From Brevibacillus panacihumi W25 (GTDB lineage: Bacteria > Bacillota > Bacilli > Brevibacillales > Brevibacillaceae), in the NCBI RefSeq assembly GCF_000503775.1, contig NZ_KI629782.1:1934579-1998578 (forward strand): a stretch of 64,000 nucleotides of DNA, given 5' to 3'. The notes below the pieces were generated by a model that was given only the letters and a program-made list of their open reading frames with translations, did no database searches and was not told where the DNA came from. Of this stretch, positions 1 through 64,000 are shown piece after piece (position 1 is the first letter of the stretch; every line of letters starts with the position of its first letter). Position numbers and translations under genes: made by a program.

Positions 1-268
1 TCAACACTCCGATTACATCCTCAGCCTGTTCGTTGACACCGAAGTCCCCAGGCAACTGCTGCGGGTACGAATGGCCGCGCCAGTTCAAACGAAGAACCTT
101 ATGCTGTTGGGCCAACGGCTGGACGATGTAATTGAACAGCCTGTGATCTTGACACCAGCCGGTGAGCAGCAGCAATACCGGGCCATCGCCTTCACCGTGG
201 ATATCGTAGGTAAACTCGTGACCATTGATGACAATCGAGCTGAGTTGGCTATTTTCTTGCTTATTCAT
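1..268 (-). CDS. alpha/beta-hydrolase fold protein, HOD-like (partial, N-terminus)
   Basis: The first 89 codons of a minus-strand gene run off the left edge. The peptide starts MNKQENSQLSSIVINGHEF and contains LLLLTGWCQDHRLFNYIV and then LNWRGHSYPQQ. The GWC-x-DHR block followed by NWRGH is the pattern remembered from cofactor-free 1H-3-hydroxy-4-oxoquinaldine 2,4-dioxygenases (Hod/AqdC type), which have an alpha/beta-hydrolase fold and open the quinolone ring. The nucleophile elbow and catalytic His lie outside the window, so substrate cannot be judged. The ATG at 268 is chosen because the homologous block begins shortly after it; its ribosome site (GGGGATGATT) is weak. It could be another alpha/beta hydrolase. 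Confidence 0.6.
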   Translation of the reverse strand, partial: MNKQENSQLSSIVINGHEFTYDIHGEGDGPVLLLLTGWCQDHRLFNYIVQPLAQQHKVLRLNWRGHSYPQQLPGDFGVNEQAEDVIGVL

Positions 269-355
269 GGAATCATCCCCATTTCTCATAGATTTGTTTT
301 CAAGCATGGAAACTCATGACACCCTCCGCCACAGATCCCCCCTTTTTGGAAAATG

Positions 356-424
356 ACAAAAAAGGGCAGACCACAACTTATAAAACTAATCGAAATTAGT
401 TTTGATAAGCCATGGTCTGCCCTT
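356..424 (-). terminator. long hairpin terminator
   Basis: AAGGGCAGACCA at 362-373 pairs with TGGTCTGCCCTT at 412-423. An inner stem AAAACTAAT/ATTAGTTTT closes on a CGAA loop. On the minus strand the stem is followed by six T residues (356-361), so it fits termination of the minus-strand gene at 558-917, although it lies about 130 bases beyond that gene's stop codon. Confidence 0.65.
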
Positions 425-557
425 GATTGAACGAGTCAAGAGGCCCTTCCACTGCTCTTACAGAAACAAAGGTTCCTCACCCTTGCTTTCGGATAATATT
501 GAATTTTCTGTTATTAATCATTATACGGACCTCATCCAAAAAATCAACCCTATTTCG

Positions 558-917
558 TTAATTTTGCAATACTTTTCTTTCGAAGACCAGCACACCGACG
601 GCCGAGTCATTTTCGAGATCCCATGACTCATAATTTTGCAGAACTTTGGCCCCTACTGTCTTCTCAAAAAACTTCATGTACTCTTCATTGGTACTTTCCA
701 CAAAGAGTTGTCGGGACTTTAATACCACACTCTTTCCTTCTGGGGTTTTTAAAATGTATTTTTCCATCGGAGTGAGAATCCCTTTTATAAAAAATATCAA
801 CACGTTATCGACGATTTTGATTTCCGTATCTCTTGGTCCTCTTCCTAACGTATCCTTGATATAGGCACCGATAAAATTGGATACTTCTCTTTCAATGGAG
901 CTGCGAGTCCTGTTCAT
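558..917 (-). CDS. DUF2294 domain-containing protein
   Basis: A 119-residue cytoplasmic protein starting MNRTRSSIEREVSNFIGAY. It carries the layout of the DUF2294 family: an N-terminal helix, then a GRGPRDTEIKIVDNVLIFF segment, then KGILTPMEKYIL. Family members are small proteins of unknown function found in bacilli. The ATG at 917 is preferred over a GTG at 932 because AAGGTGGGG lies at a suitable distance upstream of it. The gene stands alone, with a terminator-like hairpin downstream. No catalytic motif is visible. Confidence 0.7.
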   Translation of the reverse strand: MNRTRSSIEREVSNFIGAYIKDTLGRGPRDTEIKIVDNVLIFFIKGILTPMEKYILKTPEGKSVVLKSRQLFVESTNEEYMKFFEKTVGAKVLQNYESWDLENDSAVGVLVFERKVLQN

Positions 918-1024
918 GTCCACTCTCCCCACCTTACCGTTATGGAATCCAACACGATGTTTGATGAACTACTCACTTCAGACATTTCACCTCCTCTAGG
1001 AAAAAGTATACCGGATGTTGTCCA

Positions 1025-1060
1025 AACGAAAAGCTCCCAGTGTGCTGAGAGCTTTTCGTT
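1025..1060 (-). terminator. hairpin between DUF2294 and SDR genes
   Basis: AACGAAAAGCTC (1025-1036) is the inverse of GAGCTTTTCGTT (1049-1060). It lies just beyond the stop codon of the SDR gene on the minus strand. The T-rich part is inside the stem rather than after it, so termination is likely but not certain. Confidence 0.45.
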
Positions 1061-1074
1061 CATCCACAAAAACC

Positions 1075-1965
1075 CTATAGAAATCCATGCCGTTTCGCAT
1101 AATTCCCCCAATGCGGTCTTCTTCCATCTACATCACAAAAATCATATTCGTCGGAAAGAGACCAGCTGGACAGCGCCTGCCCTGTTTTTTGCATGATGTG
1201 CGGGTCTGCTGCCAACGCCGCGATCGCTCTGCCAATAAAAAACGGCGTCTCGGATTCTCCGAAATGCTCCGCGTGCTGCACATCGCTTTTTACAGCGTCC
1301 TGCCAATTCTCCTCCTTCACCCCAAAGTAATCCAGCATTTCCTCAGAGCGCAAAAAGCCTGGCGTCACAGAAACAGCCGCAACCTGATGCGGAGCCAGCT
1401 CTTGCGCCATCGCAGCCGCCATGTGGATCGGTGCAATTTTTGCCAAGCTGTAATAGAGATGTCCCCGATACCTGTAATCCGTTCCATCCGTGATTTCGAT
1501 GATCAGACCTGATTTGCGGGCAATCATCAAGGGAGCGCCGTAATAGCTCGTAATCAAATGCGTCTTCAGTACGCGCTCCTGCATGAGCAGCCCATCAGGC
1601 AAGGAATGTTCCCAAAAGGGCGTATCCCACTTGGTCAGCTTCTCCCCGCCCCAGATGTCGTTCACTAAAATATCGAGGACCCCATTCTGTTCTGCCTGGA
1701 TACGCTCAAACAGCGTTCTCACTTGTTCCGGGTCCGTATGATCGACCTGGACGGGGATTCCGATGCCGCCCCGGGCGCACACCATCTCTGCCGTTTCTTC
1801 GATGGTCTCGGATCGATTCAAATCAGACGGATTGCCACGCACGCTCCGCCCCGTACAGTAAACCGTTGCGCCTGCCTCCCCAAGCATGACGGCAATTCCT
1901 CTGCCCGCACCCCGCGTAGCCCCAGCGACCACTGCTATCTTTCCCTCCAAAGGCTTCTTCATCAT
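1075..1965 (-). CDS. short-chain dehydrogenase/reductase
   Basis: A 296-residue NAD(P)-dependent oxidoreductase of the SDR superfamily. The Rossmann glycine motif is seen as GATRGAGRGIAV near residue 15, with CTGRSV next (acidic/basic cofactor selector region). LDILVNDIWGG stands at the usual NNAG position, and YYSLAK around residue 190 matches the YxxxK catalytic pair in loosened form (Y-x-x-x-K as YSLAK). An ITPG-like SVTPGFLRS follows. The ATG at 1965 is chosen because GGAGGAGGAG sits four bases upstream. It is divergent from a WYL regulator, with palindromes between them, so the regulator probably controls it. The substrate is unknown. Confidence 0.8.
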   Translation of the reverse strand: MMKKPLEGKIAVVAGATRGAGRGIAVMLGEAGATVYCTGRSVRGNPSDLNRSETIEETAEMVCARGGIGIPVQVDHTDPEQVRTLFERIQAEQNGVLDILVNDIWGGEKLTKWDTPFWEHSLPDGLLMQERVLKTHLITSYYGAPLMIARKSGLIIEITDGTDYRYRGHLYYSLAKIAPIHMAAAMAQELAPHQVAAVSVTPGFLRSEEMLDYFGVKEENWQDAVKSDVQHAEHFGESETPFFIGRAIAALAADPHIMQKTGQALSSWSLSDEYDFCDVDGRRPHWGNYAKRHGFL

Positions 1966-2000
1966 GCAACTCCTCCTCCAACTTTGATCCTCTTTATTGT

Positions 2001-2029
2001 AAAGGGTGATAGATGACACCCTTTGTCAT
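2001..2029. promoter_or_regulatory. overlapping palindromes in the SDR/WYL intergenic region
   Basis: Two inverted repeats overlap: AAAGGGTG (2001-2008) with CACCCTTT (2017-2024), and ATGACA (2013-2018) with TGTCAT (2024-2029). They sit in the short gap between divergent starts at 1965 and 2081, next to a minus-strand TACAAT -10 candidate (1996-2001). This is the expected place for an operator used by the WYL regulator on both genes. The regulator link is inferred. Confidence 0.5.
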
Positions 2030-2080
2030 ATTTGTGTGGTACTATTTTTAACAAGGAGACTTCACTGGAGGTGCAGACAG

Positions 2081-3055
2081 CTGAGAGCCGATCGCATGCT
2101 TTCGATTTTATTATTGCTGCAAAATGAGGGGAAAAAGACCGCAAAAGAATTGGCGGAAAGACTGGAGGTATCGGAGAGGACGATTCTGCGCGACATGGAG
2201 GCATTGAGCATGTCTGGAGTGCCCGTCTATTCTGAACGCGGAAGCGGCGGAGGCTGGCTTCTCGCAGACGGCTATCGAACGAGTTTGACGGGGATTAAGG
2301 CGGAGGAGTTTCTCTCCCTGATCGTCTCGGCGCATCCTGGATTATTGACGGATCTGGGCATCAAGAAGCATTTTGATGCCACTTATCAGAAATTGCTCGC
2401 TTCTTCTCCCGCTTCGATCAAGAACAACATCGAGCTGATCCAGAAAAAGTTCCATATTGACGGCGCCGGCTGGCATCAAGCAAAAGAAAGCTATCCATAC
2501 TTGTCCACTGTTCAAGAAGCGGTATGGGCGAACCTCAAACTATGCATCCACTATAAACGGGACCAAGAAACCTTGGTCCGAACTGTCTGTCCCCTTGGGC
2601 TGGTAGCAAAACGCTCGGTATGGTACTTCGTTGCCGATTGCGATGGAGCGCTTCGGACCTATCGCGTCTCGCGGATCGCCCACGCAGAGGTGCTGCAGGA
2701 ATCGTTTCCCTACCCGCAGGAATTTCATTTGGCGAACTACTGGGAGGCATCAACAGCCGAATTCAAGCAAAGGCTCCCTCGCTTTCCGGCCAAACTGAAA
2801 GTCAGCGAGCAGCTGCTTGGACGCTTGGAGCAGGAGAATTACATCACCATATTGGAAAAAGCACCTGGAGAAAACGGATGGTTGGAAGCGACCATCCAAT
2901 TTGCGACGCTGGAGCATGCTTGTGAAATGATTCTCGGCTTTGGATCGTTGGCACAGGTCTTGTCCCCGGAGGAGCTTCGCATCAAGGTGCTCGCTGAAAT
3001 ACACGCGATGCTTGCGGGATACGAGAATCACCCGCCGCTCTCTTCGGGGACGTAA
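2081..3055 (+). CDS. HTH/WYL-domain transcriptional regulator (YafY type)
   Basis: A DNA-binding regulator with an N-terminal winged helix (LLQNEGKKTAKELAERLEV, then SERTILRDMEALS) and the GSGGGW turn typical of DeoR/YafY-like proteins. A WYL-type ligand-sensing region follows, with residues SVWYFVADCDG and RTYRVSRI. The family convention starts with (M)RADRxLSILLLLQ. Here that Met position is CTG at 2081, with GGAGGTG ideally spaced upstream, so a CTG start is proposed. The ATG at 2096 is the alternative and would shorten the protein by five residues. The gene is divergent from the SDR gene with shared palindromes. Confidence 0.8.
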   Translation: MRADRMLSILLLLQNEGKKTAKELAERLEVSERTILRDMEALSMSGVPVYSERGSGGGWLLADGYRTSLTGIKAEEFLSLIVSAHPGLLTDLGIKKHFDATYQKLLASSPASIKNNIELIQKKFHIDGAGWHQAKESYPYLSTVQEAVWANLKLCIHYKRDQETLVRTVCPLGLVAKRSVWYFVADCDGALRTYRVSRIAHAEVLQESFPYPQEFHLANYWEASTAEFKQRLPRFPAKLKVSEQLLGRLEQENYITILEKAPGENGWLEATIQFATLEHACEMILGFGSLAQVLSPEELRIKVLAEIHAMLAGYENHPPLSSGT

Positions 3056-3080
3056 CCTGCGAGATGCTTAGACAGACACG

Positions 3081-3620
3081 TTAACTTGCGCCATCTTTTG
3101 CTTTCAATATCCCTAAATAGGCTTTCCAAGGCCCAACGTCCGTACTGTATCGCTTCGCCATGACCCGAACGATTTGAGCAATATGCGTGAGATCATGAAC
3201 AACCCACGTAGAGATCAATTCTCTTGCCTTTACCGAGCCGAATTCAGGATGCAAGCCCGTAGACTCAAGATGCCGTTCTGGATCAATCAGCTCTTTTAGC
3301 CTGGTTATACTCTCTGTTCGGATCTTGTTCAATTCATGCAGCTTCTCTTCGATGGAGCTCTCATGCTTTTTCTGCAAGTGTGAATAGCGGTCAAAAGGGG
3401 GAAAGGGTTTCGTATCGCCTTCTTGGAGAATCCATGTCAATCTGGGAATCCAATTCTGCCTTTCTCCCTCGATGAGGTGCTCAATCACTTCTGAGACAGT
3501 CCAGGTTCCTTCGCCTTCCCTGCAATGCAACCATTCGTCCGAAATGCCGGATAAAAAATGCTCCAGCGTCTTCGGTGTGCGCTCCAGAACCTCAATGGCT
3601 TCTTTCATCGTGAAGTTCAT
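3081..3620 (-). CDS. DinB family protein
   Basis: A 179-residue four-helix-bundle protein of the DinB/DinB_2 superfamily, usually metal binding and often a thiol-dependent transferase or of unknown role. Three conserved histidine regions are visible: VIEHLIEGE near residue 45, the central KKHESS region, and [19 protein letters not shown] near the C-terminus. The ATG at 3620 is selected because AGGAG lies eight bases upstream; the longer open frame has no such site. It follows the ABC exporter genes in the same orientation but is separated from them by about 75 bases. Confidence 0.75.
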
Positions 3621-3695
3621 GTACCCGCTCCTCTCTGGGGCTGTCCCCATTTTCCAATTCTTTGAAGAGCCTTCTGATTCCTGCAAGATTCCATC

Positions 3696-4844
3696 CTACA
3701 CAAACTGTCTGACGTCATTGTTGCGGCCAAACCGGAAAATCGCGATCAAGGCAAAGACTACGGCGAACGCCAACAGAATCGCCATGTTCACATACAAACT
3801 TCCAAGGGTTTGACCCTCTTGCAGTTTATTGATCATGTCCAGCAGCCAATGCTGCGGCAAAAAGCTTGAAATTTTACGTACGGTATCCGGCATGATCTCC
3901 ATCGGAAAAAAGCAACCGGCGAGCAGACAGCTCGGCGTGATAATCAGATTCTGCATCGCGTCTACTCCGGTCGTGCTTTTGGCAAATGCGACGATCAAGA
4001 GCGATAAACAAATGGTTGCAAGCCCAAAAAGGAGAAGAGCTGGAATCAATTCGCTATATGTTACGCCGGAATCAATATGAAGGACATTTTTCATCACAAC
4101 CAAGGCAACCACAATTTGTAGCAGCATCATAATCAAGTTGGCCACTACGTTGGAGAGTACATACGTCCTTGCCGACATCGGCGATGAGAGCAAGCGCAGG
4201 AAGGTGCGATTCTCCTTTTCTTTGAGTATGATCTCAGACATATTGACGGCGGAAAACATCATGAAAGCGATCAGGAAGCCAATCGATTGATAGGTCATCA
4301 TCTTCATGTTCGACGTATCCTGTATCGTTTCTGCCTTCAGCATAAAATCTTGCTGGCTATACGCCTCATACAGCCGGACAAACATGGCATCATCTCCGTG
4401 GGATTCCTTGCCGATCGCCGCTATATTTCCAATATAGTTTTGGAGCATCGCTTTGATGTAGGCGGTAACCTGCGTCCCTTTTACCGAGATGATGCTCAGA
4501 TGTTCCGGATCTCCATCCCGGACACTGGAAGCAAACCCCTGCTCGAAAATAATGCCACTGTCTAGCTTGCCAGATGCGATGTCGGCATGAAGCGTTTGTT
4601 CGTCCAATATCGTGACTTTGACTTGATTCAATCCTTCCATAAATCGAATCACATTCTGTGTAATCGCCTGATTGCCGTCCTGATTGAGGATACCTACGCG
4701 AATGATCCCAGTGTTGTTATAGCCGTAAAGAAACATGGTGATCAAAATGCCCGCGATCGGCAGTCCGAAGTAGCCAAACCAACTGCTTTTTTTCCGAAAC
4801 GTATCCTTCAATGTCTTGCGAATGAGCCACATCAATTCACTCAT
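3696..4844 (-). CDS. lnrN: ABC-2 type exporter permease, LnrN-like
   Basis: A 382-residue membrane protein of the ABC-2 class. One N-terminal membrane helix (about residues 24-42) is followed by a large extracellular domain to about residue 200 and then five helices. The segment KEKENRTFLRLLSSPMSARTYV is the conserved ABC-2 cytoplasmic loop. The start at 4844 follows the stop of the preceding permease after one base (TAAGATG), so translation is coupled. With 4846-5970 and the ATPase at 5984 it forms a three-gene exporter. The order and sizes match LnrLMN (YfiLMN) of Bacillus subtilis, which exports linearmycin-type polyenes; that substrate is inferred only. Confidence 0.72.
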   Translation of the reverse strand: MSELMWLIRKTLKDTFRKKSSWFGYFGLPIAGILITMFLYGYNNTGIIRVGILNQDGNQAITQNVIRFMEGLNQVKVTILDEQTLHADIASGKLDSGIIFEQGFASSVRDGDPEHLSIISVKGTQVTAYIKAMLQNYIGNIAAIGKESHGDDAMFVRLYEAYSQQDFMLKAETIQDTSNMKMMTYQSIGFLIAFMMFSAVNMSEIILKEKENRTFLRLLSSPMSARTYVLSNVVANLIMMLLQIVVALVVMKNVLHIDSGVTYSELIPALLLFGLATICLSLLIVAFAKSTTGVDAMQNLIITPSCLLAGCFFPMEIMPDTVRKISSFLPQHWLLDMINKLQEGQTLGSLYVNMAILLAFAVVFALIAIFRFGRNNDVRQFV

Positions 4845-4845
4845 C

Positions 4846-5970
4846 TTAAAACGCACCCCGTTTGCGTATAGAAATGCTGGCAAAGAACAAAAAGACCAAG
4901 GCGATGCTCGTATTCAATCCGATTGCTGGCCATGCCGCTGAAGGATTATCGGCATAGATGATTTGCATCAATGCTAGATTAGCCCAGCGTATCGGTGACA
5001 AGTTCGTCAAGATGTCCAACACGCCTTCCACATCGCCAATCGGAAAATAGGCTCCCCCGAGGAAAGACGAGATCTGTGTGAAAATCAACACAACCGCCCT
5101 CGCTCCCTCCCCTTGGATAAGAAAACTGACGCCAAGACCCACGCTGACAGCGAGCAGCAACTCTGTCAAAAGGACAAGTACCACCATCCCGTAATGATTG
5201 CCCCAATCCGCATGGTAAACGAATTTGCTGAACAAGATGACGATCAACACGCAGAGAAAATTGACAAACGTGCAGCCGATGATCTTGCCGACGAAAATGA
5301 CTGACTTGCTGACGGGAGCAGCCATCAGCCGAACAGCTGTATTGCGAATTCGTTCTGACCGGAATAGGTAGAGTGCCGAAATAGCCGAGTAAAACGCCAT
5401 CATCGTTGTCATCGCAATCGCGTAATAGTCAAAAGAACCCGGTTTTTTATCGGCTTGAAGTGACATTTCCCGGATAAAATCACTACTTTGTCCAGCGCGG
5501 ACCAGAATTGATTTTGCCGCTGAAGGGTCAACCTGAAATACTGCTGTAGCGAGCGAGAAACGATCTGCAAACGCCGTCAGCATGCCCTGGACGATATTAC
5601 TCTCAAGCGGATATTTATTGCTTCCATAAAACGTGATGCCGTCGTCTTCAAGAATCGCATAAGCCGTAAAACGGTTGGCACGCACCTCCTCCACGCCGTC
5701 CATCCCAGCATCCACTGGCACAGCTGTAACTCCTTCCTGTTTGATCGCTTCTGTAAAATACTCCCAATAGATCAACATATTTGGATCTGTCGTATTCGTT
5801 TTATAAAGGAATTGCATATTTTCTATGGAATGACCAGGTGTGAAAGCATTGGAAAGAGCCGCCCCGAGAATCAGCATCAGGGTGATCGGAAGTGCGAGCA
5901 TAAACAGGAAAGTCCGCCTGTCTCGCAGGTCAGACCTGATTTCTTTTATGACTATATTCCAAAGGTTCAT
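4846..5970 (-). CDS. lnrM: ABC-2 type exporter permease, LnrM-like
   Basis: A 374-residue ABC-2 permease. It has an N-terminal helix (FLFMLALPITLMLILGAAL), a long extracytoplasmic region, and a C-terminal block of about five helices starting near YYAIAMTTMMAFYSAISALY. The loop RSERIRNTAVRLMAAPVSK matches the conserved intracellular segment of this class. It lies 13 bases downstream of the ATPase gene and one base upstream of the second permease, so the three are one operon. It probably forms a heterodimeric channel with the second permease. Confidence 0.75.
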   Translation of the reverse strand: MNLWNIVIKEIRSDLRDRRTFLFMLALPITLMLILGAALSNAFTPGHSIENMQFLYKTNTTDPNMLIYWEYFTEAIKQEGVTAVPVDAGMDGVEEVRANRFTAYAILEDDGITFYGSNKYPLESNIVQGMLTAFADRFSLATAVFQVDPSAAKSILVRAGQSSDFIREMSLQADKKPGSFDYYAIAMTTMMAFYSAISALYLFRSERIRNTAVRLMAAPVSKSVIFVGKIIGCTFVNFLCVLIVILFSKFVYHADWGNHYGMVVLVLLTELLLAVSVGLGVSFLIQGEGARAVVLIFTQISSFLGGAYFPIGDVEGVLDILTNLSPIRWANLALMQIIYADNPSAAWPAIGLNTSIALVFLFFASISIRKRGAF

Positions 5971-5983
5971 GGTGAAGCCTCCC

Positions 5984-6922
5984 TCAATCCCGGAGGTTCC
6001 GGCCCGTTAAGGTCAGGAACACCGACTCCAGATTTGGTGCTTGTTCTTTGACTGATCGGATCTCCACCTGATCCTTGATCAAAAGCTGAATGATCCGATT
6101 TAGATTATTGACTTCTGCTTTCGAGACGATCTTGATCATGCCCTCTTCTTGACGTACGGAGGTCACTCCCTGGATCGCTCTGAGTGAATCGAACGACAAC
6201 GAGTCATCCTCTTTGATACCAATCCAGATTTCCTTCGAATCGGTAATGGTCGACTCGAGCTGCTCCTTGGTTCCTTCCGCGATAATTTTGCCGTGATCCA
6301 TGATAGCAATCCGCGTGCAGATTTCCTCGACTTCCTCCATATAGTGACTCGTATAAATGATCGTGCATCCCATCTCGTTCAGCTTGCGCACGGAGTGCAA
6401 GATATAGTTCCGCGACTGCGGGTCAATTCCGACCGTTGGTTCATCCATAATGATCAGCTTGGGTCGATGCGCGATCGCACAGGCGATGTTCAGCCTGCGT
6501 TTCATTCCGCCCGAAAAGTTCTTGGGAAAGCTCTTGCTCTTGTCGCCCAGGCCTACGAATTCTAGAGCCTCTTCGGTTCGTTCCCGAAGCAGCGTCCCTC
6601 GCAATCCGTACAAGCCAGCGAAGAAGCTCACATTTTCATAGGCGGTCAAATCCTCATAAATGGCAAGTTCCTGTGGTACGATGCCCGTATTCATTTTCGC
6701 AAACTTGGCTTCCTTCACAATATTTTTGCCCATCAGAAAGATCTCGCCCTTGGTACAGCGCAAAAGAGACGCGATCATATTAATTGTGGTGCTCTTGCCC
6801 GCTCCATTGGCACCCAGAAACCCAAATATTTCTCCTTCACTCACGTTCAACGTCATATTATCAACAGCGATGAAATCACCGAATTTTTTGGTCAAGTTGC
6901 GGATTTCCAACACATGGCTCAC
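5984..6922 (-). CDS. lnrL: ABC transporter ATP-binding protein, LnrL-like
   Basis: A 312-residue ATPase. Walker A is GANGAGKST, the Q-loop is in GIVPQELAIYEDLTAYENV, the signature is FSGGMKRRLNIA, and Walker B is LIIMDEPTVGIDPQS followed by the switch His in IYTSHYMEEVEE. A C-terminal extension of about 90 residues is typical of drug-export ATPases. The start is GTG at 6922 with GGGGGGAG upstream. It is cotranscribed with two ABC-2 permeases and lies downstream of a kinase/regulator pair, an arrangement known for self-resistance exporters such as LnrJKLMN. Confidence 0.82.
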   Translation of the reverse strand: MSHVLEIRNLTKKFGDFIAVDNMTLNVSEGEIFGFLGANGAGKSTTINMIASLLRCTKGEIFLMGKNIVKEAKFAKMNTGIVPQELAIYEDLTAYENVSFFAGLYGLRGTLLRERTEEALEFVGLGDKSKSFPKNFSGGMKRRLNIACAIAHRPKLIIMDEPTVGIDPQSRNYILHSVRKLNEMGCTIIYTSHYMEEVEEICTRIAIMDHGKIIAEGTKEQLESTITDSKEIWIGIKEDDSLSFDSLRAIQGVTSVRQEEGMIKIVSKAEVNNLNRIIQLLIKDQVEIRSVKEQAPNLESVFLTLTGRNLRD

Positions 6923-6960
6923 CCGAGTCTCCCCCCTTCACAATGTATCTGTATTCTAAT

Positions 6961-7001
6961 AAAAAAGGATGTCCCTATGTCAGTGCATAAGTTCATCCTT
7001 T
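6961..7001 (-). promoter_or_regulatory. palindrome and weak promoter between sensor kinase and exporter genes
   Basis: GGATG at 6968 and CATCC at 6994 are arms of a symmetric element whose inner part reads ATGTCAGTGCAT. The outer arms followed by T residues on the minus strand could act as a weak terminator after the kinase gene. The same stretch holds CTGACA and, 19 bases later, TAGAAT on the minus strand, a possible promoter for the ABC genes. The palindrome is a candidate site for the NarL-type regulator at 8162-8863. Confidence 0.4.
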
Positions 7002-7037
7002 ATCTATGAGAATCCTCATGTCGCTTCCTATAAAACT

Positions 7038-8165
7038 TCATTGGTGCTCGTAAGGCAAAAGTGTCGTCACGCGAAAGCCCTTGGTCCCGTCAACGATAAC
7101 AGTCCCGCCTACAGAAGCGGCTCTCTCTTCCATGCCGAGAATGCCCAGACCTTTGACCACCTTGTCCACTCCGATTCCGTTATCCGAAACAACCGCTTTG
7201 ATGAGCTTGTTCAGCACTCGTACCTCAATGGAGATAACCGTAGCCTTGGCATACTTGAGTGAATTCGTTACCGCTTCGGTCGCGTTCTGCTGAATAATTT
7301 TCCAGTGAATCGGCGCAATGACATCGATGTCCCCGCCAAAGGTTAACGTAGCTGTCACTGTCTCCTTGGCAGACACCTCATCTACAAACAGTCGAAGCCG
7401 ATTGATGCCCAACTCCTCTGGCCGTGGCTTCACATCCTTGAGCGTCAGTCGGATTCGCTCCAAGCCCTCTTTGGAAATAGAGATTGCATTGCCCAGCAGC
7501 TCTACCGCCTTGTCCTGATCTACCGAAAACAACCGTCTCGCCGCTTCCATCTGAATCAGCGCTCCTGCCATCGCATGCCCGACATCATCGTGAATCTGCT
7601 GGGATAGGCGGTTGCGCTCCTCCAGTTTGATGGTATAGGCGGACTGCCGGATGTACTCGTTGTTTTCGCTCAAAGCTCGGGTCATTTTTTGCAAATCCGC
7701 CCGCAGGTTCTCGCGTTCCTCCTCCAATCTTTTGAGCTTTTCGCTCGACGAATGGATATACGTGATAAGCAAAAAACTGAGTAGAGCGCTCAACAGGTAC
7801 TGCGGAATCAACTCATAAGGTACCATGATAAGCGACAGGATGAGGAAAAGAATAGCGAAGATGGCTCTCGTGTTGGACAAAATGATCAGTTCATATCCGT
7901 TAATCGGTAGAAGTAGGAGAAACAACGGTTCCACATACAGCCCGTAAGCGACGACAAATCCAGCGGATACGACAGTAAGCACTCGCTTTGGCTTGGATGT
8001 TTTCACGATAGGAATCGCAATGTTTACGGCCAAGTAAAGCAGGTATCCGAGAATGAGCCAAGGATTTATCTCAGACGCGAAATGAGCTAGGAAGGAAGCA
8101 GTCATGATATATCCGAACACCGTCGCTTTATTCCAAATCATCCAATTTTCCAGAGCGGTTCTCAT
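7038..8165 (-). CDS. NarL-type sensor histidine kinase
   Basis: A 375-residue membrane kinase. About five hydrophobic segments fill residues 15-135 with little extracellular sequence, as in intramembrane-sensing kinases of the DesK/LnrJ kind. A coiled coil (about 140-185) leads into the HisKA_3 phosphoacceptor motif LEERNRLSQQIHDDVGHAMAG. The HATPase_c domain follows with QQNATEAVTNSLKYAKAT (N box) and VSDNGIGVDKVVKGLGILGMEERA. Its start overlaps the stop of the response regulator by four bases (ATGA). It probably phosphorylates that regulator to control the exporter downstream. Confidence 0.85.
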   Translation of the reverse strand: MRTALENWMIWNKATVFGYIMTASFLAHFASEINPWLILGYLLYLAVNIAIPIVKTSKPKRVLTVVSAGFVVAYGLYVEPLFLLLLPINGYELIILSNTRAIFAILFLILSLIMVPYELIPQYLLSALLSFLLITYIHSSSEKLKRLEEERENLRADLQKMTRALSENNEYIRQSAYTIKLEERNRLSQQIHDDVGHAMAGALIQMEAARRLFSVDQDKAVELLGNAISISKEGLERIRLTLKDVKPRPEELGINRLRLFVDEVSAKETVTATLTFGGDIDVIAPIHWKIIQQNATEAVTNSLKYAKATVISIEVRVLNKLIKAVVSDNGIGVDKVVKGLGILGMEERAASVGGTVIVDGTKGFRVTTLLPYEHQ

Positions 8166-8863
8166 GCGTCAGACTTCCTCGCTTCCCCTGTTAAATAATA
8201 AATGGCAATCTGCGTGCGATGTTCAAGTCCAGTTTTATTGAAAATGGAAGTGATGTAATTCGCAACCGTTCCTTCAGAGATAAAAAGCTTCCTGGCAATT
8301 TCCTTGTTGGATAATCCCTTGGCGATATGCTCCATCACATCAAGTTCCCGTTCTGTAAACAAACTCCGGTCGATTTTGCTGCCGAGTGGAGCTGGGGCAG
8401 ATGACACTGACGAAGGATCGGCTGGTGCTTCGACTGCATCCTGGTCTGAAGTAAGGTTTCGTTTGATCTTGTTGAGGACGACATCTTGCAATACGTGATG
8501 GTTGTGATAAACACTTTTGATGGCGTCGCGAATGCGTTCCGGGTCGTTGTTTTTCAGCAAATACCCCCGAGCCCCCGCCTTGACAGCTTCTAGAATGAAT
8601 TCGTCATCATCAAATGTCGTCAGAATCAGCGGTTTGACGGTCGACTCTTCCGTCAGGATACGTGTCGCCTCGACGCCGTTTATGTTCGGCATTCGCACGT
8701 CCAATAGCGCCACATCCACCTCATGGTTCCGGCAAAATGCAACTGCTTCGGCCCCGTCCATCACCGTCCCGACCACTTCAAACTCCTCGAAGGTGGTCAG
8801 GATGATTTTCATGCCTTCCCGAATAAACGAATTATCATCTGCAATCAATACCTTGATCTTCAA
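8162..8863 (-). CDS. LuxR/NarL family response regulator
   Basis: A 233-residue regulator. The receiver domain has the acidic pair in LIADDNSFIREG, the phosphorylation Asp in VDVALLDVRMPNINGVEA, the Thr in PLILTTFDDDEF, and the Lys in GARGYLLKNNDPE. A linker of about 30 residues leads to the LuxR helix-turn-helix (FTERELDVMEHIAKGLSNKE, then SEGTVANYITSIFNKTGL). The start chosen is TTG at 8863, with AGGAGGG nine bases upstream, rather than the longer open frame. It is the first gene of the regulator-kinase-exporter cluster. Confidence 0.85.
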   Translation of the reverse strand: MKIKVLIADDNSFIREGMKIILTTFEEFEVVGTVMDGAEAVAFCRNHEVDVALLDVRMPNINGVEATRILTEESTVKPLILTTFDDDEFILEAVKAGARGYLLKNNDPERIRDAIKSVYHNHHVLQDVVLNKIKRNLTSDQDAVEAPADPSSVSSAPAPLGSKIDRSLFTERELDVMEHIAKGLSNKEIARKLFISEGTVANYITSIFNKTGLEHRTQIAIYYLTGEARKSDA

Positions 8864-8941
8864 TGCCCCTGCCCTCCTGTCTTCCGGTCCATTGTTTATG
8901 TGACTCACGACAATTTCCACTTTTAGCAAATTCATTATAGC

Positions 8942-8971
8942 AAAAAAAGACGGCCGTCTTAGCCGTCCTTT
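8942..8971 (-). terminator. intrinsic terminator after GNAT-RidA gene
   Basis: GACGGC (8949-8954) pairs with GCCGTC (8962-8967). On the minus strand the stem is followed by seven T residues (8942-8948). It lies eight bases beyond the stop of the gene at 8979-9923 and isolates it from the response regulator gene. Confidence 0.8.
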
Positions 8972-8978
8972 TGTGCAA

Positions 8979-9923
8979 TCACCACTTGGCCGCCCAGGCT
9001 TCGATCTCCACCTTTAAAGAAGAAACCGCTAATGCCGGGACATAAGCCATGGTCATAGCGGGCGGAGTCCCACCGTGAAACTCCTGCCACACTTGATTGA
9101 AATAGCGCCAATCCATTTCCTCGGTCGCCCAGATGTTGATTTTGATGATTTGATCTACGGATACAGATTCTTCTGCCAAAATATGCTTGATATTTTGCAG
9201 TGCGTTGTACAGCTGCTGATTCAACTCGACCGGCATTTCACCGTTTTCATCATTTCCAACCTGCCCGGACAGCACGAGTAAACCCGCTCCATTCGGTACC
9301 GTGGTCAGATGCGTATAGGAGCCGATCGGAGGGGCGACACTGCCGGGATTTTTCCTATGGACCTTCTTCCCTGCCCTTGCCAGCCAATCCTCCTTAATCA
9401 TCGCCAACGTCTGATGATCTTCCCAATGACCGTTGATCTTCACGTTTTTTCGGGCAATGCCTTCCTTTGTAAAACCAGCTTTCAACAGCACTTTCATCGA
9501 ACCCGTATTATGCGGCATGACTCCTGCTTCGATCCGGTGGAGATCCAATTCCGTAAACGCATAGCTGACGACCAGCTTCACCGCCTCCGTCATGTACCCT
9601 TTGCCATTGAAGTCCTTATCCAAAAAATAGCCAATCCAGCAGCCTTGCAGATTGTAACGGACTACCTCGGATAGGATCACCTCTCCAATCAATTGCCCTG
9701 TACGGCGTAAAAAGATGAAAAAGAGGTATCCCCTGTCTTCCTGCTGCATCTTCAAAGCGTCTTGGATGCGACCCAGCTGCCCTTCATAGGTATAGAAGGC
9801 TTCGTCTCTTCGTCCTGTGAACTGTTGAAAAAAATCCCTGTTTTTCACTTCCAGAGCCAGAAGGGATTGAGCATCCGACTCCTCCGCCAGTTTGACGACA
9901 ATGTTTTCACCAGTGATCTGCAT
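8979..9923 (-). CDS. GNAT acetyltransferase fused to RidA/YjgF-like domain
   Basis: A 314-residue two-domain protein. Residues about 1-170 are a RimJ/RimL-like GNAT fold, with the acetyl-CoA region DKDFNGKGYMTEAVKLVV and the LDLHRIEAGVMPHNTGSMKVLLKAGF pattern. From about residue 195 a RidA/YjgF domain begins (PPIGSYTHLTTV, LLVLSGQVGNDENG, and the C-terminal VEIEAWA). In enamine/imine deaminases of the RidA family the key Arg follows PPA; here the text is TPPAMTMAYV, so that Arg is absent. The ATG at 9923 has AAGGAGAGAG upstream. A 290-base leader with two terminators precedes it. The substrate is unknown. Confidence 0.75.
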   Translation of the reverse strand: MQITGENIVVKLAEESDAQSLLALEVKNRDFFQQFTGRRDEAFYTYEGQLGRIQDALKMQQEDRGYLFFIFLRRTGQLIGEVILSEVVRYNLQGCWIGYFLDKDFNGKGYMTEAVKLVVSYAFTELDLHRIEAGVMPHNTGSMKVLLKAGFTKEGIARKNVKINGHWEDHQTLAMIKEDWLARAGKKVHRKNPGSVAPPIGSYTHLTTVPNGAGLLVLSGQVGNDENGEMPVELNQQLYNALQNIKHILAEESVSVDQIIKINIWATEEMDWRYFNQVWQEFHGGTPPAMTMAYVPALAVSSLKVEIEAWAAKW

Positions 9924-10214
9924 CTTTCTCTCTCCTTTTTTGGGTATAAAAAACACCACAGGAAAGCAAACCTGTGGCGCACCTTGAAAAGAAGAAACCA
10001 CAGGCGAGCGACCTGTGGTGAATTTTCCACGGTATATCCTTTACTACCCGCTAACGAAAGGATAAAAGTCGCTGACATCCAATTTTGGACATACTTCTCC
10101 CGTCGTTAGCAAAAACAAAGAAAACAGCCGTCGAGTATCCAACTCCAGCAGACAACGATTTCAAGGATGCTTTTTTCATCTGGATACCCTCACTTGGCAT
10201 TTTTTCACAGTCTA
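9924..10214 (-). promoter_or_regulatory. long structured leader with tandem terminator hairpins
   Basis: Between a good minus-strand promoter and the GNAT-RidA start lies a transcript of about 290 bases. In transcript order it holds pairing arms around GGGTATCC and GGATACTC, then arms GCTAACGA and TCGTTAGC around an inner TCCA/TGGA hairpin. Then come two hairpins with the same stem, CCACAGG/CCTGTGG (9998-10018 and 9956-9977). The second is followed by six T residues and so looks like an intrinsic terminator just before the ribosome site. A 42-codon frame (10051-10179, starting MKKASLKSLSAG, with GTGAGGG upstream) lies inside. No T-box TGGNACC motif or known riboswitch core was recognised. Confidence 0.55.
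9946..9977 (-). terminator. terminator in leader of GNAT-RidA gene
   Basis: CCACAGG (9956-9962) pairs with CCTGTGG (9971-9977), with TTTTTT following on the minus strand. A near copy of the stem with a different loop lies at 9998-10018, followed by a looser T-rich run. Its place 23 bases before the start codon suggests attenuation rather than the end of an upstream gene, because no minus-strand gene precedes it. Confidence 0.65.
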
Positions 10215-10220
10215 ACATAG

Positions 10221-10249
10221 AGCATACAATTTTTCGAAAAAGCAGTCAA
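10221..10249 (-). promoter_or_regulatory. sigma-A promoter for GNAT-RidA leader
   Basis: On the minus strand TTGACT (10244-10249) is followed after exactly 17 bases by TATGCT (10221-10226), a close match to the vegetative consensus. It would start a transcript near 10214. Confidence 0.65.
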
Positions 10250-10286
10250 TATCACATGGCTCCTTCTCCTGTACCTGTTCCCTTGG

Positions 10287-10306
10287 GTACCAAAGAAAGT
10301 TGGTAC
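10287..10306. promoter_or_regulatory. palindromic operator candidate
   Basis: GTACCAA (10287-10293) and TTGGTAC (10300-10306) form a 20-base inverted repeat with a six-base spacer. It lies between two divergent transcription units, just upstream of a plus-strand TATACT -10 candidate (10335-10340) for the membrane protein gene. The bound regulator is unknown. Confidence 0.4.
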
Positions 10307-10367
10307 TTTTTGTTTTTTCCATGTTCACTTTTACTATACTTATATCCTTACGCTCGAGGTGAATGAC

Positions 10368-10706
10368 ATGATTAGAGTAAAACCTCTTCTCGTCTACTAT
10401 TGCATCCTTTCGCTCGTCTTTTTTAGCGGCCGACTGTATATCATGAATACCTATCATATGACAGAAGGTCCAGTCCCCCAAGAAGCGTTTCAAGCATTAT
10501 TCAACTGGGTCAGCCTGTTCGCTTATTTTTATATCGTACCGCTGTTACTCGCGGGATTGCTCGGGTTTATCCGCTTTTTCAGACGGAAAGGACTTTCTTG
10601 GTTTCTCAGCATCCTATTAAGCGTGATGTACATCTTATTCGCAGCAGTGATTGGATACGTCTTACTGTTCGTCTTTGTGCTCATGTTCTATGGTTTTGCT
10701 CCATGA
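10368..10706 (+). CDS. small membrane protein
   Basis: A 112-residue protein with three predicted membrane helices: residues about 5-25 (LVYYCILSLVFFSGRLYIM), 47-70, and 80-108, with the cluster RFFRRK between the second and third giving a likely cytoplasmic loop. The ATG at 10368 is preferred over a GTG at 10359 because GAGGTG lies six bases upstream. The family was not recognised. Its 3' end overlaps the 3' end of the methyltransferase gene on the other strand by 19 bases. Confidence 0.6.
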   Translation: MIRVKPLLVYYCILSLVFFSGRLYIMNTYHMTEGPVPQEAFQALFNWVSLFAYFYIVPLLLAGLLGFIRFFRRKGLSWFLSILLSVMYILFAAVIGYVLLFVFVLMFYGFAP

Positions 10707-11593
10707 GTAGAGGGTTCAATCATTGCCCTAGCAAAGTATACATTCTTGGATGCAACATAACCGTCCGTACGCCCTTGAAAATAGCGGCTTTGGATCTCAG
10801 CGGGGCTGAGGTTCTCCATGAGGCGCAATCCCAAATGAGAAAGTTGTGTTGCCAGCTCCGAAGGGTCGAAATACGTTTTTATCGGTTCCCCGATCTTTTG
10901 TAAATTTTCTCGCGTCTCTTGGGAATGTGAAGCATTTTCGTCTGGTCCAAAATAATCGAAAAGAACCGTGCTACCCGCAGGGGCTACCTCGGTGATGGAA
11001 CGTAGCGTCTCGAACACCTCGTCTTGTGTCAGATACATAGTGACACCGAGCCAGCTAAAAAAGCTTTTCGCCTGAGGATCGAAGCGGTATCCCATGAGTG
11101 CTTTTGACAAGCTTTCTCTCGAGAAGTCCACCGGAACGAAAGACAGATTTGCAGGTATCTCCCATCCCAACTCAGCCAGACGCTCACGTTTAAAGGCTTG
11201 TGTAGCTGGGTGGTCGATCTCGAACACCCGAAGCTTCTCCAGCAATTCCGGTCGACGAAAGGCAATGGTGTCCATCCCGGCTCCGAGTATCACATACTGC
11301 TGCACCCCTTGCTGGTAAGCCACTTCAAGATGATCTTCCGCATATCTTGAACGGCTAATTACTTGAGGCAGCCCCATGGATTGCAAGAAGAATCGCCAGG
11401 AATTCTCTTGGTCAGTATTCGGCTTCAACTGAAGCGCACCAGCCAAACCCTGTTCAATGAGTGTACGTCTTTCTTGCGGGATCATGTCGTAGGCCAGAAA
11501 GTCATCAAAGATTTTTGGGGTATCATTCCTGGAGTGATAGGCCCGGATATAAGCCGTCATGATTGAGGTTAGACTAACCTGGTTTTCCTTCAA
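10688..11593 (-). CDS. class I SAM-dependent methyltransferase (LCMT/TIGR00027 type)
   Basis: A 301-residue enzyme. The SAM motif is YVILGAGMDTIAFRRPEL, with VFEIDHPATQAFKRERL after it and FVPVDFSRESL at motif II. SFFSWLGVTMYLTQDEVFETL is the conserved central block of the leucine-carboxymethyltransferase-like family. Members modify carboxyl groups of proteins or secondary metabolites; the target here is unknown. The gene is monocistronic and converges on the small membrane protein gene with a 19-base overlap of coding ends, an arrangement with no space for a conventional terminator. Confidence 0.78.
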   Translation of the reverse strand: MKENQVSLTSIMTAYIRAYHSRNDTPKIFDDFLAYDMIPQERRTLIEQGLAGALQLKPNTDQENSWRFFLQSMGLPQVISRSRYAEDHLEVAYQQGVQQYVILGAGMDTIAFRRPELLEKLRVFEIDHPATQAFKRERLAELGWEIPANLSFVPVDFSRESLSKALMGYRFDPQAKSFFSWLGVTMYLTQDEVFETLRSITEVAPAGSTVLFDYFGPDENASHSQETRENLQKIGEPIKTYFDPSELATQLSHLGLRLMENLSPAEIQSRYFQGRTDGYVASKNVYFARAMIEPSTHGAKP

Positions 11594-11761
11594 GCGCGCA
11601 GCCTCCTTTTTCGAACGTTTTGTTCTAAAAGGTAGTATACCAGCCGCGCAATAATAATCAATATAAAATATTTAATCATAACACATAATTTATTTTTAGT
11701 CAAGAGTCTATTTCCTTATTCTTTTTCGTATTTTACTATCGGAAAAGCTATTTCCCCCTGC

Positions 11762-12751
11762 TTAGTAGGTAAAGGTCGATATCAACTCTTTCAACTCCTC
11801 TGCCATGTTAGCAAGGGATCTGGCCGATGCGGAGATCTCTTCCATGGAAGCGAGCTGTTCTTCCGTAGATGCCGCTACTTCTTCTGACGTTGCGGCATTT
11901 TCTTTCGCAAAGAGGGCAAGCTGATCCGCTGCGGCTGAAACCTCTTGGACCTCGTCGGACATCTGATGGGCCGTCACTGAAATCGCCTCGATTTGGGGAG
12001 AGATTTCCCTCATGCTCGTTACAATCGTCTGGAATTTCTCGATTGCCTCCTCCGACACGTTGATGCCGTTTTGGACCTCGTCGGTAACCTGTTCCATGAT
12101 TTGTACCGTGTTTTCGGTATCATGTTGAATCCCTTTCAGGATTTCAAAAATTTGCTTCGCCGATGTTTGGGATTGTTCGGCTAGCTTCCCTATTTTAATT
12201 CCCGAATTGGTTTCATGATTGCTTTGGTCACAAAGTAAATGACCACAGCTCCAGCCAGGAGTGCTCCAAGCAAAACAAACAAGGTTGCGTGAAGGATCTT
12301 GGAGGCAGCATCATCTACCTCAGATGAAAACATTACGCCAACAATCTTCCAACCGGTCAATTCATTGGAGGCAAAGGTCATTTCCTTGCTTTCACCATTC
12401 AGTTCATAGGGAAAATGACCAACCTCCACTTGATAGATCAAATCGATGATGCTCTCTGTAGCCTTTGAACCGCTCTCCGCAGTCGGGTGAACAATGTAGT
12501 TCCTGTCTTTATCAAGAAGAGCAGCGTACCCCTTTTTCCCGATTTTGACTTGTTCCGTAAGTTTTTGAATATCACTTATGTATAAATCTGCAGCCACCAC
12601 TCCGGAACCATCCTTTAGTTTCTTGGCGACGGTAAGAATCACTTTTTTCGTAGCCCGATCCACATAAGGGGTGGTAATCACGACATCCCCGTTGCGTTCA
12701 TCCGCGTCTTTATACCAGTTCCGTTGCCGCGGATCAAAATCTATTTTTCTA
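11762..12751 (-). pseudogene. methyl-accepting chemotaxis protein, C-terminal part (disrupted)
   Basis: This is the distal part of a chemoreceptor split by the transposon; the N-terminal part is at 27145-27516. The 12190-12751 piece encodes the rest of a dCACHE sensor (DFDPRQRNWYKDA, VVAADLYISDIQKL) and the second membrane helix ending PIRELK. A stop follows. In another frame the sequence resumes at IGKLAEQSQTSAKQ and runs to the normal receptor C-terminus (AATSEEVAASTEEQLASMEEI). The HAMP domain, the first signalling helix and the tip are missing, so roughly 200 codons were lost at about 12190-12210. The frame is also shifted by one base in an A/T run next to the insertion site. Confidence 0.85.
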
Positions 12752-12788
12752 GGGGTAGTACCAGCGAAGCTGACACCACCCGCAAAGT
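12752..12788 (+). repeat. left terminal inverted repeat of the transposon
   Basis: 37 bases starting with GGGG, identical to the reverse complement of 27108-27144. The preceding five bases TTCTA are the target duplication. Confidence 0.92.
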
Positions 12789-12796
12789 GAATGTAA

Positions 12797-13493
12797 TTAA
12801 ATAGGAAATTTATTGATAACCTCGTTGTACTCTTGTTGGGCATCTGTGATTGCAAGCTTAGAATAGACTTCCAACGACTTGCGGCTTTCGTGGCCGGAGT
12901 ACGGTTGTATGAGCGCGTCATCGATGCCCTGCTTTTTGAGCCAAGTCAACAGGAAATGTCGTAGCTTGTGCGGCGACAGATTTTGCACAAGGCAGGCTTC
13001 CTCCGAATATTTGGCCAGAATCTTTCGTATCCCCCGATCCGTATATTTTTTCTTCCAAGATGATTCGAACAGGTAAACCCCCTGCTTCTTTTTCATCGAA
13101 TCGGCGTGCATAGCCAGCATTTCTTTGAACGATTGAGGGAAGGGGACAATGCGATCTTTGCTGCCTTTGCCTTTGTTAATCCGGATTTGGCAGTAGTGGA
13201 AATCAACATCGGACAACTTGATATTGATCAGCTCGCTTACTCGAACGCCGGTATATAGAAGCGTCTTGACGATCATCATATCTTGAAAGTTCTTCGCTTT
13301 CCAAACCACGTCGTAGTAGCGTTTAAGCTCCTCTTCTGTAGGTACATAAGGAAGCTTCTTTGCTACTTTTGGAACCTCAATCTCCAGTTCCGCTCTAAGA
13401 TGCTGGAACAAGCTTTTGAGATAGGTATAATCTGGCCTTTCTCCACGAAGATATTTGGACAGTTCCTTCGCTTTACGTTTCGGCGATTTCGTC
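12797..13493 (-). CDS. tnpI: TnpI-like tyrosine recombinase (first copy, 5' end probably frameshifted)
   Basis: A site-specific recombinase expected to resolve cointegrates. Catalytic residues are all visible: Arg in [15 protein letters not shown], Lys in [11 protein letters not shown], HxxR in [14 protein letters not shown], His in YSGHESRKS, and the nucleophile Tyr in [10 protein letters not shown]. The coding frame is open from 13493 (reading [20 protein letters not shown]) but has no good start codon. A GTG at 13499, directly after the tnpA stop, reads MRDEIAET and then hits a stop. One missing base near 13485 would join the two, so a frameshift is likely. Translation from TTG at 13411 is the alternative. 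It lies just inside the left end. Confidence 0.75.
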
Positions 13494-13499
13494 TCTCAC

Positions 13500-16124
13500 T
13501 CACGCGATAACACCTTCTTCCAACGGAAGGCGTTCGTTCATGTTCAGTCTGAATGTACCATAAGGGTTTACATGCGTGTATATCAGCGGGGTAAGCGCCC
13601 GTAAGTCTTCCGGAGTCATCATATCGTACCATTTACGGTCGGATAGGACGCTTTGCAACATAATGGTATTAATGTACACCAGACAGTTTTGCAGAAGGTG
13701 AAGTGATAATACGGCCATCTCTTGATCCTCTAACCGGTTGGTGGAAATTTCTCCGTCTTTGCCGTAAAAAATAAAGCTGTTGGCCGAATTCCAGTTTTCC
13801 ACAACATTCAAACCTTCATTGATCTCGCGACGCAGCTCTTCAGAGTGAAGGTAGTCGCACAGGAATATCGTCTTGACCGCTTTGCCGAGTTCCCCCAATG
13901 CTTGATAGGTCGGATGCTTTAGGTTATTAAGGGTAAATCGTTTCAGGATTGCTTCCGTTTCGGCGGTTCCAAGGCGCAGGGCCGTTGCGTACTTCATCAT
14001 TTGATCGTACTGCTGCCGAATCAGTTCCCAATTGATTGGACGGGTCAGTACCGGTTGTAAATTAGGATAGGCATCCGTCATGCCTGGCTCGGGCCTGTAC
14101 AACTTTTGCGAATGAATCGCCTTGAGTCGAGGCATGAGCTGATAACCCAAAAGATAACAAAATGCAAACGCAACCTCGCTCTGGCCGTGCGAGTCCACAT
14201 AATTCTTCTCGACTTTCATTTCGGTACAGTGACGAAGCAATCCTTCCATCATGGCTGCAACTTCGGAGGAGGAGCACGATTTGAGCTGCGAGTAGATGCA
14301 TGTCGAGTTCTTCTCAACGTGCCAATAAATCATAACGCCACGGCCGCGGTAACGAATATGCCATTCCGTCATAAGGTTTTGATCCCATGCGCCAAACTTT
14401 TTCGAATCCGAGGCACAGGATGTCGTGGCATCGCCCCAAATTTCTTGCATCCAAACACGGAAAATCGCGTTCACCACTTCGGATATCGCGTTTCGAAGAT
14501 TGTCCTTATGAATGAATTTCCTCCGGACGTACAACAAATCCTTGTAGCTTTCTCCATGCTCACCGGCACTCACACGTTTTAGGCCGGTGTTCGTTCCGAG
14601 GCCATATAGGGATAGGATAAGTCTTTTTTGCAGCGTATCCCGTCCTAACGCTTCACGAACAGCAACGGTCTTGAATTTTTCCGTAAATCCAACTCGAAGA
14701 TCGGCTTCTTTCAAAATATCCAATAGGCTCGTCATCGGCCAACGCCGAAGCATCTCTGCTTTTATACGTGATAAATTGACCGGTTCTGCTTGTGGTTCTA
14801 ACGGAGACAAGCTGATCCATCCATTCCCTTTCTCCGTGATCCGAACCTTGGGGTTCTTCTGGAGTCCGGTATCGAGTTTTTCCAATCCTTCTTTCATGGC
14901 TTGCTTCAACGTTGCAATGAATGCTTCCGCGTCCAACGGCTGCTTTAGAGCTTTGTAATTTTCTTCTCGCCGATCTTCGAAGTCTGTTGGCAAGTCATCG
15001 TCCGGATTACGGTACCGCTTCGCTCCGACCACCCATATCTCCTTGCAACGAAGCTTTTCCCGTAAAGCTTGCAGGACGCTTATCTCATAATTCATCCGAT
15101 TAATCCGCTCTTGTCCTTTCTCGTCCTTCTCAACAATGATTTCTTTATTAACAGTACGGATCACACCATCTACCGGAATTTCTTCGGACATTGGCAAATA
15201 ATGATGACCAGTATCCGAATATTTCTTGACCAGCTCCAACGCACGAATCACCGGACGATGTACTTCATTGTTTGATCGAAATTCCAGGATGCCTAATATT
15301 TCGGGAACCATACGGCGGTAGTGACTCCCATAGGAAGCCCGAATAATGGTATGAATTTTCTCCCGGTAAGCCGGTCCGGTGTGTTTGATTTCTTTTATCA
15401 AATCCCGTAATGTTTGTTCATTAACAACCGGGAAAATGACATCACGAATTACTCCATCTGGATTATTGATTGCGGACTGCGCCATGTTGAATAAAATTCC
15501 ATACTTATTGCTTACCTTGCGTAAGTCATTCAGAATTTCCTTTTCGACTTTACGTTCTGCTCTTACTCCTATCCGATGGACGATCTGAATAAGCAGCTCG
15601 ATCAAATTGTCCGTTATTTCCATACTTCTTAGCCGGAAGAAGGCGGCCAACAGTGTATAACGGATCGGATCAGGATGCCGGCGAAGTTCCCTGAGATCCT
15701 CTGTTGCGGTCCGCTGTTGGTACTTGGTCAATACTTTAAGAGGGATATCACGAAACAGATCATCCGGAAGTTCCAGATTTCGAATCGTTCGTAGCTTGCT
15801 TACTTCTCTTAACACACTTTCAACACCTGGTTTGCCTGGATCGGACTTCAGCTCTTGAAAAGAAAGAAGTCCCCCGTCGCTGCTTGAACCGCCCTGTTCT
15901 TCATCCAGAAATGCGATGCGCTCTACAAGTGAATCCAATTTAGACAAAGACGACGTGGGCATCTTGCCCAGTGTGGCTTGGAAAAATTGCTCTTCATATG
16001 TACGGATTGCCGCTCTAATAAGTCGCTCGATGCGATCGGGCGTAGGCGGTACAACTTTTATCTCCCGAAATCGCCGGTATACAATCTCAACCAAATGTTC
16101 GAAGTCGTGATCCTGGAATAACAC
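13500..16124 (-). CDS. tnpA: Tn3-family transposase, 5'-truncated
   Basis: An 874-residue open frame. The family is normally near 980-1000 residues. The DDE catalytic region is intact: Asp in [14 protein letters not shown], Asp in [16 protein letters not shown], and Glu in [13 protein letters not shown]. The opening block [19 protein letters not shown] corresponds to about residue 150 of the family. The frame stays open upstream of the GTG at 16124 (reading [14 protein letters not shown]) until the internal transposon end at 16183, so the missing N-terminal DNA-binding part was cut off by that end. There is no ribosome site at 16124. The protein is probably inactive for end recognition. Confidence 0.88.
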
Positions 16125-16182
16125 ATTTTTGCATGGCCAATCGATTACCTCTTCAGCATCTTGGATGGTATCCTCACGAAAG

Positions 16183-16219
16183 GGGGTAGTACCAGCGTAG
16201 CTGTCACCAAGGGCAAAGT
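16183..16219 (+). repeat. internal third transposon end
   Basis: A direct-orientation copy of the left end, with about five mismatches in 37 bases. The homology continues past the repeat into the start of the second tnpI copy. The preceding five bases GAAAG are not found beside the right end at 27144, so the partner end of this unit has been lost. Confidence 0.85.
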
Positions 16220-16228
16220 AGATGTAAA

Positions 16229-16528
16229 TTAAATGGGAAATTTATTGATAACCTCGTTATATTCCTGCTGGGCATCGGTGATTGCAAGCTTCGAATAGAT
16301 TTCCAATGACTTCCGGCTTTCATGACCGGAATACGGCTGTATGAGTGCGTCATCGATGCCCTGTTTATTGAGCCAGGTCAACAGAAAATGACGCAGCTTG
16401 TGTGGCGACAGGTTTTGAGCAAGTTTAGCTTCCTCCAAATATTTGGCCAAAATCTTCCGTATTCCCCGATCCGTGTACATTTTCTTCCACGATGATTCAA
16501 ATAAATAGACCGCATGTTTTTTCTTCAA
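16229..16528 (-). pseudogene. TnpI-like tyrosine recombinase, C-terminal fragment (second copy)
   Basis: About 100 codons matching the last half of the recombinase at 12797-13493 almost residue for residue ([52 protein letters not shown]). It keeps HxxR, His and Tyr but lacks the first catalytic Arg and the Lys region. Homology stops just upstream of 16534, next to the dpaA terminator. It lies directly inside the internal end at 16183, the same arrangement as the first copy beside 12752. Confidence 0.85.
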
Positions 16529-16590
16529 AGTATTCGAGTAAATGACTGAACAATCCTGCCCCGTTTATTCAGTGATGCACGCTGAAACTC

Positions 16591-16619
16591 AAAAAAAACG
16601 ATGGATCGGTTCCATCGTT
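16591..16619 (-). terminator. terminator after dpaA
   Basis: AACGATGGA pairs with TCCATCGTT (16597-16619), with a run of eight T residues on the minus strand (16591-16598). It lies eight bases beyond the dpaA stop codon. Confidence 0.85.
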
Positions 16620-16626
16620 CGCGATC

Positions 16627-17553
16627 TCATAACCCGGAAGGACAAGCAAGTATATCCATTTGCTCTCGATTTTGACTCCGTTCGTCCTGGATCAATTGAC
16701 ATAACGTTCTCGCCAATATACGTCCAGCCGTTCTTGGCGCGACCAATCCCGGTAAACTTGGTGCCAACAAGGCCTTGATTCCACGTTTTTCGGCAAAACG
16801 AAAATCGGTTCCACCTGGTTTGGAAGCCAAATCAATAATAATAGCGTGATGCGGAATACGGGTCAACACACGAGAAGTAAGGATTTGCTCCGGAACCGTG
16901 TTAAAAATAATATCCACATTTACGCCTTCATCGTACAAATCTTTCGTATAAAACGGCTCAATCCCCATCTCCCATGCACGTGCAAACTGCTCCGGTTTCT
17001 GCACCCCCGCTTTGACGTGTGCACCCAGGCGCTGAAGCATTCCGGCTAACGTAAGACCGATTCTCCCCAAACCCAGCACCATACAACGCGAACCATGTAT
17101 GGTAATGTCCGTATGTTGAATGGCCATCAATAAGGCGCCTTCCGCAGTGGGAATGGAATTGTATATGGCAACATCGTCCCTGCTGAATAATTCAATCAGA
17201 TCTATTCCTAGTTCCACGCAAAGGTTCCTCAAGTAAGACTTGGCTATGCCAGTACAGACTTTTGCGTGTTTCGGCAAGGAAGACATATATTCCTTGTTCA
17301 GCAATAACGTTTCAGATGAAAATGAAGACTCTACTCTGCCATGGTCGTCTGTACCGACAACCGGTAATATCAATACATCAGCATTGCGAAGCACCTCCCT
17401 CGTAAGCTTGGAATGCTGAACTTCAAGAAGTTGTTCGTGCAAATCTTCATAACCGATTACCACAACATTTGCATCCAGGTCTGTGAATGACCGAATGATT
17501 TCAAGATGTCGGGCATCGCCTCCAAGGAAAACAATATGCAGACCCGTTAACAA
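16627..17553 (-). CDS. dpaA: dipicolinate synthase subunit A paralogue
   Basis: A 308-residue homologue of DpaA (SpoVFA). In the sporulating mother cell DpaA with DpaB makes dipicolinic acid from dihydrodipicolinate. It has the opening LTGLHIVFLGGDARHLEIIR, the middle block DDVAIYNSIPTAEGALLMAIQHTD, the nucleotide-binding MVLGLGRIGLTLAGML, and the tail DLASKPGGTDFRFAEKRG. Length and motifs are those of the full family. The start is TTG at 17553 with GGGGG upstream. No dpaB, asd or dapA follows, unlike chromosomal spoVF loci: a strong terminator comes next. It lies 36 bases after the DUF1805 gene inside the transposon. Confidence 0.9.
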   Translation of the reverse strand: MLTGLHIVFLGGDARHLEIIRSFTDLDANVVVIGYEDLHEQLLEVQHSKLTREVLRNADVLILPVVGTDDHGRVESSFSSETLLLNKEYMSSLPKHAKVCTGIAKSYLRNLCVELGIDLIELFSRDDVAIYNSIPTAEGALLMAIQHTDITIHGSRCMVLGLGRIGLTLAGMLQRLGAHVKAGVQKPEQFARAWEMGIEPFYTKDLYDEGVNVDIIFNTVPEQILTSRVLTRIPHHAIIIDLASKPGGTDFRFAEKRGIKALLAPSLPGLVAPRTAGRILARTLCQLIQDERSQNREQMDILACPSGL

Positions 17554-17589
17554 AAAATCCCCCTACTTTCCTTAAGTATGGATTTAAAA

Positions 17590-17904
17590 TTAACTAACCT
17601 CGTTTACCATCTTTAAAAGCGCATCTGCTCCTTTCATCCCAGGGCAAATTCCGCGTAATTCCGTCTCTGTGGTCTCCATATCGAGTGGGGCATCCAGCAA
17701 TTGCTCTATTGTTCGTACCCCGGTTGCGCGTCCTGCCACAATGCGGCGATCGTTTAATTTCTCATTTAACAAACGAATATCAAGCGCTCCGCACATGATA
17801 TATCCGTGATCGGTTGTGATGGCCAGAAGTGTTGTTTTGGGCAGGGCGACCTCGATACTTATAACCTGATGACCTTCCACTTCAATCGGTTTCATCATGA
17901 TCAT
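17590..17904 (-). CDS. DUF1805 (YunC-like) protein
   Basis: A 104-residue protein matching the YunC/DUF1805 family: VALPKTTLLAITTDHGYIMCGALDI, then RIVAGRATGVRTIEQLLDAPL, then ETELRGICPGMKGADALLKM. The function of the family is unknown. The ATG at 17904 follows AAGGAG by eleven bases; the nearby ATGs would shift it by two or three codons. It is directly upstream of dpaA in the same direction and probably cotranscribed with it as transposon cargo. Confidence 0.8.
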   Translation of the reverse strand: MIMMKPIEVEGHQVISIEVALPKTTLLAITTDHGYIMCGALDIRLLNEKLNDRRIVAGRATGVRTIEQLLDAPLDMETTETELRGICPGMKGADALLKMVNEVS

Positions 17905-18063
17905 CTATGATGCAGCTCCTTTTTTTCTACACTATATGCCGGGCGTGATATTTGCACCATAGACGGTAGCCCAAATCCGATATTACTTGTCTTCGTTGGA
18001 AGCCTTCTCCCCTTTCGCCAGTGGAAACTGGACTTCGATTCAATTCCATGTAACTTTCGAGAT

Positions 18064-19578
18064 TTATAACAAAGGAGACAACAAACGCGCCGCTTGATCA
18101 AGCATGCGCTCGGAAGAAGTACGATGCATATGATCTTCCAAACGATATGGAGTAGCCTCGGCGAGATCCCGTTCGAATTGTTCCGTAAGCTCCCGGGCCA
18201 CATCAGAATGATACATCACTGCACACACTTCGTAGTTTAAACGGTAACTACGGAGATCGTAGTTGGAAGAACCCACTTCGGCAATCTCGCCATCGATAAT
18301 CATGACTTTGGCGTGCAATACCCCTTTGTTGTACTGAAACACATTGATCCCTGCTTCCACGAGTTCGCCATAATACGTACGGCTTGCAGCTCCTGCAACT
18401 TTAGGAATCACTTGGCGCGGCACCAGTAATCGCACTCGAACGCCACGCGCCGCGGCTGTTTTGATGGCCATCATGATATCCGCATCGGGTATAAAATAAG
18501 GGTTGGTCACGTCGATGGTTCGGGTCGCCTGCGTCAGGCAGATGAAATGCATTTCCCGAATGACCGGAGTAGGCAGCCCGGGATTGCCTTCGAATATCTG
18601 TATATAGACGTTATGCGAATCCTTGGATGGGGAAGCTTTTCCCATGTGGGTGCCTTCCATCGTTCCCAGCTCCGATCCCCATTCCCATCCGTATCCTCGT
18701 TCTGTTTTGCCGGATGGAAATGGATGAATGGCTTTATCGTCAGAAAGTTGAGCGGATTCAGGGAGAAATTTTGCCTTTCTCGTTAAATGGAGCATGTCCG
18801 GTGACGCCATTTTCCAGTGAGCCTCAAAAACGGCTTTCACATCATCCGCTGTTTCGCCGGTTAACCGCATATGAGTGTCGCGCCAAAAATCGACATCCGG
18901 CTTCATTCCGGTATACTCGTCCCCAACGTTGATTCCTCCCATGAAGGCTTCCTTTCCGTCGACGATGACGATCTTGCAATGATCCCGGTATGTCAAGTTG
19001 GATAGTACCCAGGGGAATCGCAAGGGAAAGATGGTCCTGCATTCAATGCCTGCTTCCATCATCCGGCGAACCGCATGTTTGGGAAACGACCGGCTTCCCC
19101 AGCCATCCCTTATAAAACGAATGTTCACACCGGATAAAGCGCGGTCAATCAGCACATCTGTGATACGTTTACCGATATGGTCATTCCGGTATATGTAATA
19201 TTCCAGATCGATTGTCTTTTGTGCGGCCTGAATTGATTGAAGGAGTTTTCCGTAGGTTTCCATCCCGTTCGTGAGGATTTGGACGTAACCGGTTCGAAGG
19301 CCACTGACAGACAAAGGTTGCAAAGCCCGAGCGATAACAAAAGCGGAGTCACCACATGCTGAAGGCAACGCTATCGGGTTATTGTGCGAAGAAACGAGCT
19401 TGTCCCGCCGCATTTGCACAGGATTCGTTACGAACAGGTAACAAACGAATCCGATAATCGGTAATACAAGTCCGACTGATATCCAAGTCAACGCTTTGGC
19501 GGGGCGGCGCACCTCCCGAACCGCAATAATGATCAATAGTGCCGTATTTACTAGCCATAATCCTGCTATCCATGCCAA
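18064..19578 (-). CDS. cls: cardiolipin synthase (phospholipase D family)
   Basis: A 504-residue membrane enzyme joining two phosphatidylglycerols into cardiolipin. Two N-terminal helices (AGLWLVNTALLIIIAV and LTWISVGLVLPIIGFVCYLF) precede two PLD half-sites. The HKD motifs are HCKIVIVDGKEAFMGG and HAKVMIIDGEIAEVGSSNYD. The start is TTG at 19578 with GGGAGG nine bases upstream; the longer frame has no ribosome site. It lies downstream of a DUF1657 gene within the transposon. Cardiolipin synthase and DUF1657 genes are known neighbours on spoVA2mob-type spore-resistance elements, which suggests a role in spore membrane composition (inferred). Confidence 0.88.
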   Translation of the reverse strand: MAWIAGLWLVNTALLIIIAVREVRRPAKALTWISVGLVLPIIGFVCYLFVTNPVQMRRDKLVSSHNNPIALPSACGDSAFVIARALQPLSVSGLRTGYVQILTNGMETYGKLLQSIQAAQKTIDLEYYIYRNDHIGKRITDVLIDRALSGVNIRFIRDGWGSRSFPKHAVRRMMEAGIECRTIFPLRFPWVLSNLTYRDHCKIVIVDGKEAFMGGINVGDEYTGMKPDVDFWRDTHMRLTGETADDVKAVFEAHWKMASPDMLHLTRKAKFLPESAQLSDDKAIHPFPSGKTERGYGWEWGSELGTMEGTHMGKASPSKDSHNVYIQIFEGNPGLPTPVIREMHFICLTQATRTIDVTNPYFIPDADIMMAIKTAAARGVRVRLLVPRQVIPKVAGAASRTYYGELVEAGINVFQYNKGVLHAKVMIIDGEIAEVGSSNYDLRSYRLNYEVCAVMYHSDVARELTEQFERDLAEATPYRLEDHMHRTSSERMLDQAARLLSPLL

Positions 19579-19633
19579 GAAAATCAGCCTCCCAATCCTG
19601 TCGTCTACGAGGGAATAAAGATAAAGGTGGCAG

Positions 19634-19666
19634 CCATGCCGAGAAAAGATCGGCATGGCCTTTTTT
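19634..19666 (+). terminator. plus-strand terminator-shaped hairpin between DUF1657 and cls
   Basis: CCATGCCGA (19634-19642) pairs with TCGGCATGG (19650-19658), and TTTTTT follows on the plus strand only. Both flanking genes run on the minus strand, so this would stop antisense transcription. On the minus strand it is a plain hairpin without a T tail. Confidence 0.5.
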
Positions 19667-19871
19667 AGAACCCTTTATACTGCGGTTCTTCCTGTTCAAT
19701 TTGTTGTATCCGTGGAGTGACCTGGTCAATGATGTTTTGTGTCTGTTGCGCTGCATTTGTGAACGTGGTTTTGGCCTGCTGGTTTTGTGTATTTAACGCA
19801 AACTGTTCAAAGCTGGCCTGTGCGCTTTTTAATGAAGCTACAGCTGTTTTCACTTGAGAAGCTACCGTCAT
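19665..19871 (-). CDS. DUF1657 domain-containing small protein
   Basis: A 68-residue helical protein (TVASQVKTAVASLKSAQASF, then ALNTQNQQAKTTFTNAAQQTQ) matching DUF1657, a family of small proteins common in spore-formers and repeatedly found beside spoVA2mob, cls and YetF-like genes. AGGAGGTGATTCAAC precedes the ATG, an ideal ribosome site. A candidate forespore-type promoter lies upstream (19904-19933). The function is unknown; the spore link is from family context. Confidence 0.85.
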   Translation of the reverse strand: MTVASQVKTAVASLKSAQASFEQFALNTQNQQAKTTFTNAAQQTQNIIDQVTPRIQQIEQEEPQYKGF

Positions 19872-19903
19872 GTTGAATCACCTCCTGAAATGGCATCCAT
19901 ATG

Positions 19904-19933
19904 TAATATGTCAACCCGTCAGAAAAATAATGA
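19904..19933 (-). promoter_or_regulatory. possible sigma-G/F-type promoter for DUF1657 gene
   Basis: On the minus strand CATATTA (19904-19910) resembles the forespore -10 consensus CATAMTA. It is preceded after 17 bases by TCATTA (19928-19933), a partial match to TGMATA. The match is modest and no experimental start is known. Confidence 0.3.
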
Positions 19934-19960
19934 ATGGTAAAATTTGATGATTGGCTATTG

Positions 19961-20534
19961 TCAGGGGTTAGAGTCTTTCTGAAAAGACTTACCGCAATCT
20001 ATGCCCTTCTTGGCAATGCTTGAAGCCAGCAAGTACAGCCCAACATAGATAGGAAAAGAATAGGTATGTTTCCAGTGAACGGGGTGGTATAAATCGGCCA
20101 TTTGTGAAACCGGCTCGGCCACAAAAGCGGAAAATCCCCAAATAGGAGAGCTTTGAACAACGGATGGATGCCAGACTTGTACTGGTGTAAGAACATAACC
20201 GAGACGGGAAGAAGTGAAAAATTCCATGGGAAATTGGCCGGCATGAACGGTATGACTTCCCAGTGATAATGCCAGAGTCCCATGGCAATCCCAAGCTGGT
20301 CCAGCCACGATGACACGATAATCATTGTAAACCCGGATAGGAGAAACTGTCCCGTAGCTCTCTTATCCCGAAATCCGATCCAAATAGCCAGGGGCATATC
20401 GATAAACCTACTCCAAACCACCATTGCCGCGTAAACAGTACGTGAGTGCGCCAAATGTCAGTCATGTTGCGGTGTGCTTCAACAATCAATTGATAGGCTT
20501 GTTCGATTGCATGATGAATCTGATTTTCGTCCAC
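19961..20534 (-). pseudogene. CBO0543-like membrane protein, two frameshifts
   Basis: The product is spread over three frames. The N-terminus starts at GTG 20534 (MDENQIHHAIEQAYQLIVEA, then DIWRTHVLFTRQWWFGVGLS). It continues in a second frame (LLSGFTMIIVSSWLDQLGIAMGLWHYHW, then NFSLLPVSVMFLHQY) and ends in a third (PVSQMADLYHPVHWKHTYSF, then YVGLYLLASSIAKKG). Put together it has the size and membrane pattern of CBO0543-family proteins, which also travel with spore cargo. At least two indels, near 20400 and 20150, break it. A sequencing error at one site cannot be excluded, but two make true decay more likely. Confidence 0.65.
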
Positions 20535-20593
20535 CGATCCACCCCTTTCCGTTATCCGGATACCGATCATTTTTCATCCAATACGTGCCTGTT

Positions 20594-21067
20594 TTATATA
20601 CGCGAGTTTCCATACAGTATATTCGACGTTACAAATACGCCGACCGGCGGCAGCGAAGTTGAAGGCGGTTGCGGTGGGATATAGCCGCTATACCCCGCCA
20701 AGCTTATATCAGTTGTCGCTACCCAGGTTCCATATTCGCCCGCCTGTAAAGAAGAGGGCAGCATCCGCAGACGTCCGGTGAGAACCAAATGCCGAAGTTG
20801 AATCTTGACATCGTCATAGATGGTTAATTGGCCGGAGTAGGCGGCGTAGGGGGAATGAAACATGATCTGCTGCGTGCTTTCATTCCAACTTCCTTCAATC
20901 GGAATCGGCGTTCCGCGAAATTGGATGGTGCCTTGAATTTGCTGGTCCTGCAAAACACGCATTACTAGTTTGCCCCACACAACCGGTCTTCCGGCGACAG
21001 ATGCATGAACTCCCCATATGGAAAAGGGAGGTAAACTCTTTGTACTTGTTTGAGCCGCAACGGACAT
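20594..21067 (-). CDS. hypothetical protein
   Basis: A 157-residue protein starting MSVAAQTSTKSLPPFSIWG. No signal peptide or membrane segment is evident. Alternating hydrophobic and polar stretches (IQGTIQFRGTPIPIEGSW, then IMFHSPYAAYSGQLTIYD, then KIQLRHLVLTGRLRML) suggest a beta-sandwich. The C-terminus holds IPPQPPSTSLPPVG, a proline-rich linker. GAGGAGTGATGAATC before the ATG is a good ribosome site, and TATAAT lies about 30 bases further up on the minus strand. The family was not recognised. It is the first gene of the minus-strand cargo run and could be a spore coat or lumen protein, but nothing in the sequence proves this. Confidence 0.55.
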   Translation of the reverse strand: MSVAAQTSTKSLPPFSIWGVHASVAGRPVVWGKLVMRVLQDQQIQGTIQFRGTPIPIEGSWNESTQQIMFHSPYAAYSGQLTIYDDVKIQLRHLVLTGRLRMLPSSLQAGEYGTWVATTDISLAGYSGYIPPQPPSTSLPPVGVFVTSNILYGNSRI

Positions 21068-21398
21068 GATTCATCACTCCTCAAAGTTAGATCACGTCAT
21101 TATATGCGTCCTCGGAAAAAATGCCAGTCACTGGGCAAGAATTCTTTGCAGATAACCGAACATGATCAAGTAAAAGAAGATGGACATTCTCTTATACTGG
21201 TTGTTTCTTAATGCAGACAGGTTTCGAACAAAATTGTTTCAACCCATCCCAGTTGCCCCAGATGTAATTTTTACATCGATTTGGTTGTCTTGGGGCAGAG
21301 GTAGTCCAGTTTTTAATGCTTGTACTGAATGTTGGTAACATGCAGGCATCCGCCTTTCCAAATTTATGCAAACAGCATTTAAGTTGTCCAGAAACGAA
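21068..21398. other. non-coding stretch between cargo and decayed tnpA
   Basis: About 330 bases with no supported gene. It holds a minus-strand TATAAT near 21100 that may serve the gene ending at 20594. There is also a 62-codon minus frame (21239-21427) without a convincing ribosome site, partly overlapping the tnpA remnant. Nothing else was recognised. Confidence 0.4.
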
Positions 21399-23157
21399 TC
21401 ACTCCCAGTTGTTGCAGAAGTCCTCATATACTTGCTCTACGCCACAGTCGGATAGCATGTGCCTGGCCAAAAAGTCATACCAGAATGCATAGGATGACGT
21501 GGTATTGCCCCAAATCTCTTGCATCCGAACGCGAAAAATCGCGTTCACCACTTCGGATATCGCATTTCGAAGATTGTCCTTGTGAATGAATTTCCTACGA
21601 ACGTACAGCAAGTCTTTGTAACTCTCTCCATGCTCACCGGCACTCACACGTTTCAAGCCGGTATTGTCCCAAGGCCATAAAGTGATAGGATGAGTCGCTT
21701 TTGAAGAATGTCCCGGCCTAACGGTTCGCGTACAGCAATTTTTCTGTAAATCCCACGCGGAGATCGGTCTCTTTGAAAATGTCCAAGAGGCTCGTCATAG
21801 GCCAGCGCCGAAGTATTTCTGATTTTATCGGCGATAGGTTGATCTTGCTCTGATCCAACCGTTACCCTTCTCTGTGATCCTGACATTAGGTTTTTCTGGA
21901 GTCCGGCATCAAGCTTTTCTAATCCATCTTTCATGGCCTGCTTCAATGTTGCAATGAATGCTTCCGATCCAGCGGTTGCTTTAGAGCCTTATAATTTTCT
22001 TCCCGCCGTTCTTCGAAGTCTGTTGGCAGGTCATGATCCGGGTTCCGGTACCGGTTCGCTCCGGCAACCCATATTTTCGTGCAACGAAGCTTTTCCCGTA
22101 AAGCTTGCAGGACGCTTATCTCATAATTCATCCGATTAATTCGCTCTTGGCCTTTCTCGTCCTTCTCTACAATGATTTCTTTATTAACAGTCAGGATTAT
22201 ACCATCTATCGGGATTTCTTCAGACATTGGCAAATAATGATAGCCAGTATCTGAAAATTTCTTTACCAGCTCCAATGCACGAATCACTGGCCGATGCACT
22301 TCATTGTTTGATCGGAATTCCAGGATTCCTAATATTTCGGGAACCATACGGCGGTAGTGACTCCCATAGGAAGCCCGAATAATGGTATTGATTTTCTCCC
22401 GGTAAGCCGGTCCGGTGTGTTTGATTTCTTTTATCAAATCCCGTAATGTTTGCTCATTAACGACCGGGATAATGACATCACGAAGTACTCCTTCTGGATT
22501 ACTGACGGCAGACTGCGCCATGTTGAATAAAATGCCATACTTATTGCTTAGCTTGCGTAAATCATTCAGGATTTCCTTTTCGACTTTGCGTTCTGCCCGC
22601 ACACCTATCCGATGGACGATTTGAATAAGCAGTTCGATCAAATTGTCCGTTATCTCCATACTCCTTAGCCAGAAGAAGGCAGCCATCATCATCCGGAAGT
22701 TCCAGTTTTCGAATCGTTCGCAGCTTGCTTACTTCTCTTAACACACTTTCGACACCTGGTTTGCCCGGATCCGCCTTTAGCTCATGAAAAGAAAGAAGTA
22801 CCTTGTCGCTGCTTGGGCCGTCCTGGTGTTCATCCAGAAATGCAATACGATCTACGAGTGAATCCAATTTGGACAAAGATGCCGTAGGCAACTTTTCCAG
22901 TGTGTCCTGGAAAAATTGTTCCTCAAATGTACGGATTGCGGTTCTGATAAGTCGCTCAATGCGATCAGGCGTAGGCGGTACAACTTTCATCTCCCGGAAT
23001 CGCCAGTAGTATTGAATGACTGCTTTGGGCACTTCGAATTTATGGAAGGGGAATCGCGCAACCGAGTCTCCCCTGACTTATTGCCGATTTGCTGCATTTC
23101 GTTAGGAAGAAACGTAAAATGCTCAATTAACTCTTCCAGTTCCCAATTTCGCTTCAC
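21399..23157 (-). pseudogene. Tn3-family transposase, decayed second copy
   Basis: Starts at GTG 23157 with GGAGAGG upstream (MKRNWELEELIEHFTFLPNE, then GNKSGETRL). This is the family N-terminus that the first copy lacks. A frameshift follows, then a deletion joining EVPKAVIQYY to [15 protein letters not shown], another gap at about 22690, frameshifts near 21950 and 21650, and truncation after RVRMQEIWGN. The DDE catalytic region is absent. Where both copies exist they are clearly paralogous but diverged. It belongs to an older unit of the same family as the end at 16183 and the tnpI fragment at 16229. Confidence 0.88.
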
Positions 23158-23357
23158 TTGATCCTCTCCGAGTAAAGTTCTTAAAATGGTCAGAATCGGA
23201 ATTTTAATCAAAAAATTTAGTATACCGATGCATACTTAATTAGACAATATGGGAGTGATTGCTGTGAAGTTCTATTTAAATTTGGGATAAAGATGATGAA
23301 GATGGGAAAAGTAAAGGTACTGCTTCCATTTAGTGTTTTACAGGGTAAGGTGAGTTG

Positions 23358-24431
23358 ATGCCGAAAATTTCAGTTTTACAGTCATACATGATCATAATAC
23401 TTTCTGTCGGTTTACTGAACCACGTCATCATCATACCGTTACTGCTCGGTGCATCAGGGCGAGATGCCTGGTTTGTAGTACTTCTTGTGTTAATCGCTTC
23501 GCCAATTTGGGTTGGCATTTTAAGCTATATTCTAAATAACATGAACGGAATGCATGTTAGGGATTGGTTAAAGCAACATTTCGGAAGATTTCTCTCGGCA
23601 ACCTTGATTGTCCTATACAGTGTACTTGTATGGTTTATGGGGCTCATTTCCTTTAAGGACACTATAACATGGACAATTGCAACTTATATGCCTCAATCTC
23701 CAATGCTTGTTCTCGCAGGAACAACGCTTGTCGGATGTTTCTTCGCGGCATTTCAAGGGCTTCGCACCATTGCGATTTTAAGCGGGATATTGTTACCTTT
23801 TGTTGTTATTCTAGGTGACCTAGTCATGGCTGCAAACTTTCAGTTTAAAGACTACACCATGCTTTTTCCGTTACTCGAAAATGGGACACCTCCACTTTGG
23901 AAAGGTATTCCCTACGCAGCTGGGGGATTGTTGGAGTTGATGGTGCTGATCTTGTTTCAGCACCAGTTAACAAAGAGGCCGAGCTTCAAAAGCTTAATGC
24001 TTATTTGCATCATATTATCTGGGCTAACACTCGGCCCTTTGATGGGCTCAATTGCCATGTACGGCCCTGATGAAGCGGCACACCAACGATACCCCGCTTA
24101 CGAACAATGGAGAATGGTTCGACTGGGCGAGTATGTGGAGCATGTTGATTTTTTCTCGATTTACCAATGGTTATCCGGTATGTACATTCGAGTTTCGCTT
24201 TCGCTGTTTCTCTTAAGCGAATTGTGGAAATTGCAAAAGTATAAGTGGTTGCCTATGATTCTGGGCGCTTTACTCATGTTTGTTGTTACATTATTGCCAA
24301 TCAGCGATATGCTTTTTCAAGATCTGCTCAGCCGATATTACTTCCCTTCGTTTTGTGTCTTTACCCTTGGGGTCATGCTCGTATACGTCGCGCGAATATT
24401 TATTTCAACATGGGGTAAAAGGAGCAGGTGA
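23358..24431 (+). CDS. gerAB: spore germination protein, GerAB/permease family
   Basis: A 357-residue membrane protein with about ten helices, of the GerAB (APC-superfamily) type that binds germinant in the inner spore membrane. It begins PKISVLQSYMIIILSVGLLN and contains LLLGASGRDAWFVVLLVLIASPIW, typical of the family. The ATG at 23358 follows AAGGTGAG. The stop overlaps the upstream leader of the next gene (GTGA at 24428). The order here is AB-AA-AC rather than the common AA-AB-AC. It points rightwards, opposite to the other cargo, and ends close to the right transposon end. Confidence 0.88.
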   Translation: MPKISVLQSYMIIILSVGLLNHVIIIPLLLGASGRDAWFVVLLVLIASPIWVGILSYILNNMNGMHVRDWLKQHFGRFLSATLIVLYSVLVWFMGLISFKDTITWTIATYMPQSPMLVLAGTTLVGCFFAAFQGLRTIAILSGILLPFVVILGDLVMAANFQFKDYTMLFPLLENGTPPLWKGIPYAAGGLLELMVLILFQHQLTKRPSFKSLMLICIILSGLTLGPLMGSIAMYGPDEAAHQRYPAYEQWRMVRLGEYVEHVDFFSIYQWLSGMYIRVSLSLFLLSELWKLQKYKWLPMILGALLMFVVTLLPISDMLFQDLLSRYYFPSFCVFTLGVMLVYVARIFISTWGKRSR

Positions 24432-24433
24432 AG

Positions 24434-25960
24434 ATGATAAATCTTTTCAAGAATAAATGGATAAGAGAAACAAAATCGTCGACACAACAAGGGGCGCCTG
24501 ATACACAACCGCTTAATGAACAAACACTTCTTCAACGTTTCCAGATGTGTCGTGATGTTAAGCATCATGTTTATAAATTAGTAGCTGGTGACGAACAATC
24601 AAGGATCGTTTTACTGTATTGCGATGGGTTATGTGACAACCAACAACTCATTCAGGATGTGGTGCTTCCTCACTTGACTCGGTTTTACGAAAATCACGGT
24701 TTTCAAAAGAATCAGGAAGTTCTTGAGTCGTGTCAATTACAGCTTGAGAGCATTTCCTTCGAGGAGTGGTGGCAGAAATCCGAAACGGACATTTTTGAGG
24801 GAAAACTGCTTTTGTTTATTCCGACACTAACCGCTTTGTTCTCCCTCGACATATCAAAAAAACCGGCACGCCAGCCCGAAGAATCCAATATCGAAGTCTC
24901 TATTCGCGGGCCGAAAGACGGTTTTGTTGAGGAACTCGGTGTCAATGTTGCGTTAATTCGGAAACGAATCAAGTCAACAAGCATGGTATACGAAACGAAA
25001 ACAGTAGGTGTCCGGACAAAAACAACCATTGCAATTCTCTATATGCAAGACATTGTTGATCCGAAAATCGTCCAAGATATCAAGACTAAATTGGATCGCC
25101 TACACATTGACGGAGCATTCAGCGCCACTCAACTGGAAGAGTTTATGGAACCGACCAAAGCTTTGTTTCCGTTGATGGGCTATACGGGAAGACCAGACTT
25201 TACCGTTAACTGCATGATGAATGGACGTGTAGCGCTGATTGTGGATGGTACACCGGCTGCATTGATCGCACCAGCAAATTTGTACCTGCTCCTGAAAACG
25301 CCAGAGGACATCCACTTTACTGCTTTATCGGCTACGTTTGGACAATCGCTTCGTTTGCTCGGATTGTCCGTATCACTCATGCTGCCCGGTTTTTGGGTTG
25401 CCATTCTTTCGTTTCATCAGGATCAGTTGCCCTATTACCTTCTTGCAACAATTGGCATCAACCGATTAGGCATTCCTCTTGGACTGGCAGAGGAAATGTT
25501 TCTCGCGCTCATCTTTTTGGAAATATTGCGGGAAGCCGGTATTCGGTTGCCTTCAGCGGTAGGATCTACAGTTACGGTAGTGGGAGGGCTCATCTTAGGG
25601 GATGCGGCCATACGCGCAGGATTTTTATCCCCTAGCATTGTTGTCATAGGAGCACTTACGCAAGTGTTCGGTTCGACTTTATCCAACCAGTCACTGGCTG
25701 GGACAATGAGCATTTTGCGCTTCTTCCTGTTCGCTTTGTCTGCCATCTTGGGGATCTATGGCTATTTACTTGCTTTGTTTATCGTGACAACTCATTTAGC
25801 CTCTTTGCGTTCATGCGGTTTGCCTTACCTGGCTCCGATTTCGCCTCTATATGAAGACTTCGCCAATGCCTTGTTCCGATTACCATGGAGATGGCGGAAA
25901 ACTCGGCCAGACATGCTAAATACTCAAGATTCTACAAGCCAAGGGGATAAGCAGAAATGA
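24434..25960 (+). CDS. gerAA: spore germination protein, GerAA family
   Basis: A 508-residue GerA-type receptor subunit. A soluble N-terminal region of about 290 residues has the family landmarks SIRGPKDGFVEELGVNVALIRKRI and PLMGYTGRPDFTVNCMMNGRVALIVDGTP. It is followed by about five membrane helices with PAVGST-like LPSAVGSTVTVVGGLILGDAA. The ATG at 24434 is preceded by GGAGCAGGTG; a GTG at 24428 overlapping the previous stop is possible. It forms a nutrient receptor with the AB and AC subunits and acts in the spore inner membrane. Confidence 0.9.
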   Translation: MINLFKNKWIRETKSSTQQGAPDTQPLNEQTLLQRFQMCRDVKHHVYKLVAGDEQSRIVLLYCDGLCDNQQLIQDVVLPHLTRFYENHGFQKNQEVLESCQLQLESISFEEWWQKSETDIFEGKLLLFIPTLTALFSLDISKKPARQPEESNIEVSIRGPKDGFVEELGVNVALIRKRIKSTSMVYETKTVGVRTKTTIAILYMQDIVDPKIVQDIKTKLDRLHIDGAFSATQLEEFMEPTKALFPLMGYTGRPDFTVNCMMNGRVALIVDGTPAALIAPANLYLLLKTPEDIHFTALSATFGQSLRLLGLSVSLMLPGFWVAILSFHQDQLPYYLLATIGINRLGIPLGLAEEMFLALIFLEILREAGIRLPSAVGSTVTVVGGLILGDAAIRAGFLSPSIVVIGALTQVFGSTLSNQSLAGTMSILRFFLFALSAILGIYGYLLALFIVTTHLASLRSCGLPYLAPISPLYEDFANALFRLPWRWRKTRPDMLNTQDSTSQGDKQK

Positions 25961-27093
25961 ACACATATAAATTTACCGCAGTTCTTCTGCTTCCCTTCCT
26001 TCTCACCGGATGTTGGAGCAAATACGAAGTGCAAAACATGAATTATGCAACGGCTGTTGGAATTGACTATGCGGAAGGTCAATACATCATTTATGCGCAG
26101 TTGCTCGATTTCTCGACAGTGGCAAAACTGGAAGGACAACAGAAAGCGGAACAGCCTCCGGTCTGGATCGGTAGAGGAAAAGGTATCTCATTTTCAGAAG
26201 CAGCGAATGATTTATACAGCACTTCGCAACAAAGGTTAAACTGGGGACAAATCTCTGCAATCTTGTTTAGCGAAAGGTTATTGAAGGAACGAAAAGTCGG
26301 TGAAGTGTTGGAACTGATCGACCGATATCGTGAGATAAGGTACTTAGCTTGGGTGTTCAGTACGCGCGATCCCCTTGACGAGGTCTTAATTGCGACTCCA
26401 TTTTTCAGATTATCGCCAATAGGATCGATTCTACATAACCCCGAACAGAATTATCGGCAGCGTTCTATCCTCGCTCCGATCCGCCTGCAAAAATTTGTAA
26501 TGGATTCAAACGAAAAGGCGAGGACAAGCTATATACCAGAATTATCTGTTCGAAAGGATCAATGGAAGGAAAGTCAAAAACCGCATGAGCTGCTTAGATA
26601 TTCTGGCATACAAATATACGATAAGGACAAATATTACGCACGCATGAGCCTCGAAGAAATAAAAGGATTGCCATGGCTGAATAAACACACAATCCGACTG
26701 CCCGTTGACTTGTTTTCCGATAACAAGCTTGTTGCAGTTCTCGTCGCAGAAAAACCCGAATATGACGTCAAACCAAGGGTTAAATATGACAAAGCATATT
26801 TCGATATTTCCGTTAAGGTGAAGGCCGGAGTAAATGAGCTACATGCAGACGTTACGGAGCAAGAACTCACGCAACTGGCTCAAAAAGAAATTGAGCATCA
26901 AATTAGGCAGACCTTTCAAACCGCGTTTGAAAAGAGAATAGATATTTATAATCTAGGGGAATCTCTTTTTCGCAAGAATCCTTATGAATGGAAACGGATT
27001 GCATCCGGGACTGTGCTAAACAAAGATTCCTTACGAAATATCAATGTTAATGTACAAATCGTGTACTCTGGCAGGTATAAACTTTCACCTTGA
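25957..27093 (+). CDS. gerAC: spore germination lipoprotein, GerAC family
   Basis: A 378-residue lipoprotein: signal peptide MNTYKFTAVLLLPFLLTGCW with the lipobox LTGC. It then has the family opening KYEVQNMNYATAVGIDYAEGQYI and, further on, WVFSTRDPLDEVL. The C-terminal domain (YFDISVKVKAGVNELHADVTE) is as in other GerAC proteins. The start overlaps the AA stop by four bases (ATGA), so the three genes are translationally coupled. The gene ends only 15 bases before the right terminal repeat, with no terminator seen between. Confidence 0.9.
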   Translation: MNTYKFTAVLLLPFLLTGCWSKYEVQNMNYATAVGIDYAEGQYIIYAQLLDFSTVAKLEGQQKAEQPPVWIGRGKGISFSEAANDLYSTSQQRLNWGQISAILFSERLLKERKVGEVLELIDRYREIRYLAWVFSTRDPLDEVLIATPFFRLSPIGSILHNPEQNYRQRSILAPIRLQKFVMDSNEKARTSYIPELSVRKDQWKESQKPHELLRYSGIQIYDKDKYYARMSLEEIKGLPWLNKHTIRLPVDLFSDNKLVAVLVAEKPEYDVKPRVKYDKAYFDISVKVKAGVNELHADVTEQELTQLAQKEIEHQIRQTFQTAFEKRIDIYNLGESLFRKNPYEWKRIASGTVLNKDSLRNINVNVQIVYSGRYKLSP

Positions 27094-27107
27094 TGTTTGA
27101 GTGATTT

Positions 27108-27144
27108 ACTTTGCGGGTGGTGTCAGCTTCGCTGGTACTACCCC
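27108..27144 (-). repeat. right terminal inverted repeat of the transposon
   Basis: Perfect reverse complement of 12752-12788, ending CCCC at 27144 and followed by the duplicated target TTCTA. Confidence 0.92.
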
Positions 27145-27516
27145 TTCTAGCAGATTGGGTTCCTGAATAGTTTCCCCATCTATTGTACCGATATAAACGC
27201 TTACGACTTCAGGGTGCAGCTTCACGTATTGAGTGAAGCTTTTTCTTAGCATGCTTTGATCTTCATTCGATTGCGCCGTAATGGTCTCTGCAAAATAGTT
27301 CATATCATTTATTTTCGGTTGAATAGTCGAATCAATAATTCCATCCAATAGTTTTGTGTTTTCAACCGCAGCATTGATGATTTCATTCTTAATCGAATCC
27401 TTGGCAGAATGATAAGCCAGTATGGCTACAATCAGTGCGGGTATCAACAATAATCCAACAAAAGCAAGAGCTAGCCTGACCTTAAAATTTTGAAAAAATA
27501 TACGCAATGAAACCAC
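27145..27516 (-). pseudogene. methyl-accepting chemotaxis protein, N-terminal part (disrupted)
   Basis: Starts near GTG 27516. It encodes a first membrane helix (FKVRLALAFVGLLLIPALIV) and the first part of a dCACHE sensor (SAKDSIKNEI, then KLHPEVVSVYIGTIDGETIQ), and is cut at EPNLLE by the transposon end. Joined to 12751 and downward, after removal of one TTCTA copy, it would read EPNLLEK-IDFDPRQRNWY, the normal family spacing. The two halves are, however, out of frame by one base in the A run beside the site. Confidence 0.88.
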
Positions 27517-27599
27517 ATCTTTCCCATGAATTTAACAACAAATAATTTATAGGTAAAATAATATTGATTGTACACTGGAATGATTAACCATCTGTACAT

Positions 27600-27633
27600 G
27601 AAAAAACAGACCATCCCTCGTAGGAATGGTCTA
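27600..27633 (-). terminator. terminator after methyltransferase gene
   Basis: AGACCATCCC pairs with GGAATGGTCT (27608-27631, one mismatch), followed by six T residues on the minus strand. It lies 13 bases beyond the stop of 27646-28452. Confidence 0.82.
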
Positions 27634-27645
27634 TGTGTATGATCA

Positions 27646-28452
27646 CTATTTCCTTCTTCCGATATACAGCAAATGAGAGGAAATCCCCAGGACGGATCGG
27701 TCCTTAGCCATTTCAATCAGCATTTTCACCAGCTTGTGCGACTCCCCTTTTTCTTCCCAAGACTGCTTTTGTTCCTTGCTCAGCAACCCACCAATACTCG
27801 ATGAACCGATCAAATCAATTGTTTCAAATCCATGGCTTTCCATAAAAGGCTTGATATCATCTATGTTGAAGTAGTAGGCTCCTGTAAACCGCCCTTTGTC
27901 TTCGTGATTAAATATCCCGGTGTTGCCGAACTCTTTTATGGAATCGATCGTGTCATGTGGCTTCCAGTACTGCGGGAACTGCAGTGATGTAATGGTCATT
28001 CTCATCCGACTTTGAAAGGCAACAAAAACGATGCCGTCCTTCTTTGTGACACGGAATAATTCTCGAACAGCATGTATACGTTCTTCTTCCTTTTGTAAAT
28101 GGTAGAGTGGCCCCAACATGAGAGAAGCAGCAAAAAACTCATTCGGTATTCCAGCTAGATGTGTAGCATTACATACATGGAAGCCACCGAAGCGTTCCAT
28201 TACCCCTAGTTCGGTTGCTTTCTCCTTCGCCAGTTCCACGAGTCTAGGTGTGATATCAGAAAGGGTTACCTGATATCCTAGTTTCGCCAACTCCATCGCA
28301 TATTTTCCGGGTCCTGCACCATTGTCGAATACATGACCATGAGGGGGTAAATATTGTCTCATATAATGCCAGTTGATGATAAATTCCAGTGGTTCTCGAT
28401 CCAACCTTCCCCACTCATCGAAGCGCGAATAATAATCAATGACGTTTTCCAT
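27646..28452 (-). CDS. class I SAM-dependent methyltransferase under T-box control
   Basis: A 268-residue methyltransferase. Motif I is VFDNGAGPGKYAMELAKLG, the acidic ribose-binding residue is in VTLSDITPRLVELAKEK, and the central motif is AASLMLGPLYHLQ. The C-terminus resembles UbiE/YcgJ-like small-molecule methylases. GAAGGAAGGTG precedes the ATG. Immediately upstream is a full T-box leader (28481-28735) with its own promoter, so expression should respond to an uncharged tRNA. This is unusual for a methyltransferase and hints at an amino acid-related substrate or at a leader inherited from another gene. A terminator follows it. Confidence 0.82.
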   Translation of the reverse strand: MENVIDYYSRFDEWGRLDREPLEFIINWHYMRQYLPPHGHVFDNGAGPGKYAMELAKLGYQVTLSDITPRLVELAKEKATELGVMERFGGFHVCNATHLAGIPNEFFAASLMLGPLYHLQKEEERIHAVRELFRVTKKDGIVFVAFQSRMRMTITSLQFPQYWKPHDTIDSIKEFGNTGIFNHEDKGRFTGAYYFNIDDIKPFMESHGFETIDLIGSSSIGGLLSKEQKQSWEEKGESHKLVKMLIEMAKDRSVLGISSHLLYIGRRK

Positions 28453-28480
28453 CAGGGAACACCTTCCTTCATAGGAAAAT

Positions 28481-28735
28481 AAAAAAACCTATTGCCTACA
28501 AAGAGGCGATAGGTTTTGCCTTCGCGGTACCACTCTTTTTCGTTCGTTGGTTTGAGAAAATAAACGAACCTTCTTTTACCTGATTACGGGGGTGATCCGT
28601 TAAGACCTACTGGATTCAGTCTTACCGCTCATGGGTGAGTTGGGGAAGCTATCGACTGTCTCGCACCGAACCGACAGTTCTCTGGACGATAGGTATCCTT
28701 ACTACTCCCGATCATTGCGTTTCGCGATATTATTT
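28481..28735 (-). promoter_or_regulatory. T-box riboswitch leader
   Basis: On the minus strand the T-box core AGTGGTACCGCG (28523-28534) is followed by the terminator AACCTATCGCCT/AGGCAATAGGTT with seven T residues (28481-28517). Stem I features upstream include GGGAGTAGTAAGG, the distal-loop GGTGCGAG, and the block AACTCACCCATGAGC that usually follows the specifier codon. The specifier region reads TTCCCC, so Pro (CCC), Ser (TCC) or Phe (TTC) are the candidates; I cannot decide. Spacing from promoter to start codon is normal for the class. Confidence 0.88.
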
Positions 28736-28741
28736 TCACAC

Positions 28742-28771
28742 AGTATATGACTTCCAAATAATCCCTGTCAA
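28742..28771 (-). promoter_or_regulatory. promoter of the T-box transcript
   Basis: On the minus strand TTGACA (28766-28771) and TATACT (28742-28747) are separated by 18 bases. It lies just past the stop codon of the GNAT gene at 28793, so the methyltransferase unit is separately initiated. Confidence 0.7.
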
Positions 28772-28792
28772 TGATGTTATGACACAACGCTG

Positions 28793-29230
28793 TTAGAACC
28801 TGAGACTCATCGTAACGTTTCTTTCAGAGAATCCCATTTGCTTATAGAGCTTCATCGCCTGATTTCCTGCGAAAACTCCCAGCCGAATCTCGGGATATCC
28901 CTCAGACTTCAACTGCTCAATGGCATTTTTCATGAGGTGCTTGGAGATGCCTTTTCCTCTGAACTCTTGCATGACATATAGTTCGTATATAAAGCCAATG
29001 ATCTCATCGGAAAATTGATCTCTGCTTGTCCCGATCAGAATCCACCCCATCAGCTTCTCTTCTTCAGTAGCAATCAAGTAGCAGCAGCCTTTCCTCAAGA
29101 GCGGCTCGACCAGTTGCTTCACTTTTTCGCCGGTTGGTCTAACACTTCCCAATGTCCCTTCAAACAAGGCTTGTGGCGAGAGCTGCAAAATGCTTTCAAG
29201 CTCCGCCAGGTTGGGTTTTCTAATCTCCAT
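28793..29230 (-). CDS. GNAT family N-acetyltransferase
   Basis: A 145-residue single-domain acetyltransferase. The acetyl-CoA binding loop is YVMQEFRGKGISKHLMKNAIEQL, with IRLGVFAGNQAMKLYKQMGF forming motif B. No partner domain is present and the substrate is unknown. AGAAGGGGTAGACAGAT precedes the ATG. It lies between ecsB and the T-box methyltransferase on the same strand. Confidence 0.8.
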   Translation of the reverse strand: MEIRKPNLAELESILQLSPQALFEGTLGSVRPTGEKVKQLVEPLLRKGCCYLIATEEEKLMGWILIGTSRDQFSDEIIGFIYELYVMQEFRGKGISKHLMKNAIEQLKSEGYPEIRLGVFAGNQAMKLYKQMGFSERNVTMSLRF

Positions 29231-29282
29231 ATCTGTCTACCCCTTCTCTATCATATCCCCCTATTCGGGCGAGGCAAAGGAT

Positions 29283-30428
29283 TCACAGCCACAGCCATAC
29301 AACCAACACATGCACGATTCCTTGAACGCCTAAAAGCACCCGTCGCACCCAGATGACAGCACTTTTTTGCTGTTGCTCATTGATCGGAAGGAGCGATAAG
29401 CGGCTTTGGTGCCGAGCAGAGCTCCCGATTCCCTTCAACTGGATCGCCGACATAAAGAAAAAGAGCACAGCGACAGCCGCCTTGGGAAGGATCCCCGGCA
29501 GGATCAAGATAAGAAACGAGCTGATGACGACGAGCCTGATATACATGCCTGCCTGGTCACCAGAGCGCAGAAACGACTTCAAAATCAGGACCCGTCCCGC
29601 ATTGGATTTTTGATACCGAATCAGGTCTGCGGCCCAAACAAGCCATTTGCGCTGCTTCACTTGCTGCTGCAAGAACGGTACGTCGCGAAATTGGTTGGCG
29701 ATCTGATAAAATCGCAAGCGCAGTCCATTCTCCATTTCAAGCAATCGGTACCATTGGTAAGCATGCTTTTTCAAAATTCGCTGCAGACGCATATGGAACC
29801 AGACCAATACCACCATCCCGATCACAATGCCATATGGCACGCCCTGGTATGCCAGGAAGCTGCCCTCGCTAAGCATCCAAGCAAGCACCAAAAACGTAAG
29901 AAAGAATCTGACTAGCGTGGACACTACATACTGGCTTTTGTCTGTCAAACGCATCGTAATCCAACTGGTATACACATTCCAGCCCTTCAAGACAAAGGGG
30001 ATTCCCCAATACAGCCACAACTGGACACCAGCGGCCCCAATCTTGACCTGGTACAAAGGCAGCAATAACAGCAGGACGAGAAAAAGCCCGATGCTCTGTA
30101 CCGCGAAATTGTAGATCTGAGCCTTTTGAAAATAGCGAGCCATCTTGGTCTCGGCGGGCGTCAGGAAAAGCAGGTCCGCTTCCAGCAAAAAGGTTCGATG
30201 GGGACTCCTCGTAACTACGAGGGCAAGCAGGAAAGCAATCGCGACTGCAACAGGAAACCACTCGGGGATCGCTTGGATGAGAAGCGGGTAGTAATAAGCC
30301 AGCAGTCCACATAGAAAAATGGCGACCATGAGCACGCCTCCATTTGCCATGTACTGCCCGTAAAGGACTACCTCCTTGAAAAACCGCTTGAGACGTTTGC
30401 GAAATAGTGCATCCACATCCATCCTCAT
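29283..30428 (-). CDS. ecsB: EcsB-type ABC transporter permease
   Basis: A 381-residue membrane protein with about eight helices in two groups separated by a charged region (RFYQIANQFRDVPFLQQQVKQRK). The segment RTFLLEADLLFLTPAETKMARYF is typical of EcsB. The start overlaps the ecsA stop by four bases. With EcsA it forms an ABC transporter that in bacilli affects secretion, competence and regulated membrane proteolysis; the transported substrate is not settled. The usual third gene ecsC is not adjacent. Confidence 0.83.
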   Translation of the reverse strand: MRMDVDALFRKRLKRFFKEVVLYGQYMANGGVLMVAIFLCGLLAYYYPLLIQAIPEWFPVAVAIAFLLALVVTRSPHRTFLLEADLLFLTPAETKMARYFQKAQIYNFAVQSIGLFLVLLLLLPLYQVKIGAAGVQLWLYWGIPFVLKGWNVYTSWITMRLTDKSQYVVSTLVRFFLTFLVLAWMLSEGSFLAYQGVPYGIVIGMVVLVWFHMRLQRILKKHAYQWYRLLEMENGLRLRFYQIANQFRDVPFLQQQVKQRKWLVWAADLIRYQKSNAGRVLILKSFLRSGDQAGMYIRLVVISSFLILILPGILPKAAVAVLFFFMSAIQLKGIGSSARHQSRLSLLPINEQQQKSAVIWVRRVLLGVQGIVHVLVVWLWL

Positions 30429-31162
30429 TCTTCCTCCACCAGCCGCAGGTAAATGTCGTCTAACGAGTGATGCGCCAATCCCGTGAGGCTACGCAGCTCT
30501 TCCAGCGTCCCTTGTGCTTTGATCCTGCCTTTATGCATGATGATAAATCGGTCGCAGTATTTTTCCGCTGTCGCCAAGATATGCGTCGACATCAGGATAC
30601 CCGCTCCTTGCTCCTTGCAGCGTTCAAGCCAGGTCAACAGGCTGCGGATTCCCAGCGGATCCAACCCCAAAATAGGCTCGTCCACAATATACAAAGACGG
30701 CTGCACCAGCAAGGCCATCATGATCATCAGCTTTTGTCTCATCCCTTTTGAAAACTGCTGGGGGAATCGGTCTTTGGCCTCTTCCATGTGAAATTCTGAA
30801 AGCAACGGATTCACACGCTCCGCAAACTGCTCTTTATCCAGGCCATAGCTCATCGCCGCAAGCTCCAAATGCTCCCACAAGGTCAGTTCCTCGTAGTAAA
30901 TAGGAGATTCCGGAATATAGCCGTAGGTGTGCCGATATGAATCCGGATCGTCTAAAAACGTCTTCCCGGCGATCCGGATCTCTCCTTTTCGCGGCTCCAG
31001 CAGACCTAAAATATGTTTGATCGTTGTGCTTTTTCCAGCCCCGTTCAAGCCGATGAGCGCGACGATCTCTCCTTCCCGGATATGAAAGGAGACTTCTTCA
31101 ATGACCGCTCGGCTCGACATGTATCCGCCTGTTACCTCTTTTACTTCCAGCAAGGCTTCCAT
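30425..31162 (-). CDS. ecsA: EcsA-type ABC transporter ATP-binding protein
   Basis: A 245-residue ATPase. Walker A is GLNGAGKST, the Q-loop lies in YGYIPESPIYYEELTLWEHL, the signature FSKGMRQKLMIM is the EcsA variant in which Gly-Gly is Lys-Gly, Walker B is LYIVDEPILGLDPLG, and the switch His is in MSTHILATAEK. The start ATG follows AAAGGGGATATT. It is the first gene of the ecsAB unit. Confidence 0.86.
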   Translation of the reverse strand: MEALLEVKEVTGGYMSSRAVIEEVSFHIREGEIVALIGLNGAGKSTTIKHILGLLEPRKGEIRIAGKTFLDDPDSYRHTYGYIPESPIYYEELTLWEHLELAAMSYGLDKEQFAERVNPLLSEFHMEEAKDRFPQQFSKGMRQKLMIMMALLVQPSLYIVDEPILGLDPLGIRSLLTWLERCKEQGAGILMSTHILATAEKYCDRFIIMHKGRIKAQGTLEELRSLTGLAHHSLDDIYLRLVEEE

Positions 31163-31425
31163 AATATCCCCTTTCCGTACTCAATGCTTTTCTAGACAGC
31201 TTCGACTTTTCCCATTCCATTCAAGTGTAACTCGATTTATCTACCTGTATATGGTTCCCAAAAGAATATAGAGACTTATTATAATGCAACTTAAATAGTA
31301 GTCTATTTTCCCCATTAAATTCCTATAATAATATGAAATCCGACCCAATTTTACAAAAAATGTATTTTTGTAAAATTATTTCCAATTACTGTGATACAAT
31401 AAAATATTTCAAGGAGGTAGATTGA

Positions 31426-32685
31426 ATGAAGTTAAGTAGAAAGATTGTAAGTTTGTTAGTTTCGGGTACTTTAACATTTACGCAATTACCAGGACAAATT
31501 CAAGCTCAACCAAACAACGTGAACTATCAAAATCATTTCGTTACCCCAATCGATCACGATGAATTTTGGGAGCGGATAGAAACTCAAAAGAATATTCCAA
31601 AAGTGATAGAGTATCTTGAGAGTGATTTTGATGAAAATTATGCGGGTTTATATGTTGATCAAGAGAATGGCGGAATAGTCAACATTGGATTCTACTCGAT
31701 CCCTGATAAGAATAAATTGTCTAAGGTTTCAAAGATACTTGGTAAAGAGGCGATTGTAAAATATAGTGAAGTGAACTATTCAAGGAACGATTTGGAAAAT
31801 GTTGTGAATTTAATTTCTGAAACTATTGAAAAAAATGAAGACGATATTGTCACCATATCATCTAGTTTTGCTGATCAACAAGTGATTGTAGGTTATGCAA
31901 CCGATGAAAAATCTGCGAGAAAAAAGATTTCTGATAATATTCACAAAAATTCTCTCAGTAGATTAAACGCGAATGAATTTGACGATAACGTATTTAAGTT
32001 TGTGAAAACAAAACGCCCAGACTCAATGATCGATCGAGCCTCTATTAAGGTAAGACCCGTTTCAGGTGCCGTTCAAATGAACTTTGAAGGATCAGGATTT
32101 TGTACAAACGGCTTTTCTGCCAAGGATAGCCAAAACGACTATTATCTAGTATCAGCAGGACATTGTGCTTCTGAAGTTGGGCAAAATGTAAATCAAAGTT
32201 ATCAAAATGATAATTACATTGGGACCGTTCAAAAGAAGATTTTTAACTGGGGAGGAACTGTAGATGTTTCCTTGGTTAAGGTCACCTCCAGCCTTACAAC
32301 CCCCAATATCCTAACAACATCCGGTAACAACTGGAATGCATCTGGCTATAAAATCATCGGTGAACAAACCAGTGACTGGGAAGGAATGGGTGTTTGTACA
32401 TCCCTTGGCGAAACAGATACACAGATGTGTGGATGGGTACAAGAAACCAATGCGAGTGTTTTAGCCTGGGGAGGCTATTTGACGGGACAGAAAAAGGTAA
32501 ATATCCCCGTCGTAAATGGAGATAGTGGATCTCCTGTAGGTGCACCCGACAGTAAAGTTACAAGTAATCTAAACATCTATGGAATCGTTTCCGCTGGTAC
32601 AAAAGGACAAAACGTAGCATACTTATCTTATATTGGAAACATCAAGTCGCAAGCTGGTATTACAACTATTGTTGGATCGAAATAA
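31426..32685 (+). CDS. secreted S1-family (streptogrisin-like) serine protease precursor
   Basis: A 419-residue exported protease. The signal peptide is about residues 1-28 (KIVSLLVSGTLTFTQLPGQIQA). A pro-region follows to about residue 205, and then a chymotrypsin fold. The catalytic triad is visible: His in YYLVSAGHCASEVG, Asp in GGTVDVSLVKV, and Ser in VVNGDSGSPVGAP. Two cysteine pairs are plausible (GFCTNGF with GHC; GVCTSLG with QMCGW). AAGGAGGTAGATTGA precedes the ATG. The gene is visibly more A/T-rich than its neighbours, which suggests acquisition. It is monocistronic, with a weak hairpin after it. Confidence 0.85.
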   Translation: MKLSRKIVSLLVSGTLTFTQLPGQIQAQPNNVNYQNHFVTPIDHDEFWERIETQKNIPKVIEYLESDFDENYAGLYVDQENGGIVNIGFYSIPDKNKLSKVSKILGKEAIVKYSEVNYSRNDLENVVNLISETIEKNEDDIVTISSSFADQQVIVGYATDEKSARKKISDNIHKNSLSRLNANEFDDNVFKFVKTKRPDSMIDRASIKVRPVSGAVQMNFEGSGFCTNGFSAKDSQNDYYLVSAGHCASEVGQNVNQSYQNDNYIGTVQKKIFNWGGTVDVSLVKVTSSLTTPNILTTSGNNWNASGYKIIGEQTSDWEGMGVCTSLGETDTQMCGWVQETNASVLAWGGYLTGQKKVNIPVVNGDSGSPVGAPDSKVTSNLNIYGIVSAGTKGQNVAYLSYIGNIKSQAGITTIVGSK

Positions 32686-32696
32686 TTGAATGAATG

Positions 32697-32716
32697 CCCA
32701 CCCGTATTTGGGTGGG
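32697..32716 (+). terminator. GC hairpin after protease gene
   Basis: CCCACCC pairs with GGGTGGG around a GTATTT loop, 12 bases after the protease stop. No real T run follows, so it is a weak terminator at best. Confidence 0.45.
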
Positions 32717-32748
32717 TATCTACCCATTCATGTGGGAGGCTATAAATA

Positions 32749-33057
32749 ATGCTAGGAAAATTTCTATTAACCTACCTTTTGTCATTCGCTTTTATTTTCT
32801 CCGGAAAAGTATTCGTATTCATGCTGGGCGATCAACACGCACTTGGTAATTCTCCTTCTTATTATGTGACGTTGGCTGCCTATTATATATGTGGCATGCT
32901 GATGGTCATGTTGACGTTAAGGTTCATCTTCAGACAGCGACAAACTAAATCAAGTATGGAATTGGTACTGGAACTTGGGATTTATGTCGTACTTATTATT
33001 TTTGCTTATACATCTGCTAGTTTGTTTATTTCTAAATACGTTGCACATCTTGTCTAG
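32749..33057 (+). CDS. small membrane protein
   Basis: A 102-residue protein with three hydrophobic helices (residues about 2-25, 40-62 and 75-98), separated by a positively charged loop FRQRQTKSS. GTGGGAGG is found eleven bases upstream of the ATG. The family was not recognised. It follows the protease gene and ends about 145 bases before an insertion sequence. Confidence 0.5.
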   Translation: MLGKFLLTYLLSFAFIFSGKVFVFMLGDQHALGNSPSYYVTLAAYYICGMLMVMLTLRFIFRQRQTKSSMELVLELGIYVVLIIFAYTSASLFISKYVAHLV

Positions 33058-33239
33058 CGTGTTTTCACTTTTATTTCTTCCAAACAGCAATGACGCTTAT
33101 ACCTTCTTGATTGCATTATATCGAAATCGGCAACATACAGGAAATCGCTTCCGATCATACGGCCCGAGATAAGCATGAAACGAAAAACAAGGCCCCCTAT
33201 TTGAGAGCCCTGCAAAAGTCCACCTACTATCTGTAAACT

Positions 33240-33510
33240 GAATCCCCAGTGCTTTTAGGTACTGGGGATTCATGTGTCGTGAATGTAGCTGTAGTGGGGA
33301 GAAGCATGTTTCCGATCTGCGCTACGGTCTACGTCCCGCAAGGGAGTTAAACTGTCCGCTCCACAGCGATCCCGGGGGAAGCGCAAAACGGCGCGCAGCT
33401 CCGGAGTTTATTCATAGGTTGCGCTTTCGTTTCCCCGGGCTTCGCTGTTCCGCTAGGCTGGACTCCGCCAATCGCTCCGCCTGGAAACATGCTTCTCCTC
33501 CCCAACCGTA
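33240..33510. other. self-complementary GC-rich block in the IS 5' region
   Basis: First a hairpin GAATCCCCAGT/ACTGGGGATTC (33240-33271). Then a long imperfect palindrome: TGGGGAGAAGCATGTTTCC (33295-33313) pairs with 33483-33504 (one bulge), and inside it CCCGGGGGAAGCGCAA pairs with TTGCGCTTTCGTTTCCCCGGG-like sequence (about 33371-33386 and 33419-33439). No credible gene is present. It could fold as an RNA leader or be a decayed nested element. Confidence 0.55.
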
Positions 33511-33605
33511 GAGTTTTCAACCAGTACCCCCTTTGGCACTGGGTTTTGTTGTACAATGAAAAGAAAACGAAAGAGTTGGAACCATTGCTACAGCCCTCTA
33601 AACAA

Positions 33606-35072
33606 ATGACGGCATCTTTCCATGCCGAATTATACAAACTGATTCCCGAGGATCACCCATTACGAAAAATCAATGAAATCGTAGATTTCACGTTTATTCA
33701 TGACTTAGTTCGTTCCTCTTATTGTGAGCATTACGGAAGACCTGCTAACGAACCAGAACTCCTGTTTCGTTTGCTGTTTTTACAAGTTCTCTACAATCTT
33801 TCGGATGAACGCATCATTCAGGAAACGCAGGTAAACCTCGCTTACAAGTGGTTTTTAGGTGTAAATCCGGAGGATAACCTTCCTGACCCCTCCCAACTGT
33901 CTCGCTTTCGTAATCATCGATTAGGAGCAGGAGCCGTGGATGAGGTGCTCAAATCAGTTGTGCGTCAGTGCATCGAAAAAGGTCTTGTGAAGTCAAAGAC
34001 GATCATCATGGACTCCACCCATACACTGGCAGCTTCGCAAAAACAAAAGCCACTTGAAGTACTTCGAGATGCGGCGAAGCGCCTGTTCCGTGTTGTGGTG
34101 AAAAAGCATCCCAAGCTTGAGAAGAAACTCCCGAAGTTACCGGGGTTGAGGAAAGAAGATCAAGAGGATGCCGAGAAGATCATGCTTCAGTACCTGGCTA
34201 ATCTTGGGGAAACTGTTGAGTTGTTGTTGCCGGATCATGAAGGTTCCATCTCGGAGAAAGTTCGAATCGCCAAGGCCATCGTGGAAGACGAGCGTCTCCT
34301 TGCCAATAAAGGCATTATGTCGGCCATTGATCCGGATGCACGCTTTGGATGGAAGAGCAATACAAAATCCTTTTTTGGCTACAAAGAACATATCGCCATG
34401 ACAGAAGAAGAGATCATTACGGCTGTGGAAGTTACTGAAGGAAGTTCGGATGACGGCAAACAATTCAAAGAACTTTTGAATCAAACCTTGGACGCAGGTA
34501 TAGAAGTACATGAAGTGATTGCTGACACTGCATATTCGGGTAAAGATAATTTGGAAGAGATGAAAAGTAAGCAGATTCAACCCGTCGTACCACTTAACCC
34601 GATCGTACATAACGGAGGGCTTAGACAAGAAGGTTTTGAATACAACAAGGATGCAGACTTTGTTATTTGTCCGGCAGGACAACACAGTATTCGAAAAGCT
34701 GTCCAAGGAAGCAAGCAAAGTGGCAATAGTCGTTCTCTTGTTTTCTATTTCGATACCGAGAAATGCAAGGCGTGCCCGCTTAAGGAAGGATGCTTCAAGC
34801 CAGGAGCGAAGAGCAAAACCTATTCCATTCGGATTGTGGCGGAACATTACCAAGAGCAAATCGAGTTTGAGAAAAGCGATACGTTCAAGGAACGTATTTG
34901 TCGCAGACCGATTATTGAACATAAAAATGCGGAACTAAAAAGGTATCATGGGATGACCAAGGCTAAGTACCGTGGTCTCTTTCGCATGCGAATACAGGCA
35001 ATACTTACGACTTTCGTCGTAAATGTAAAACGGATGATAAAATTAACAGAGAAAATGCAGTCCGCCTCCTGA
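33606..35072 (+). CDS. IS1182-family transposase
   Basis: A 488-residue DDE transposase. N-terminal block KLIPEDHPLRKINEIVDF and YCEHYGRPANEPELLFRLLF, then catalytic Asp in KTIIMDSTHTLAA, Asp in HEVIADTAYSGKDNLEEM, and the Glu region RRPIIEHKNAELKRYHG. The cysteine-containing motif CKACPLKEGC is typical of IS1182. The ATG at 33606 is chosen because the family usually begins about ten residues before the IPEDH block; no ribosome site is obvious, and TTG at 33576 is possible. The gene appears intact. Confidence 0.88.
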   Translation: MTASFHAELYKLIPEDHPLRKINEIVDFTFIHDLVRSSYCEHYGRPANEPELLFRLLFLQVLYNLSDERIIQETQVNLAYKWFLGVNPEDNLPDPSQLSRFRNHRLGAGAVDEVLKSVVRQCIEKGLVKSKTIIMDSTHTLAASQKQKPLEVLRDAAKRLFRVVVKKHPKLEKKLPKLPGLRKEDQEDAEKIMLQYLANLGETVELLLPDHEGSISEKVRIAKAIVEDERLLANKGIMSAIDPDARFGWKSNTKSFFGYKEHIAMTEEEIITAVEVTEGSSDDGKQFKELLNQTLDAGIEVHEVIADTAYSGKDNLEEMKSKQIQPVVPLNPIVHNGGLRQEGFEYNKDADFVICPAGQHSIRKAVQGSKQSGNSRSLVFYFDTEKCKACPLKEGCFKPGAKSKTYSIRIVAEHYQEQIEFEKSDTFKERICRRPIIEHKNAELKRYHGMTKAKYRGLFRMRIQAILTTFVVNVKRMIKLTEKMQSAS

Positions 35073-35094
35073 GGGAGATTGAACTGCATTTTTT
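35053..35094 (+). terminator. terminator of the IS transposase
   Basis: AATGCAGT (35054-35061) pairs with ACTGCATT (35083-35090), followed by a T run to 35094. It overlaps the end of the transposase gene. Confidence 0.65.
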
Positions 35095-35174
35095 CGTTAT
35101 TGCCCTCTTTTTTACACAATTCAATGGGGTTACTCGAGTTGCAAGCTCCAACAAGGGGATTTTGCAGGGCTCTC

Positions 35175-35195
35175 CTATTTGAAGGGGCCCTGTTC
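35175..35195 (-). terminator. proximal arm of the split ggt terminator
   Basis: On the minus strand AACAGGGCCCC lies 11 bases after the ggt stop. Its partner GGGGCCTTGTT with the T tail now lies at 33183-33196, on the far side of the IS. Without the IS and one CTATTT copy the two would form a strong hairpin with a single mismatch. Confidence 0.75.
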
Positions 35196-35205
35196 TACAT
35201 TCTTC

Positions 35206-37233
35206 TTACTTTTTCTCCAGATGAATCGTCCGTTCCTTTGCGTCCCATGTGACGGAATAACCCAGCTTTTCCGCTACCTTTTTCACTGGCAGGAACTCCT
35301 TCCCGTCGATTTGCACTGCGTCGCTCTTGAATGCTTGTGCCCCGCCGTTCAAACCGAGCAGCAGCTTATCCGCCTGGATGTATGCTGTCCCCTTTCTCAG
35401 AACTTTTTGCTCAGCTGTGTACGGATACGTGTGGCCGTTTACTTTCAGCGTAAACGGGCGATTCGTCGTCAACCGAGCCGCTTCCGGTTTGGAAGACTTG
35501 TAGGAGACTGCGTCCCCCCCCAATACCGTGCCTTCCCGCGTATCGTCCGCTCCACCGTACATCTTGCCTGTCTCGAAATCGTAGATGACGGCTTGCACGT
35601 TGCCGATGTTGCCTGGCTGCTCCGCAAACACATGCCCTTTCGCCATCAGGGCCAGGACCACATCCTGATCAATCCCTGCCTCCCAGCTGACATTCGGATA
35701 GCTGCTGGAGAAAATGCGCGGCGACAGGATCGCCTCCTGAATAGGCATGTCGTGTTCAATCACGTTTAAAATCGTCTGGGACACGGATGCGATGATCGTG
35801 GAACCGCCTGGCGAGCCTACTGCCATGAAGGGTTTCCCGTCCTTCAGCACAATCGTGGGCGTCATGCTGCTGCGCGGACGCTTGCCCGGCTCCACCTCAT
35901 TGGCTCCTCCCGGCACAGCGTCGAAGTCGGTCAACTCATTGTTCAGCATGAAGCCATACCCGGGAACCATGATCCCCGATCCAAACACGTCTTCAATTGT
36001 CGTCGTATAGGAGACCAAATTTCCCCACTTGTCCATCACGGAGAAATGTGTGGTATACACATGCTCGCTTGCCTCGCTTTGCGGGAGTGGAGCAGCAGCC
36101 GCTTTTTCCTCATACATCCACGGGTCGCCAGCCGTTACTTCGGCGTTTGCTCGGTCTGGAAGAATCAGCTTTCTGCGCTCTTTGATGTAATCATCATGGA
36201 TCAGCCCTTTTTTCGGCACGGGGTAAAAATCCTCGTCCGCCATGTATTTGGCGCGGTCGGCATAAGCCAGGTGATTGGCTTCGATGAGGTAATGCAAGTA
36301 TTCCGCAGAGTTGGCCCCCGCCTTTTTGTTGTCAAATCCCTCCATCAGCTTGAGGATTTGGATCACGGTCAATCCACCTGAGCTTGGCGGCGGCATCGAG
36401 ACAATATCATAGCCGCGGAAGCTCCCTCTCACAGGCTCCCGCTCCTTGACGACGTAATTCCGCAGGTCTTCCATCGTCATGCGGCCGCCGGTACGCTGCA
36501 CTTCCTTCACCAGCGCTTCCCCGATTTCTCCTTTGTAAAAGACGTCGGTTCCTTTTTCCTTAATCAGCTTCAGCGTCTTCGCCAGGTCTTTCTGTACAAG
36601 CAGATCTCCCTCTTCCAAAGACTTGCCCTCTGGCACGAATACTTTTCCGGCTGTATCATGCTTTTGCAGCTTCCATTCCGCATCATGGATGTACTCGCTT
36701 GTGATCCAGTTGACCGGAACGCCTTTTTCTGCGAGATCAATGGCCGGATCGATGACCTCAGACAGCTTCATCGTTCCGTACTTTTTCAGTGCGGTGTCCA
36801 CCCCGAGCAGCGTGCCGGGCACTCCCACCGCCTTGCCGTTGGTGTGCCTCTCATCGAAAGGAACCGGTTTGCCGCTCTCGTCCAGAAACATGTTCGGATC
36901 CGCATGTCCCGGCGCCATTTCCCTGCTGTCAATTACGGTGAACTTGTCTTGGTCCTTCAGGTAGATCATCATAAACCCGCCGCCGCCGATCCCCGACATC
37001 ATCGGCTCCACGACGTTCAGTGCAAACTGAATGCCTGCTGCTGCATCAACAGCATTGCCGCCTCGTGCCAAAATCTCTTTGCCGACCTGCGCTGCGGCAG
37101 GATGGGAAACCGCCACAATTCCTTGCGTGGCTCCTTCTGTCGATGCCGGTACTCCCGGTACTGCCGCCTGTACAGGCGCGGTGAAGACACACAGAGCCGC
37201 AGCCAGCACAGCCAACGACTTCCACTTGTTCAT
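35206..37233 (-). CDS. ggt: gamma-glutamyltransferase with C-terminal copper-amine-oxidase-like domain
   Basis: A 675-residue secreted enzyme that hydrolyses or transfers gamma-glutamyl groups from glutathione or polyglutamate. Signal peptide of about 24 residues (SLAVLAAALCVFTAPVQAA). The large subunit follows. The autocleavage and nucleophile Thr is in EHVYTTHFSVMDKWGNLV, and the substrate loop is in RPRSSMTPTIV and GSPGGSTIIASV. Beyond the normal end (about residue 570) an extra domain contains FLPVKKVAEKLGYSVTWDAK, the stalk-like copper amine oxidase N-terminal fold found in Paenibacillaceae exoproteins. GGAGGGACTCT precedes the ATG. Its terminator is broken by an IS. Confidence 0.9.
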   Translation of the reverse strand: MNKWKSLAVLAAALCVFTAPVQAAVPGVPASTEGATQGIVAVSHPAAAQVGKEILARGGNAVDAAAGIQFALNVVEPMMSGIGGGGFMMIYLKDQDKFTVIDSREMAPGHADPNMFLDESGKPVPFDERHTNGKAVGVPGTLLGVDTALKKYGTMKLSEVIDPAIDLAEKGVPVNWITSEYIHDAEWKLQKHDTAGKVFVPEGKSLEEGDLLVQKDLAKTLKLIKEKGTDVFYKGEIGEALVKEVQRTGGRMTMEDLRNYVVKEREPVRGSFRGYDIVSMPPPSSGGLTVIQILKLMEGFDNKKAGANSAEYLHYLIEANHLAYADRAKYMADEDFYPVPKKGLIHDDYIKERRKLILPDRANAEVTAGDPWMYEEKAAAAPLPQSEASEHVYTTHFSVMDKWGNLVSYTTTIEDVFGSGIMVPGYGFMLNNELTDFDAVPGGANEVEPGKRPRSSMTPTIVLKDGKPFMAVGSPGGSTIIASVSQTILNVIEHDMPIQEAILSPRIFSSSYPNVSWEAGIDQDVVLALMAKGHVFAEQPGNIGNVQAVIYDFETGKMYGGADDTREGTVLGGDAVSYKSSKPEAARLTTNRPFTLKVNGHTYPYTAEQKVLRKGTAYIQADKLLLGLNGGAQAFKSDAVQIDGKEFLPVKKVAEKLGYSVTWDAKERTIHLEKK

Positions 37234-37414
37234 AGAGTCCCTCCTTGGCCTTATTTGTTACGATGCCAATGAAATATTATTCTAATTTTCAGATACTTAT
37301 ACTGGTCAAGCAGACTCAAAAAGGTGTCTCTTACAACCGTGATACGCGGAAGAAGCCCAAAAAGTACATGCTGAGGCGTCTGTTGGTTCATGTTGCCTAT
37401 TGGGAAAATTACCC

Positions 37415-37637
37415 ACACATGTTATGATTCCTATAATCTGTTTGAATGGAAAGGAGCTATCGCACGTATGCCAACAACTACTTTGTAATGGATCGCAACT
37501 GGATAGCATTACCCTCGAAAAACAGCCTTGTTTTTCTCAAGGGGGTAGTCTGCCCATTTTCCCATTACAAAGGAACGTGACGATATCTGTAGAGTTGACG
37601 CTTACGGAGATTCGCCCTTTGGGTGAGTCTCCTTTTT
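37415..37637 (+). promoter_or_regulatory. possible leader-peptide attenuator before S4 gene
   Basis: The 500-base gap before 37734 has no large gene. It holds TATAAT (37432-37437) with TTACCC 17 bases upstream, then AAAGGAG and a six-codon frame encoding MPTTTL (37468-37488), then a short GC hairpin, and then a clear intrinsic terminator: GGAGATTCGCCC (37606-37617) pairing with GGGTGAGTCTCC (37621-37632), followed by five T residues. The order promoter, mini-frame, terminator, gene suggests attenuation or a small RNA. Confidence 0.45.
37606..37637 (+). terminator. intrinsic terminator upstream of S4-domain gene
   Basis: A twelve-base stem with two mismatches, a TTT loop and a TTTTT tail, about 97 bases before the S4 gene start. 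Confidence 0.75.
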
Positions 37638-37733
37638 GGTTTGCGGCATTCTTTTTACATGCCTCACCTGTTCACCCTGCAAGACATTCAAATAGGCCAT
37701 CGCGTTCCTTTATCTACTCGCGAGGTGAAGGAT

Positions 37734-38240
37734 ATGCATACCATCGAGCTTTACTGGACGCTGGAAGCTTCATCGAATGCTACCAGCAGCATCGAACGCC
37801 ATTGCAAAAACTGCGGAAAAACCGTCCGCTTTACCGATACCGCCGTACGCCGTCACAACGCCAACGGAAAAAACATCTACCGCTTTTCCATCTACAAATG
37901 CGAAAAAGGGCATACGTGGAACAAAAAGCTGGCTATTTACAAGTCGTTCACGGAGCATGTCGAGGTTCTCGAAGAGGAGTTTTCCATCGACATCATGGAG
38001 CCCGAGCAACTCAACATCCTGGACTATCAGGGGAACGGGTGCAAGGTAGTGAAGATCATCATCGACCGTGCGGATAGCCGCCTTCGTCTCGATAAACTGC
38101 TTGCCGAACAGCTTGTCGGCTGGAGCCGTACGCAAATTGCCCAACGCATCAAGGCAGGACACATTCGGCTGAATGATCAGCACGTCAAGCCGGGTGCAGC
38201 CGTGTACACGAATGATTGCATCATGATATGGATTGACTAG
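37734..38240 (+). CDS. S4-domain RNA-binding protein with N-terminal zinc-ribbon-like region
   Basis: A 168-residue protein. The N-terminal half has a CKNCGKTVRFTD pair of cysteines and later YKCEKGHTW, a possible zinc knuckle of the form CxxC...CxxGH. The C-terminal 60 residues form an S4 fold (RLDKLLAEQLVGWSRTQIAQ, then RIKAGHIRLND, then AAVYTNDCIMI), as in ribosomal protein and pseudouridine-synthase RNA-binding modules. The ATG at 37734 follows GAGGTGAAGGAT. It may act in rRNA quality control or translation; no catalytic domain is seen. A strong terminator follows. Confidence 0.72.
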   Translation: MHTIELYWTLEASSNATSSIERHCKNCGKTVRFTDTAVRRHNANGKNIYRFSIYKCEKGHTWNKKLAIYKSFTEHVEVLEEEFSIDIMEPEQLNILDYQGNGCKVVKIIIDRADSRLRLDKLLAEQLVGWSRTQIAQRIKAGHIRLNDQHVKPGAAVYTNDCIMIWID

Positions 38241-38243
38241 CAC

Positions 38244-38293
38244 AAACGGGGATGTAGCAGAGTCGTTCTGGACTCGCACATCCCCGTTTTCCA
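38244..38293 (+). terminator. strong terminator after S4 gene
   Basis: AAACGGGGATGT (38244-38255) pairs with ACATCCCCGTTTT (38278-38290), with an inner AGAGTCG/GGACTCG-like second stem. A closely similar hairpin occurs at 40709-40754. Confidence 0.8.
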
Positions 38294-38336
38294 TGCGGTC
38301 TGCTTTACACCTCTTAAAAACAATTTTGCAAAAATG

Positions 38337-38364
38337 TGAAAGGAAATGGAAAAATATCCGTTTT
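38337..38364 (+). promoter_or_regulatory. possible ECF-type autoregulatory promoter
   Basis: TGAAAG (38337-38342), a 16-base spacer and CGTTTT (38359-38364) resemble the -35 TGAAAC and -10 CGT pattern of extracytoplasmic-function sigma factors. It lies 70 bases before the sigma gene start, consistent with autoregulation. Confidence 0.4.
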
Positions 38365-38432
38365 ACTTGATGAACATGGTCAAAAAGGCAATCGCTGCGC
38401 AGCAAGCCTTTTGCATGGGAGGTAGAGAAAAC

Positions 38433-38993
38433 ATGCAGGACGATAACGAGCTCGTTCGCCTGGTGCTAGGAGGAAACCAGCAAGCCTATGCACGACTTGT
38501 CGACAAGTATAAAGGGAGAATATTTGCCCACCTCTACCGGATGATTGGTCAGAGGCAGGATGCTCAAGATTTGGCCCAGGAGGTTTTTACAAAAGCGTAT
38601 TTCAAGCTGGATACATTTCATCTGGACGGCAATTTTTCAGCCTGGCTCTATCGGGTAGCTGCCAACCACTGTCTGGATGAGCTAAGACGGAGAAAGCAGA
38701 CCGTCAAAACGCTTGGCGAAGAAGTCGAACTGATCGATGCAAAGACACCAGAGGACGAACTTTTGCAAAAAGAACAGCAGCAATTGCTTCTCCGCCAGAT
38801 GAAAGGCCTGGAAGAGGAATATCGGTCGGTGCTTGTCCTTCGGTACATCGACCAGCTCAGTTACAAAGAAATCAGTAAGGCGCTGGAGCTGCCCACGACG
38901 ACTGTCCAGATGAGGCTCCATCGAGCGAGAAAAAAGCTGCGAGAAGGCTTGGAAAAAGGGGGGGCTTCCATATATGAAATGCCACAAATCTGA
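38433..38993 (+). CDS. ECF-type RNA polymerase sigma factor
   Basis: A 186-residue sigma-70 family protein with only regions 2 and 4. Region 2 contains QDAQDLAQEVFTKAYFKL and FSAWLYRVAANHCLDELRR. Region 4 contains EYRSVLVLRYIDQLSYKEI and TTTVQMRLHRARKKLREGL. The ATG at 38433 has GGAGGTAGAGAAAAC before it. It overlaps the following anti-sigma gene by 20 bases, the usual arrangement for a sigma/anti-sigma pair. A matching promoter lies upstream. Confidence 0.88.
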   Translation: MQDDNELVRLVLGGNQQAYARLVDKYKGRIFAHLYRMIGQRQDAQDLAQEVFTKAYFKLDTFHLDGNFSAWLYRVAANHCLDELRRRKQTVKTLGEEVELIDAKTPEDELLQKEQQQLLLRQMKGLEEEYRSVLVLRYIDQLSYKEISKALELPTTTVQMRLHRARKKLREGLEKGGASIYEMPQI

Positions 38994-40674
38994 CCAGTTG
39001 AAGCCGTATTTCGACGGGAAGCTCTCTTCGCTGGAATCAGCAGAGCTGGAACAGCATGTCGATTCATGCATCTCTTGCCAAGAAGAACTGGTTCGCCTCA
39101 TGGAAGGGACTCCTGACGCGGAAGAATGGCTGGCAGAAGAGCTGCTCGCTCCTCATTTTACGGAGCTGGTCATGGGGGATATTGCGCGGCAAGCGAAAAG
39201 CATGAACAGGAAAAATACATGGAGGAAAAGGAGCCTTGATATCATGAAGAAAACAGCGATTGCCGTAGCAGGGCTTGCGGCTGCCGTTACATTCGGGACG
39301 ATGGTATCACCTACGTTTGCCAATTACGTAAACAGTTTATTCCATACCATAAATCAAGCGGACGGCGGCATGAAAAACGCGGCGGTCGAAGGCTACGTCC
39401 AGGAAGTCAACAAGAAGGTGTCAGACAAAGGGATCACCGTAACAGTCAAGGAAGTGTTGGCCGATCCGACGCGAATTGCCCTGATCTTGGAGATCGTCGA
39501 CCAGGACGGGAAGAAATTGGATTACAAAGCTGGGGAGTATGAAACGAGCTTTACGCTTACCGACAAGGACGGGAAGGACCTGAATCCCGAGGGAGATGGC
39601 TGGGCACGGAAGAAATACGGAGATTACATGCTTGTCAAAAAGGACTTGTACCACCTTTTCACAGGAGCAGAAGAAGTGCCTGATGAGATTACCGTCATCT
39701 TCGAGTTCAGTAAAATCATGCAGACGGATGGCTCATGGAAGCTCGAAATTCCCATCGATATGAAAAAGGCAAAAGAAGTGGCGAAAACAGTAGTGATCAA
39801 TCAGGAGTACACATCACCACAGGGGGTTGTCATCAAGCTGGACAACATCATAACCGTTCCCAGCTCCAGTCTTCTCACCTTACAGACAGATTGGAATGAA
39901 CAGAGAAACGAGGAGTATAGGAAGCTGATCGAGGAGAAAGGCTGGAACGATGCACCTGATGGTCAAAGGAAGGAAATAGGATTAACTGATGGAGAGCGGA
40001 TGCAGCACTACTTGACCAGCTACGATCTGGCCTATGAAATTCTTGACGAAAAAGGGAATCTGATCGCAGGTCGGGATGATACCATGTTCCACGCCTTGAA
40101 TGGCATTAGAAAAAATGGGGTAGAAAACACAAGACAAGGCAAAGGAGATAGCGAAGGCCGTGGAATGGTGTGGTGGGACGGATTCACTCCGTTTACAGGC
40201 CATGAAAAGGTGATCTTCAAGCTACACTCCATCTATCTGAATGAACCGGCGTCCTTCGAAGCCAAGATTGCCCTCGATGAATGGAGCAAACAGCCGGTTG
40301 TGGTCGAAAACAGTGGAAGCACCTTTACGTTCAGCAAATTCCATTTGAAGAAAAGCGATGAAGAGGAGATGATCGGAGGGTACAAGTGGGACGACAAAGG
40401 CGGGATCATCGAGTTTGAAGCGACCCTGCCGAAGGACATCGTGTACATCACCGATTGGAAAGCAAAAGACGAAACGGGTAAGGTATACCGTGTTTCTATG
40501 AACAATGGCGACGCTGAGTACACCCGCGGCAAAGACGGACGCGTGCAGATCAAGAGCGCTCTATTCATAGACGGCCTGGAGAGGCAGCCGAAGGAACTGA
40601 CGATTACCTATGGCATTCAGCAGCATCAGTACCGCGACGGCAATTGGGAGGTTCCCATCCAGCTTGAAAAGTAA
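38974..40674 (+). CDS. anti-sigma factor with DUF4179-type extracellular domain
   Basis: A 566-residue single-pass membrane protein. The cytoplasmic N-terminus is a zinc-finger-like anti-sigma domain (KCHKSDQLKPYFDGKLS, then HVDSCISCQEEL, an HxxxCxxC pattern). A membrane helix lies near residues 90-110 (MKKTAIAVAGLAAAVTFGTM). The long extracellular part (GYVQEVNKKVSDKGITVTVK onwards) matches DUF4179 and is likely the sensory region. It should hold the sigma factor encoded just upstream inactive until an envelope signal arrives. The coding ends overlap, so expression is coupled. Confidence 0.85.
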   Translation: MKCHKSDQLKPYFDGKLSSLESAELEQHVDSCISCQEELVRLMEGTPDAEEWLAEELLAPHFTELVMGDIARQAKSMNRKNTWRKRSLDIMKKTAIAVAGLAAAVTFGTMVSPTFANYVNSLFHTINQADGGMKNAAVEGYVQEVNKKVSDKGITVTVKEVLADPTRIALILEIVDQDGKKLDYKAGEYETSFTLTDKDGKDLNPEGDGWARKKYGDYMLVKKDLYHLFTGAEEVPDEITVIFEFSKIMQTDGSWKLEIPIDMKKAKEVAKTVVINQEYTSPQGVVIKLDNIITVPSSSLLTLQTDWNEQRNEEYRKLIEEKGWNDAPDGQRKEIGLTDGERMQHYLTSYDLAYEILDEKGNLIAGRDDTMFHALNGIRKNGVENTRQGKGDSEGRGMVWWDGFTPFTGHEKVIFKLHSIYLNEPASFEAKIALDEWSKQPVVVENSGSTFTFSKFHLKKSDEEEMIGGYKWDDKGGIIEFEATLPKDIVYITDWKAKDETGKVYRVSMNNGDAEYTRGKDGRVQIKSALFIDGLERQPKELTITYGIQQHQYRDGNWEVPIQLEK

Positions 40675-40708
40675 CGCAGTACTGCCGGGTTGATAAATGA
40701 CTAGCGAA

Positions 40709-40754
40709 AACGGGGATGCATCCAGAGTCGTAAAGGACTCGGAGCATCCCCGTT
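40709..40754. terminator. bidirectional terminator between anti-sigma and tcyP genes
   Basis: AACGGGGATGC (40709-40719) pairs with GCATCCCCGTT (40744-40754), with inner AGAGTCG and GGACTCG. On the minus strand GTTTTCGC follows. It serves convergent genes and is a near copy of the hairpin at 38244-38293. Confidence 0.75.
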
Positions 40755-40809
40755 GCTTGTTAGATGTAGAGCTGAACCTGCCTTGGATCAGTCGTGCAGC
40801 CGCATGTAT

Positions 40810-42198
40810 TTATGCCGTTACAGATTGCGAGCTCGTTTCATTGTACACATGGGTATCCAGCTCTTTCGTTGCTTTGCTCGTCAGCACGCCTGCCGTCATG
40901 CTTCCGCTCACATTCAGAGCAGTACGTCCCATGTCAATCAGCGGCTCTACGGAAATCAGCAAACCGACGATCGCGACTGGCAGATTCATCGTAGACAATA
41001 CCAGCAGCGCTGCAAAGGTGGCTCCTCCACCTACACCTGCTACCCCAAAAGAACTGAGGGCAACAACCACGATCAGCGTGAGAATAAAGGAAGGCGTCAG
41101 CGGATCGATCCCTGCCAGCGGCGCAACCATCACGGCGAGCATGGCCGGGTAAGTCCCCGCGCAACCATTCTGCCCGATGGAGAGACCGAATGAGCCTGCA
41201 AAGTTGGCAATTCCCTCAGGAACTCCCAGATCCTGCGTCTGTGTTTTGACATTCAGCGGCAAAGCTCCTGCGCTCGTACGCGATGTAAAGGCGAAGGTGA
41301 GGACCGGAAATGCCTTTTTGATATACGTGATCGGATTCAAACCTGCGAAGGCCAACAGCAGCAAATGAACGATGAACATGAGGGCCAGCGCCACATACGA
41401 GGCAACGACGAATTTCCCCAGCTGCCAAATCGCATTGTAATCACTGGTTGCTGTCACTCTGGTCATGATCGCCAGTACCCCGTATGGAGTCAGACGCAGA
41501 ATCAATGTCACAATCCGCATGATCACCGCATGGAAGGTATCCACGATTTTGGCAAACAGCTCGGCTTGCTCCTGATTTTTCTTTCTGATTCCCAAGTAGG
41601 CGATTCCGATAAACGCGGCAAAAATGACGACAGCAATGGTAGAGGTCGGACGATCACCCGTCAAGTCCAGGAACGGATTGGCTGGCAAAAGCTCCAGTAC
41701 CTTTTGCGGCAAAGTCATGTTCTGGATCTCGCCCAGACGCTGCTCCACCTGTCCGATTCGTGCGGTTTCTGCATCACCTTGCTGGAACTGGGCGCCATCC
41801 AGATTGAACGCCAGTGTGGAAGCAATCCCGATCGCTGCCGCTACAGCAGTCGTCCCGACCAGCAAGCCGATGATCAGGGTGCTGATTTTTCCGATGTTAT
41901 GGGATAGTTTCATTTTGGTAAATGCCGCGACGATGGAAATGAAAACGAGCGGCATGACAATCATTTGCAGCAGCTTCACGTATCCTTTTCCAACGACGTT
42001 GTACCAATCCAAGGTCGTCTGCAGGATGTCGGATTTTGCTCCATACACAAATTGCAGGATGAGTCCAAACAATATCCCTACGCCTAAACCGACAAACACC
42101 CGCTTGGAAAATGAAATGTGTTTCTTCTGCATGGCGTACAATCCTAAAATGATGGCAAGCAAAATAACGATGTTCACAATCGTCCATAAAGTAGACAA
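40810..42198 (-). CDS. tcyP: L-cystine symporter TcyP
   Basis: A 462-residue dicarboxylate/amino acid:cation symporter with about eight helices and two re-entrant loops. It opens with ILGLYAMQKKHISFSKRVFVGLG and has VGKGYVKLLQMIVMPLVFIS, both characteristic of the TcyP branch. The substrate loops are seen in TFAFTSRTSAGALPLNV and SFGLSIGQNGCAGTYPAMLAV. The start is TTG at 42198 with GGAGGGG upstream. It imports cystine for sulfur supply. No S-box leader was found upstream. It is monocistronic, with a bidirectional terminator behind it. Confidence 0.9.
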   Translation of the reverse strand: MSTLWTIVNIVILLAIILGLYAMQKKHISFSKRVFVGLGVGILFGLILQFVYGAKSDILQTTLDWYNVVGKGYVKLLQMIVMPLVFISIVAAFTKMKLSHNIGKISTLIIGLLVGTTAVAAAIGIASTLAFNLDGAQFQQGDAETARIGQVEQRLGEIQNMTLPQKVLELLPANPFLDLTGDRPTSTIAVVIFAAFIGIAYLGIRKKNQEQAELFAKIVDTFHAVIMRIVTLILRLTPYGVLAIMTRVTATSDYNAIWQLGKFVVASYVALALMFIVHLLLLAFAGLNPITYIKKAFPVLTFAFTSRTSAGALPLNVKTQTQDLGVPEGIANFAGSFGLSIGQNGCAGTYPAMLAVMVAPLAGIDPLTPSFILTLIVVVALSSFGVAGVGGGATFAALLVLSTMNLPVAIVGLLISVEPLIDMGRTALNVSGSMTAGVLTSKATKELDTHVYNETSSQSVTA

Positions 42199-42300
42199 TC
42201 AATTCCCCTCCATTCCACTCGGAATTTACGTTTATAAAATGAGAATATGCTTACTATATTACCGATAATACCTACTGGTCAAGTGCGAAATGCACTTATG

Positions 42301-42331
42301 AAAAAAAGCCTGAAGATTCGCTCCAGGCTCT
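42301..42331 (-). terminator. terminator after anti-sigma gene
   Basis: AGCCTG pairs with CCAGGCT (42307-42329), with seven T residues on the minus strand. It closes the five-gene regulatory run ending with the gene at 42352. Confidence 0.78.
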
Positions 42332-42351
42332 TTCCATCGATCCGTATGTTT

Positions 42352-43413
42352 CTATCTTTCCATGCCGATTGCAGCAATATTCCCGATGCTCAAATCAGCA
42401 ATATTGATACGTATTGTTGGTTTTCCCTCACTTTTTAGCAAATAGCCTCCCCAATCCCTGCCGCCATAAGCCTGGTACCCCGTAATATCCACACCAAACA
42501 GGCTTTGTACCAGCGGCTTGGTCACAGTAACGGCCTCATCTATGGATGATATGCGATAGTGGTCTGTTACATATTTCACCCGATATATCTGGCCCGTTTT
42601 TGCCCCCACTTCAACCGAATACTTCTCTTGTTCATTAGAGAACGTCCACACTTCTTCATTCTTGGTTGTTGATTTTTTTACCTGAGTAAAGGCGAAACGA
42701 TCGTGCTTTGCTAGCACCATCAACGCATTTTTCGCACTGGATACAACCTTTTCGTCCACATCCGCCAGGTTGTAAAAAATGGAGAAGTCGGTTACTTGAT
42801 TGGTTTTCAGATCGACACGCACGAACTGGTTATCCCCAAACCACAAGGTAAAGGTCGTTTCTCCATCCATTTGGAAAAAATGAGCTTCCTGAAAATCAAC
42901 CGGTTGATTTGCTTCCTTCATTGCATTCTGTGCAGTCTCTACATACTTTTGATACACTGGCGTCAACTCATCGCTCTTATACGTTGCCGAGACACTTCGC
43001 ACCTCTGTCGTATTCGGCTTAAAAGTCACAATGGCTTGGCGGTCTGTCGTCCGTACAATCCAATACTCTGTGTCCTGCTCCATCTCGTCAAAAAGAAAAT
43101 TCTTGTTCATGCCAATTGCTTTGATTGCTTCTTGCGCTGCCGCGAAATATGTTTGCTCTAGTACAGACTCACTGCCTGTTGTTTTTGCTGGAGAAGAGAA
43201 CGGGTTCATCCAGATAATCGCAAACAACGCAGCACACGTGATCAGTCCGTTGGTCACCCAAGCCAGATGTTTTCTCCGCCTTTTTTGTTTTAGCATACGT
43301 CTTCGCTCCTCTCGTATGTTCTCGAGGATTACTTGGCTTCGTTCCCAGGCAAGGCTCTGGTCAGGGAAACTCTGCAATTCTTCTAAGATATTCTGTTTAT
43401 CTTGAGACGGCAT
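42352..43413 (-). CDS. putative anti-sigma factor (single-pass membrane protein)
   Basis: A 353-residue protein with a 48-residue charged cytoplasmic head (NIREERRRMLKQKRRRKHLA), one membrane helix (WVTNGLITCAALFAIIWM), and a large extracytoplasmic region made of PepSY-like repeats (AAQEAIKAIGMNKNFLFDEM, VSSAKNALMVLAKHDRFAF). The family was not identified. Its start overlaps the stop of the sigma gene by 17 bases, so it is called an anti-sigma factor by topology and context. Confidence 0.65.
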   Translation of the reverse strand: MPSQDKQNILEELQSFPDQSLAWERSQVILENIREERRRMLKQKRRRKHLAWVTNGLITCAALFAIIWMNPFSSPAKTTGSESVLEQTYFAAAQEAIKAIGMNKNFLFDEMEQDTEYWIVRTTDRQAIVTFKPNTTEVRSVSATYKSDELTPVYQKYVETAQNAMKEANQPVDFQEAHFFQMDGETTFTLWFGDNQFVRVDLKTNQVTDFSIFYNLADVDEKVVSSAKNALMVLAKHDRFAFTQVKKSTTKNEEVWTFSNEQEKYSVEVGAKTGQIYRVKYVTDHYRISSIDEAVTVTKPLVQSLFGVDITGYQAYGGRDWGGYLLKSEGKPTIRINIADLSIGNIAAIGMER

Positions 43414-43936
43414 TGCTCATCACCTCCGAAACAGGAACATTCTTATTGTTTTGGACAGCTTTCAGCGCCCTGTGAAACGTGATATTGACTTTTGCTTCGC
43501 TCCACCCCAAAACCTCGCCCGTTTCCTTGCTGGACAATCCCTTGATCCCGCGCAGGATCAATACGTCCCTGTAGGATTGTTTCAACTGATTAATCATGTC
43601 GTAGATCATCCGGTTGGTCTCACTTAATTCCAAAGACTCTTCGGGGGTTTTATCGTGCGAAACAAGCTGCTGCAGGAATAGATCGGGTAGCCAGTTCATC
43701 AATTTTGACCTGCGCTTTTCATCAATGGCCGCATGTCTGGCAATGGCAAACAGCCACGTTTTGGGGTTTTTAACCTCTGTCTTCTCTAGAGCCTTGAGAG
43801 CACGAATAAAGGTTTCCTGCACAAGATCGTCAATATCCGTTCGTCCCGTATAATAGACCAGAAAGCGATAAATATCATTGCTGTAAGCGTGAAACCATTG
43901 TTCGATACGCACGCCGGCGCCGGCATTGTCGTCCAT
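43397..43936 (-). CDS. ECF-type RNA polymerase sigma factor
   Basis: A 179-residue sigma factor. Region 2 includes YRFLVYYTGRTDIDDLVQET and NPKTWLFAIARHAAIDEKRR. Region 4 includes SYRDVLILRGIKGLSSKETG and WSEAKVNITFHRALKAV. It is SigX/SigW-like in size. The ATG at 43936 follows AAGGAGGTGGGACATAC; the longer frame overlapping the kinase gene is rejected. It sits 52 bases after the kinase gene and overlaps the downstream membrane protein gene. Confidence 0.85.
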   Translation of the reverse strand: MDDNAGAGVRIEQWFHAYSNDIYRFLVYYTGRTDIDDLVQETFIRALKALEKTEVKNPKTWLFAIARHAAIDEKRRSKLMNWLPDLFLQQLVSHDKTPEESLELSETNRMIYDMINQLKQSYRDVLILRGIKGLSSKETGEVLGWSEAKVNITFHRALKAVQNNKNVPVSEVMSNAVSR

Positions 43937-43988
43937 GTATGTCCCACCTCCTTGACACTGTATAGACGGAGCAGCTTCCGATAATCTT

Positions 43989-45425
43989 TCATTTTCCCAC
44001 AAAAAAAAGCATGGGAGATAACAATTGAATCTCAATTGTGGTCCCATGCTTCTCTACACTATGAATGGCAATCTCTCCACCATGTGCCTGAATAATATCA
44101 TTCGCAATGGCCATTCCAAGGCCGGAACCTTTATGCGCATCTCCTGTGTTGGTTCCGCGATAATAGCGGTCAAAAATTCTGTCCAGCTCTTCCTTTTTAA
44201 TTCCTTTTCCATTGTCTTGAATCGTGATATGCGTTCGTTCTTTCTTTTCGACGCTTACATCGATTTTTACATCCTTATCGTTGTGAACGATCGCATTGTA
44301 AATCAAATTCGTGATCGCTCGCCTGATCAGGATTTCATCCACCTCTGCGGGTACATTCTCTTGTTTTGCATGGAATTCGATTTGTCGATCAGCGTATTCC
44401 GGGTCATTCAATATATCGATGACCATATTTCTCATGAGCGCTACCATGTTTACCGTTTTCTTGCGGATGGATAGCTCTTTGTTTTTTAATCGCGTCGATA
44501 AATGCAAATCATCGATGACCTCTTTTATATAGAGAGATTTTTTTTCGATTATCCCAGCATATTCCCTGATCTCGTCTATCGTAAACTGATAATCCGGATC
44601 CTTGATCATTTCGGAGAAACCTTGGATGGAAGCCAGGGGTGTTTTCAAATCATGGGAAATGTTGGCGATCCATTCCTCTTTTAATTGATCCAGTTTCTTT
44701 CTTTCCTTCTCGTTTGCCTGCAGCTGATGGGATAGTTGATTTACATGATCAAAAACATGCTCGTAGATTCCTTGTGGTTTATGCAGATGATGGAATTTTT
44801 GGTGTGCCAAGTTTTTGATCCCTTCAATAAGTGTGTACAGGGGCTGTGTCAGACGCTTGCTAAAGAGATAGCCAATCCACAGAGCAACGAGAATATCAAT
44901 GATGAATATTACGGTTCCGACTTTCGAAATCCGGAAAAAAACCTGGTTGTCATAGGAGATGACGTATCGATTTAAATTCGGGTTCTCGATCCCGATGAAA
45001 TAGCTGTAGCGTCTGTCTCCGCCATCTTTTTCCCCAATAAAAATGGTCGTATCTGCATTCACTTCCTGATACTTGTACATTTGGATGATATCTGTTGGCG
45101 TATATTTTTTCGTTACCCCTTCAGGCACTCGATAGCCCGCTATTTCCCTTCCATTTTCATCCAGTATCTGGATCCATGCATGCTTTGCAAGCAGCTCGTT
45201 TTTTCCTTCTTCAGTAATGGTTACACCATCATCTACGATGTGGATCCGATCCTGAAACTCCCTGGTAAATTGCTCGGGAGATGTTTCCTTCTCTAAAATA
45301 ATCGGGATATCGAAACCTATCTGCACGAGCACCAAAGCGAGCGTGAGGAAAACATTGATCAAAATGACGAGTATGACAACCAAAACAACCGACAGCAAAT
45401 ATTGTCCGGTCAATTTCCATTTCAT
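43989..45425 (-). CDS. OmpR-partner sensor histidine kinase
   Basis: A 478-residue membrane kinase with helices near residues 7-38 and 166-188 and an extracellular sensor of about 125 residues between them. A HAMP-like linker (KRLTQPLYTLIEGIKNLAHQ) follows. HisKA holds EEWIANISHDLKTPLASIQG. HATPase_c has AITNLIYNAIVHNDKDV (N box), IQDNGKGIKKEEL and HKGSGLGMAIANDII. It lies five bases after the response regulator gene and so is its cognate partner. Confidence 0.88.
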   Translation of the reverse strand: MKWKLTGQYLLSVVLVVILVILINVFLTLALVLVQIGFDIPIILEKETSPEQFTREFQDRIHIVDDGVTITEEGKNELLAKHAWIQILDENGREIAGYRVPEGVTKKYTPTDIIQMYKYQEVNADTTIFIGEKDGGDRRYSYFIGIENPNLNRYVISYDNQVFFRISKVGTVIFIIDILVALWIGYLFSKRLTQPLYTLIEGIKNLAHQKFHHLHKPQGIYEHVFDHVNQLSHQLQANEKERKKLDQLKEEWIANISHDLKTPLASIQGFSEMIKDPDYQFTIDEIREYAGIIEKKSLYIKEVIDDLHLSTRLKNKELSIRKKTVNMVALMRNMVIDILNDPEYADRQIEFHAKQENVPAEVDEILIRRAITNLIYNAIVHNDKDVKIDVSVEKKERTHITIQDNGKGIKKEELDRIFDRYYRGTNTGDAHKGSGLGMAIANDIIQAHGGEIAIHSVEKHGTTIEIQLLSPMLFFVGK

Positions 45426-45430
45426 GGTTC

Positions 45431-46132
45431 CTAATCCTCTACAGTCAATTTATACCCCAAGCCTTTTACGGTTTTCAAATACGTGGGCGAAGAGGGCTGG
45501 TCTTCGATTTTTTCCCGCAATCTTCGAATGTGCACCATGACGGTATTATCAATGCCCGTAAAATCCTCCCCCCAGACCGTATCATACAGCTTTTCCTTAC
45601 TGATCACTTTATTGACGTTCTGGAGGAAAAACTTCATTACTCCGAGTTCTTTCGGCTTTACATCAATGAGCTGCCCATTCTTTCGCAACTCTGCTTTTTG
45701 GGGATCCAATTCAAAAGGACCCGCTTTTAGGATTGGTTCTTCTATGGCGTCAGTCACCGCATAATCGGCTCTGCGCAATTGTGCTTTCACCCGATAAGCC
45801 AGTTCTTTAGGGCTGAACGGCTTTGTAATATAGTCATCCCCGCCTATGGCAAAGCCTACTATCTTATCAATCTCCTCCGTTTTGGCCGAAATGAATAAAA
45901 TGGGTACTTTGGAGATACTCCTCATTTTCTTGCAAACCTCATAGCCCTCTCCATCCGGCAGCATAATGTCCAATAAAACAAGGTCTGGCTTCGTTTCTTG
46001 AAATTGCATCCATCCGTCTTCCGCTGTCGTAGACGTCAGGACATGCTCAATTCCTTCTTTGATGAGAACTGTTTGAATGAGCTTTAAAATATCAGCTTCA
46101 TCGTCTATAATCAAAACTTTTTTGCCAGACAT
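45431..46132 (-). CDS. OmpR-family response regulator
   Basis: A 233-residue regulator. The receiver has LIIDDEADILKL, the phosphorylation Asp in PDLVLLDIMLPDGEGYEV, Thr/Ser in ILFISAKTEE and Lys in DYITKPFSPKEL. The winged helix is present (VKPKELGVMKFFLQNVNKVI, then GIDNTVMVHIRRLREKIE, then VKGLGYKL). It pairs with the kinase gene five bases downstream and may bind the spaced CCTTA repeats upstream of the DUF418 gene. Confidence 0.88.
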   Translation of the reverse strand: MSGKKVLIIDDEADILKLIQTVLIKEGIEHVLTSTTAEDGWMQFQETKPDLVLLDIMLPDGEGYEVCKKMRSISKVPILFISAKTEEIDKIVGFAIGGDDYITKPFSPKELAYRVKAQLRRADYAVTDAIEEPILKAGPFELDPQKAELRKNGQLIDVKPKELGVMKFFLQNVNKVISKEKLYDTVWGEDFTGIDNTVMVHIRRLREKIEDQPSSPTYLKTVKGLGYKLTVED

Positions 46133-46189
46133 GCAATCTTGCCTCCTCCAATGCTCTATGTGAGAGTATGCATGACCTTTCCCCCATTA

Positions 46190-47248
46190 TCAAGTTTGCA
46201 GGGAGTTGGTTTTTTTCGCCTTTTGTTTGCCATAGGTCATAAAGCGCCAGACTTTTTCCAATGGCCCCATCGCAAAGAACTTGAACCAGAGATTGCTGTA
46301 GATGATCTGTACGAAAAAAATCAGGCAGGCGATCAACACAACATTGACAGGAGAGACGGTCTCAAGCCCCATGAGCGAGATGATCAGCGATCCTAGAAAG
46401 CTTTGCGCCACATAATTGGTAAGAGCCATCTGTCCCACTCTCGCAACGGGTTGGAAAAAGGACCGAATACGTTCATGCTCCATTAGCAAAAACAGGGAGC
46501 TTACATAAAACAAGACTGCCGGAATGGTGCTCAAAGAAACGATCAGCTTCACATTTTCTGCTCCACTCTGAGATGCATACCAGATCCAGATGGAAAAGCC
46601 CGCGACGATTGGAACCACTCCCATGACGACCGATCTGATCTGCTTTTTCCATTCACTGACTCGCCTGATCAGGTCTGCTTTTGCTACAAGGAAACCGGCC
46701 AGAAACATAATGAAGATCAAGGTAGAATCTGCGCCAATGTTGTCCAGCACATTGGAGAAGGAGCTTAATCCCCCAGTGAGTTTGACAATAAGCGCGAGCA
46801 AGTATACACCGGTAATCCCCGCGAGCCACCTACTGACTGTCGCGACCCTCGCTCGGTAAAAAGGCAGGAGGAAAAAGCCCAGCAACGCGTAAAATGGCAG
46901 GATTGTTCCCCAAAAGAACAGAAAATGAACAATCCCGATGAGCAACATAGCCAGCAAGCGACGGGCAAAGCGCCGCAACGGCTTATCCCCGCGTTTCTCG
47001 GCACGTGAGGCGAAGATAGTAAAGCCAACCCCAAACAGGAAAGAGAAAATAGAGAAAAACTTCTTTTCCACGAATATGAGGATCAAGGTGTCGATCACTT
47101 CATTGATTCCTGTATAAACAGGAATCTCAGTTCCTTCCATCAGGATGATATAGCCTTTAATATTGATAAACAGGATTCCGAACAGCGCTAGACCTCGAAT
47201 GATGTCTAATGCAGTGATCCTCTCTTTTTGAGGGATAGATGGGTTCAT
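46190..47248 (-). CDS. DUF418 family membrane protein
   Basis: A 352-residue protein with about nine helices. It opens RITALDIIRGLALFGILFINIKG, the DUF418/YeiB signature. The C-terminal FQPVARVGQMALTNYVAQSF and WFKFFAMGPLEKVWRFMTY are also diagnostic. Family function is unknown. The start at 47248 is selected on the first ATG before the motif; AAAGGAG lies somewhat far (about eleven bases). It is the first gene of a tightly spaced run with the two-component system and sigma/anti-sigma genes. Confidence 0.83.
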   Translation of the reverse strand: MNPSIPQKERITALDIIRGLALFGILFINIKGYIILMEGTEIPVYTGINEVIDTLILIFVEKKFFSIFSFLFGVGFTIFASRAEKRGDKPLRRFARRLLAMLLIGIVHFLFFWGTILPFYALLGFFLLPFYRARVATVSRWLAGITGVYLLALIVKLTGGLSSFSNVLDNIGADSTLIFIMFLAGFLVAKADLIRRVSEWKKQIRSVVMGVVPIVAGFSIWIWYASQSGAENVKLIVSLSTIPAVLFYVSSLFLLMEHERIRSFFQPVARVGQMALTNYVAQSFLGSLIISLMGLETVSPVNVVLIACLIFFVQIIYSNLWFKFFAMGPLEKVWRFMTYGKQKAKKTNSLQT

Positions 47249-47294
47249 TTGCTTATGCTCCTTTTTCTTTCGTTTGCTACCTCTGATATGAGGT

Positions 47295-47349
47295 ATTATA
47301 GACCCCTGCACCTTACACTGTTTTAATCGCAACCTTAACAAAACCTTAA
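47295..47349 (-). promoter_or_regulatory. promoter with phased CCTTA repeats
   Basis: On the minus strand TATAAT (47295-47300) lacks a good -35 box. Upstream are direct repeats CCTTA at 47311, CCTTAA at 47333 and CCTTAA at 47344 (plus-strand text), spaced 22 and 11 bases apart. Same-face direct repeats near -35 are typical of OmpR-type activator sites, so the regulator at 45431-46132 may autoregulate the run. Confidence 0.45.
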
Positions 47350-47350
47350 A

Positions 47351-47395
47351 AAAACGAAAACAGCAACCCCCCTAGAGAGGTTTGCTGTTTTCGTG
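47351..47395 (-). terminator. terminator after Nudix gene
   Basis: ACGAAAACAGCAA pairs with TTGCTGTTTTCGT (47353-47394). On the minus strand the stem is followed by seven T residues. It lies immediately after the Nudix stop codon. Confidence 0.82.
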
Positions 47396-47815
47396 TCACT
47401 GAATTCTTCGGTTGACCAAATGTTCGATCGCAGGTACCGTGAAGCAAGCTAAATTAGCAGGGAGTTGGTCCATGCGAAACCATTTCAGGTCTGCAATTGC
47501 CCCATCTGGCTCCATATTCCGGGCTTCCCCGCTCTTTACGGCTACTTCATAGATGGCTGACACCCAATGTTCCTCATTTTCAGGTCGAATGGTCTGTGCC
47601 ATACAAAGCAACCCCTTTACCTCAACGTCCAGATTCACCTCTTCTTTAATCTCTCGAATGACGCAATCCTCGAGATTTTCGTAAGGGTCTACCTTGCCTC
47701 CGGGAATGCTCCACGTTCCTTTTTCTGGATTCCGGTTTCGCAATACCAATAAAATCTCGTTTTGATCGTTTCTAATCACTGCTCCGACTCCCAACCGGGG
47801 AAGTACGCTATTCAT
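47396..47815 (-). CDS. Nudix hydrolase
   Basis: A 139-residue pyrophosphohydrolase. The full Nudix box is present: GGKVDPYENLEDCVIREIKE followed by EVNL, matching Gx5Ex7REUxEExGU with the last Gly replaced. Substrates are usually nucleoside diphosphate derivatives; here undefined. The ATG at 47815 follows AAGGAGGTTGCAACG. It lies just downstream of a truncated phosphotransferase gene. Confidence 0.85.
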   Translation of the reverse strand: MNSVLPRLGVGAVIRNDQNEILLVLRNRNPEKGTWSIPGGKVDPYENLEDCVIREIKEEVNLDVEVKGLLCMAQTIRPENEEHWVSAIYEVAVKSGEARNMEPDGAIADLKWFRMDQLPANLACFTVPAIEHLVNRRIQ

Positions 47816-47829
47816 CGTTGCAACCTCCT

Positions 47830-48298
47830 TTATTGAAACTCCCACTCATGCAGGAATCGATTGCTTGCCATTAGATTTTTTACCCTCTCCATGGTAGCAG
47901 GACCTTTGGGTGTACCGCCGTTCCGATTCAGCAACATCCATCTCATGCATGCCAACGCTTCGAATACTTCCAGTTCCTCTTGCTGAATGTCGTTTTCCAG
48001 GAAATAGGCGGAGCGAAACAAGCGCGCATATCGATCCGAGGCGTATATTTTTATCAGGGTAAGTGACCACGCAAAATCATATCTGGGGTCGCCTAATTGT
48101 CCGTTCGTCCAATCAATTACCGTATATCGGCCATGGTTCTCCAAAATGTTTGACTTCAGCTTCAAATCCTTGATCCATTGGATGCGTGGTTATGTTGTCT
48201 TCTTGATTGAGCAAACAATCCATCATTTCATTTTTTTCTACCCAATCTACATTTCTTATAGGGCTTCCCAATCAAGCTCTTCCTTTCGTTATATCCAT
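47830..48298 (-). pseudogene. aminoglycoside phosphotransferase-family gene with internal deletion
   Basis: A GAGGAGGAACC site and ATG at 48298 start a frame reading MDITKGRA and then a stop. Further down, 111 codons encode only the C-terminal lobe of an APH-type kinase (LKLKSNILENHGRYTVIDWT, then NGQLGDPRYDFAWSLTLI). The DFG-like segment is IDW-TNGQLGD. The N-lobe and the HGD catalytic loop are missing. A near-consensus promoter still lies upstream. It is therefore a remnant of a once expressed kinase gene. Confidence 0.7.
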
Positions 48299-48346
48299 CG
48301 ATTTGGTTCCTCCTCACACGTTTTAAGCGAACGTTTGTACCCCTTC

Positions 48347-48375
48347 ATTATAATTACGCATCTATTGGATGTCAA
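48347..48375 (-). promoter_or_regulatory. consensus sigma-A promoter of the phosphotransferase remnant
   Basis: On the minus strand TTGACA (48370-48375), a 17-base spacer and TATAAT (48347-48352) match the vegetative consensus exactly. Just downstream, AAACGT occurs twice, separated by seven bases, possibly a regulator site. Confidence 0.7.
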
Positions 48376-48553
48376 TTTTTTCCTGTCCGTTACGAGTTGC
48401 TGCCGCGACCGTTTCAGAATCCTAACAACGTTTTAACTTGTATTTTACATTCCGTTAACGTTGGTAGTATGACGGAAATGGTACGATTGGACTATAGAGC
48501 CGAACCCCACGTAATCCCGGTCTCGATTTCATAGGCACAAAGGATGGGATTCA

Positions 48554-49411
48554 ATGAAAACACCGCTATTACCCGCTTCGGATAAAAGCGGTCTGTATCA
48601 CTACACGACCTACTTCTATCATGCAACCCAGCAATACCTCCTTTCCTGCAGAAGATACTACGAGCTGCAGAAAATCATTCGCACCCAAACATTGACCACT
48701 TTTTTTCAACCGATTTTGAATTTGCAGGAAGGAAGCTGTCTCGGATATGAGGTGCTAAACCGTCCCCCGATTTCTTCTTTGTTTCCCGATACCGAATCTT
48801 TCTACGAATTTATCGGCTATACGGATCAGGTTTTTGCGTTTGAATGTTTTTGCCGGGATCTCTCCTTCAAACGCTTGAGTGCGGCCTTGAATGAAGCGGA
48901 AAAGCCGAAGGACACAGTGGTGTTCGTCAATATTCACCCGCAGGTGCTGTCTGACTCGAACTATCGGAGCGGAGAAACGATCCAACTGTTGGCACGGTAT
49001 GGCTTGTCTCCCCAGCAGGTCGTATTCGAGTTGACTGAAAAACAGGCCGTCCATGATTACGTAGCATTTGAACGCATTCTATCCCACTACCGCTCTCAGG
49101 GATTTCGCATCGCCATTGACGACGCTGGCTCTGGCTACAACAGCCTCAAGGCAATCGTCAGTCTGAAGCCGGAATTCATCAAGCTCGACAAATCCCTGGT
49201 CAGACACATTCACCTCTATCCCAATCAGCAGCATGTCGTGAAATTGCTTCAGGAATTTGCAGCAGACTCCGGCACTTACATCATTGCCGAAGGAATCGAG
49301 GAGATGGAAGAAATAGCGTTTCTGCGCGAAGAAGGCATCCAATACGGTCAGGGATACGCAATCAAAAAACCAGCCACGGAATTGGCAGACGTTTCTTTAC
49401 TGTTTTCGTGA
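48554..49411 (+). CDS. EAL-domain c-di-GMP phosphodiesterase
   Basis: A 285-residue cytoplasmic protein consisting of an EAL domain with a short N-terminal stretch. Catalytic features appear intact: EVL in GYEVLNRPP replaces EAL, Asn in VVFVNIHPQVL, Glu in VVFELTEKQAV, the metal pair in AIDDAGSGYNSL, Lys in FIKLDKSL, and Glu in IIAEGIEEMEE with YGQGYAI after it. It should degrade c-di-GMP. It is followed after 42 bases by a CBS-GGDEF gene, so the two opposing activities are encoded together. AAAGGATG precedes the ATG. Confidence 0.88.
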   Translation: MKTPLLPASDKSGLYHYTTYFYHATQQYLLSCRRYYELQKIIRTQTLTTFFQPILNLQEGSCLGYEVLNRPPISSLFPDTESFYEFIGYTDQVFAFECFCRDLSFKRLSAALNEAEKPKDTVVFVNIHPQVLSDSNYRSGETIQLLARYGLSPQQVVFELTEKQAVHDYVAFERILSHYRSQGFRIAIDDAGSGYNSLKAIVSLKPEFIKLDKSLVRHIHLYPNQQHVVKLLQEFAADSGTYIIAEGIEEMEEIAFLREEGIQYGQGYAIKKPATELADVSLLFS

Positions 49412-49453
49412 TCAAGGTTTCCGTGAATGTTTTGAGGAGAGGAGACAGACGTT

Positions 49454-50392
49454 TTGTTGACGAAAATCGGCGATATTGCGGAAATGATTCCGACCGTCTC
49501 ACCCGAGACAACCTGCGGCATAGTCAACAATCTGTTTAAGCATAATCCCAAGCTGGAAGGAATCGCGGTGGTGGGGGAAGACAAAAAGCCTGCGCTGCTG
49601 ATGAGGACCCGTTTTTATCAGTTGCTTGGCACAGAATACGGCTATAATTTGTATATGGGCCGCCCAGTCACACTCGTGATGAACAGCAGTCCGCTCGTTG
49701 TCGATTTCGATGAGCCGATTACGGATGTCAGCATCCGGGCGATGAACCGCGTCGAGGAGGAACTGTACGACGGCATGCTGGTCATTCACGACAGCCGCCT
49801 GTACGGGTTCGTCAGCATCCGCCGTGTTCTGCTGGAGGTGGCCAATATCCGGGCGGAAATGGCGATTTTCCTCAATCCGCTCACTGGCCTGCCCGGAAAC
49901 CGGATCATCGAGGACAGGCTTCAGCAATCGACCCGGTTGAAGGAGTGCAGCGTGCTGTACATCGATCTGGATCATTTCAAGTCATTCAATGACAGCTACG
50001 GTTTTAAAAGCGGCGACTCTCTTATTCAAGCGACCGCGGACTTGCTTCGTGAGCAGTTTTCAGGTCATGACACCTTTCTCGGACATATCGGCGGAGACGA
50101 TTTTATCGCCATATTAAACCACCACAATTATCAGGTGCCTTGCAGCAAGGTCATCGAAGGATTCGAAAAATTGAAACAGGAATTTTACAACACCGAAGAC
50201 ATGACAAACAATTACGTGATCGGTGAGTCGCGCTCCGGCCATTTCGGCCCTATTCCGCTCGTATCGATATCCATCGCGGTAGTGACAAACCGCAACCGCC
50301 CTTTTCAGAGCATCGAGCAAATCGTCGAAGAGGCGACTCGAATGAAAAAAATATGCAAATCCCGCCCGGGGAGCGTCACGATCGCCAATTGA
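49454..50392 (+). CDS. CBS-domain GGDEF diguanylate cyclase
   Basis: A 312-residue protein. Residues about 1-130 form a CBS pair (PTVSPETTCGIVNNLFKHNP, then LEGIAVVGEDKKPALLM, then YDGMLVIHDSRLYGFVSI). A GGDEF domain follows with NPLTGLPGNRIIEDRL, LYIDLDHFKSFNDSYGFKSG and the active loop HIGGDDFIAIL (GGDDF). It is likely an active cyclase sensing an adenine nucleotide through CBS. The start is TTG at 49454 with GAGGAGAGGAG upstream. No RxxD inhibitory site was noticed. Confidence 0.87.
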   Translation: MLTKIGDIAEMIPTVSPETTCGIVNNLFKHNPKLEGIAVVGEDKKPALLMRTRFYQLLGTEYGYNLYMGRPVTLVMNSSPLVVDFDEPITDVSIRAMNRVEEELYDGMLVIHDSRLYGFVSIRRVLLEVANIRAEMAIFLNPLTGLPGNRIIEDRLQQSTRLKECSVLYIDLDHFKSFNDSYGFKSGDSLIQATADLLREQFSGHDTFLGHIGGDDFIAILNHHNYQVPCSKVIEGFEKLKQEFYNTEDMTNNYVIGESRSGHFGPIPLVSISIAVVTNRNRPFQSIEQIVEEATRMKKICKSRPGSVTIAN

Positions 50393-50401
50393 TCGATGCA
50401 G

Positions 50402-50465
50402 AAAAAACACCTCCAAGCTGCCTCCATATCGTACGACATGGCTGCATTCTCTTGAAGGTGTTTTC
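50402..50465. terminator. bidirectional terminator
   Basis: AAAACACCT near 50404 pairs with AGGTGTTTT ending at 50464, with further inner pairing. It separates convergent genes ending at 50392 and 50495. Confidence 0.65.
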
Positions 50466-50494
50466 ATTTGTCTCGGATTAGGGGGACAGTCCCG

Positions 50495-52567
50495 TTATTC
50501 CGCCTTGGGGGCGTTCAAGATGGTAATCCGTCCCTCAAGCTCCGGAGAGATGGTCGGATGCTTTTGCAAATACTCGTAGAAAGCGTCTCGCAAGTAGCTT
50601 TTTGTTTTCGAGAGCAGCTTCGTCTCGTCCTTCAGCATCGTGAATTTGTCGCCGCCGCCGGTCAGGAAGTCGTTGGCTACAACCTTGTACATCTTCGTCT
50701 TGTCGATCGGCTTGCCGTCGACCGTCACGTCAACGAGACGCGAGCCCGCTTCCTTGGAGGCGTCGAACGTATAGGTCAGTCCGGATACCTGCAAAAACCC
50801 GCCGGCTGCGTTCGGATACCAGGAAAGACTGTGCTCCAGAGCGTTCCACACGGTCTGTCCGCTAGCCTCTACCATAACGACGGTGTTGTCAAACGGCAGA
50901 GTCGCGTACACTTCCTCAAGCGTGATGTCGCCTGCGTTTATGCTGGCCCTGATACCCCCGCCATTTTGCAAAGCGATGTCCGCTCCCGTCATCTCCCGCA
51001 AGCTGTCAGCTACCGCATTGCCTAGGTTCGATTCCTTGAGGCGTACGGTTTGGCGCTCGCCATCCAGGGAGACACTCGTCTTGCCCACGACCTCCTTCAT
51101 CTTGTCATCCAGTTTCCCGCGATAATCATCGATAATAGCTGCAACTGCTGCATCTTCCTCCAAATTTTCCGTGATGAAAATATGGGCGAAGTTCAAGCCG
51201 AGCATCTTGCCGTTCATCATATTCAGGTTGATCTGGTTCAACACCTCGGCGTGTTTGCCGGGAGAAATCAACCACGTCTCTCCAATGATTTGCGGAAACT
51301 CGACTACATCCTGTCCGCCGCCGATCTCCACGTCAATCCCGCTTACTTTTGTCGGCAGAATCGGGTTGTCGCCGTGCAAATGCGCCAGCGCTATCACGAC
51401 ATCCGTCTGGTCCTTCACGGCATCCACCGCTTGCTCGGCAGCTTCAAATTCATTTTGAAAGCTGATCCCCTCGACGTTTTTCGGATGTGTGTAGAAATGG
51501 CTTTCGTCATCGGTTACACCGATAATCCCGATTTTTACACCGTCGACCTCTTTGATCACATAGGGCTTTAAAAAATCGGGATTCGCTTGATTGTAACGTG
51601 TATTCGCCGACAAAAACGGGAAGGTCGCACGCTTGGCATTGCTCTCAAGGACGGTAAACGGAAAGTCGAAGTCATGGTTGCCCAGAACCATCGCATCGTA
51701 TTTCATCGCGTTCATGACATCGATCGTGGACTTGCCCTCGAACAGATTGCCGATATTGGTATTGTAAGGAGCATCTCCACCGTCGACGAGAAGCGTGTTC
51801 GGCTGGATCGCACGCGTGTCGTTAATGATTTTGCTCATATGAGCCAGTCCGCCGATTTCGCGCTTCGCTTCTCCCGGCTTGTAAGGCTCGAGATGGGCAT
51901 GAATGTCTGAAGTGGCGAATACGGTTATTACCGTAAAGTCCGGGTTTGCGATCAGCTTGGCCAGTATGTCCGCTGCTTCTTCTCTCGTGATCAGTTCCTC
52001 GCTCTTTGCATCTTCTTTCGTAGCGATGCCAAGCTCGAGCGCCTTATCCGAGAGATTCACATTTTGCTCGACGCCATAGACCGTACGGACGATCATCTCG
52101 ATCCATTTGGATTTGGATATGGCCTGATTCGGCATGTACAAATCGCCGTTCATATCGTCTGCGCGAATTTTCAGTACGCCTTCGATATATTCGGAGCCCC
52201 AGTGATGTTGAATATCGCTTGCTGACGGCATCGTGAACGACTCGTCAATAACCCCCAGCGGATCTTCGTAACGGAACGATTTCTTAAGGCTCGGGTTATC
52301 AGCCGGCTGAGAATGAATGCGCGGCAGCTTAAAAGCGCGAACCAGCATGGCGGCCGCTTCGGCCTTGGTTATATTCCGCTGCGGATGGAACTTGTCGTTG
52401 GAGACTACTATCCCCTTCTCGTGCAGGAACCGGATCGCTTCTTGATAGGGGGATGCCTGAATATCTTGAAATACGTTTGCAGGTGCAGCGTATACGGATG
52501 CGCCCAACGATACAGTGAGCGCCAATCCAGCAATACTGCCGACTAGTTTCTTTTTCATGGTAATCAC
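50495..52567 (-). CDS. SLH-anchored 5'-nucleotidase/metallophosphoesterase
   Basis: A 690-residue surface enzyme of the UshA/YfkN class. Signal peptide (VGSIAGLALTVSLGASVYA). Three SLH-type repeats occupy residues about 28-210 (VFQDIQASPYQEAIRFLHEKGI, then NITKAEAAAMLVRAF). The metallophosphoesterase domain has VFATSDIHAHLEPYKPG, LLVDGGDAPYNTN, VLGNHDFDF and VIALAHLHGDN. The C-terminal 5'-nucleotidase domain has NGGGIRASINAGDITLEEVY. It probably hydrolyses extracellular nucleotides while attached to the cell wall. Start at GTG 52567, with AAGGAG six bases upstream. Confidence 0.9.
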   Translation of the reverse strand: MITMKKKLVGSIAGLALTVSLGASVYAAPANVFQDIQASPYQEAIRFLHEKGIVVSNDKFHPQRNITKAEAAAMLVRAFKLPRIHSQPADNPSLKKSFRYEDPLGVIDESFTMPSASDIQHHWGSEYIEGVLKIRADDMNGDLYMPNQAISKSKWIEMIVRTVYGVEQNVNLSDKALELGIATKEDAKSEELITREEAADILAKLIANPDFTVITVFATSDIHAHLEPYKPGEAKREIGGLAHMSKIINDTRAIQPNTLLVDGGDAPYNTNIGNLFEGKSTIDVMNAMKYDAMVLGNHDFDFPFTVLESNAKRATFPFLSANTRYNQANPDFLKPYVIKEVDGVKIGIIGVTDDESHFYTHPKNVEGISFQNEFEAAEQAVDAVKDQTDVVIALAHLHGDNPILPTKVSGIDVEIGGGQDVVEFPQIIGETWLISPGKHAEVLNQINLNMMNGKMLGLNFAHIFITENLEEDAAVAAIIDDYRGKLDDKMKEVVGKTSVSLDGERQTVRLKESNLGNAVADSLREMTGADIALQNGGGIRASINAGDITLEEVYATLPFDNTVVMVEASGQTVWNALEHSLSWYPNAAGGFLQVSGLTYTFDASKEAGSRLVDVTVDGKPIDKTKMYKVVANDFLTGGGDKFTMLKDETKLLSKTKSYLRDAFYEYLQKHPTISPELEGRITILNAPKAE

Positions 52568-52648
52568 AGCAGCTCCTTGTAGGTAAAAATATGTACATAT
52601 ACGATGGTCCCATAGCTCTGTTAAGGCCGTGTTAACGCTATATGAAAT

Positions 52649-55600
52649 TTAGGGAGAGCGTTTGCAAACATGAAAAGAAACCTTTGTCCCCGCACCTGGT
52701 GTACTTTGGATACGAAGTCCTGTTCCGAAGTGGCGTTTTAATCGTTGATCCGTATTAATCAATCCTACTCCGGCCCTTCCATCTGCTTTTCTCTCCAATA
52801 TTCGCTGCAATTGAACGTCGTCCATTCCGATCCCGTCGTCTTCTACTGATATCTCTGCATGCGTTGCATGGACGGAAATCCGAATCAGAATTTTGCCTCC
52901 TCGCGCTCGCTTCATAATGCCGTGTCGAATCGCATTTTCCACTAAAGGCTGGATCGTAAGAAATGGGATGTGCAAATCCTCGCAGTCATCGATCTCCCAC
53001 ACAACCTGCAGCCTTTCTTCGAATCGAACCTTTTCAATGTATAGATAAGAGCGCACTAGACCCAGTTCATTCTCGATCGGAACTGCTTCATCCATATTTT
53101 GGAATTCGAATTTATTCCTCAAATAATTGCTGAACTCATCCAGCAAGCTACGCATCTTATTCAAATCAATGTCGCTTAAAGCGGTTACCGCATTTAATGC
53201 ATTGAATATAAAATGTGGCTGGATTTGCGCTTGCAGCCATGCGGCTTCTAATCGCACTTGTTCCCGAACCATCTGTCTGATCGCTGTCAGCGAATCAATT
53301 CGCGATCGTATTTCCAATGCTTCCACGGGCTTTGTCACATAATCATTTGCACCCGCTAAAAAGCCGCTTTGAATATCCTTCGGTTGGCTTCTCGCAGTAA
53401 GGAGCAAAACAGGGAGCTCTGTATGTGCAAACCGTTTGCGAATGATTCGTGTCAGCTCATAACCAGACATCTGCGGCATCATAATGTCAGAGATGACGAG
53501 ATCCCATTCCTGCGTATCCAGGATCGCCAACGCTTCCTTCCCGCTCGTAACCATCGAGATCTCGTATTCCTCTGGCGGCATTATCGCTTCAAGCACTTGA
53601 AGGTTGACGGGATCATCATCAACGATTAATATTCGCGGACGATGACGGTTCAGTTCTGGGAAGGTTGTTTGCGTTTCAGCTGGCGGGCTTTCCACTTCTT
53701 CCCGATCAAGCTGAAGTGGCATAGATGGCAATGCTGCTTGTTCGATTGTCTTCAGAACATCTTTTTCTTCCTCCGCTTTCACATCTGCCAGCTGTAATGA
53801 AAATCTGAATTCTGAGCCTTCTCCCAAAACAGAGGATACTTCCAACGTCCCCCCATGAAGCTCAACCAGTTGCTTGCTAATGCTTAACCCTAGCCCAAAT
53901 CCTCCTTCAATCATGGTCTCACTGTAGCTGGCTTGCTCATACGGACGGAAGAGGCGCTTTTGCATCTCCTCATCCATCCCAACCCCGGTATCGGTAACCA
54001 CAATATACGCTCTTCCGTCCTTTGCAAAAGCTTGAATCGAAATTTCCCCTTCATTCGTAAATTTCACGGCATTATGCAGCAAATTGAAGATGATCTGAAT
54101 CACCCGATTTTCATCTGCAAGCACGGGGGGAAAATCATCAGGAATTTGATTCACCATTTTTACAGGCTTTACTTCCGTATCATATTGCAGCATATCGAGA
54201 ACTCCGGTCACGATTGGCTGAATCAAAATGACTTTTTTCTGTATACGCGGGTTGCCTTCCCGCAAGCTCATCACATCTATCAAATCATTTAATATCAATG
54301 TCATCCGACGTCCGACCGCTAAAACCGTTTCAAGCTCTTTGATACTCCTCTCCTGCAGCAAATGTCGCTCCCTTTTTAATACCGATTGGGACATGTTCAA
54401 AATGCCGTGAAGCGGATTTTTAAACTCATGGGACGTGTTTGCCAAAAACTGATCCTTATGGTCATTCATTCTTTGCAAAGTAGCAGCAAGCATCTTCGTG
54501 TTCGCATGCATGTGAAAATAATCGTGAAACCATACAGAAGCAAAACATCCCATCGAAATAATCAGATCAAACGGATAGTTGATCACACTCAAGCCACTTT
54601 CCCGCCAGATCAAAATCCAAACTAAATGGTGTATCAGCGCCAGAATGGAGATGAGCAGCAGGAGATGGCTCTTGATATCCTTCATGACTCTTTTCAAGAT
54701 GGCAATAATCGTGATCATTGTTGCAATACTGACCAATAGAAAATACACCGGGAAGAGCATGATGATCTGATCAGGAGCCAAAAACAACGTAATGCCCGCA
54801 GTCCCCACACTCATTGCCGCATAAAAAGGATAGACCCTCCTCCAATAAGGCAGTTCACGATGATCGGTACACTCCAGCAGCGCATAGAAACTAATTAAGA
54901 GAGCAGCATTTGATATCCGAAAATCCCAATCGTAGCCGATGTAAAACAATAGATGAAACAGCTTCTCATCATTACTAAATACATTAGAAAGTGCAGTACA
55001 TAGTGTCAGCAATGAAAAATAAAGCAGCTTCTTTTCCCGATTTCCCAGTAAAAACAAAATCAGCGAATAGCCAGCATGCACAAGAAAGATCACGACCGCA
55101 AGAAGCTGCATCGAAATGGAGACTTTCATTTCCTTGGCAATCGCTTCTTCAGAACCAAATTTGATGGAACGAATAATGCCGCTGCCTCGACTATCCCTAT
55201 AATTTGCCGCCTGAATCACCAGTTCGATTACTCCGTTCTCATCCACCGTGAAGGTTGTCGAATAAGGCAGGTTCTTCGCTATATATTCCTCTTTTGCGGT
55301 TGCTACTCGCCCGGATTTGGCAAGCAGTCGCCCATTTACATACAATTCTGAGGAAGATCGCACGCTGGGTACCCGAATACTATAGTTAAGGTCCTTCTCC
55401 GGATTTACATAAAGACGCAAGCGATAGGAAGCATATCCGTATGGAGTTGGCTTTTCCGCATCAAGAGCTTCATTCCATCCTCCCGGAACCTGAATAAGCG
55501 TTGGCACATCCCCGCCTGATACTGGTTGCCGACCACCGTCCATCAACCATTGGGAGGGATAAAACTCCCATTCACCATCAAGCATGAGAATGTCACCTTC

Positions 55601-55747
55601 TTCTGCATTCCAATCACGCAAATCGAGTTGACCATTCTGAATGGCAGACTGTTTTTCATGGTGGAAAATTTCCATCCACAGCATGCGCGAGCTGGATAAA
55701 ATGATGACGATTGCCACTAGCAATAATAGAATTTGGCTTTTTTTCAT
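52649..55747 (-). CDS. hybrid 7TMR-DISM histidine kinase with two kinase modules
   Basis: A 1032-residue membrane sensor. After an N-terminal helix, residues about 40-200 form an extracellular jelly-roll DISM sensor (GEWEFYPSQWL, SELYVNGRLLAKSG). Seven helices follow (about 210-405). HisKA carries NTSHEFKNPLHGIL (His 440) and a HATPase_c domain with ADENRVIQIIFNLLHNAVKF. A receiver domain follows (RILIVDDDPVNLQ, VISDIMMPQMSGYEL, YVTKPVEALE). Last comes a LytS-type kinase module with QIQPHFIFNALNAVTALSD and PLVENAIRHGIMKR. Both His sites are present, so signals may branch. No partner regulator gene is adjacent. No good ribosome site was seen before the ATG. Confidence 0.88.
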   Translation of the reverse strand: MKKSQILLLLVAIVIILSSSRMLWMEIFHHEKQSAIQNGQLDLRDWNAEEGDILMLDGEWEFYPSQWLMDGGRQPVSGGDVPTLIQVPGGWNEALDAEKPTPYGYASYRLRLYVNPEKDLNYSIRVPSVRSSSELYVNGRLLAKSGRVATAKEEYIAKNLPYSTTFTVDENGVIELVIQAANYRDSRGSGIIRSIKFGSEEAIAKEMKVSISMQLLAVVIFLVHAGYSLILFLLGNREKKLLYFSLLTLCTALSNVFSNDEKLFHLLFYIGYDWDFRISNAALLISFYALLECTDHRELPYWRRVYPFYAAMSVGTAGITLFLAPDQIIMLFPVYFLLVSIATMITIIAILKRVMKDIKSHLLLLISILALIHHLVWILIWRESGLSVINYPFDLIISMGCFASVWFHDYFHMHANTKMLAATLQRMNDHKDQFLANTSHEFKNPLHGILNMSQSVLKRERHLLQERSIKELETVLAVGRRMTLILNDLIDVMSLREGNPRIQKKVILIQPIVTGVLDMLQYDTEVKPVKMVNQIPDDFPPVLADENRVIQIIFNLLHNAVKFTNEGEISIQAFAKDGRAYIVVTDTGVGMDEEMQKRLFRPYEQASYSETMIEGGFGLGLSISKQLVELHGGTLEVSSVLGEGSEFRFSLQLADVKAEEEKDVLKTIEQAALPSMPLQLDREEVESPPAETQTTFPELNRHRPRILIVDDDPVNLQVLEAIMPPEEYEISMVTSGKEALAILDTQEWDLVISDIMMPQMSGYELTRIIRKRFAHTELPVLLLTARSQPKDIQSGFLAGANDYVTKPVEALEIRSRIDSLTAIRQMVREQVRLEAAWLQAQIQPHFIFNALNAVTALSDIDLNKMRSLLDEFSNYLRNKFEFQNMDEAVPIENELGLVRSYLYIEKVRFEERLQVVWEIDDCEDLHIPFLTIQPLVENAIRHGIMKRARGGKILIRISVHATHAEISVEDDGIGMDDVQLQRILERKADGRAGVGLINTDQRLKRHFGTGLRIQSTPGAGTKVSFHVCKRSP

Positions 55748-55984
55748 GTGGTCTATTTAGCGAATCATTCGCCAAGAATCGCCCCTCTCTTCATGAAATT
55801 GCAAGCCCTGACATACCAAGATATGTAAGAGGGTAGCTACCTATAAGTTACCATAGAGAAACGGTCGGTAGCGTGTAACACCGTGAATTTTTTTATGAAA
55901 ATTTAAAAAATGTTCCTGGATCTTGTCGCCGAATAATTAGTATGCGTCAAAAAAAAAGGCAATTGATAATAAGGGGGCATATCG

Positions 55985-56533
55985 ATGCTGGCGGGAAAAA
56001 ACGTAAATCTGAGAATGATCCATGATGAGGATTTGCCAGAGATGCTTCATTTGATGAATGACTTGCAACATAGAGGCGACTATCTGGGAGTCGAGTTGCA
56101 TCATGAAACCAAGATTCAAAAATATTACGCGGATGCAGGATTTTGGGAAAAGGATTTTGGTAGAATGCTCATCGTAGATAAATCTGACCGATTATTGGGA
56201 AGTACAACATTTTTCAAGGGAATCGGTGACAGCGAAGGCTATGAAGTAGGCCTCCAGATATACAAAAAAGAAGATCGAGGGAAAGGGTATGCTGCGGAGG
56301 CGCTACAGTTGTTTTGTTCTTATTTATTTGACTTAAAGCCCATACAGCGCCTTCAGGTCTGTACAGCAAAAGAAAATGCAGGCGCCAGGAGACTTGCTGA
56401 AAAATGCGGGTTTGTCTTTGAGGGAACCATGAGACGAGCTTTTTTTGCACGGGGGAAGTATCATGATTTGGATTTTTTGTCTTTGTTAAGGGAAGAATGC
56501 ACGCCGCTTAAGGAGGTCTTGGCGAAAGAATAA
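55985..56533 (+). CDS. GNAT acetyltransferase, RimJ/RimL-like
   Basis: A 182-residue acetyltransferase. KKEDRGKGYAAEALQLFCSY is the acetyl-CoA loop and LKPIQRLQVCTAKENAGARR the RimJ-type motif, followed by LAEKCGFVFEGTMRRAFF. Family members acetylate protein N-termini or small amines. AAGGGGG stands before the ATG. It is monocistronic and followed by a hairpin with ATTTT. Confidence 0.82.
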   Translation: MLAGKNVNLRMIHDEDLPEMLHLMNDLQHRGDYLGVELHHETKIQKYYADAGFWEKDFGRMLIVDKSDRLLGSTTFFKGIGDSEGYEVGLQIYKKEDRGKGYAAEALQLFCSYLFDLKPIQRLQVCTAKENAGARRLAEKCGFVFEGTMRRAFFARGKYHDLDFLSLLREECTPLKEVLAKE

Positions 56534-56582
56534 GTGCTTCTGATGTCCATATCCAGGTTTTGAGTTCCCTGATTTCAAAAAA

Positions 56583-56616
56583 GGGGCTGCGCCAAAAAAT
56601 CGGCTAGCCCCATTTT
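56583..56616. terminator. hairpin between convergent genes
   Basis: GGGGCT (56583-56588) pairs with AGCCCC (56606-56611), followed by ATTTTC on the plus strand and preceded by A residues that give TTTTTT on the minus strand. It can serve both the GNAT gene and the ABC ATPase gene. Confidence 0.6.
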
Positions 56617-56668
56617 CTCATGTATGCAGCACTATCCGGACACCCGCAAAATCCTGCGCTTCACAACC

Positions 56669-57409
56669 CTACGCCTGTTTCATCGTACGCGCCAAGAACT
56701 CCTTCGTCCGCTCCTGCGTCGGATGATTGAAGATCTGGTCTGGACTTCCTTCTTCTGCAATGACGCCCTTGTCCATAAACACCACACGATCAGAGACATC
56801 CTTCGCAAACTCCATCTCATGCGTCACGATCAGCATGGTGAGACCAGATCCGGCGAGCTCCTTCATGACCTTCAGCACTTCGCCGACCATCTCCGGGTCA
56901 AGAGCAGAAGTTGGCTCGTCAAACAGCATCACATCCGGGTCCATGGACAGCGCCCTGGCGATGGCCACCCGCTGCTTTTGTCCGCCAGACAGCTGCTTTG
57001 GTTTTGCGTTGATGTATTTGTCCATCCCGACGACCTGCAAATACTTCATCGCTACCTTCTCCGCCTCTTCCCTGGAGCGCTTCAGCACTTTTACTTGTCC
57101 CACCACGCAGTTGTTCAATACATTGTGGTTATTGAACAGGTTAAACTGCTGGAACACCATCCCGAGATGTCTGCGGTAAGCGAAAATATCATGCTTCTCG
57201 TCCAGGATGTTTTCACCGCGATAGATGATTTGACCGCCGCTTGGCTTTTCCAAGAGATTGATGCAGCGAAGAAGGGTGGATTTCCCAGATCCCGAGGACC
57301 CGATAATCGAGACGACTTCCCCTTTGTGCACGGAAAAATTAATGTCCCGGAGTACCTGATGGGTTCCAAAAGACTTGTTCAAATGCTGAATATCAATGAT
57401 GGTGTCCAT
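56669..57409 (-). CDS. polar amino acid ABC transporter ATP-binding protein
   Basis: A 246-residue GlnQ/HisP-type ATPase. Walker A is [10 protein letters not shown], the Q-loop lies in [18 protein letters not shown], the signature [15 protein letters not shown], Walker [17 protein letters not shown], and the switch His [11 protein letters not shown]. The ATG at 57409 is chosen with GGAGGAGTGAC upstream; the longer frame overlapping the permease gene is rejected. It is the last gene of the binding protein-permease-ATPase unit behind a lysine riboswitch, hence probably a lysine importer. Confidence 0.9.
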
Positions 57410-57429
57410 TGTCACTCCTCCTTCCCTCA

Positions 57430-58161
57430 TTATCGCGCTTCCAGATGCGTTTGCGTCATCGAGTAATTCTCTGGGCCATCCAGTTTGCGCTCGAGGTAAC
57501 GGAGTACTCTGGAGACGATCACCGTCATGATTAAGTAAATCGCGCAAGCCACAAAGAACGTTTCAAAATACCGGAAGTTGTTCCCCGAGATCGATTTTGT
57601 CGTGAAATACAGCTCCGTTACGGAAATCACGTTCAGTACAGACGTATCTTTAATGTTGATGACGAATTGATTCCCCGTTGCCGGCAAAATATTGCGAATA
57701 ACCTGTGGCAAGACAACGTGAAACATCGTTTGCAGATGGTTCATCCCAATCGCTTGCGCGGCTTCGTATTGGCCTTTATCTACGGAAACAATGCCGCCGC
57801 GAACGATCTCTGCCATATACGCGCCTGTATTGATAGACACGATAAAGACGGCGGCAAACAACCGATCGATATCCATACCAAAGGCTAAAGCAGAACCGTA
57901 ATAGATCACCATCGCTTGCACGATCATCGGTGTTCCCCGGAAGAATTCAATATACGTGGAGAAAAGAGCATTAATCACTTTCAGACCGATTCGTTTGGCT
58001 CCACGTTCCGGAAGTGGAATCGTGCGGATCACCCCAGCCAATAGCCCGATCACTGCCCCCAATATGGTACCGATCAAGGCGATATACAGTGTGGTCCCCG
58101 CTCCCCGCAGGAACATGGGCCAGTTCTCGGAAAGTATTCTGATCATCCAATCAAAACTCAT
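57430..58161 (-). CDS. polar amino acid ABC transporter permease
   Basis: A 243-residue permease of the HisMQ type with about five helices. It contains [20 protein letters not shown] and the ATPase-contact loop [20 protein letters not shown] followed by [15 protein letters not shown]. The ATG at 58161 follows GGAGGACAAAC. A single permease gene implies a homodimer. It lies between the binding-protein and ATPase genes, with a hairpin in the upstream gap that may lower its expression relative to the binding protein. Confidence 0.9.
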
Positions 58162-58234
58162 GTTTGTCCTCCATTTCATCGTCCTTTTTTTGCTAACGTC
58201 AGGCTTGGGAGGGAATCTCGTCTCTTAGCAGTTA

Positions 58235-58264
58235 AAACCGACTGCATCGTGATGCAGCCGGTTT
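58235..58264 (-). terminator. hairpin between binding-protein and permease genes
   Basis: AAACCGACTGCATC pairs with GATGCAGCCGGTTT around a two-base loop (58235-58264). On the minus strand it is followed by AACTGC rather than a T run beyond TTTT, so partial termination or mRNA end protection is likely. This would favour the binding protein. Confidence 0.55.
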
Positions 58265-58274
58265 CTCGATTCTG

Positions 58275-59126
58275 TTATTGTGCTGCTGGCTGATTCTTGA
58301 TAGCGGCATCCATGATTTGGGTGCGTTCTTCCTCTGAGATACCAGCCAATGCTTCATTGATTTTTTGAGTCAATTCACTATCTTTTTTTACACCTACCGC
58401 GATAGCCGTATCATCTTCGGAGGTTTGGAAGCCGTCTTTGAATTCTACCATCACATAGTTCGGATTCGCCGCTGCTGCACTCACCGCTTCCGGACGCTCA
58501 GACACGTAACCATCGATCACGCCGGATTCCAGAGCTACGCGCATCGCAGGGAAGTTGTCCAACGCCGGCTGCTGTTCCACTCCTTCGATTTGCGGAATCA
58601 CGGAGTAGTGGAAGGTATTCAATTGTGCCGTTACCTTCGCTCCTTTGAAGTCTTGGATCGAAGTCGCACCTTCGTATTTGCTGCCTTTTTTCACAACCAT
58701 CACCAGGTTGGATTTGTAGTAGTTGTCGGAGAAGTCGATGGTTTCTTTGCGCTCAGCAGTTGGAGACATACCCGCGATGATCGCATCGATTTTGCCAGAG
58801 GTTAAAGCGGGAACCAGACCGTCCCATTCTGTTTTCACGACGACCAATTCTTTTCCTAGGCTTTGCGCGATTTTCTTGGCGATTTCTACATCGTAGCCAC
58901 CCGCGAATTCGGAGCTTCCATCGATTTTGACGGCGCCATTGGAATCGTCCATTTGCGTCCAGTTGAATGGCGCATAACCCGCTTCCAGACCGACTTTAAA
59001 AGTAGAATCTCCAGCAGGTGCTTGTGCTGGATCTGCTGCCGGGCTGCTGCTGGTGCTTGTCCCGCACCCGGTTAAGAGGATCATAGCTGATAGAAAGATA
59101 GCGAGAAATGATGACTGTTTTTTCAA
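58275..59126 (-). CDS. amino acid ABC transporter substrate-binding lipoprotein (probable lysine)
   Basis: A 283-residue SBP_bac_3 protein. The signal with lipobox is FLSAMILLTGCG (Cys 21). The mature part has FKVGLEAGYAPFNW, GGYDVEIAKKIAQSLGKEL, IIAGMSPTAERKETIDFSDN and a second-lobe VSERPEAVSAA. The start is TTG at 59126 with AAAGGAGAGAACAATC upstream. The upstream lysine riboswitch points to lysine as the ligand, although the protein sequence alone does not fix it. Confidence 0.88.
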   Translation of the reverse strand: MKKQSSFLAIFLSAMILLTGCGTSTSSSPAADPAQAPAGDSTFKVGLEAGYAPFNWTQMDDSNGAVKIDGSSEFAGGYDVEIAKKIAQSLGKELVVVKTEWDGLVPALTSGKIDAIIAGMSPTAERKETIDFSDNYYKSNLVMVVKKGSKYEGATSIQDFKGAKVTAQLNTFHYSVIPQIEGVEQQPALDNFPAMRVALESGVIDGYVSERPEAVSAAAANPNYVMVEFKDGFQTSEDDTAIAVGVKKDSELTQKINEALAGISEEERTQIMDAAIKNQPAAQ

Positions 59127-59205
59127 GATTGTTCTCTCCTTTTGATTTTTCTGATGATAGTAGGAAAACTTCGTCGCCCCCGAACGGTGACAGGGACTTT
59201 GTAGA

Positions 59206-59470
59206 AAAACAAAAAGCGACCTGAGAAAGTCTCAGGCCGCACTATTTCCATAGTTCTTCCATAAACCTCCCTTTTAACCCAAATGAGATAGCTCAACTCA
59301 ATAAATCGGGGAATTTATTGAGACAGTCCTGCAGCTATTAACTGCAGACCCAGCATGTAATACCGAGCATATTACAAGCTTCGGCGACATTTCCTTCTCC
59401 CTGGCCTCATCGTTTTCTCGCACTCCACCAAGGACTGTTAAATATCGCGCCTCTACCTCACTGTAAAAAG
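59206..59470 (-). promoter_or_regulatory. lysine riboswitch (L box)
   Basis: On the minus strand the leader reads GAGGTAGAGGCGCGATA near its start, then GTCGCCGAAGC, CGGTATTACATGCTGG, GTCTGCAGT...CTGCAGGACTGTC and GAGCTATCTC. These are the conserved blocks of the five-helix lysine aptamer as known from lysC leaders. A terminator (CTGAG/CTCAG stem, 59218-59242, with a T run at 59206-59215) ends the leader. Expected action: lysine binding favours termination and shuts off the transporter. Confidence 0.92.
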
Positions 59471-59495
59471 TGAGGTCTTATTAAATTTGTTTATC

Positions 59496-59524
59496 AGTAT
59501 ACTATTTTTTGAGGGGGGCGTCAA
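59496..59524 (-). promoter_or_regulatory. promoter of the lysine transporter unit
   Basis: On the minus strand TTGACG (59519-59524), a 17-base spacer and TATACT (59496-59501) lie directly before the riboswitch. Confidence 0.78.
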
Positions 59525-59536
59525 GATTGGAGTCCT

Positions 59537-60001
59537 TTAGTATTCTCCTTTGATGACAAAAAACGAACCTCGAATGGTTCCAGCCAGCTTCGACTTCTGC
59601 CTGGCAAACTTAAATTTCTCTTCCAGCTCCTTCGGTACCTCCATCCCCTCGGAAAGCTTAAAGCCAACAGCCCGCTTCTTCGGGTCATCAACCGTATACA
59701 TGACATTGAGTCCCAGACCATCCTCATAAAAGACGTAGGCAAATTGGATATTTTCCACTTGAAAGCGCGAGGTCTCCAAAGGTTTGGCCGAAAACTCAAT
59801 ACCGCGTTCTTCTTTCAAAACCCGATTCACATAATCAAGGGTCTCCTGGCTTTCGCTGGCTGGTACAACCGTAAATTCATGCTTGTATTTGTTCATAAAG
59901 TAACGGGCTTCATTCGCACGCAACCCAGCAAGCGCTTCTGCTACAGGGGAAGACTCCAAACCAACCGTAGACACATTTTTAAAATCAACGATATAGGACA
60001 A
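59537..60001 (-). CDS. hypothetical protein
   Basis: A 154-residue cytoplasmic protein (MSYIVDFKNVSTVGLESSPV at the N-terminus). The C-terminal half has a run of strands (FQVENIQFAYVFYEDGLGLN, VMYTVDDPKKRAVGFKL) and ends IRGSFFVIKGEY. The start is TTG at 60001, with AGGAGGG at a workable distance; the TTG two codons earlier is too close to it. The family was not recognised. It lies 86 bases after yobU on the same strand and could be cotranscribed with it. Confidence 0.6.
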   Translation of the reverse strand: MSYIVDFKNVSTVGLESSPVAEALAGLRANEARYFMNKYKHEFTVVPASESQETLDYVNRVLKEERGIEFSAKPLETSRFQVENIQFAYVFYEDGLGLNVMYTVDDPKKRAVGFKLSEGMEVPKELEEKFKFARQKSKLAGTIRGSFFVIKGEY

Positions 60002-60087
60002 CTCCAACCCTCCTAAAAGTTTTCGAGAATTACTTCTTAGAACCTACTTCGGGGAAAACTCGCATCGAAAGCATTCGCTTTCCCTCT

Positions 60088-60567
60088 TTATTTCCTAACA
60101 ACCGGAATCCAGATTTCACCGACTACCAAGCCGTCCCGCATCCCCATGTCGACCGTTGTATTTGGTCCGCCGACATAGGCAAAATCTTTTGCTTCTGGCA
60201 AAACTTGACCAAAGGCAATGCCCGTAAGCATATTGCTCAACTCATCAAACGTCTTCCCTTCCCCTTTCACCACCAGATATTCTCCTTTGGGGAATTGGAT
60301 CACTCTGGTTGCTTCTGGCAGCGTTGCCTCTGTCATGACGCCAGCATAATGCATCATCTTGCTATTTACCGCTTCGTTTACGGCAAAGATATAGTCGTTT
60401 GTGGCGACGGTCTTTAACGTGTCTAGCCTTCCATCTTGCTTGATAGCCGACCAAAAGTCTGCTTTCTCCTTGGTTATTCCAGCAAAGTCTCTGTAATCGC
60501 TCTGAAGCTCCATTCCAATCCCTAAAACCGTAAAGCCATCTTTTTCTTCCAAAGTAAAATCTGCCAT
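60088..60567 (-). CDS. yobU: GyrI-like/AraC effector-binding domain protein YobU
   Basis: A 159-residue protein consisting of one GyrI-like small-molecule binding domain. The opening (DFTLEEKDGFTVLGIGMELQ) and EATRVIQFPKGEYLVVKGEG match YobU of Bacillus subtilis as remembered. Such lone domains can bind cationic drugs or hydrolyse them in some members. AGAGGAGGGCTTTAAAC precedes the ATG. It is divergent from yobV, the same arrangement as in B. subtilis, but yobV here is damaged. Confidence 0.75.
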   Translation of the reverse strand: MADFTLEEKDGFTVLGIGMELQSDYRDFAGITKEKADFWSAIKQDGRLDTLKTVATNDYIFAVNEAVNSKMMHYAGVMTEATLPEATRVIQFPKGEYLVVKGEGKTFDELSNMLTGIAFGQVLPEAKDFAYVGGPNTTVDMGMRDGLVVGEIWIPVVRK

Positions 60568-60678
60568 GTTTAAAGCCCTCCTCTTTCGTAAATGGATGAA
60601 ATCGTATGTCTTTTTCTCTTGATGAGTTTATAATAGTCTTGAATCATGTCAAAAAATGATACTGTTTAGGAGGTCCCG

Positions 60679-61372
60679 ATGAAAAAAGTTGAACGGATTA
60701 ATATTATCATGCGGTATATCAACAACCGGGCCCACTTTACCATATCTGAAATCATGCGAGAATTTAACATCTCTCGTTCGACAGCGATTCGAGATATCCG
60801 GGAAATTGAAGCCATGGGGATGCCGCTTGTCGCCGAAGTGGGGAGGGTTGGGGGTTAAACTCATCCAAATCCTTCTGTCGGATCGCTATTTGCTCATTTC
60901 CGTCAAAGAAGAGAAGGACATCATGTCCTATCCCATATATCTCTTGCATCTCTATCATGAAAAAGGTGTTTGGCTGATCGAAGGCTTTGTCTTACAGGAT
61001 GAGAAAAGGCGGATTTTCCCTGTCGACAATCTCACCGATGTCAAACCATACCCTGCGAAAAAAAGAGTAAGCAGAAAAAAGATAGTCGAAAAGCTAAGCA
61101 AGCAGGAAGAAGAAATGAACCTTGTCCTGGAGCTTGGTCCACAGGCGATTGCACAGTTTAAAAAATACCATCCTTTAAAAGCTTCCCTTTCCTATACGAA
61201 TCCTTACCAAACCACAGCCATTCTAAAGACTTTTATCAATGTTGCGAATTCCGAAGAAGTGACAGAAATCACAAATTGGCTCCTATTCCTGGGAGAAGAT
61301 ATCAAGGTCAGAGAAGTGCCAAAAGAAGTGTTGGAGGGTCTGCAAGAGAGATTACGATTATTCTGCCCATAA
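60679..61372 (+). pseudogene. yobV: yobV-like HTH/WYL regulator with internal deletion
   Basis: The ATG at 60679 with TTAGGAGG begins a normal helix-turn-helix (KKVERINIIMRYINNRAHFT, then SEIMREFNISRSTAIRDIRE). The frame stops at 60858 right after EVGRVGG. In another frame the C-terminal half then resumes at VKLIQILLSDRYLLISVKEE and runs to 61372 (LELGPQAIAQFKKYHPLKAS). Compared with the family (about 310 residues), about 80 codons are missing at the junction near 60850, and the halves are out of frame. It normally represses yobU; that control is likely lost. Confidence 0.8.
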
Positions 61373-61401
61373 GCCGTGCCGATTAGAACTTCCCGGTTGA
61401 C

Positions 61402-61431
61402 AAAAACGGGGACGCGAATCGTCGCATCCCC
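61402..61431 (-). terminator. terminator after tctA
   Basis: GGGGACGCG (61408-61416) pairs with CGCATCCCC (61423-61431, one mismatch), with a T run on the minus strand (61402-61406). It lies 26 bases beyond the tctA stop. Confidence 0.75.
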
Positions 61432-61456
61432 ATTGTACCAAGCCTCAATCTATTTA

Positions 61457-62977
61457 TTACTCCGTGATCTCCACATCTGATCCCACTGCATCCTTCACCC
61501 TCGATTTTGTCCGCTTCATCATCACAATGGATACGACGAACAGCACGAGGGCCAACAACAGAATCGTCAGCGAAATAGGTCTTGTGAAGAAAATCGCAAA
61601 GCTTCCTTTCGACATCGCCATAGACTGGATAAACGACTTTTCAAACATCGGTCCCAGCACAAAGGCCAAAAGCAATGGAACGACCGGCCAACGATATTTT
61701 TGCAAAAAGTAGCCGATCACACCGAAGATGATGGCGACAAATACATCGAACAAGCTGTTATTGATCGAATAAGCCCCGACAAAGCTGAGGATCAAAATCA
61801 CAGGTCCCATAATGCCATAAGGGATTTTTGTCAATTTGGCCCACAGCCCGATCAGCGGCAGGTTCAAGACCAGCAGCATGACGTTGCCGACGAACATGCT
61901 GGCAATAACCGCCCATACAAATTCGCTATGCTCTTCAAACAAAGTAGGTCCCGGCGTCAGTCCGTTTAACATGAAGCCAGCCAACAAAACAGCCAGCGTG
62001 GTTGAGCTGGGAATCCCCAATGCTAACAGGGGAATGAATCCCGAAGAGCTGGTTGCATTATTGGCCGCTTCAGGTGCCGCGACCCCTTTCATTTCGCCAT
62101 GTCCGAATCTTTCCGGGTTTTTTGACACTTTTTTCTCCAGGTCATAGGCCAAAAAAGTGGTGACGGCGGCAGAGCATCCCGGCAAAAGCCCCAGGAAAAA
62201 ACCGACTAATCCTCCACGGAACATCGCCCCGGAATTTTCGCGTATTTCCTTGAACTTCGGGTAGATATTGGTAATTTTTCCCACAGCAATCGATTTCGTG
62301 TTCTCTTCCATTCCTTTGATGACTTCCGAGATAGCGAAGAGACCGATCACGACACTAATGATATCAATGCCTGCCTCTAACGGCTCTATCCCGAAGCTGA
62401 AGCGCACCTGGCCACCGGTAAGTCCGATCCCTGTCATGGACAGCAGGTAGCCAAAGAGCCCCATGATCAAGCCTTTGATCAAAGAAGCGCCGGCCAGATT
62501 GACGATAACCGTTAACGCCAGGAACATCAGTGCAAAATACTCGGGCGAGCCGAATTTCAACGCTTGATCGGCAAGCAGGGGAGCGAAAAAAACAAGGCCA
62601 ATCACACCCATCGTACCGGCAACAAAGGAGCCGATCGCGGCAATGCCAAGCGCCGGTCCACCCCTGCCTTGTTTGGCTAAGGGATACCCATCCAGCGATG
62701 TGGGAACAGCGGATACTTCACCTGGAATATTGAGCAATATGGCAGTGGTCGATCCCCCGTACATCGAGCCGTAATAGATCCCGGCCAGCATGATGATCCC
62801 CTCTGTTGGCCCCAGTACCGTAGTGACCGGCAAGAGGATCGCGATGGTGGAAGTCGGTCCAAGGCCCGGCAGCATGCCGACCAATGTGCCAATCAATGCT
62901 CCCCACAGCGCCATCATGATATTCGTGGGTGAGAGGGCAACCGAAAATCCGTCTAGAAGTAAGCTTAATGTTTCCAT
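61457..62977 (-). CDS. tctA: tripartite tricarboxylate transporter permease TctA
   Basis: A 506-residue membrane protein of the TctA family with about eleven or twelve helices. Landmarks: ALIGTLVGMLPGLGPTSTIA near the start, GGSTTAILLNIPGEVSAVPT and GRGGPALGIAAIGSFVAGT in the first half, and LLPGCSAAVTTFLAYDLEKK and LLALGIPSSTTLAVLLAGF in the second. It is the large transport subunit for citrate-like acids, working with TctB and a binding protein. The ATG at 62977 follows AAGGGGGTGACTCACAA. It is the last gene of tctCBA. Confidence 0.92.
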   Translation of the reverse strand: METLSLLLDGFSVALSPTNIMMALWGALIGTLVGMLPGLGPTSTIAILLPVTTVLGPTEGIIMLAGIYYGSMYGGSTTAILLNIPGEVSAVPTSLDGYPLAKQGRGGPALGIAAIGSFVAGTMGVIGLVFFAPLLADQALKFGSPEYFALMFLALTVIVNLAGASLIKGLIMGLFGYLLSMTGIGLTGGQVRFSFGIEPLEAGIDIISVVIGLFAISEVIKGMEENTKSIAVGKITNIYPKFKEIRENSGAMFRGGLVGFFLGLLPGCSAAVTTFLAYDLEKKVSKNPERFGHGEMKGVAAPEAANNATSSSGFIPLLALGIPSSTTLAVLLAGFMLNGLTPGPTLFEEHSEFVWAVIASMFVGNVMLLVLNLPLIGLWAKLTKIPYGIMGPVILILSFVGAYSINNSLFDVFVAIIFGVIGYFLQKYRWPVVPLLLAFVLGPMFEKSFIQSMAMSKGSFAIFFTRPISLTILLLALVLFVVSIVMMKRTKSRVKDAVGSDVEITE

Positions 62978-62997
62978 TTGTGAGTCACCCCCTTACA

Positions 62998-63441
62998 TTA
63001 AAAGTTGAATATCCCACCAGGGAACGGCATATTCAGCCAGTAAACGAATATAGCGTAAACACACACCGTCTGAATTGCGGAGAAGAGCACCGATTTACGA
63101 TAATTGTAGGAACCGATAATTCGAAATAATGCGATGGAAATGAGAAAAGTGGCGATGGCAAAGCCTAGATAATAGAGCAGCACACAATAACCCAATAAAA
63201 CGCCAAAGATGCCCGCTATTTTCAGCATCATTTGACGGTCAGGATATTCTACCTTGAAACTTTGCCCTTTTACAAAGACTGCGAGTAATCCGAGAACGAT
63301 CAAGCCTATGCCAATCACGCCCGGCATGATATGATCCCCGACATAAAAACTCAAGCTAGTCGGGTACAATCGTAGAGCTTCGTAAAGGGAAAGCCCACCA
63401 AAGATGATACTTATCAATCCTCCGACACGATCGGCCAACAT
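62998..63441 (-). CDS. tctB: tripartite tricarboxylate transporter TctB family protein
   Basis: A 147-residue membrane protein with four helices. The start at ATG 63441 follows GAAAGGAGCACGCTT; the longer frame uses the ribosome site as coding sequence and is rejected. The N-terminal ADRVGGLISIIFGGLSLYEA and the hydrophobic core (LGYCVLLYYLGFAIATFLIS) fit the TctB small subunit. It is placed between tctC and tctA, 20 bases before tctA. Confidence 0.87.
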   Translation of the reverse strand: MLADRVGGLISIIFGGLSLYEALRLYPTSLSFYVGDHIMPGVIGIGLIVLGLLAVFVKGQSFKVEYPDRQMMLKIAGIFGVLLGYCVLLYYLGFAIATFLISIALFRIIGSYNYRKSVLFSAIQTVCVYAIFVYWLNMPFPGGIFNF

Positions 63442-63500
63442 AAGCGTGCTCCTTTCCAATCGTCCCGCTGCCAGCCTGATTCCCGATCACCGCCACATAT

Positions 63501-63531
63501 GCAAAGAGGGATAGCGTGTACCCCTCTTTGC
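63501..63531 (-). terminator. hairpin between tctC and tctB
   Basis: GCAAAGAGGG (63501-63510) pairs with CCCCTCTTTGC (63521-63531). On the minus strand no T run follows, so it likely reduces rather than stops expression of tctB and tctA relative to the binding protein. Confidence 0.6.
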
Positions 63532-63564
63532 ATAATGGCTTGGGAGCCAGAGGCTTCTGGACAA

Positions 63565-64000
63565 CTATTGTTTTCTTGGGATATTCAAGGTTTCAGGGCT
63601 TACTTTCGCTGCGCCTGTATCTTGCAGCAGCCAAGCTGAGATCGATTGCTGGTCGCGCCAGAACTTCTCGGCTTCCGCACCGCTGATGCCCATCGGAATG
63701 ATCGCCAAGTTTTTCAACAATGCTTGGTAATCTGCATCCTTGGACGCTTCTGCAAATGCTTTTTCCAACGATTGCTTGACGTGATCAGGAGCTTCTTTTT
63801 TCACCCACACGCCGTAGAACGGTCCCCACGGCAGGAATTTCGCCATATCCGGCAATTCCTCGGTAATAGCCGGTACGTCTGGCAGCTCCTCTGCCTTCTC
63901 ATTGTTGACGACAGCCAGGACGCGGACTTTCCCGCCTTTTGCATTTTCAATCGCTTTTGACAGGCTGACGATCGATACGTCGATATGGTTGCCGAGCAGC
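63565..64000 (-). CDS. tctC: tripartite tricarboxylate transporter substrate-binding protein (partial)
   Basis: The last 145 codons of a Bug/TctC-type periplasmic-binding protein; the 5' end lies beyond the window. It reads LGNHIDVSIVSLSKAIENAK, then KVRVLAVVNNEKAEELPDVP, then AITEELPDMAKFLPWGPFYGVWV, the normal C-terminal lobe of the family, and ends with a helical tail (QALLKNLAIIPMGISGAEAE). It is the first gene of the tctCBA operon. Confidence 0.88.
   Translation of the reverse strand, partial: LLGNHIDVSIVSLSKAIENAKGGKVRVLAVVNNEKAEELPDVPAITEELPDMAKFLPWGPFYGVWVKKEAPDHVKQSLEKAFAEASKDADYQALLKNLAIIPMGISGAEAEKFWRDQQSISAWLLQDTGAAKVSPETLNIPRKQ

Follow-up and report, generated by a model that had tools for sequence, protein, structure and literature searches.

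Strains differ in spore germination and heat resistance, and a Tn1546-type spoVA2mob element in Bacillus has been reported as one cause. Cardiolipin synthase and ger genes are both among the cargo of known Tn1546 elements, the latter in operon 1 (amidase, gerKA and ger(X)C) (PMC5133452); a combined ger and cls cargo is thus not new. The Tn1546-like spoVA2mob transposons of the B. subtilis group (B. velezensis pDMB05-2, locus L243) resemble the element described here in being Tn3-family transposons with spore cargo, including homologous DUF1657, cardiolipin synthase and 157-aa-type genes; the homologue of our 157-aa protein in the B. velezensis transposon is 45% identical. In contrast, the TnpA of the pDMB05-2 transposon is 24% identical to that found here, and its annotated recombinase-family resolvase has no TnpI match. 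With a tyrosine recombinase in place of a serine resolvase and this low TnpA identity, the present element does not have a Tn1546-type chassis. It also lacks spoVA and 2Duf genes and carries dpaA, DUF1805 and a three-gene ger operon; the SpoVAD, SpoVAEb and 2Duf of the pDMB05-2 transposon are homologous to genes of sister islands of the element, not to genes of the element itself.

The TnpI transposons (Tn4430, Tn5401 and TnBth4; PMC7157771) share with the present family a Tn3-type TnpA, a tyrosine recombinase and an inverted-repeat resolution-like site. The TnpA of an intact relative of the present element is similar to that of Tn4430 (E 1e-79). In Tn4430, the irs lies upstream of tnpI, and tnpI and tnpA are colinear (PMC7157771), whereas the present family runs site-tnpA-tnpI-end and has its cargo beyond the site; the 235-aa TnpI of the intact relative is a further difference. 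Germinant-receptor genes also occur on plasmids, and 49 plasmid records (37 from Priestia) match the GerAA of the element. However, all 49 matches are below 60% identity (31–44% among the 20 matches listed), as are both plasmid dpaA matches, and a plasmid origin was rejected. A 98% 2Duf match, with DUF1657 and a cls relic, is present on one plasmid of Paenibacillus urinalis. Searches of the open-licence PMC literature, judged by title and abstract, brought up neither a ger-carrying Tn3 element in Paenibacillaceae nor a dpaA-carrying transposon.

In Brevibacillus panacihumi W25, the window (the whole stretch of 64,000 nucleotides analysed, from contig NZ_KI629782.1) contains a Tn3-family unit of 14,393 bp (12752–27144) that splits a chemotaxis-receptor-like gene. 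This gene, named by eye, has its N-terminal part at 27150–27516 (minus strand) and its other part at 11762–12746, out of frame near 12100–12190; when the flanks are joined, the frame is off by one base close to where they meet. A 5-bp target duplication is typical of the Tn3 family, and TTCTA flanks the unit at 12747–12751 and 27145–27149. The outer terminal inverted repeats (12752–12788, plus strand, on the tnpI side; 27108–27144, minus strand, on the ger side) are perfect over 37 bp, close to the 38–40 bp or so of the family. A repeat search returned them as 42 bp at 98%, with 1 base inside the duplication. Among 21 flanked inverted-repeat pairs compared, which include three inner or chance pairs with 0/5, 13 had 5/5 matching flank bases. 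Given the 5-bp duplication, the whole unit inserted as one piece, and the original prediction of a single Tn3-family unit over this interval stands. A search of the 5.5-Mb genome with a 27-base end pattern (two mismatches or fewer) hit three places, each inside the element, while the reversed pattern used as a control hit none; by this search, the element is present as a single copy. The empty sites expected in sister strains did not appear: of 26 genus genomes, two have a match to the right flank, this one and G025, and in each the site is filled.

The insertion is common to B. panacihumi JCM 15085. Substitutions amount to 0–0.5% across the element and the right flank; the left flank has 0.9%, and regions further out have 1.7–2.8%. 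This distribution would agree with an exchange of the entire region between lineages by recombination, not one old vertical insertion; however, one insertion inherited by both strains fits too, local rate differences are possible, and we hold region-wide recombination to be a tentative and somewhat unlikely explanation.

A tyrosine recombinase gene and a Tn3 transposase gene had been expected on either side of the cargo. Both are present, but side by side at the left end (12797–16182, minus strand), and both are damaged. In tnpI (12797–13499), the first 31 codons are out of frame and 204 of 235 aa are readable, with a Phage_integrase match (Pfam, E 7e-29) that assigns the product to the TnpI-type tyrosine recombinases even though its start region is out of frame. 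The adjoining tnpA (13500–16182) is 5'-truncated at an internal end and has an 874-aa frame, against about 1000 aa for Tn3-family DDE transposases; the DDE domain is present (DDE_Tnp_Tn3, Pfam, E 3e-140) and DUF4158 is unmatched. Compared with the intact relative pair (TnpA, 1005 aa; TnpI, 235 aa), TnpA lacks what would be its residues 1–114, and its first usable start corresponds to residue 134. The DUF4158 match of the intact TnpA covers residues 21–172, most of it in the part missing here; in alignment with Tn4430 TnpA, this part falls on the N-terminal region. A remnant of the resolution-like site (23175–23274, minus strand) keeps its second inverted pair (23175–23201), whereas the first is broken, with one arm left (23261–23274). 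By one strict pattern that covers inverted pairs only, the second pair is kept in 24 of 32 upstream regions and the first in 17 of 32.

The truncated junction between the internal end and tnpA is also found in Paenibacillus PastM-3, P. oralis and P. chibensis, and has thus been carried around. Together with the DDE domain, the recombinase catalytic domain and the perfect outer ends, this could speak for an intact, self-mobile transposon whose truncated TnpA and 204-aa TnpI still function. However, the missing DUF4158 region and the single copy in the genome make such a transposon very improbable, and the element is probably no longer self-mobile but non-autonomous.

The internal end (IR', 16183–16219, plus strand, five mismatches) had been overlooked in the original prediction, as had two relics of the older element to which it belongs: a tnpI relic (16229–16528) and a frameshifted tnpA relic (21487–23211), both on the minus strand. 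Between IR' at 16183 and the outer end at 27144, there is no duplication match, the flanks being unrelated (0/5 bases). On the strength of this third end and the relics, the element is a composite of related elements, and we are highly confident of its anatomy and composite nature.

The germinant-receptor operon occupies the right part of the element, with gerAB (23355–24431), gerAA (24428–25960) and gerAC (25957–27093) on overlapping intact frames of the plus strand; their Pfam matches (Spore_permease, GerA and Spore_GerAC) bring the A, B and C subunits of the GerA family together. The dN/dS values of the Ger proteins are 0.10–0.32 in all pairs scored, and they stay well under 1 between diverged ger copies (dS about 0.5–0.9 against the 7,866-bp element described below). 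Relatedness switches near the 3' end of gerAC, at about 26970–27050. The last 164 bp are 99–100% like PastM-3, P. chibensis and G112 and 91% like B. invocatus, whereas the operon outside them is 98–100% like B. invocatus and 87–91% like PastM-3. This switch shows that recombination has taken place among carriers, although G112, in the part that it holds, is 98–100% like the window on both sides; the event may therefore belong to the line of PastM-3 or of B. invocatus, not to that of the window. Upstream of gerAB, inspection gave no convincing forespore promoter, and upstream of DUF1657 it gave nothing beyond -10-like motifs. A conserved CATACTTA before gerAB was considered as a sporulation promoter and dropped, as it sits in the tnpA promoter/resolution-site region.

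The simplest relative is a 7,866-bp Paenibacillus element with the order end, gerAC-AA-AB, resolution-like site, tnpA, tnpI, end. It was found in the present analysis, and no existing name for it was found. Three copies (L026, L027 and L030) are 99.89–99.99% identical over the 7,866 bp, while the host genomes' own DpaA proteins are 60–66% identical; 5-bp duplications are distinct (AGAAT in L027, AACTA in L030). These comparisons indicate a recently mobile transposon with a homologous ger operon as its passenger. It has the same ends as the window copy, a tnpA-tnpI pair at 96–97% protein identity and a ger operon at 81–85%; the window copy differs in being composite and larger, with damaged tnpA and tnpI and extra cargo. 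An integrative conjugative element as the context of the Paenibacillus copies was dropped, Pfam giving a DDE transposase, an M23/SLT peptidase, a resolvase and an IS110 gene, and three further frames having no match. In G440, two ends enclose a 4,237-bp unit with ger genes only (L215); as just 1/5 flank bases match, it gives no support to a mobile ger-only form.

The remaining cargo lies on the minus strand between the relics. It comprises a dpaA-like gene with a TTG start (16627–17553, 308 aa), which forms its own clade, a DUF1805 gene (17590–17904), a cardiolipin synthase family gene, cls (18064–19656; Pfam PLD of the cardiolipin-synthase type, NCBIfam), a DUF1657 gene (19665–19871), a broken gene split over frames (19961–20570) and a gene for a 157-aa protein without a Pfam or NCBIfam family (20594–21067). 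Pfam bears out the names given earlier to the recombinase, transposase, DpaA, DUF1805, PLD, DUF1657 and three Ger products, and DpaA (TIGR02853, 380 bits, cut-off 320) and Cls both score above an NCBIfam cut-off. The broken gene is indeed split, as proposed, whereas its CBO0543-like label found no confirmation: the longer open homologues in L076 and L052 (182 and 191 aa) have no Pfam match, and the 191-aa one has no NCBIfam match. The 157-aa gene was absent from the earlier cargo list. Of 93 positions that do not vary among 36 canonical rows, 87 are retained in the element DpaA, and one of the other six differs only through the TTG start. No dpaB is on the element; the host has its own dpaA on C4, adjoined by a dpaB-like frame (dpaB by eye).

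Some match to this block (E 0.001) is found in 234 of 398 class genomes. Among the matches listed, identity above 90% is limited to this genome (in two places), G025, G112 and G016, and the others are pieces at 65–87%. On contig C5 of the same genome, a sister block (157-aa gene, DUF1657, cls, DUF1805 and dpaA) adjoins 2Duf, SpoVAD and SpoVAEb. In PastM-3, the block, with dpaA interrupted, adjoins the same three genes between family ends and beside the same ger genes, and in G112 the block minus dpaA (contig edge) adjoins them as well; the loci with cargo beside 2Duf, SpoVAD and SpoVAEb are L076, L052 and L173. These arrangements identify the dpaA to 157-aa block as the end of a spoVA2mob-type island. 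The element itself does not have the spoVA2mob operon (DUF1657, yhcN, spoVAC, spoVAD, spoVAEb, DUF1657 and 2duf), Pfam giving other genes, and a whole-genome search for 2Duf matches C5 and C4 only; the reported absence of spoVA from the element was thus correct. The spoVA part was most likely deleted, at the junction of the cargo block with the tnpA relic (21485–21487), which is identical in B. invocatus.

The original prediction had taken this absence to define a different kind of spore-modification transposon, selected as a working set of dipicolinate, membrane and germinant functions assembled without spoVA. Such a set would agree with eight of nine passenger genes being open, with low dN/dS and with the occurrence of the set at the same site in B. 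panacihumi and, as far as the contig reaches (no dpaA in view), in B. invocatus. However, three other places have the same block attached to 2Duf-SpoVAD-SpoVAEb, homologous genes are present in the Bacillus spoVA2mob transposon, the spoVA-less form stops at a tnpA relic, and the transposition genes are damaged; a distinct kind of element is therefore unlikely.

We rather propose, with good confidence, that the element is a composite Tn3-family transposon of the TnpA-TnpI type, probably non-autonomous, with spore genes as its passengers. Two related elements have contributed parts to it, one the outer ends with truncated tnpA and damaged tnpI, the other an older interior of IR', tnpI relic, cargo, tnpA relic and ger operon. 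The older element may have entered the tnpA of another ger transposon, after which recombination between both ger operons would have deleted the first part of this tnpA and one end. The spoVA part was most likely lost by deletion, and the unit could have reached its present site through a transposase supplied in trans. Our confidence in this order of insertion, recombination and deletion is lower than that in the anatomy.

Decay of the whole into a dead relic with neutral baggage has to be considered. The damage to tnpA, tnpI and the resolution-like site, the broken cargo gene, the internal tnpA relic and the interruption of dpaA in two other carriers would all suit it, as would the canonical dpaA and the 2Duf-like gene (55%) already in the host, because of which the added genes could be redundant. 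On the other hand, eight of nine passenger genes are open. Values of dN/dS are 0.10–0.39 for DpaA, DUF1805 and Cls in all pairs scored and 0.13–0.28 for the 157-aa gene in five pairs, a sixth having no amino-acid change; with those of the diverged ger copies, they indicate purifying selection on the cargo proteins. A dead relic is thus doubtful, though less so than a distinct kind of element, and the earlier view of spore genes carried together by a Tn3-family element, inserted as a unit and conserved by selection, is retained.

As for function, the likely effect would be that of an extra germinant receptor and of inner-membrane and DPA modifiers. The receptor may bring a new or altered germinant response, Cls and DUF1657 may tune the inner membrane, and the extra DpaA may work with the host DpaB to tune dipicolinate synthesis. 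Whether the passengers change germination or resistance today is evenly balanced. One cargo gene is broken and dpaA is interrupted in PastM-3 and in one P. oralis copy, which counts against our preferred explanation.

In Paenibacillus and Brevibacillus, these results reveal a second transposon chassis, distant from the first, that bears homologous spore cargo, as well as a minimal transposon with a germinant receptor as its only passenger; whether a mobile element alters the set of spore wake-up signals thereby becomes directly testable. The wider reading, to which we give even weight, is that germination specificity is a traded trait: small autonomous Tn3-family transposons would spread a complete three-gene receptor as sole passenger across distant Paenibacillaceae and Brevibacillus, and one spore-resistance module (2Duf/spoVA/cls) would have entered transposons on two or more occasions, joining a TnpI chassis here and a Tn1546-type chassis in Bacillus. 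If this is true, spore dormancy evolves partly through transposon swapping. Bacteria may thus trade the timing of spore germination via related jumping elements, which could explain germination differences between close relatives.

The element at 12752-27144 is a single unit of 14,393 bp, bounded by inverted ends that match perfectly over 37 bp and by a duplicated TTCTA, in a 5.5-Mb genome of 11 contigs whose near relative is Brevibacillus panacihumi JCM 15085. A chemotaxis-receptor-like gene (named by eye) is split by the element into 27150-27516 and 11762-12746 on the minus strand. When the flanks were joined in silico, the reading was continuous except for a one-base frame offset close to the junction and a second break at about 12100-12190; the target gene was thus either broken from the outset or has undergone further decay. 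The inner pair formed by an internal third end (IR', 16183) and the right end (27144) has unrelated 5-base flanks, which indicates that the whole 14.4 kb is the unit that jumped into this site. Relative to JCM 15085, substitutions amount to 0-0.5% for the element and its right flank, 0.9% for the left flank and 1.7-2.8% at greater distance; the insertion common to both genomes could thus have been exchanged by recombination. The genome collections searched contain about one genome per species, and comparisons across them are thus between species.

On the left side, the outer end is followed by tnpI, with 204 of 235 aa in frame. The tnpA gene is truncated at the position corresponding to residue 115 in the intact protein (1005 aa), with the first usable start at residue 134; its DDE domain was matched, and no Pfam match to DUF4158 was found. 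After tnpA come IR' and a tnpI relic, followed by dpaA, DUF1805, cls, DUF1657, a broken gene and a 157-aa gene that matches no known family, all six on the minus strand. Next to the 157-aa gene lies a second, frameshifted piece of tnpA, a relic, and beyond it are a plus-strand gerAB-gerAA-gerAC operon and the right outer end.

The junction between IR' and the truncated tnpA recurs without change in Paenibacillus PastM-3, P. oralis and P. chibensis, and IR' with the tnpI relic is 100% identical to the same three. Segment-by-segment identities and sliding windows revealed a switch of relatedness in the ger operon. For the 164 bp adjoining the right end, identity is 99-100% with PastM-3, P. chibensis and genome G112 and 91% with B. 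invocatus, whereas for the remaining operon it is 98-100% with B. invocatus and 87-91% with PastM-3. These carriers have thus undergone at least one recombination among themselves. It need not have occurred in the window's own line, since G112 is 98-100% identical to the window on both sides of the switch (the comparable part being some of gerAA, gerAC and the end); a further genome, G440, is 93-98% identical in ger and 92% at the end. In the proposed order of events, an older ger-plus-island element would have landed within the tnpA gene of another ger transposon, after which the intervening part would have been lost as the two ger operons recombined.

A spoVA2mob-type island lies on another contig of the window genome (G000:C5:467779-477749; L076:1780-11750), in the order cls relic, DUF1657, 2Duf, SpoVAD, SpoVAEb, 157-aa gene, DUF1657, cls, DUF1805, dpaA. 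The cargo block of the element is 96.9% identical over 4.8 kb to the C5 copy, which adjoins 2Duf (DUF421 plus DUF1657), SpoVAD and SpoVAEb. No family ends were found at the C5 island with up to 11 mismatches. PastM-3 has the same island order, enclosed by an outer end and IR' whose own flanks do not match; so does G112, with a second SpoVAEb-like gene visible in the spoVAC position. Homology between the window and C5 ends at 21485, the tnpA relic starts at 21487, and a segment of about 177 bp of C5 is absent from the window just before this point; B. invocatus has the same cargo/tnpA-relic junction (99% over 304 bp). The simplest account of these sequences is that the spoVA part was lost by one deletion in the Brevibacillus form; its gain by the other carriers is a less simple alternative. 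In JCM 15085 no 2Duf match exceeds 55% and a single dpaA is of the element type, and thus the C5 island was not found there. Comparison of 18064-19960 with L076:8416-10312 shows identities to C5 of 99.7% for cls and 100% for the 300 bp comprising DUF1657 and its surroundings, whereas the neighbouring dpaA is 94.1% identical, a pattern suggestive of recent gene conversion inside the window genome.

P. oralis (L238, L239, L069) has five DpaA matches, several within broken cls-DUF1805-dpaA repeats on a 518-kb contig, and this block seems to amplify and rearrange there. The 62-kb Paenibacillus urinalis plasmid NZ_CP118103.1 (L242:12684-14882) carries 2Duf at 98%, DUF1657 and a cls relic, adjoining a mercury-resistance operon. 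The copies in P. chibensis (L070), P. oralis (L069) and G112 (L216) have neighbouring frames in common, namely a methyltransferase and, by eye, two frames of helix-turn-helix type; a low-molecular-weight phosphatase-family gene is a further common neighbour in P. chibensis and P. oralis. This shared neighbourhood points to a single larger island surrounding the transposon.

A TnpA search of genome contigs returned 46 loci. Three of these, in Paenibacillus (L026, L027, L030), hold a compact 7,866-bp element consisting of an end, gerAC-AA-AB, tnpA (1005 aa), tnpI (235 aa) and an end. L027 and L030 have perfect 5-bp duplications that differ from each other; the L026 contig is the element alone, without flanks in which a duplication could be read. 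Six more ends are present in the L026 genome, at least five of which lie some 90 bases from the edge of a contig, which fits several copies. The three elements are 99.89-99.99% identical pairwise, and a fourth copy (L028) is identical to L026 over 3,825 bp. DpaA of the three hosts is only 60-66% identical; the protein of the L028 host shares 96% identity with the one from the L026 host and 60-67% with the others. Near-identical elements in such hosts indicate recent transfer plus transposition. Other family members, read by eye, have different genes in the same passenger slot. The 37-base end, with at most three mismatches, was found in 43 of 394 genomes in the family of G064 (presumably Paenibacillaceae, since several end matches coincide with named Paenibacillus loci), in 4 of 11 in the family of G112 and in 10 of 11 genomes selected for holding loci. 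In G440 (L215:6119-10355), a 4,237-bp stretch bounded by two family ends contains just the three-gene ger operon; it lacks tnpA, and its flanks have no matching duplication. In L033, L063, L038 and others with unrelated cargo, the region upstream of tnpA repeatedly contains two inverted pairs (AGTTCC...GGAACTT type); by a strict pattern, the first is present in 17 of 32 regions and the second in 24. They probably form the resolution site, located where the backbone meets the passenger slot.

The B. velezensis pDMB05-2 spoVA2mob transposon (L243) has a 40-bp inverted repeat (3635-3674 and 16244-16283) and a resolvase annotated as recombinase-family, and its TnpA is 24% identical to that of the window. 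The transposon also carries homologues of the window's 157-aa gene (45%), DUF1657 (68%) and Cls (56%) and, with queries from the C5 island and not the window element, of SpoVAD (66%), SpoVAEb (62%) and 2Duf (54%). According to PMC5133452, B. subtilis Tn1546 has amidase-gerKA-ger(X)C aboard too. Thus, the kind of cargo is already known, but the chassis differs. In a tree of 190 Tn3 elements, just three are reported to have TnpI resolvases (PMC7157771). An arrangement in which the site precedes tnpA and tnpI comes after it is a variant architecture.

In a tree of 36 canonical and five element DpaA rows, the element protein falls into a single clade with the other mobile copies (100/100 support), apart from the canonical DpaA of its host, to which it is 58% identical and whose gene has a dpaB-like frame alongside (by eye). 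All 39 genomes of the family searched have a DpaA match at E 1e-90: exactly one in 37, three in the window genome and two in JCM 15085. Element DpaA retains 87 of the 93 positions invariant in the canonical rows. Among the genes scored for dN/dS, the ratios were 0.10-0.39 for DpaA, DUF1805 and Cls, 0.10-0.32 for Ger pairs, 0.03-0.04 for TnpA and 0.16 for a single 2Duf pair, SpoVAD having too few changes for a score. Inserted DNA with transposase-like frames interrupts dpaA in PastM-3 and P. oralis C2 (by eye), and the gene is thus dispensable in some carriers. Low dN/dS and DpaA conservation indicate that selection has retained the passenger proteins, which, judging by their families, may alter germinant response, membrane or DPA.
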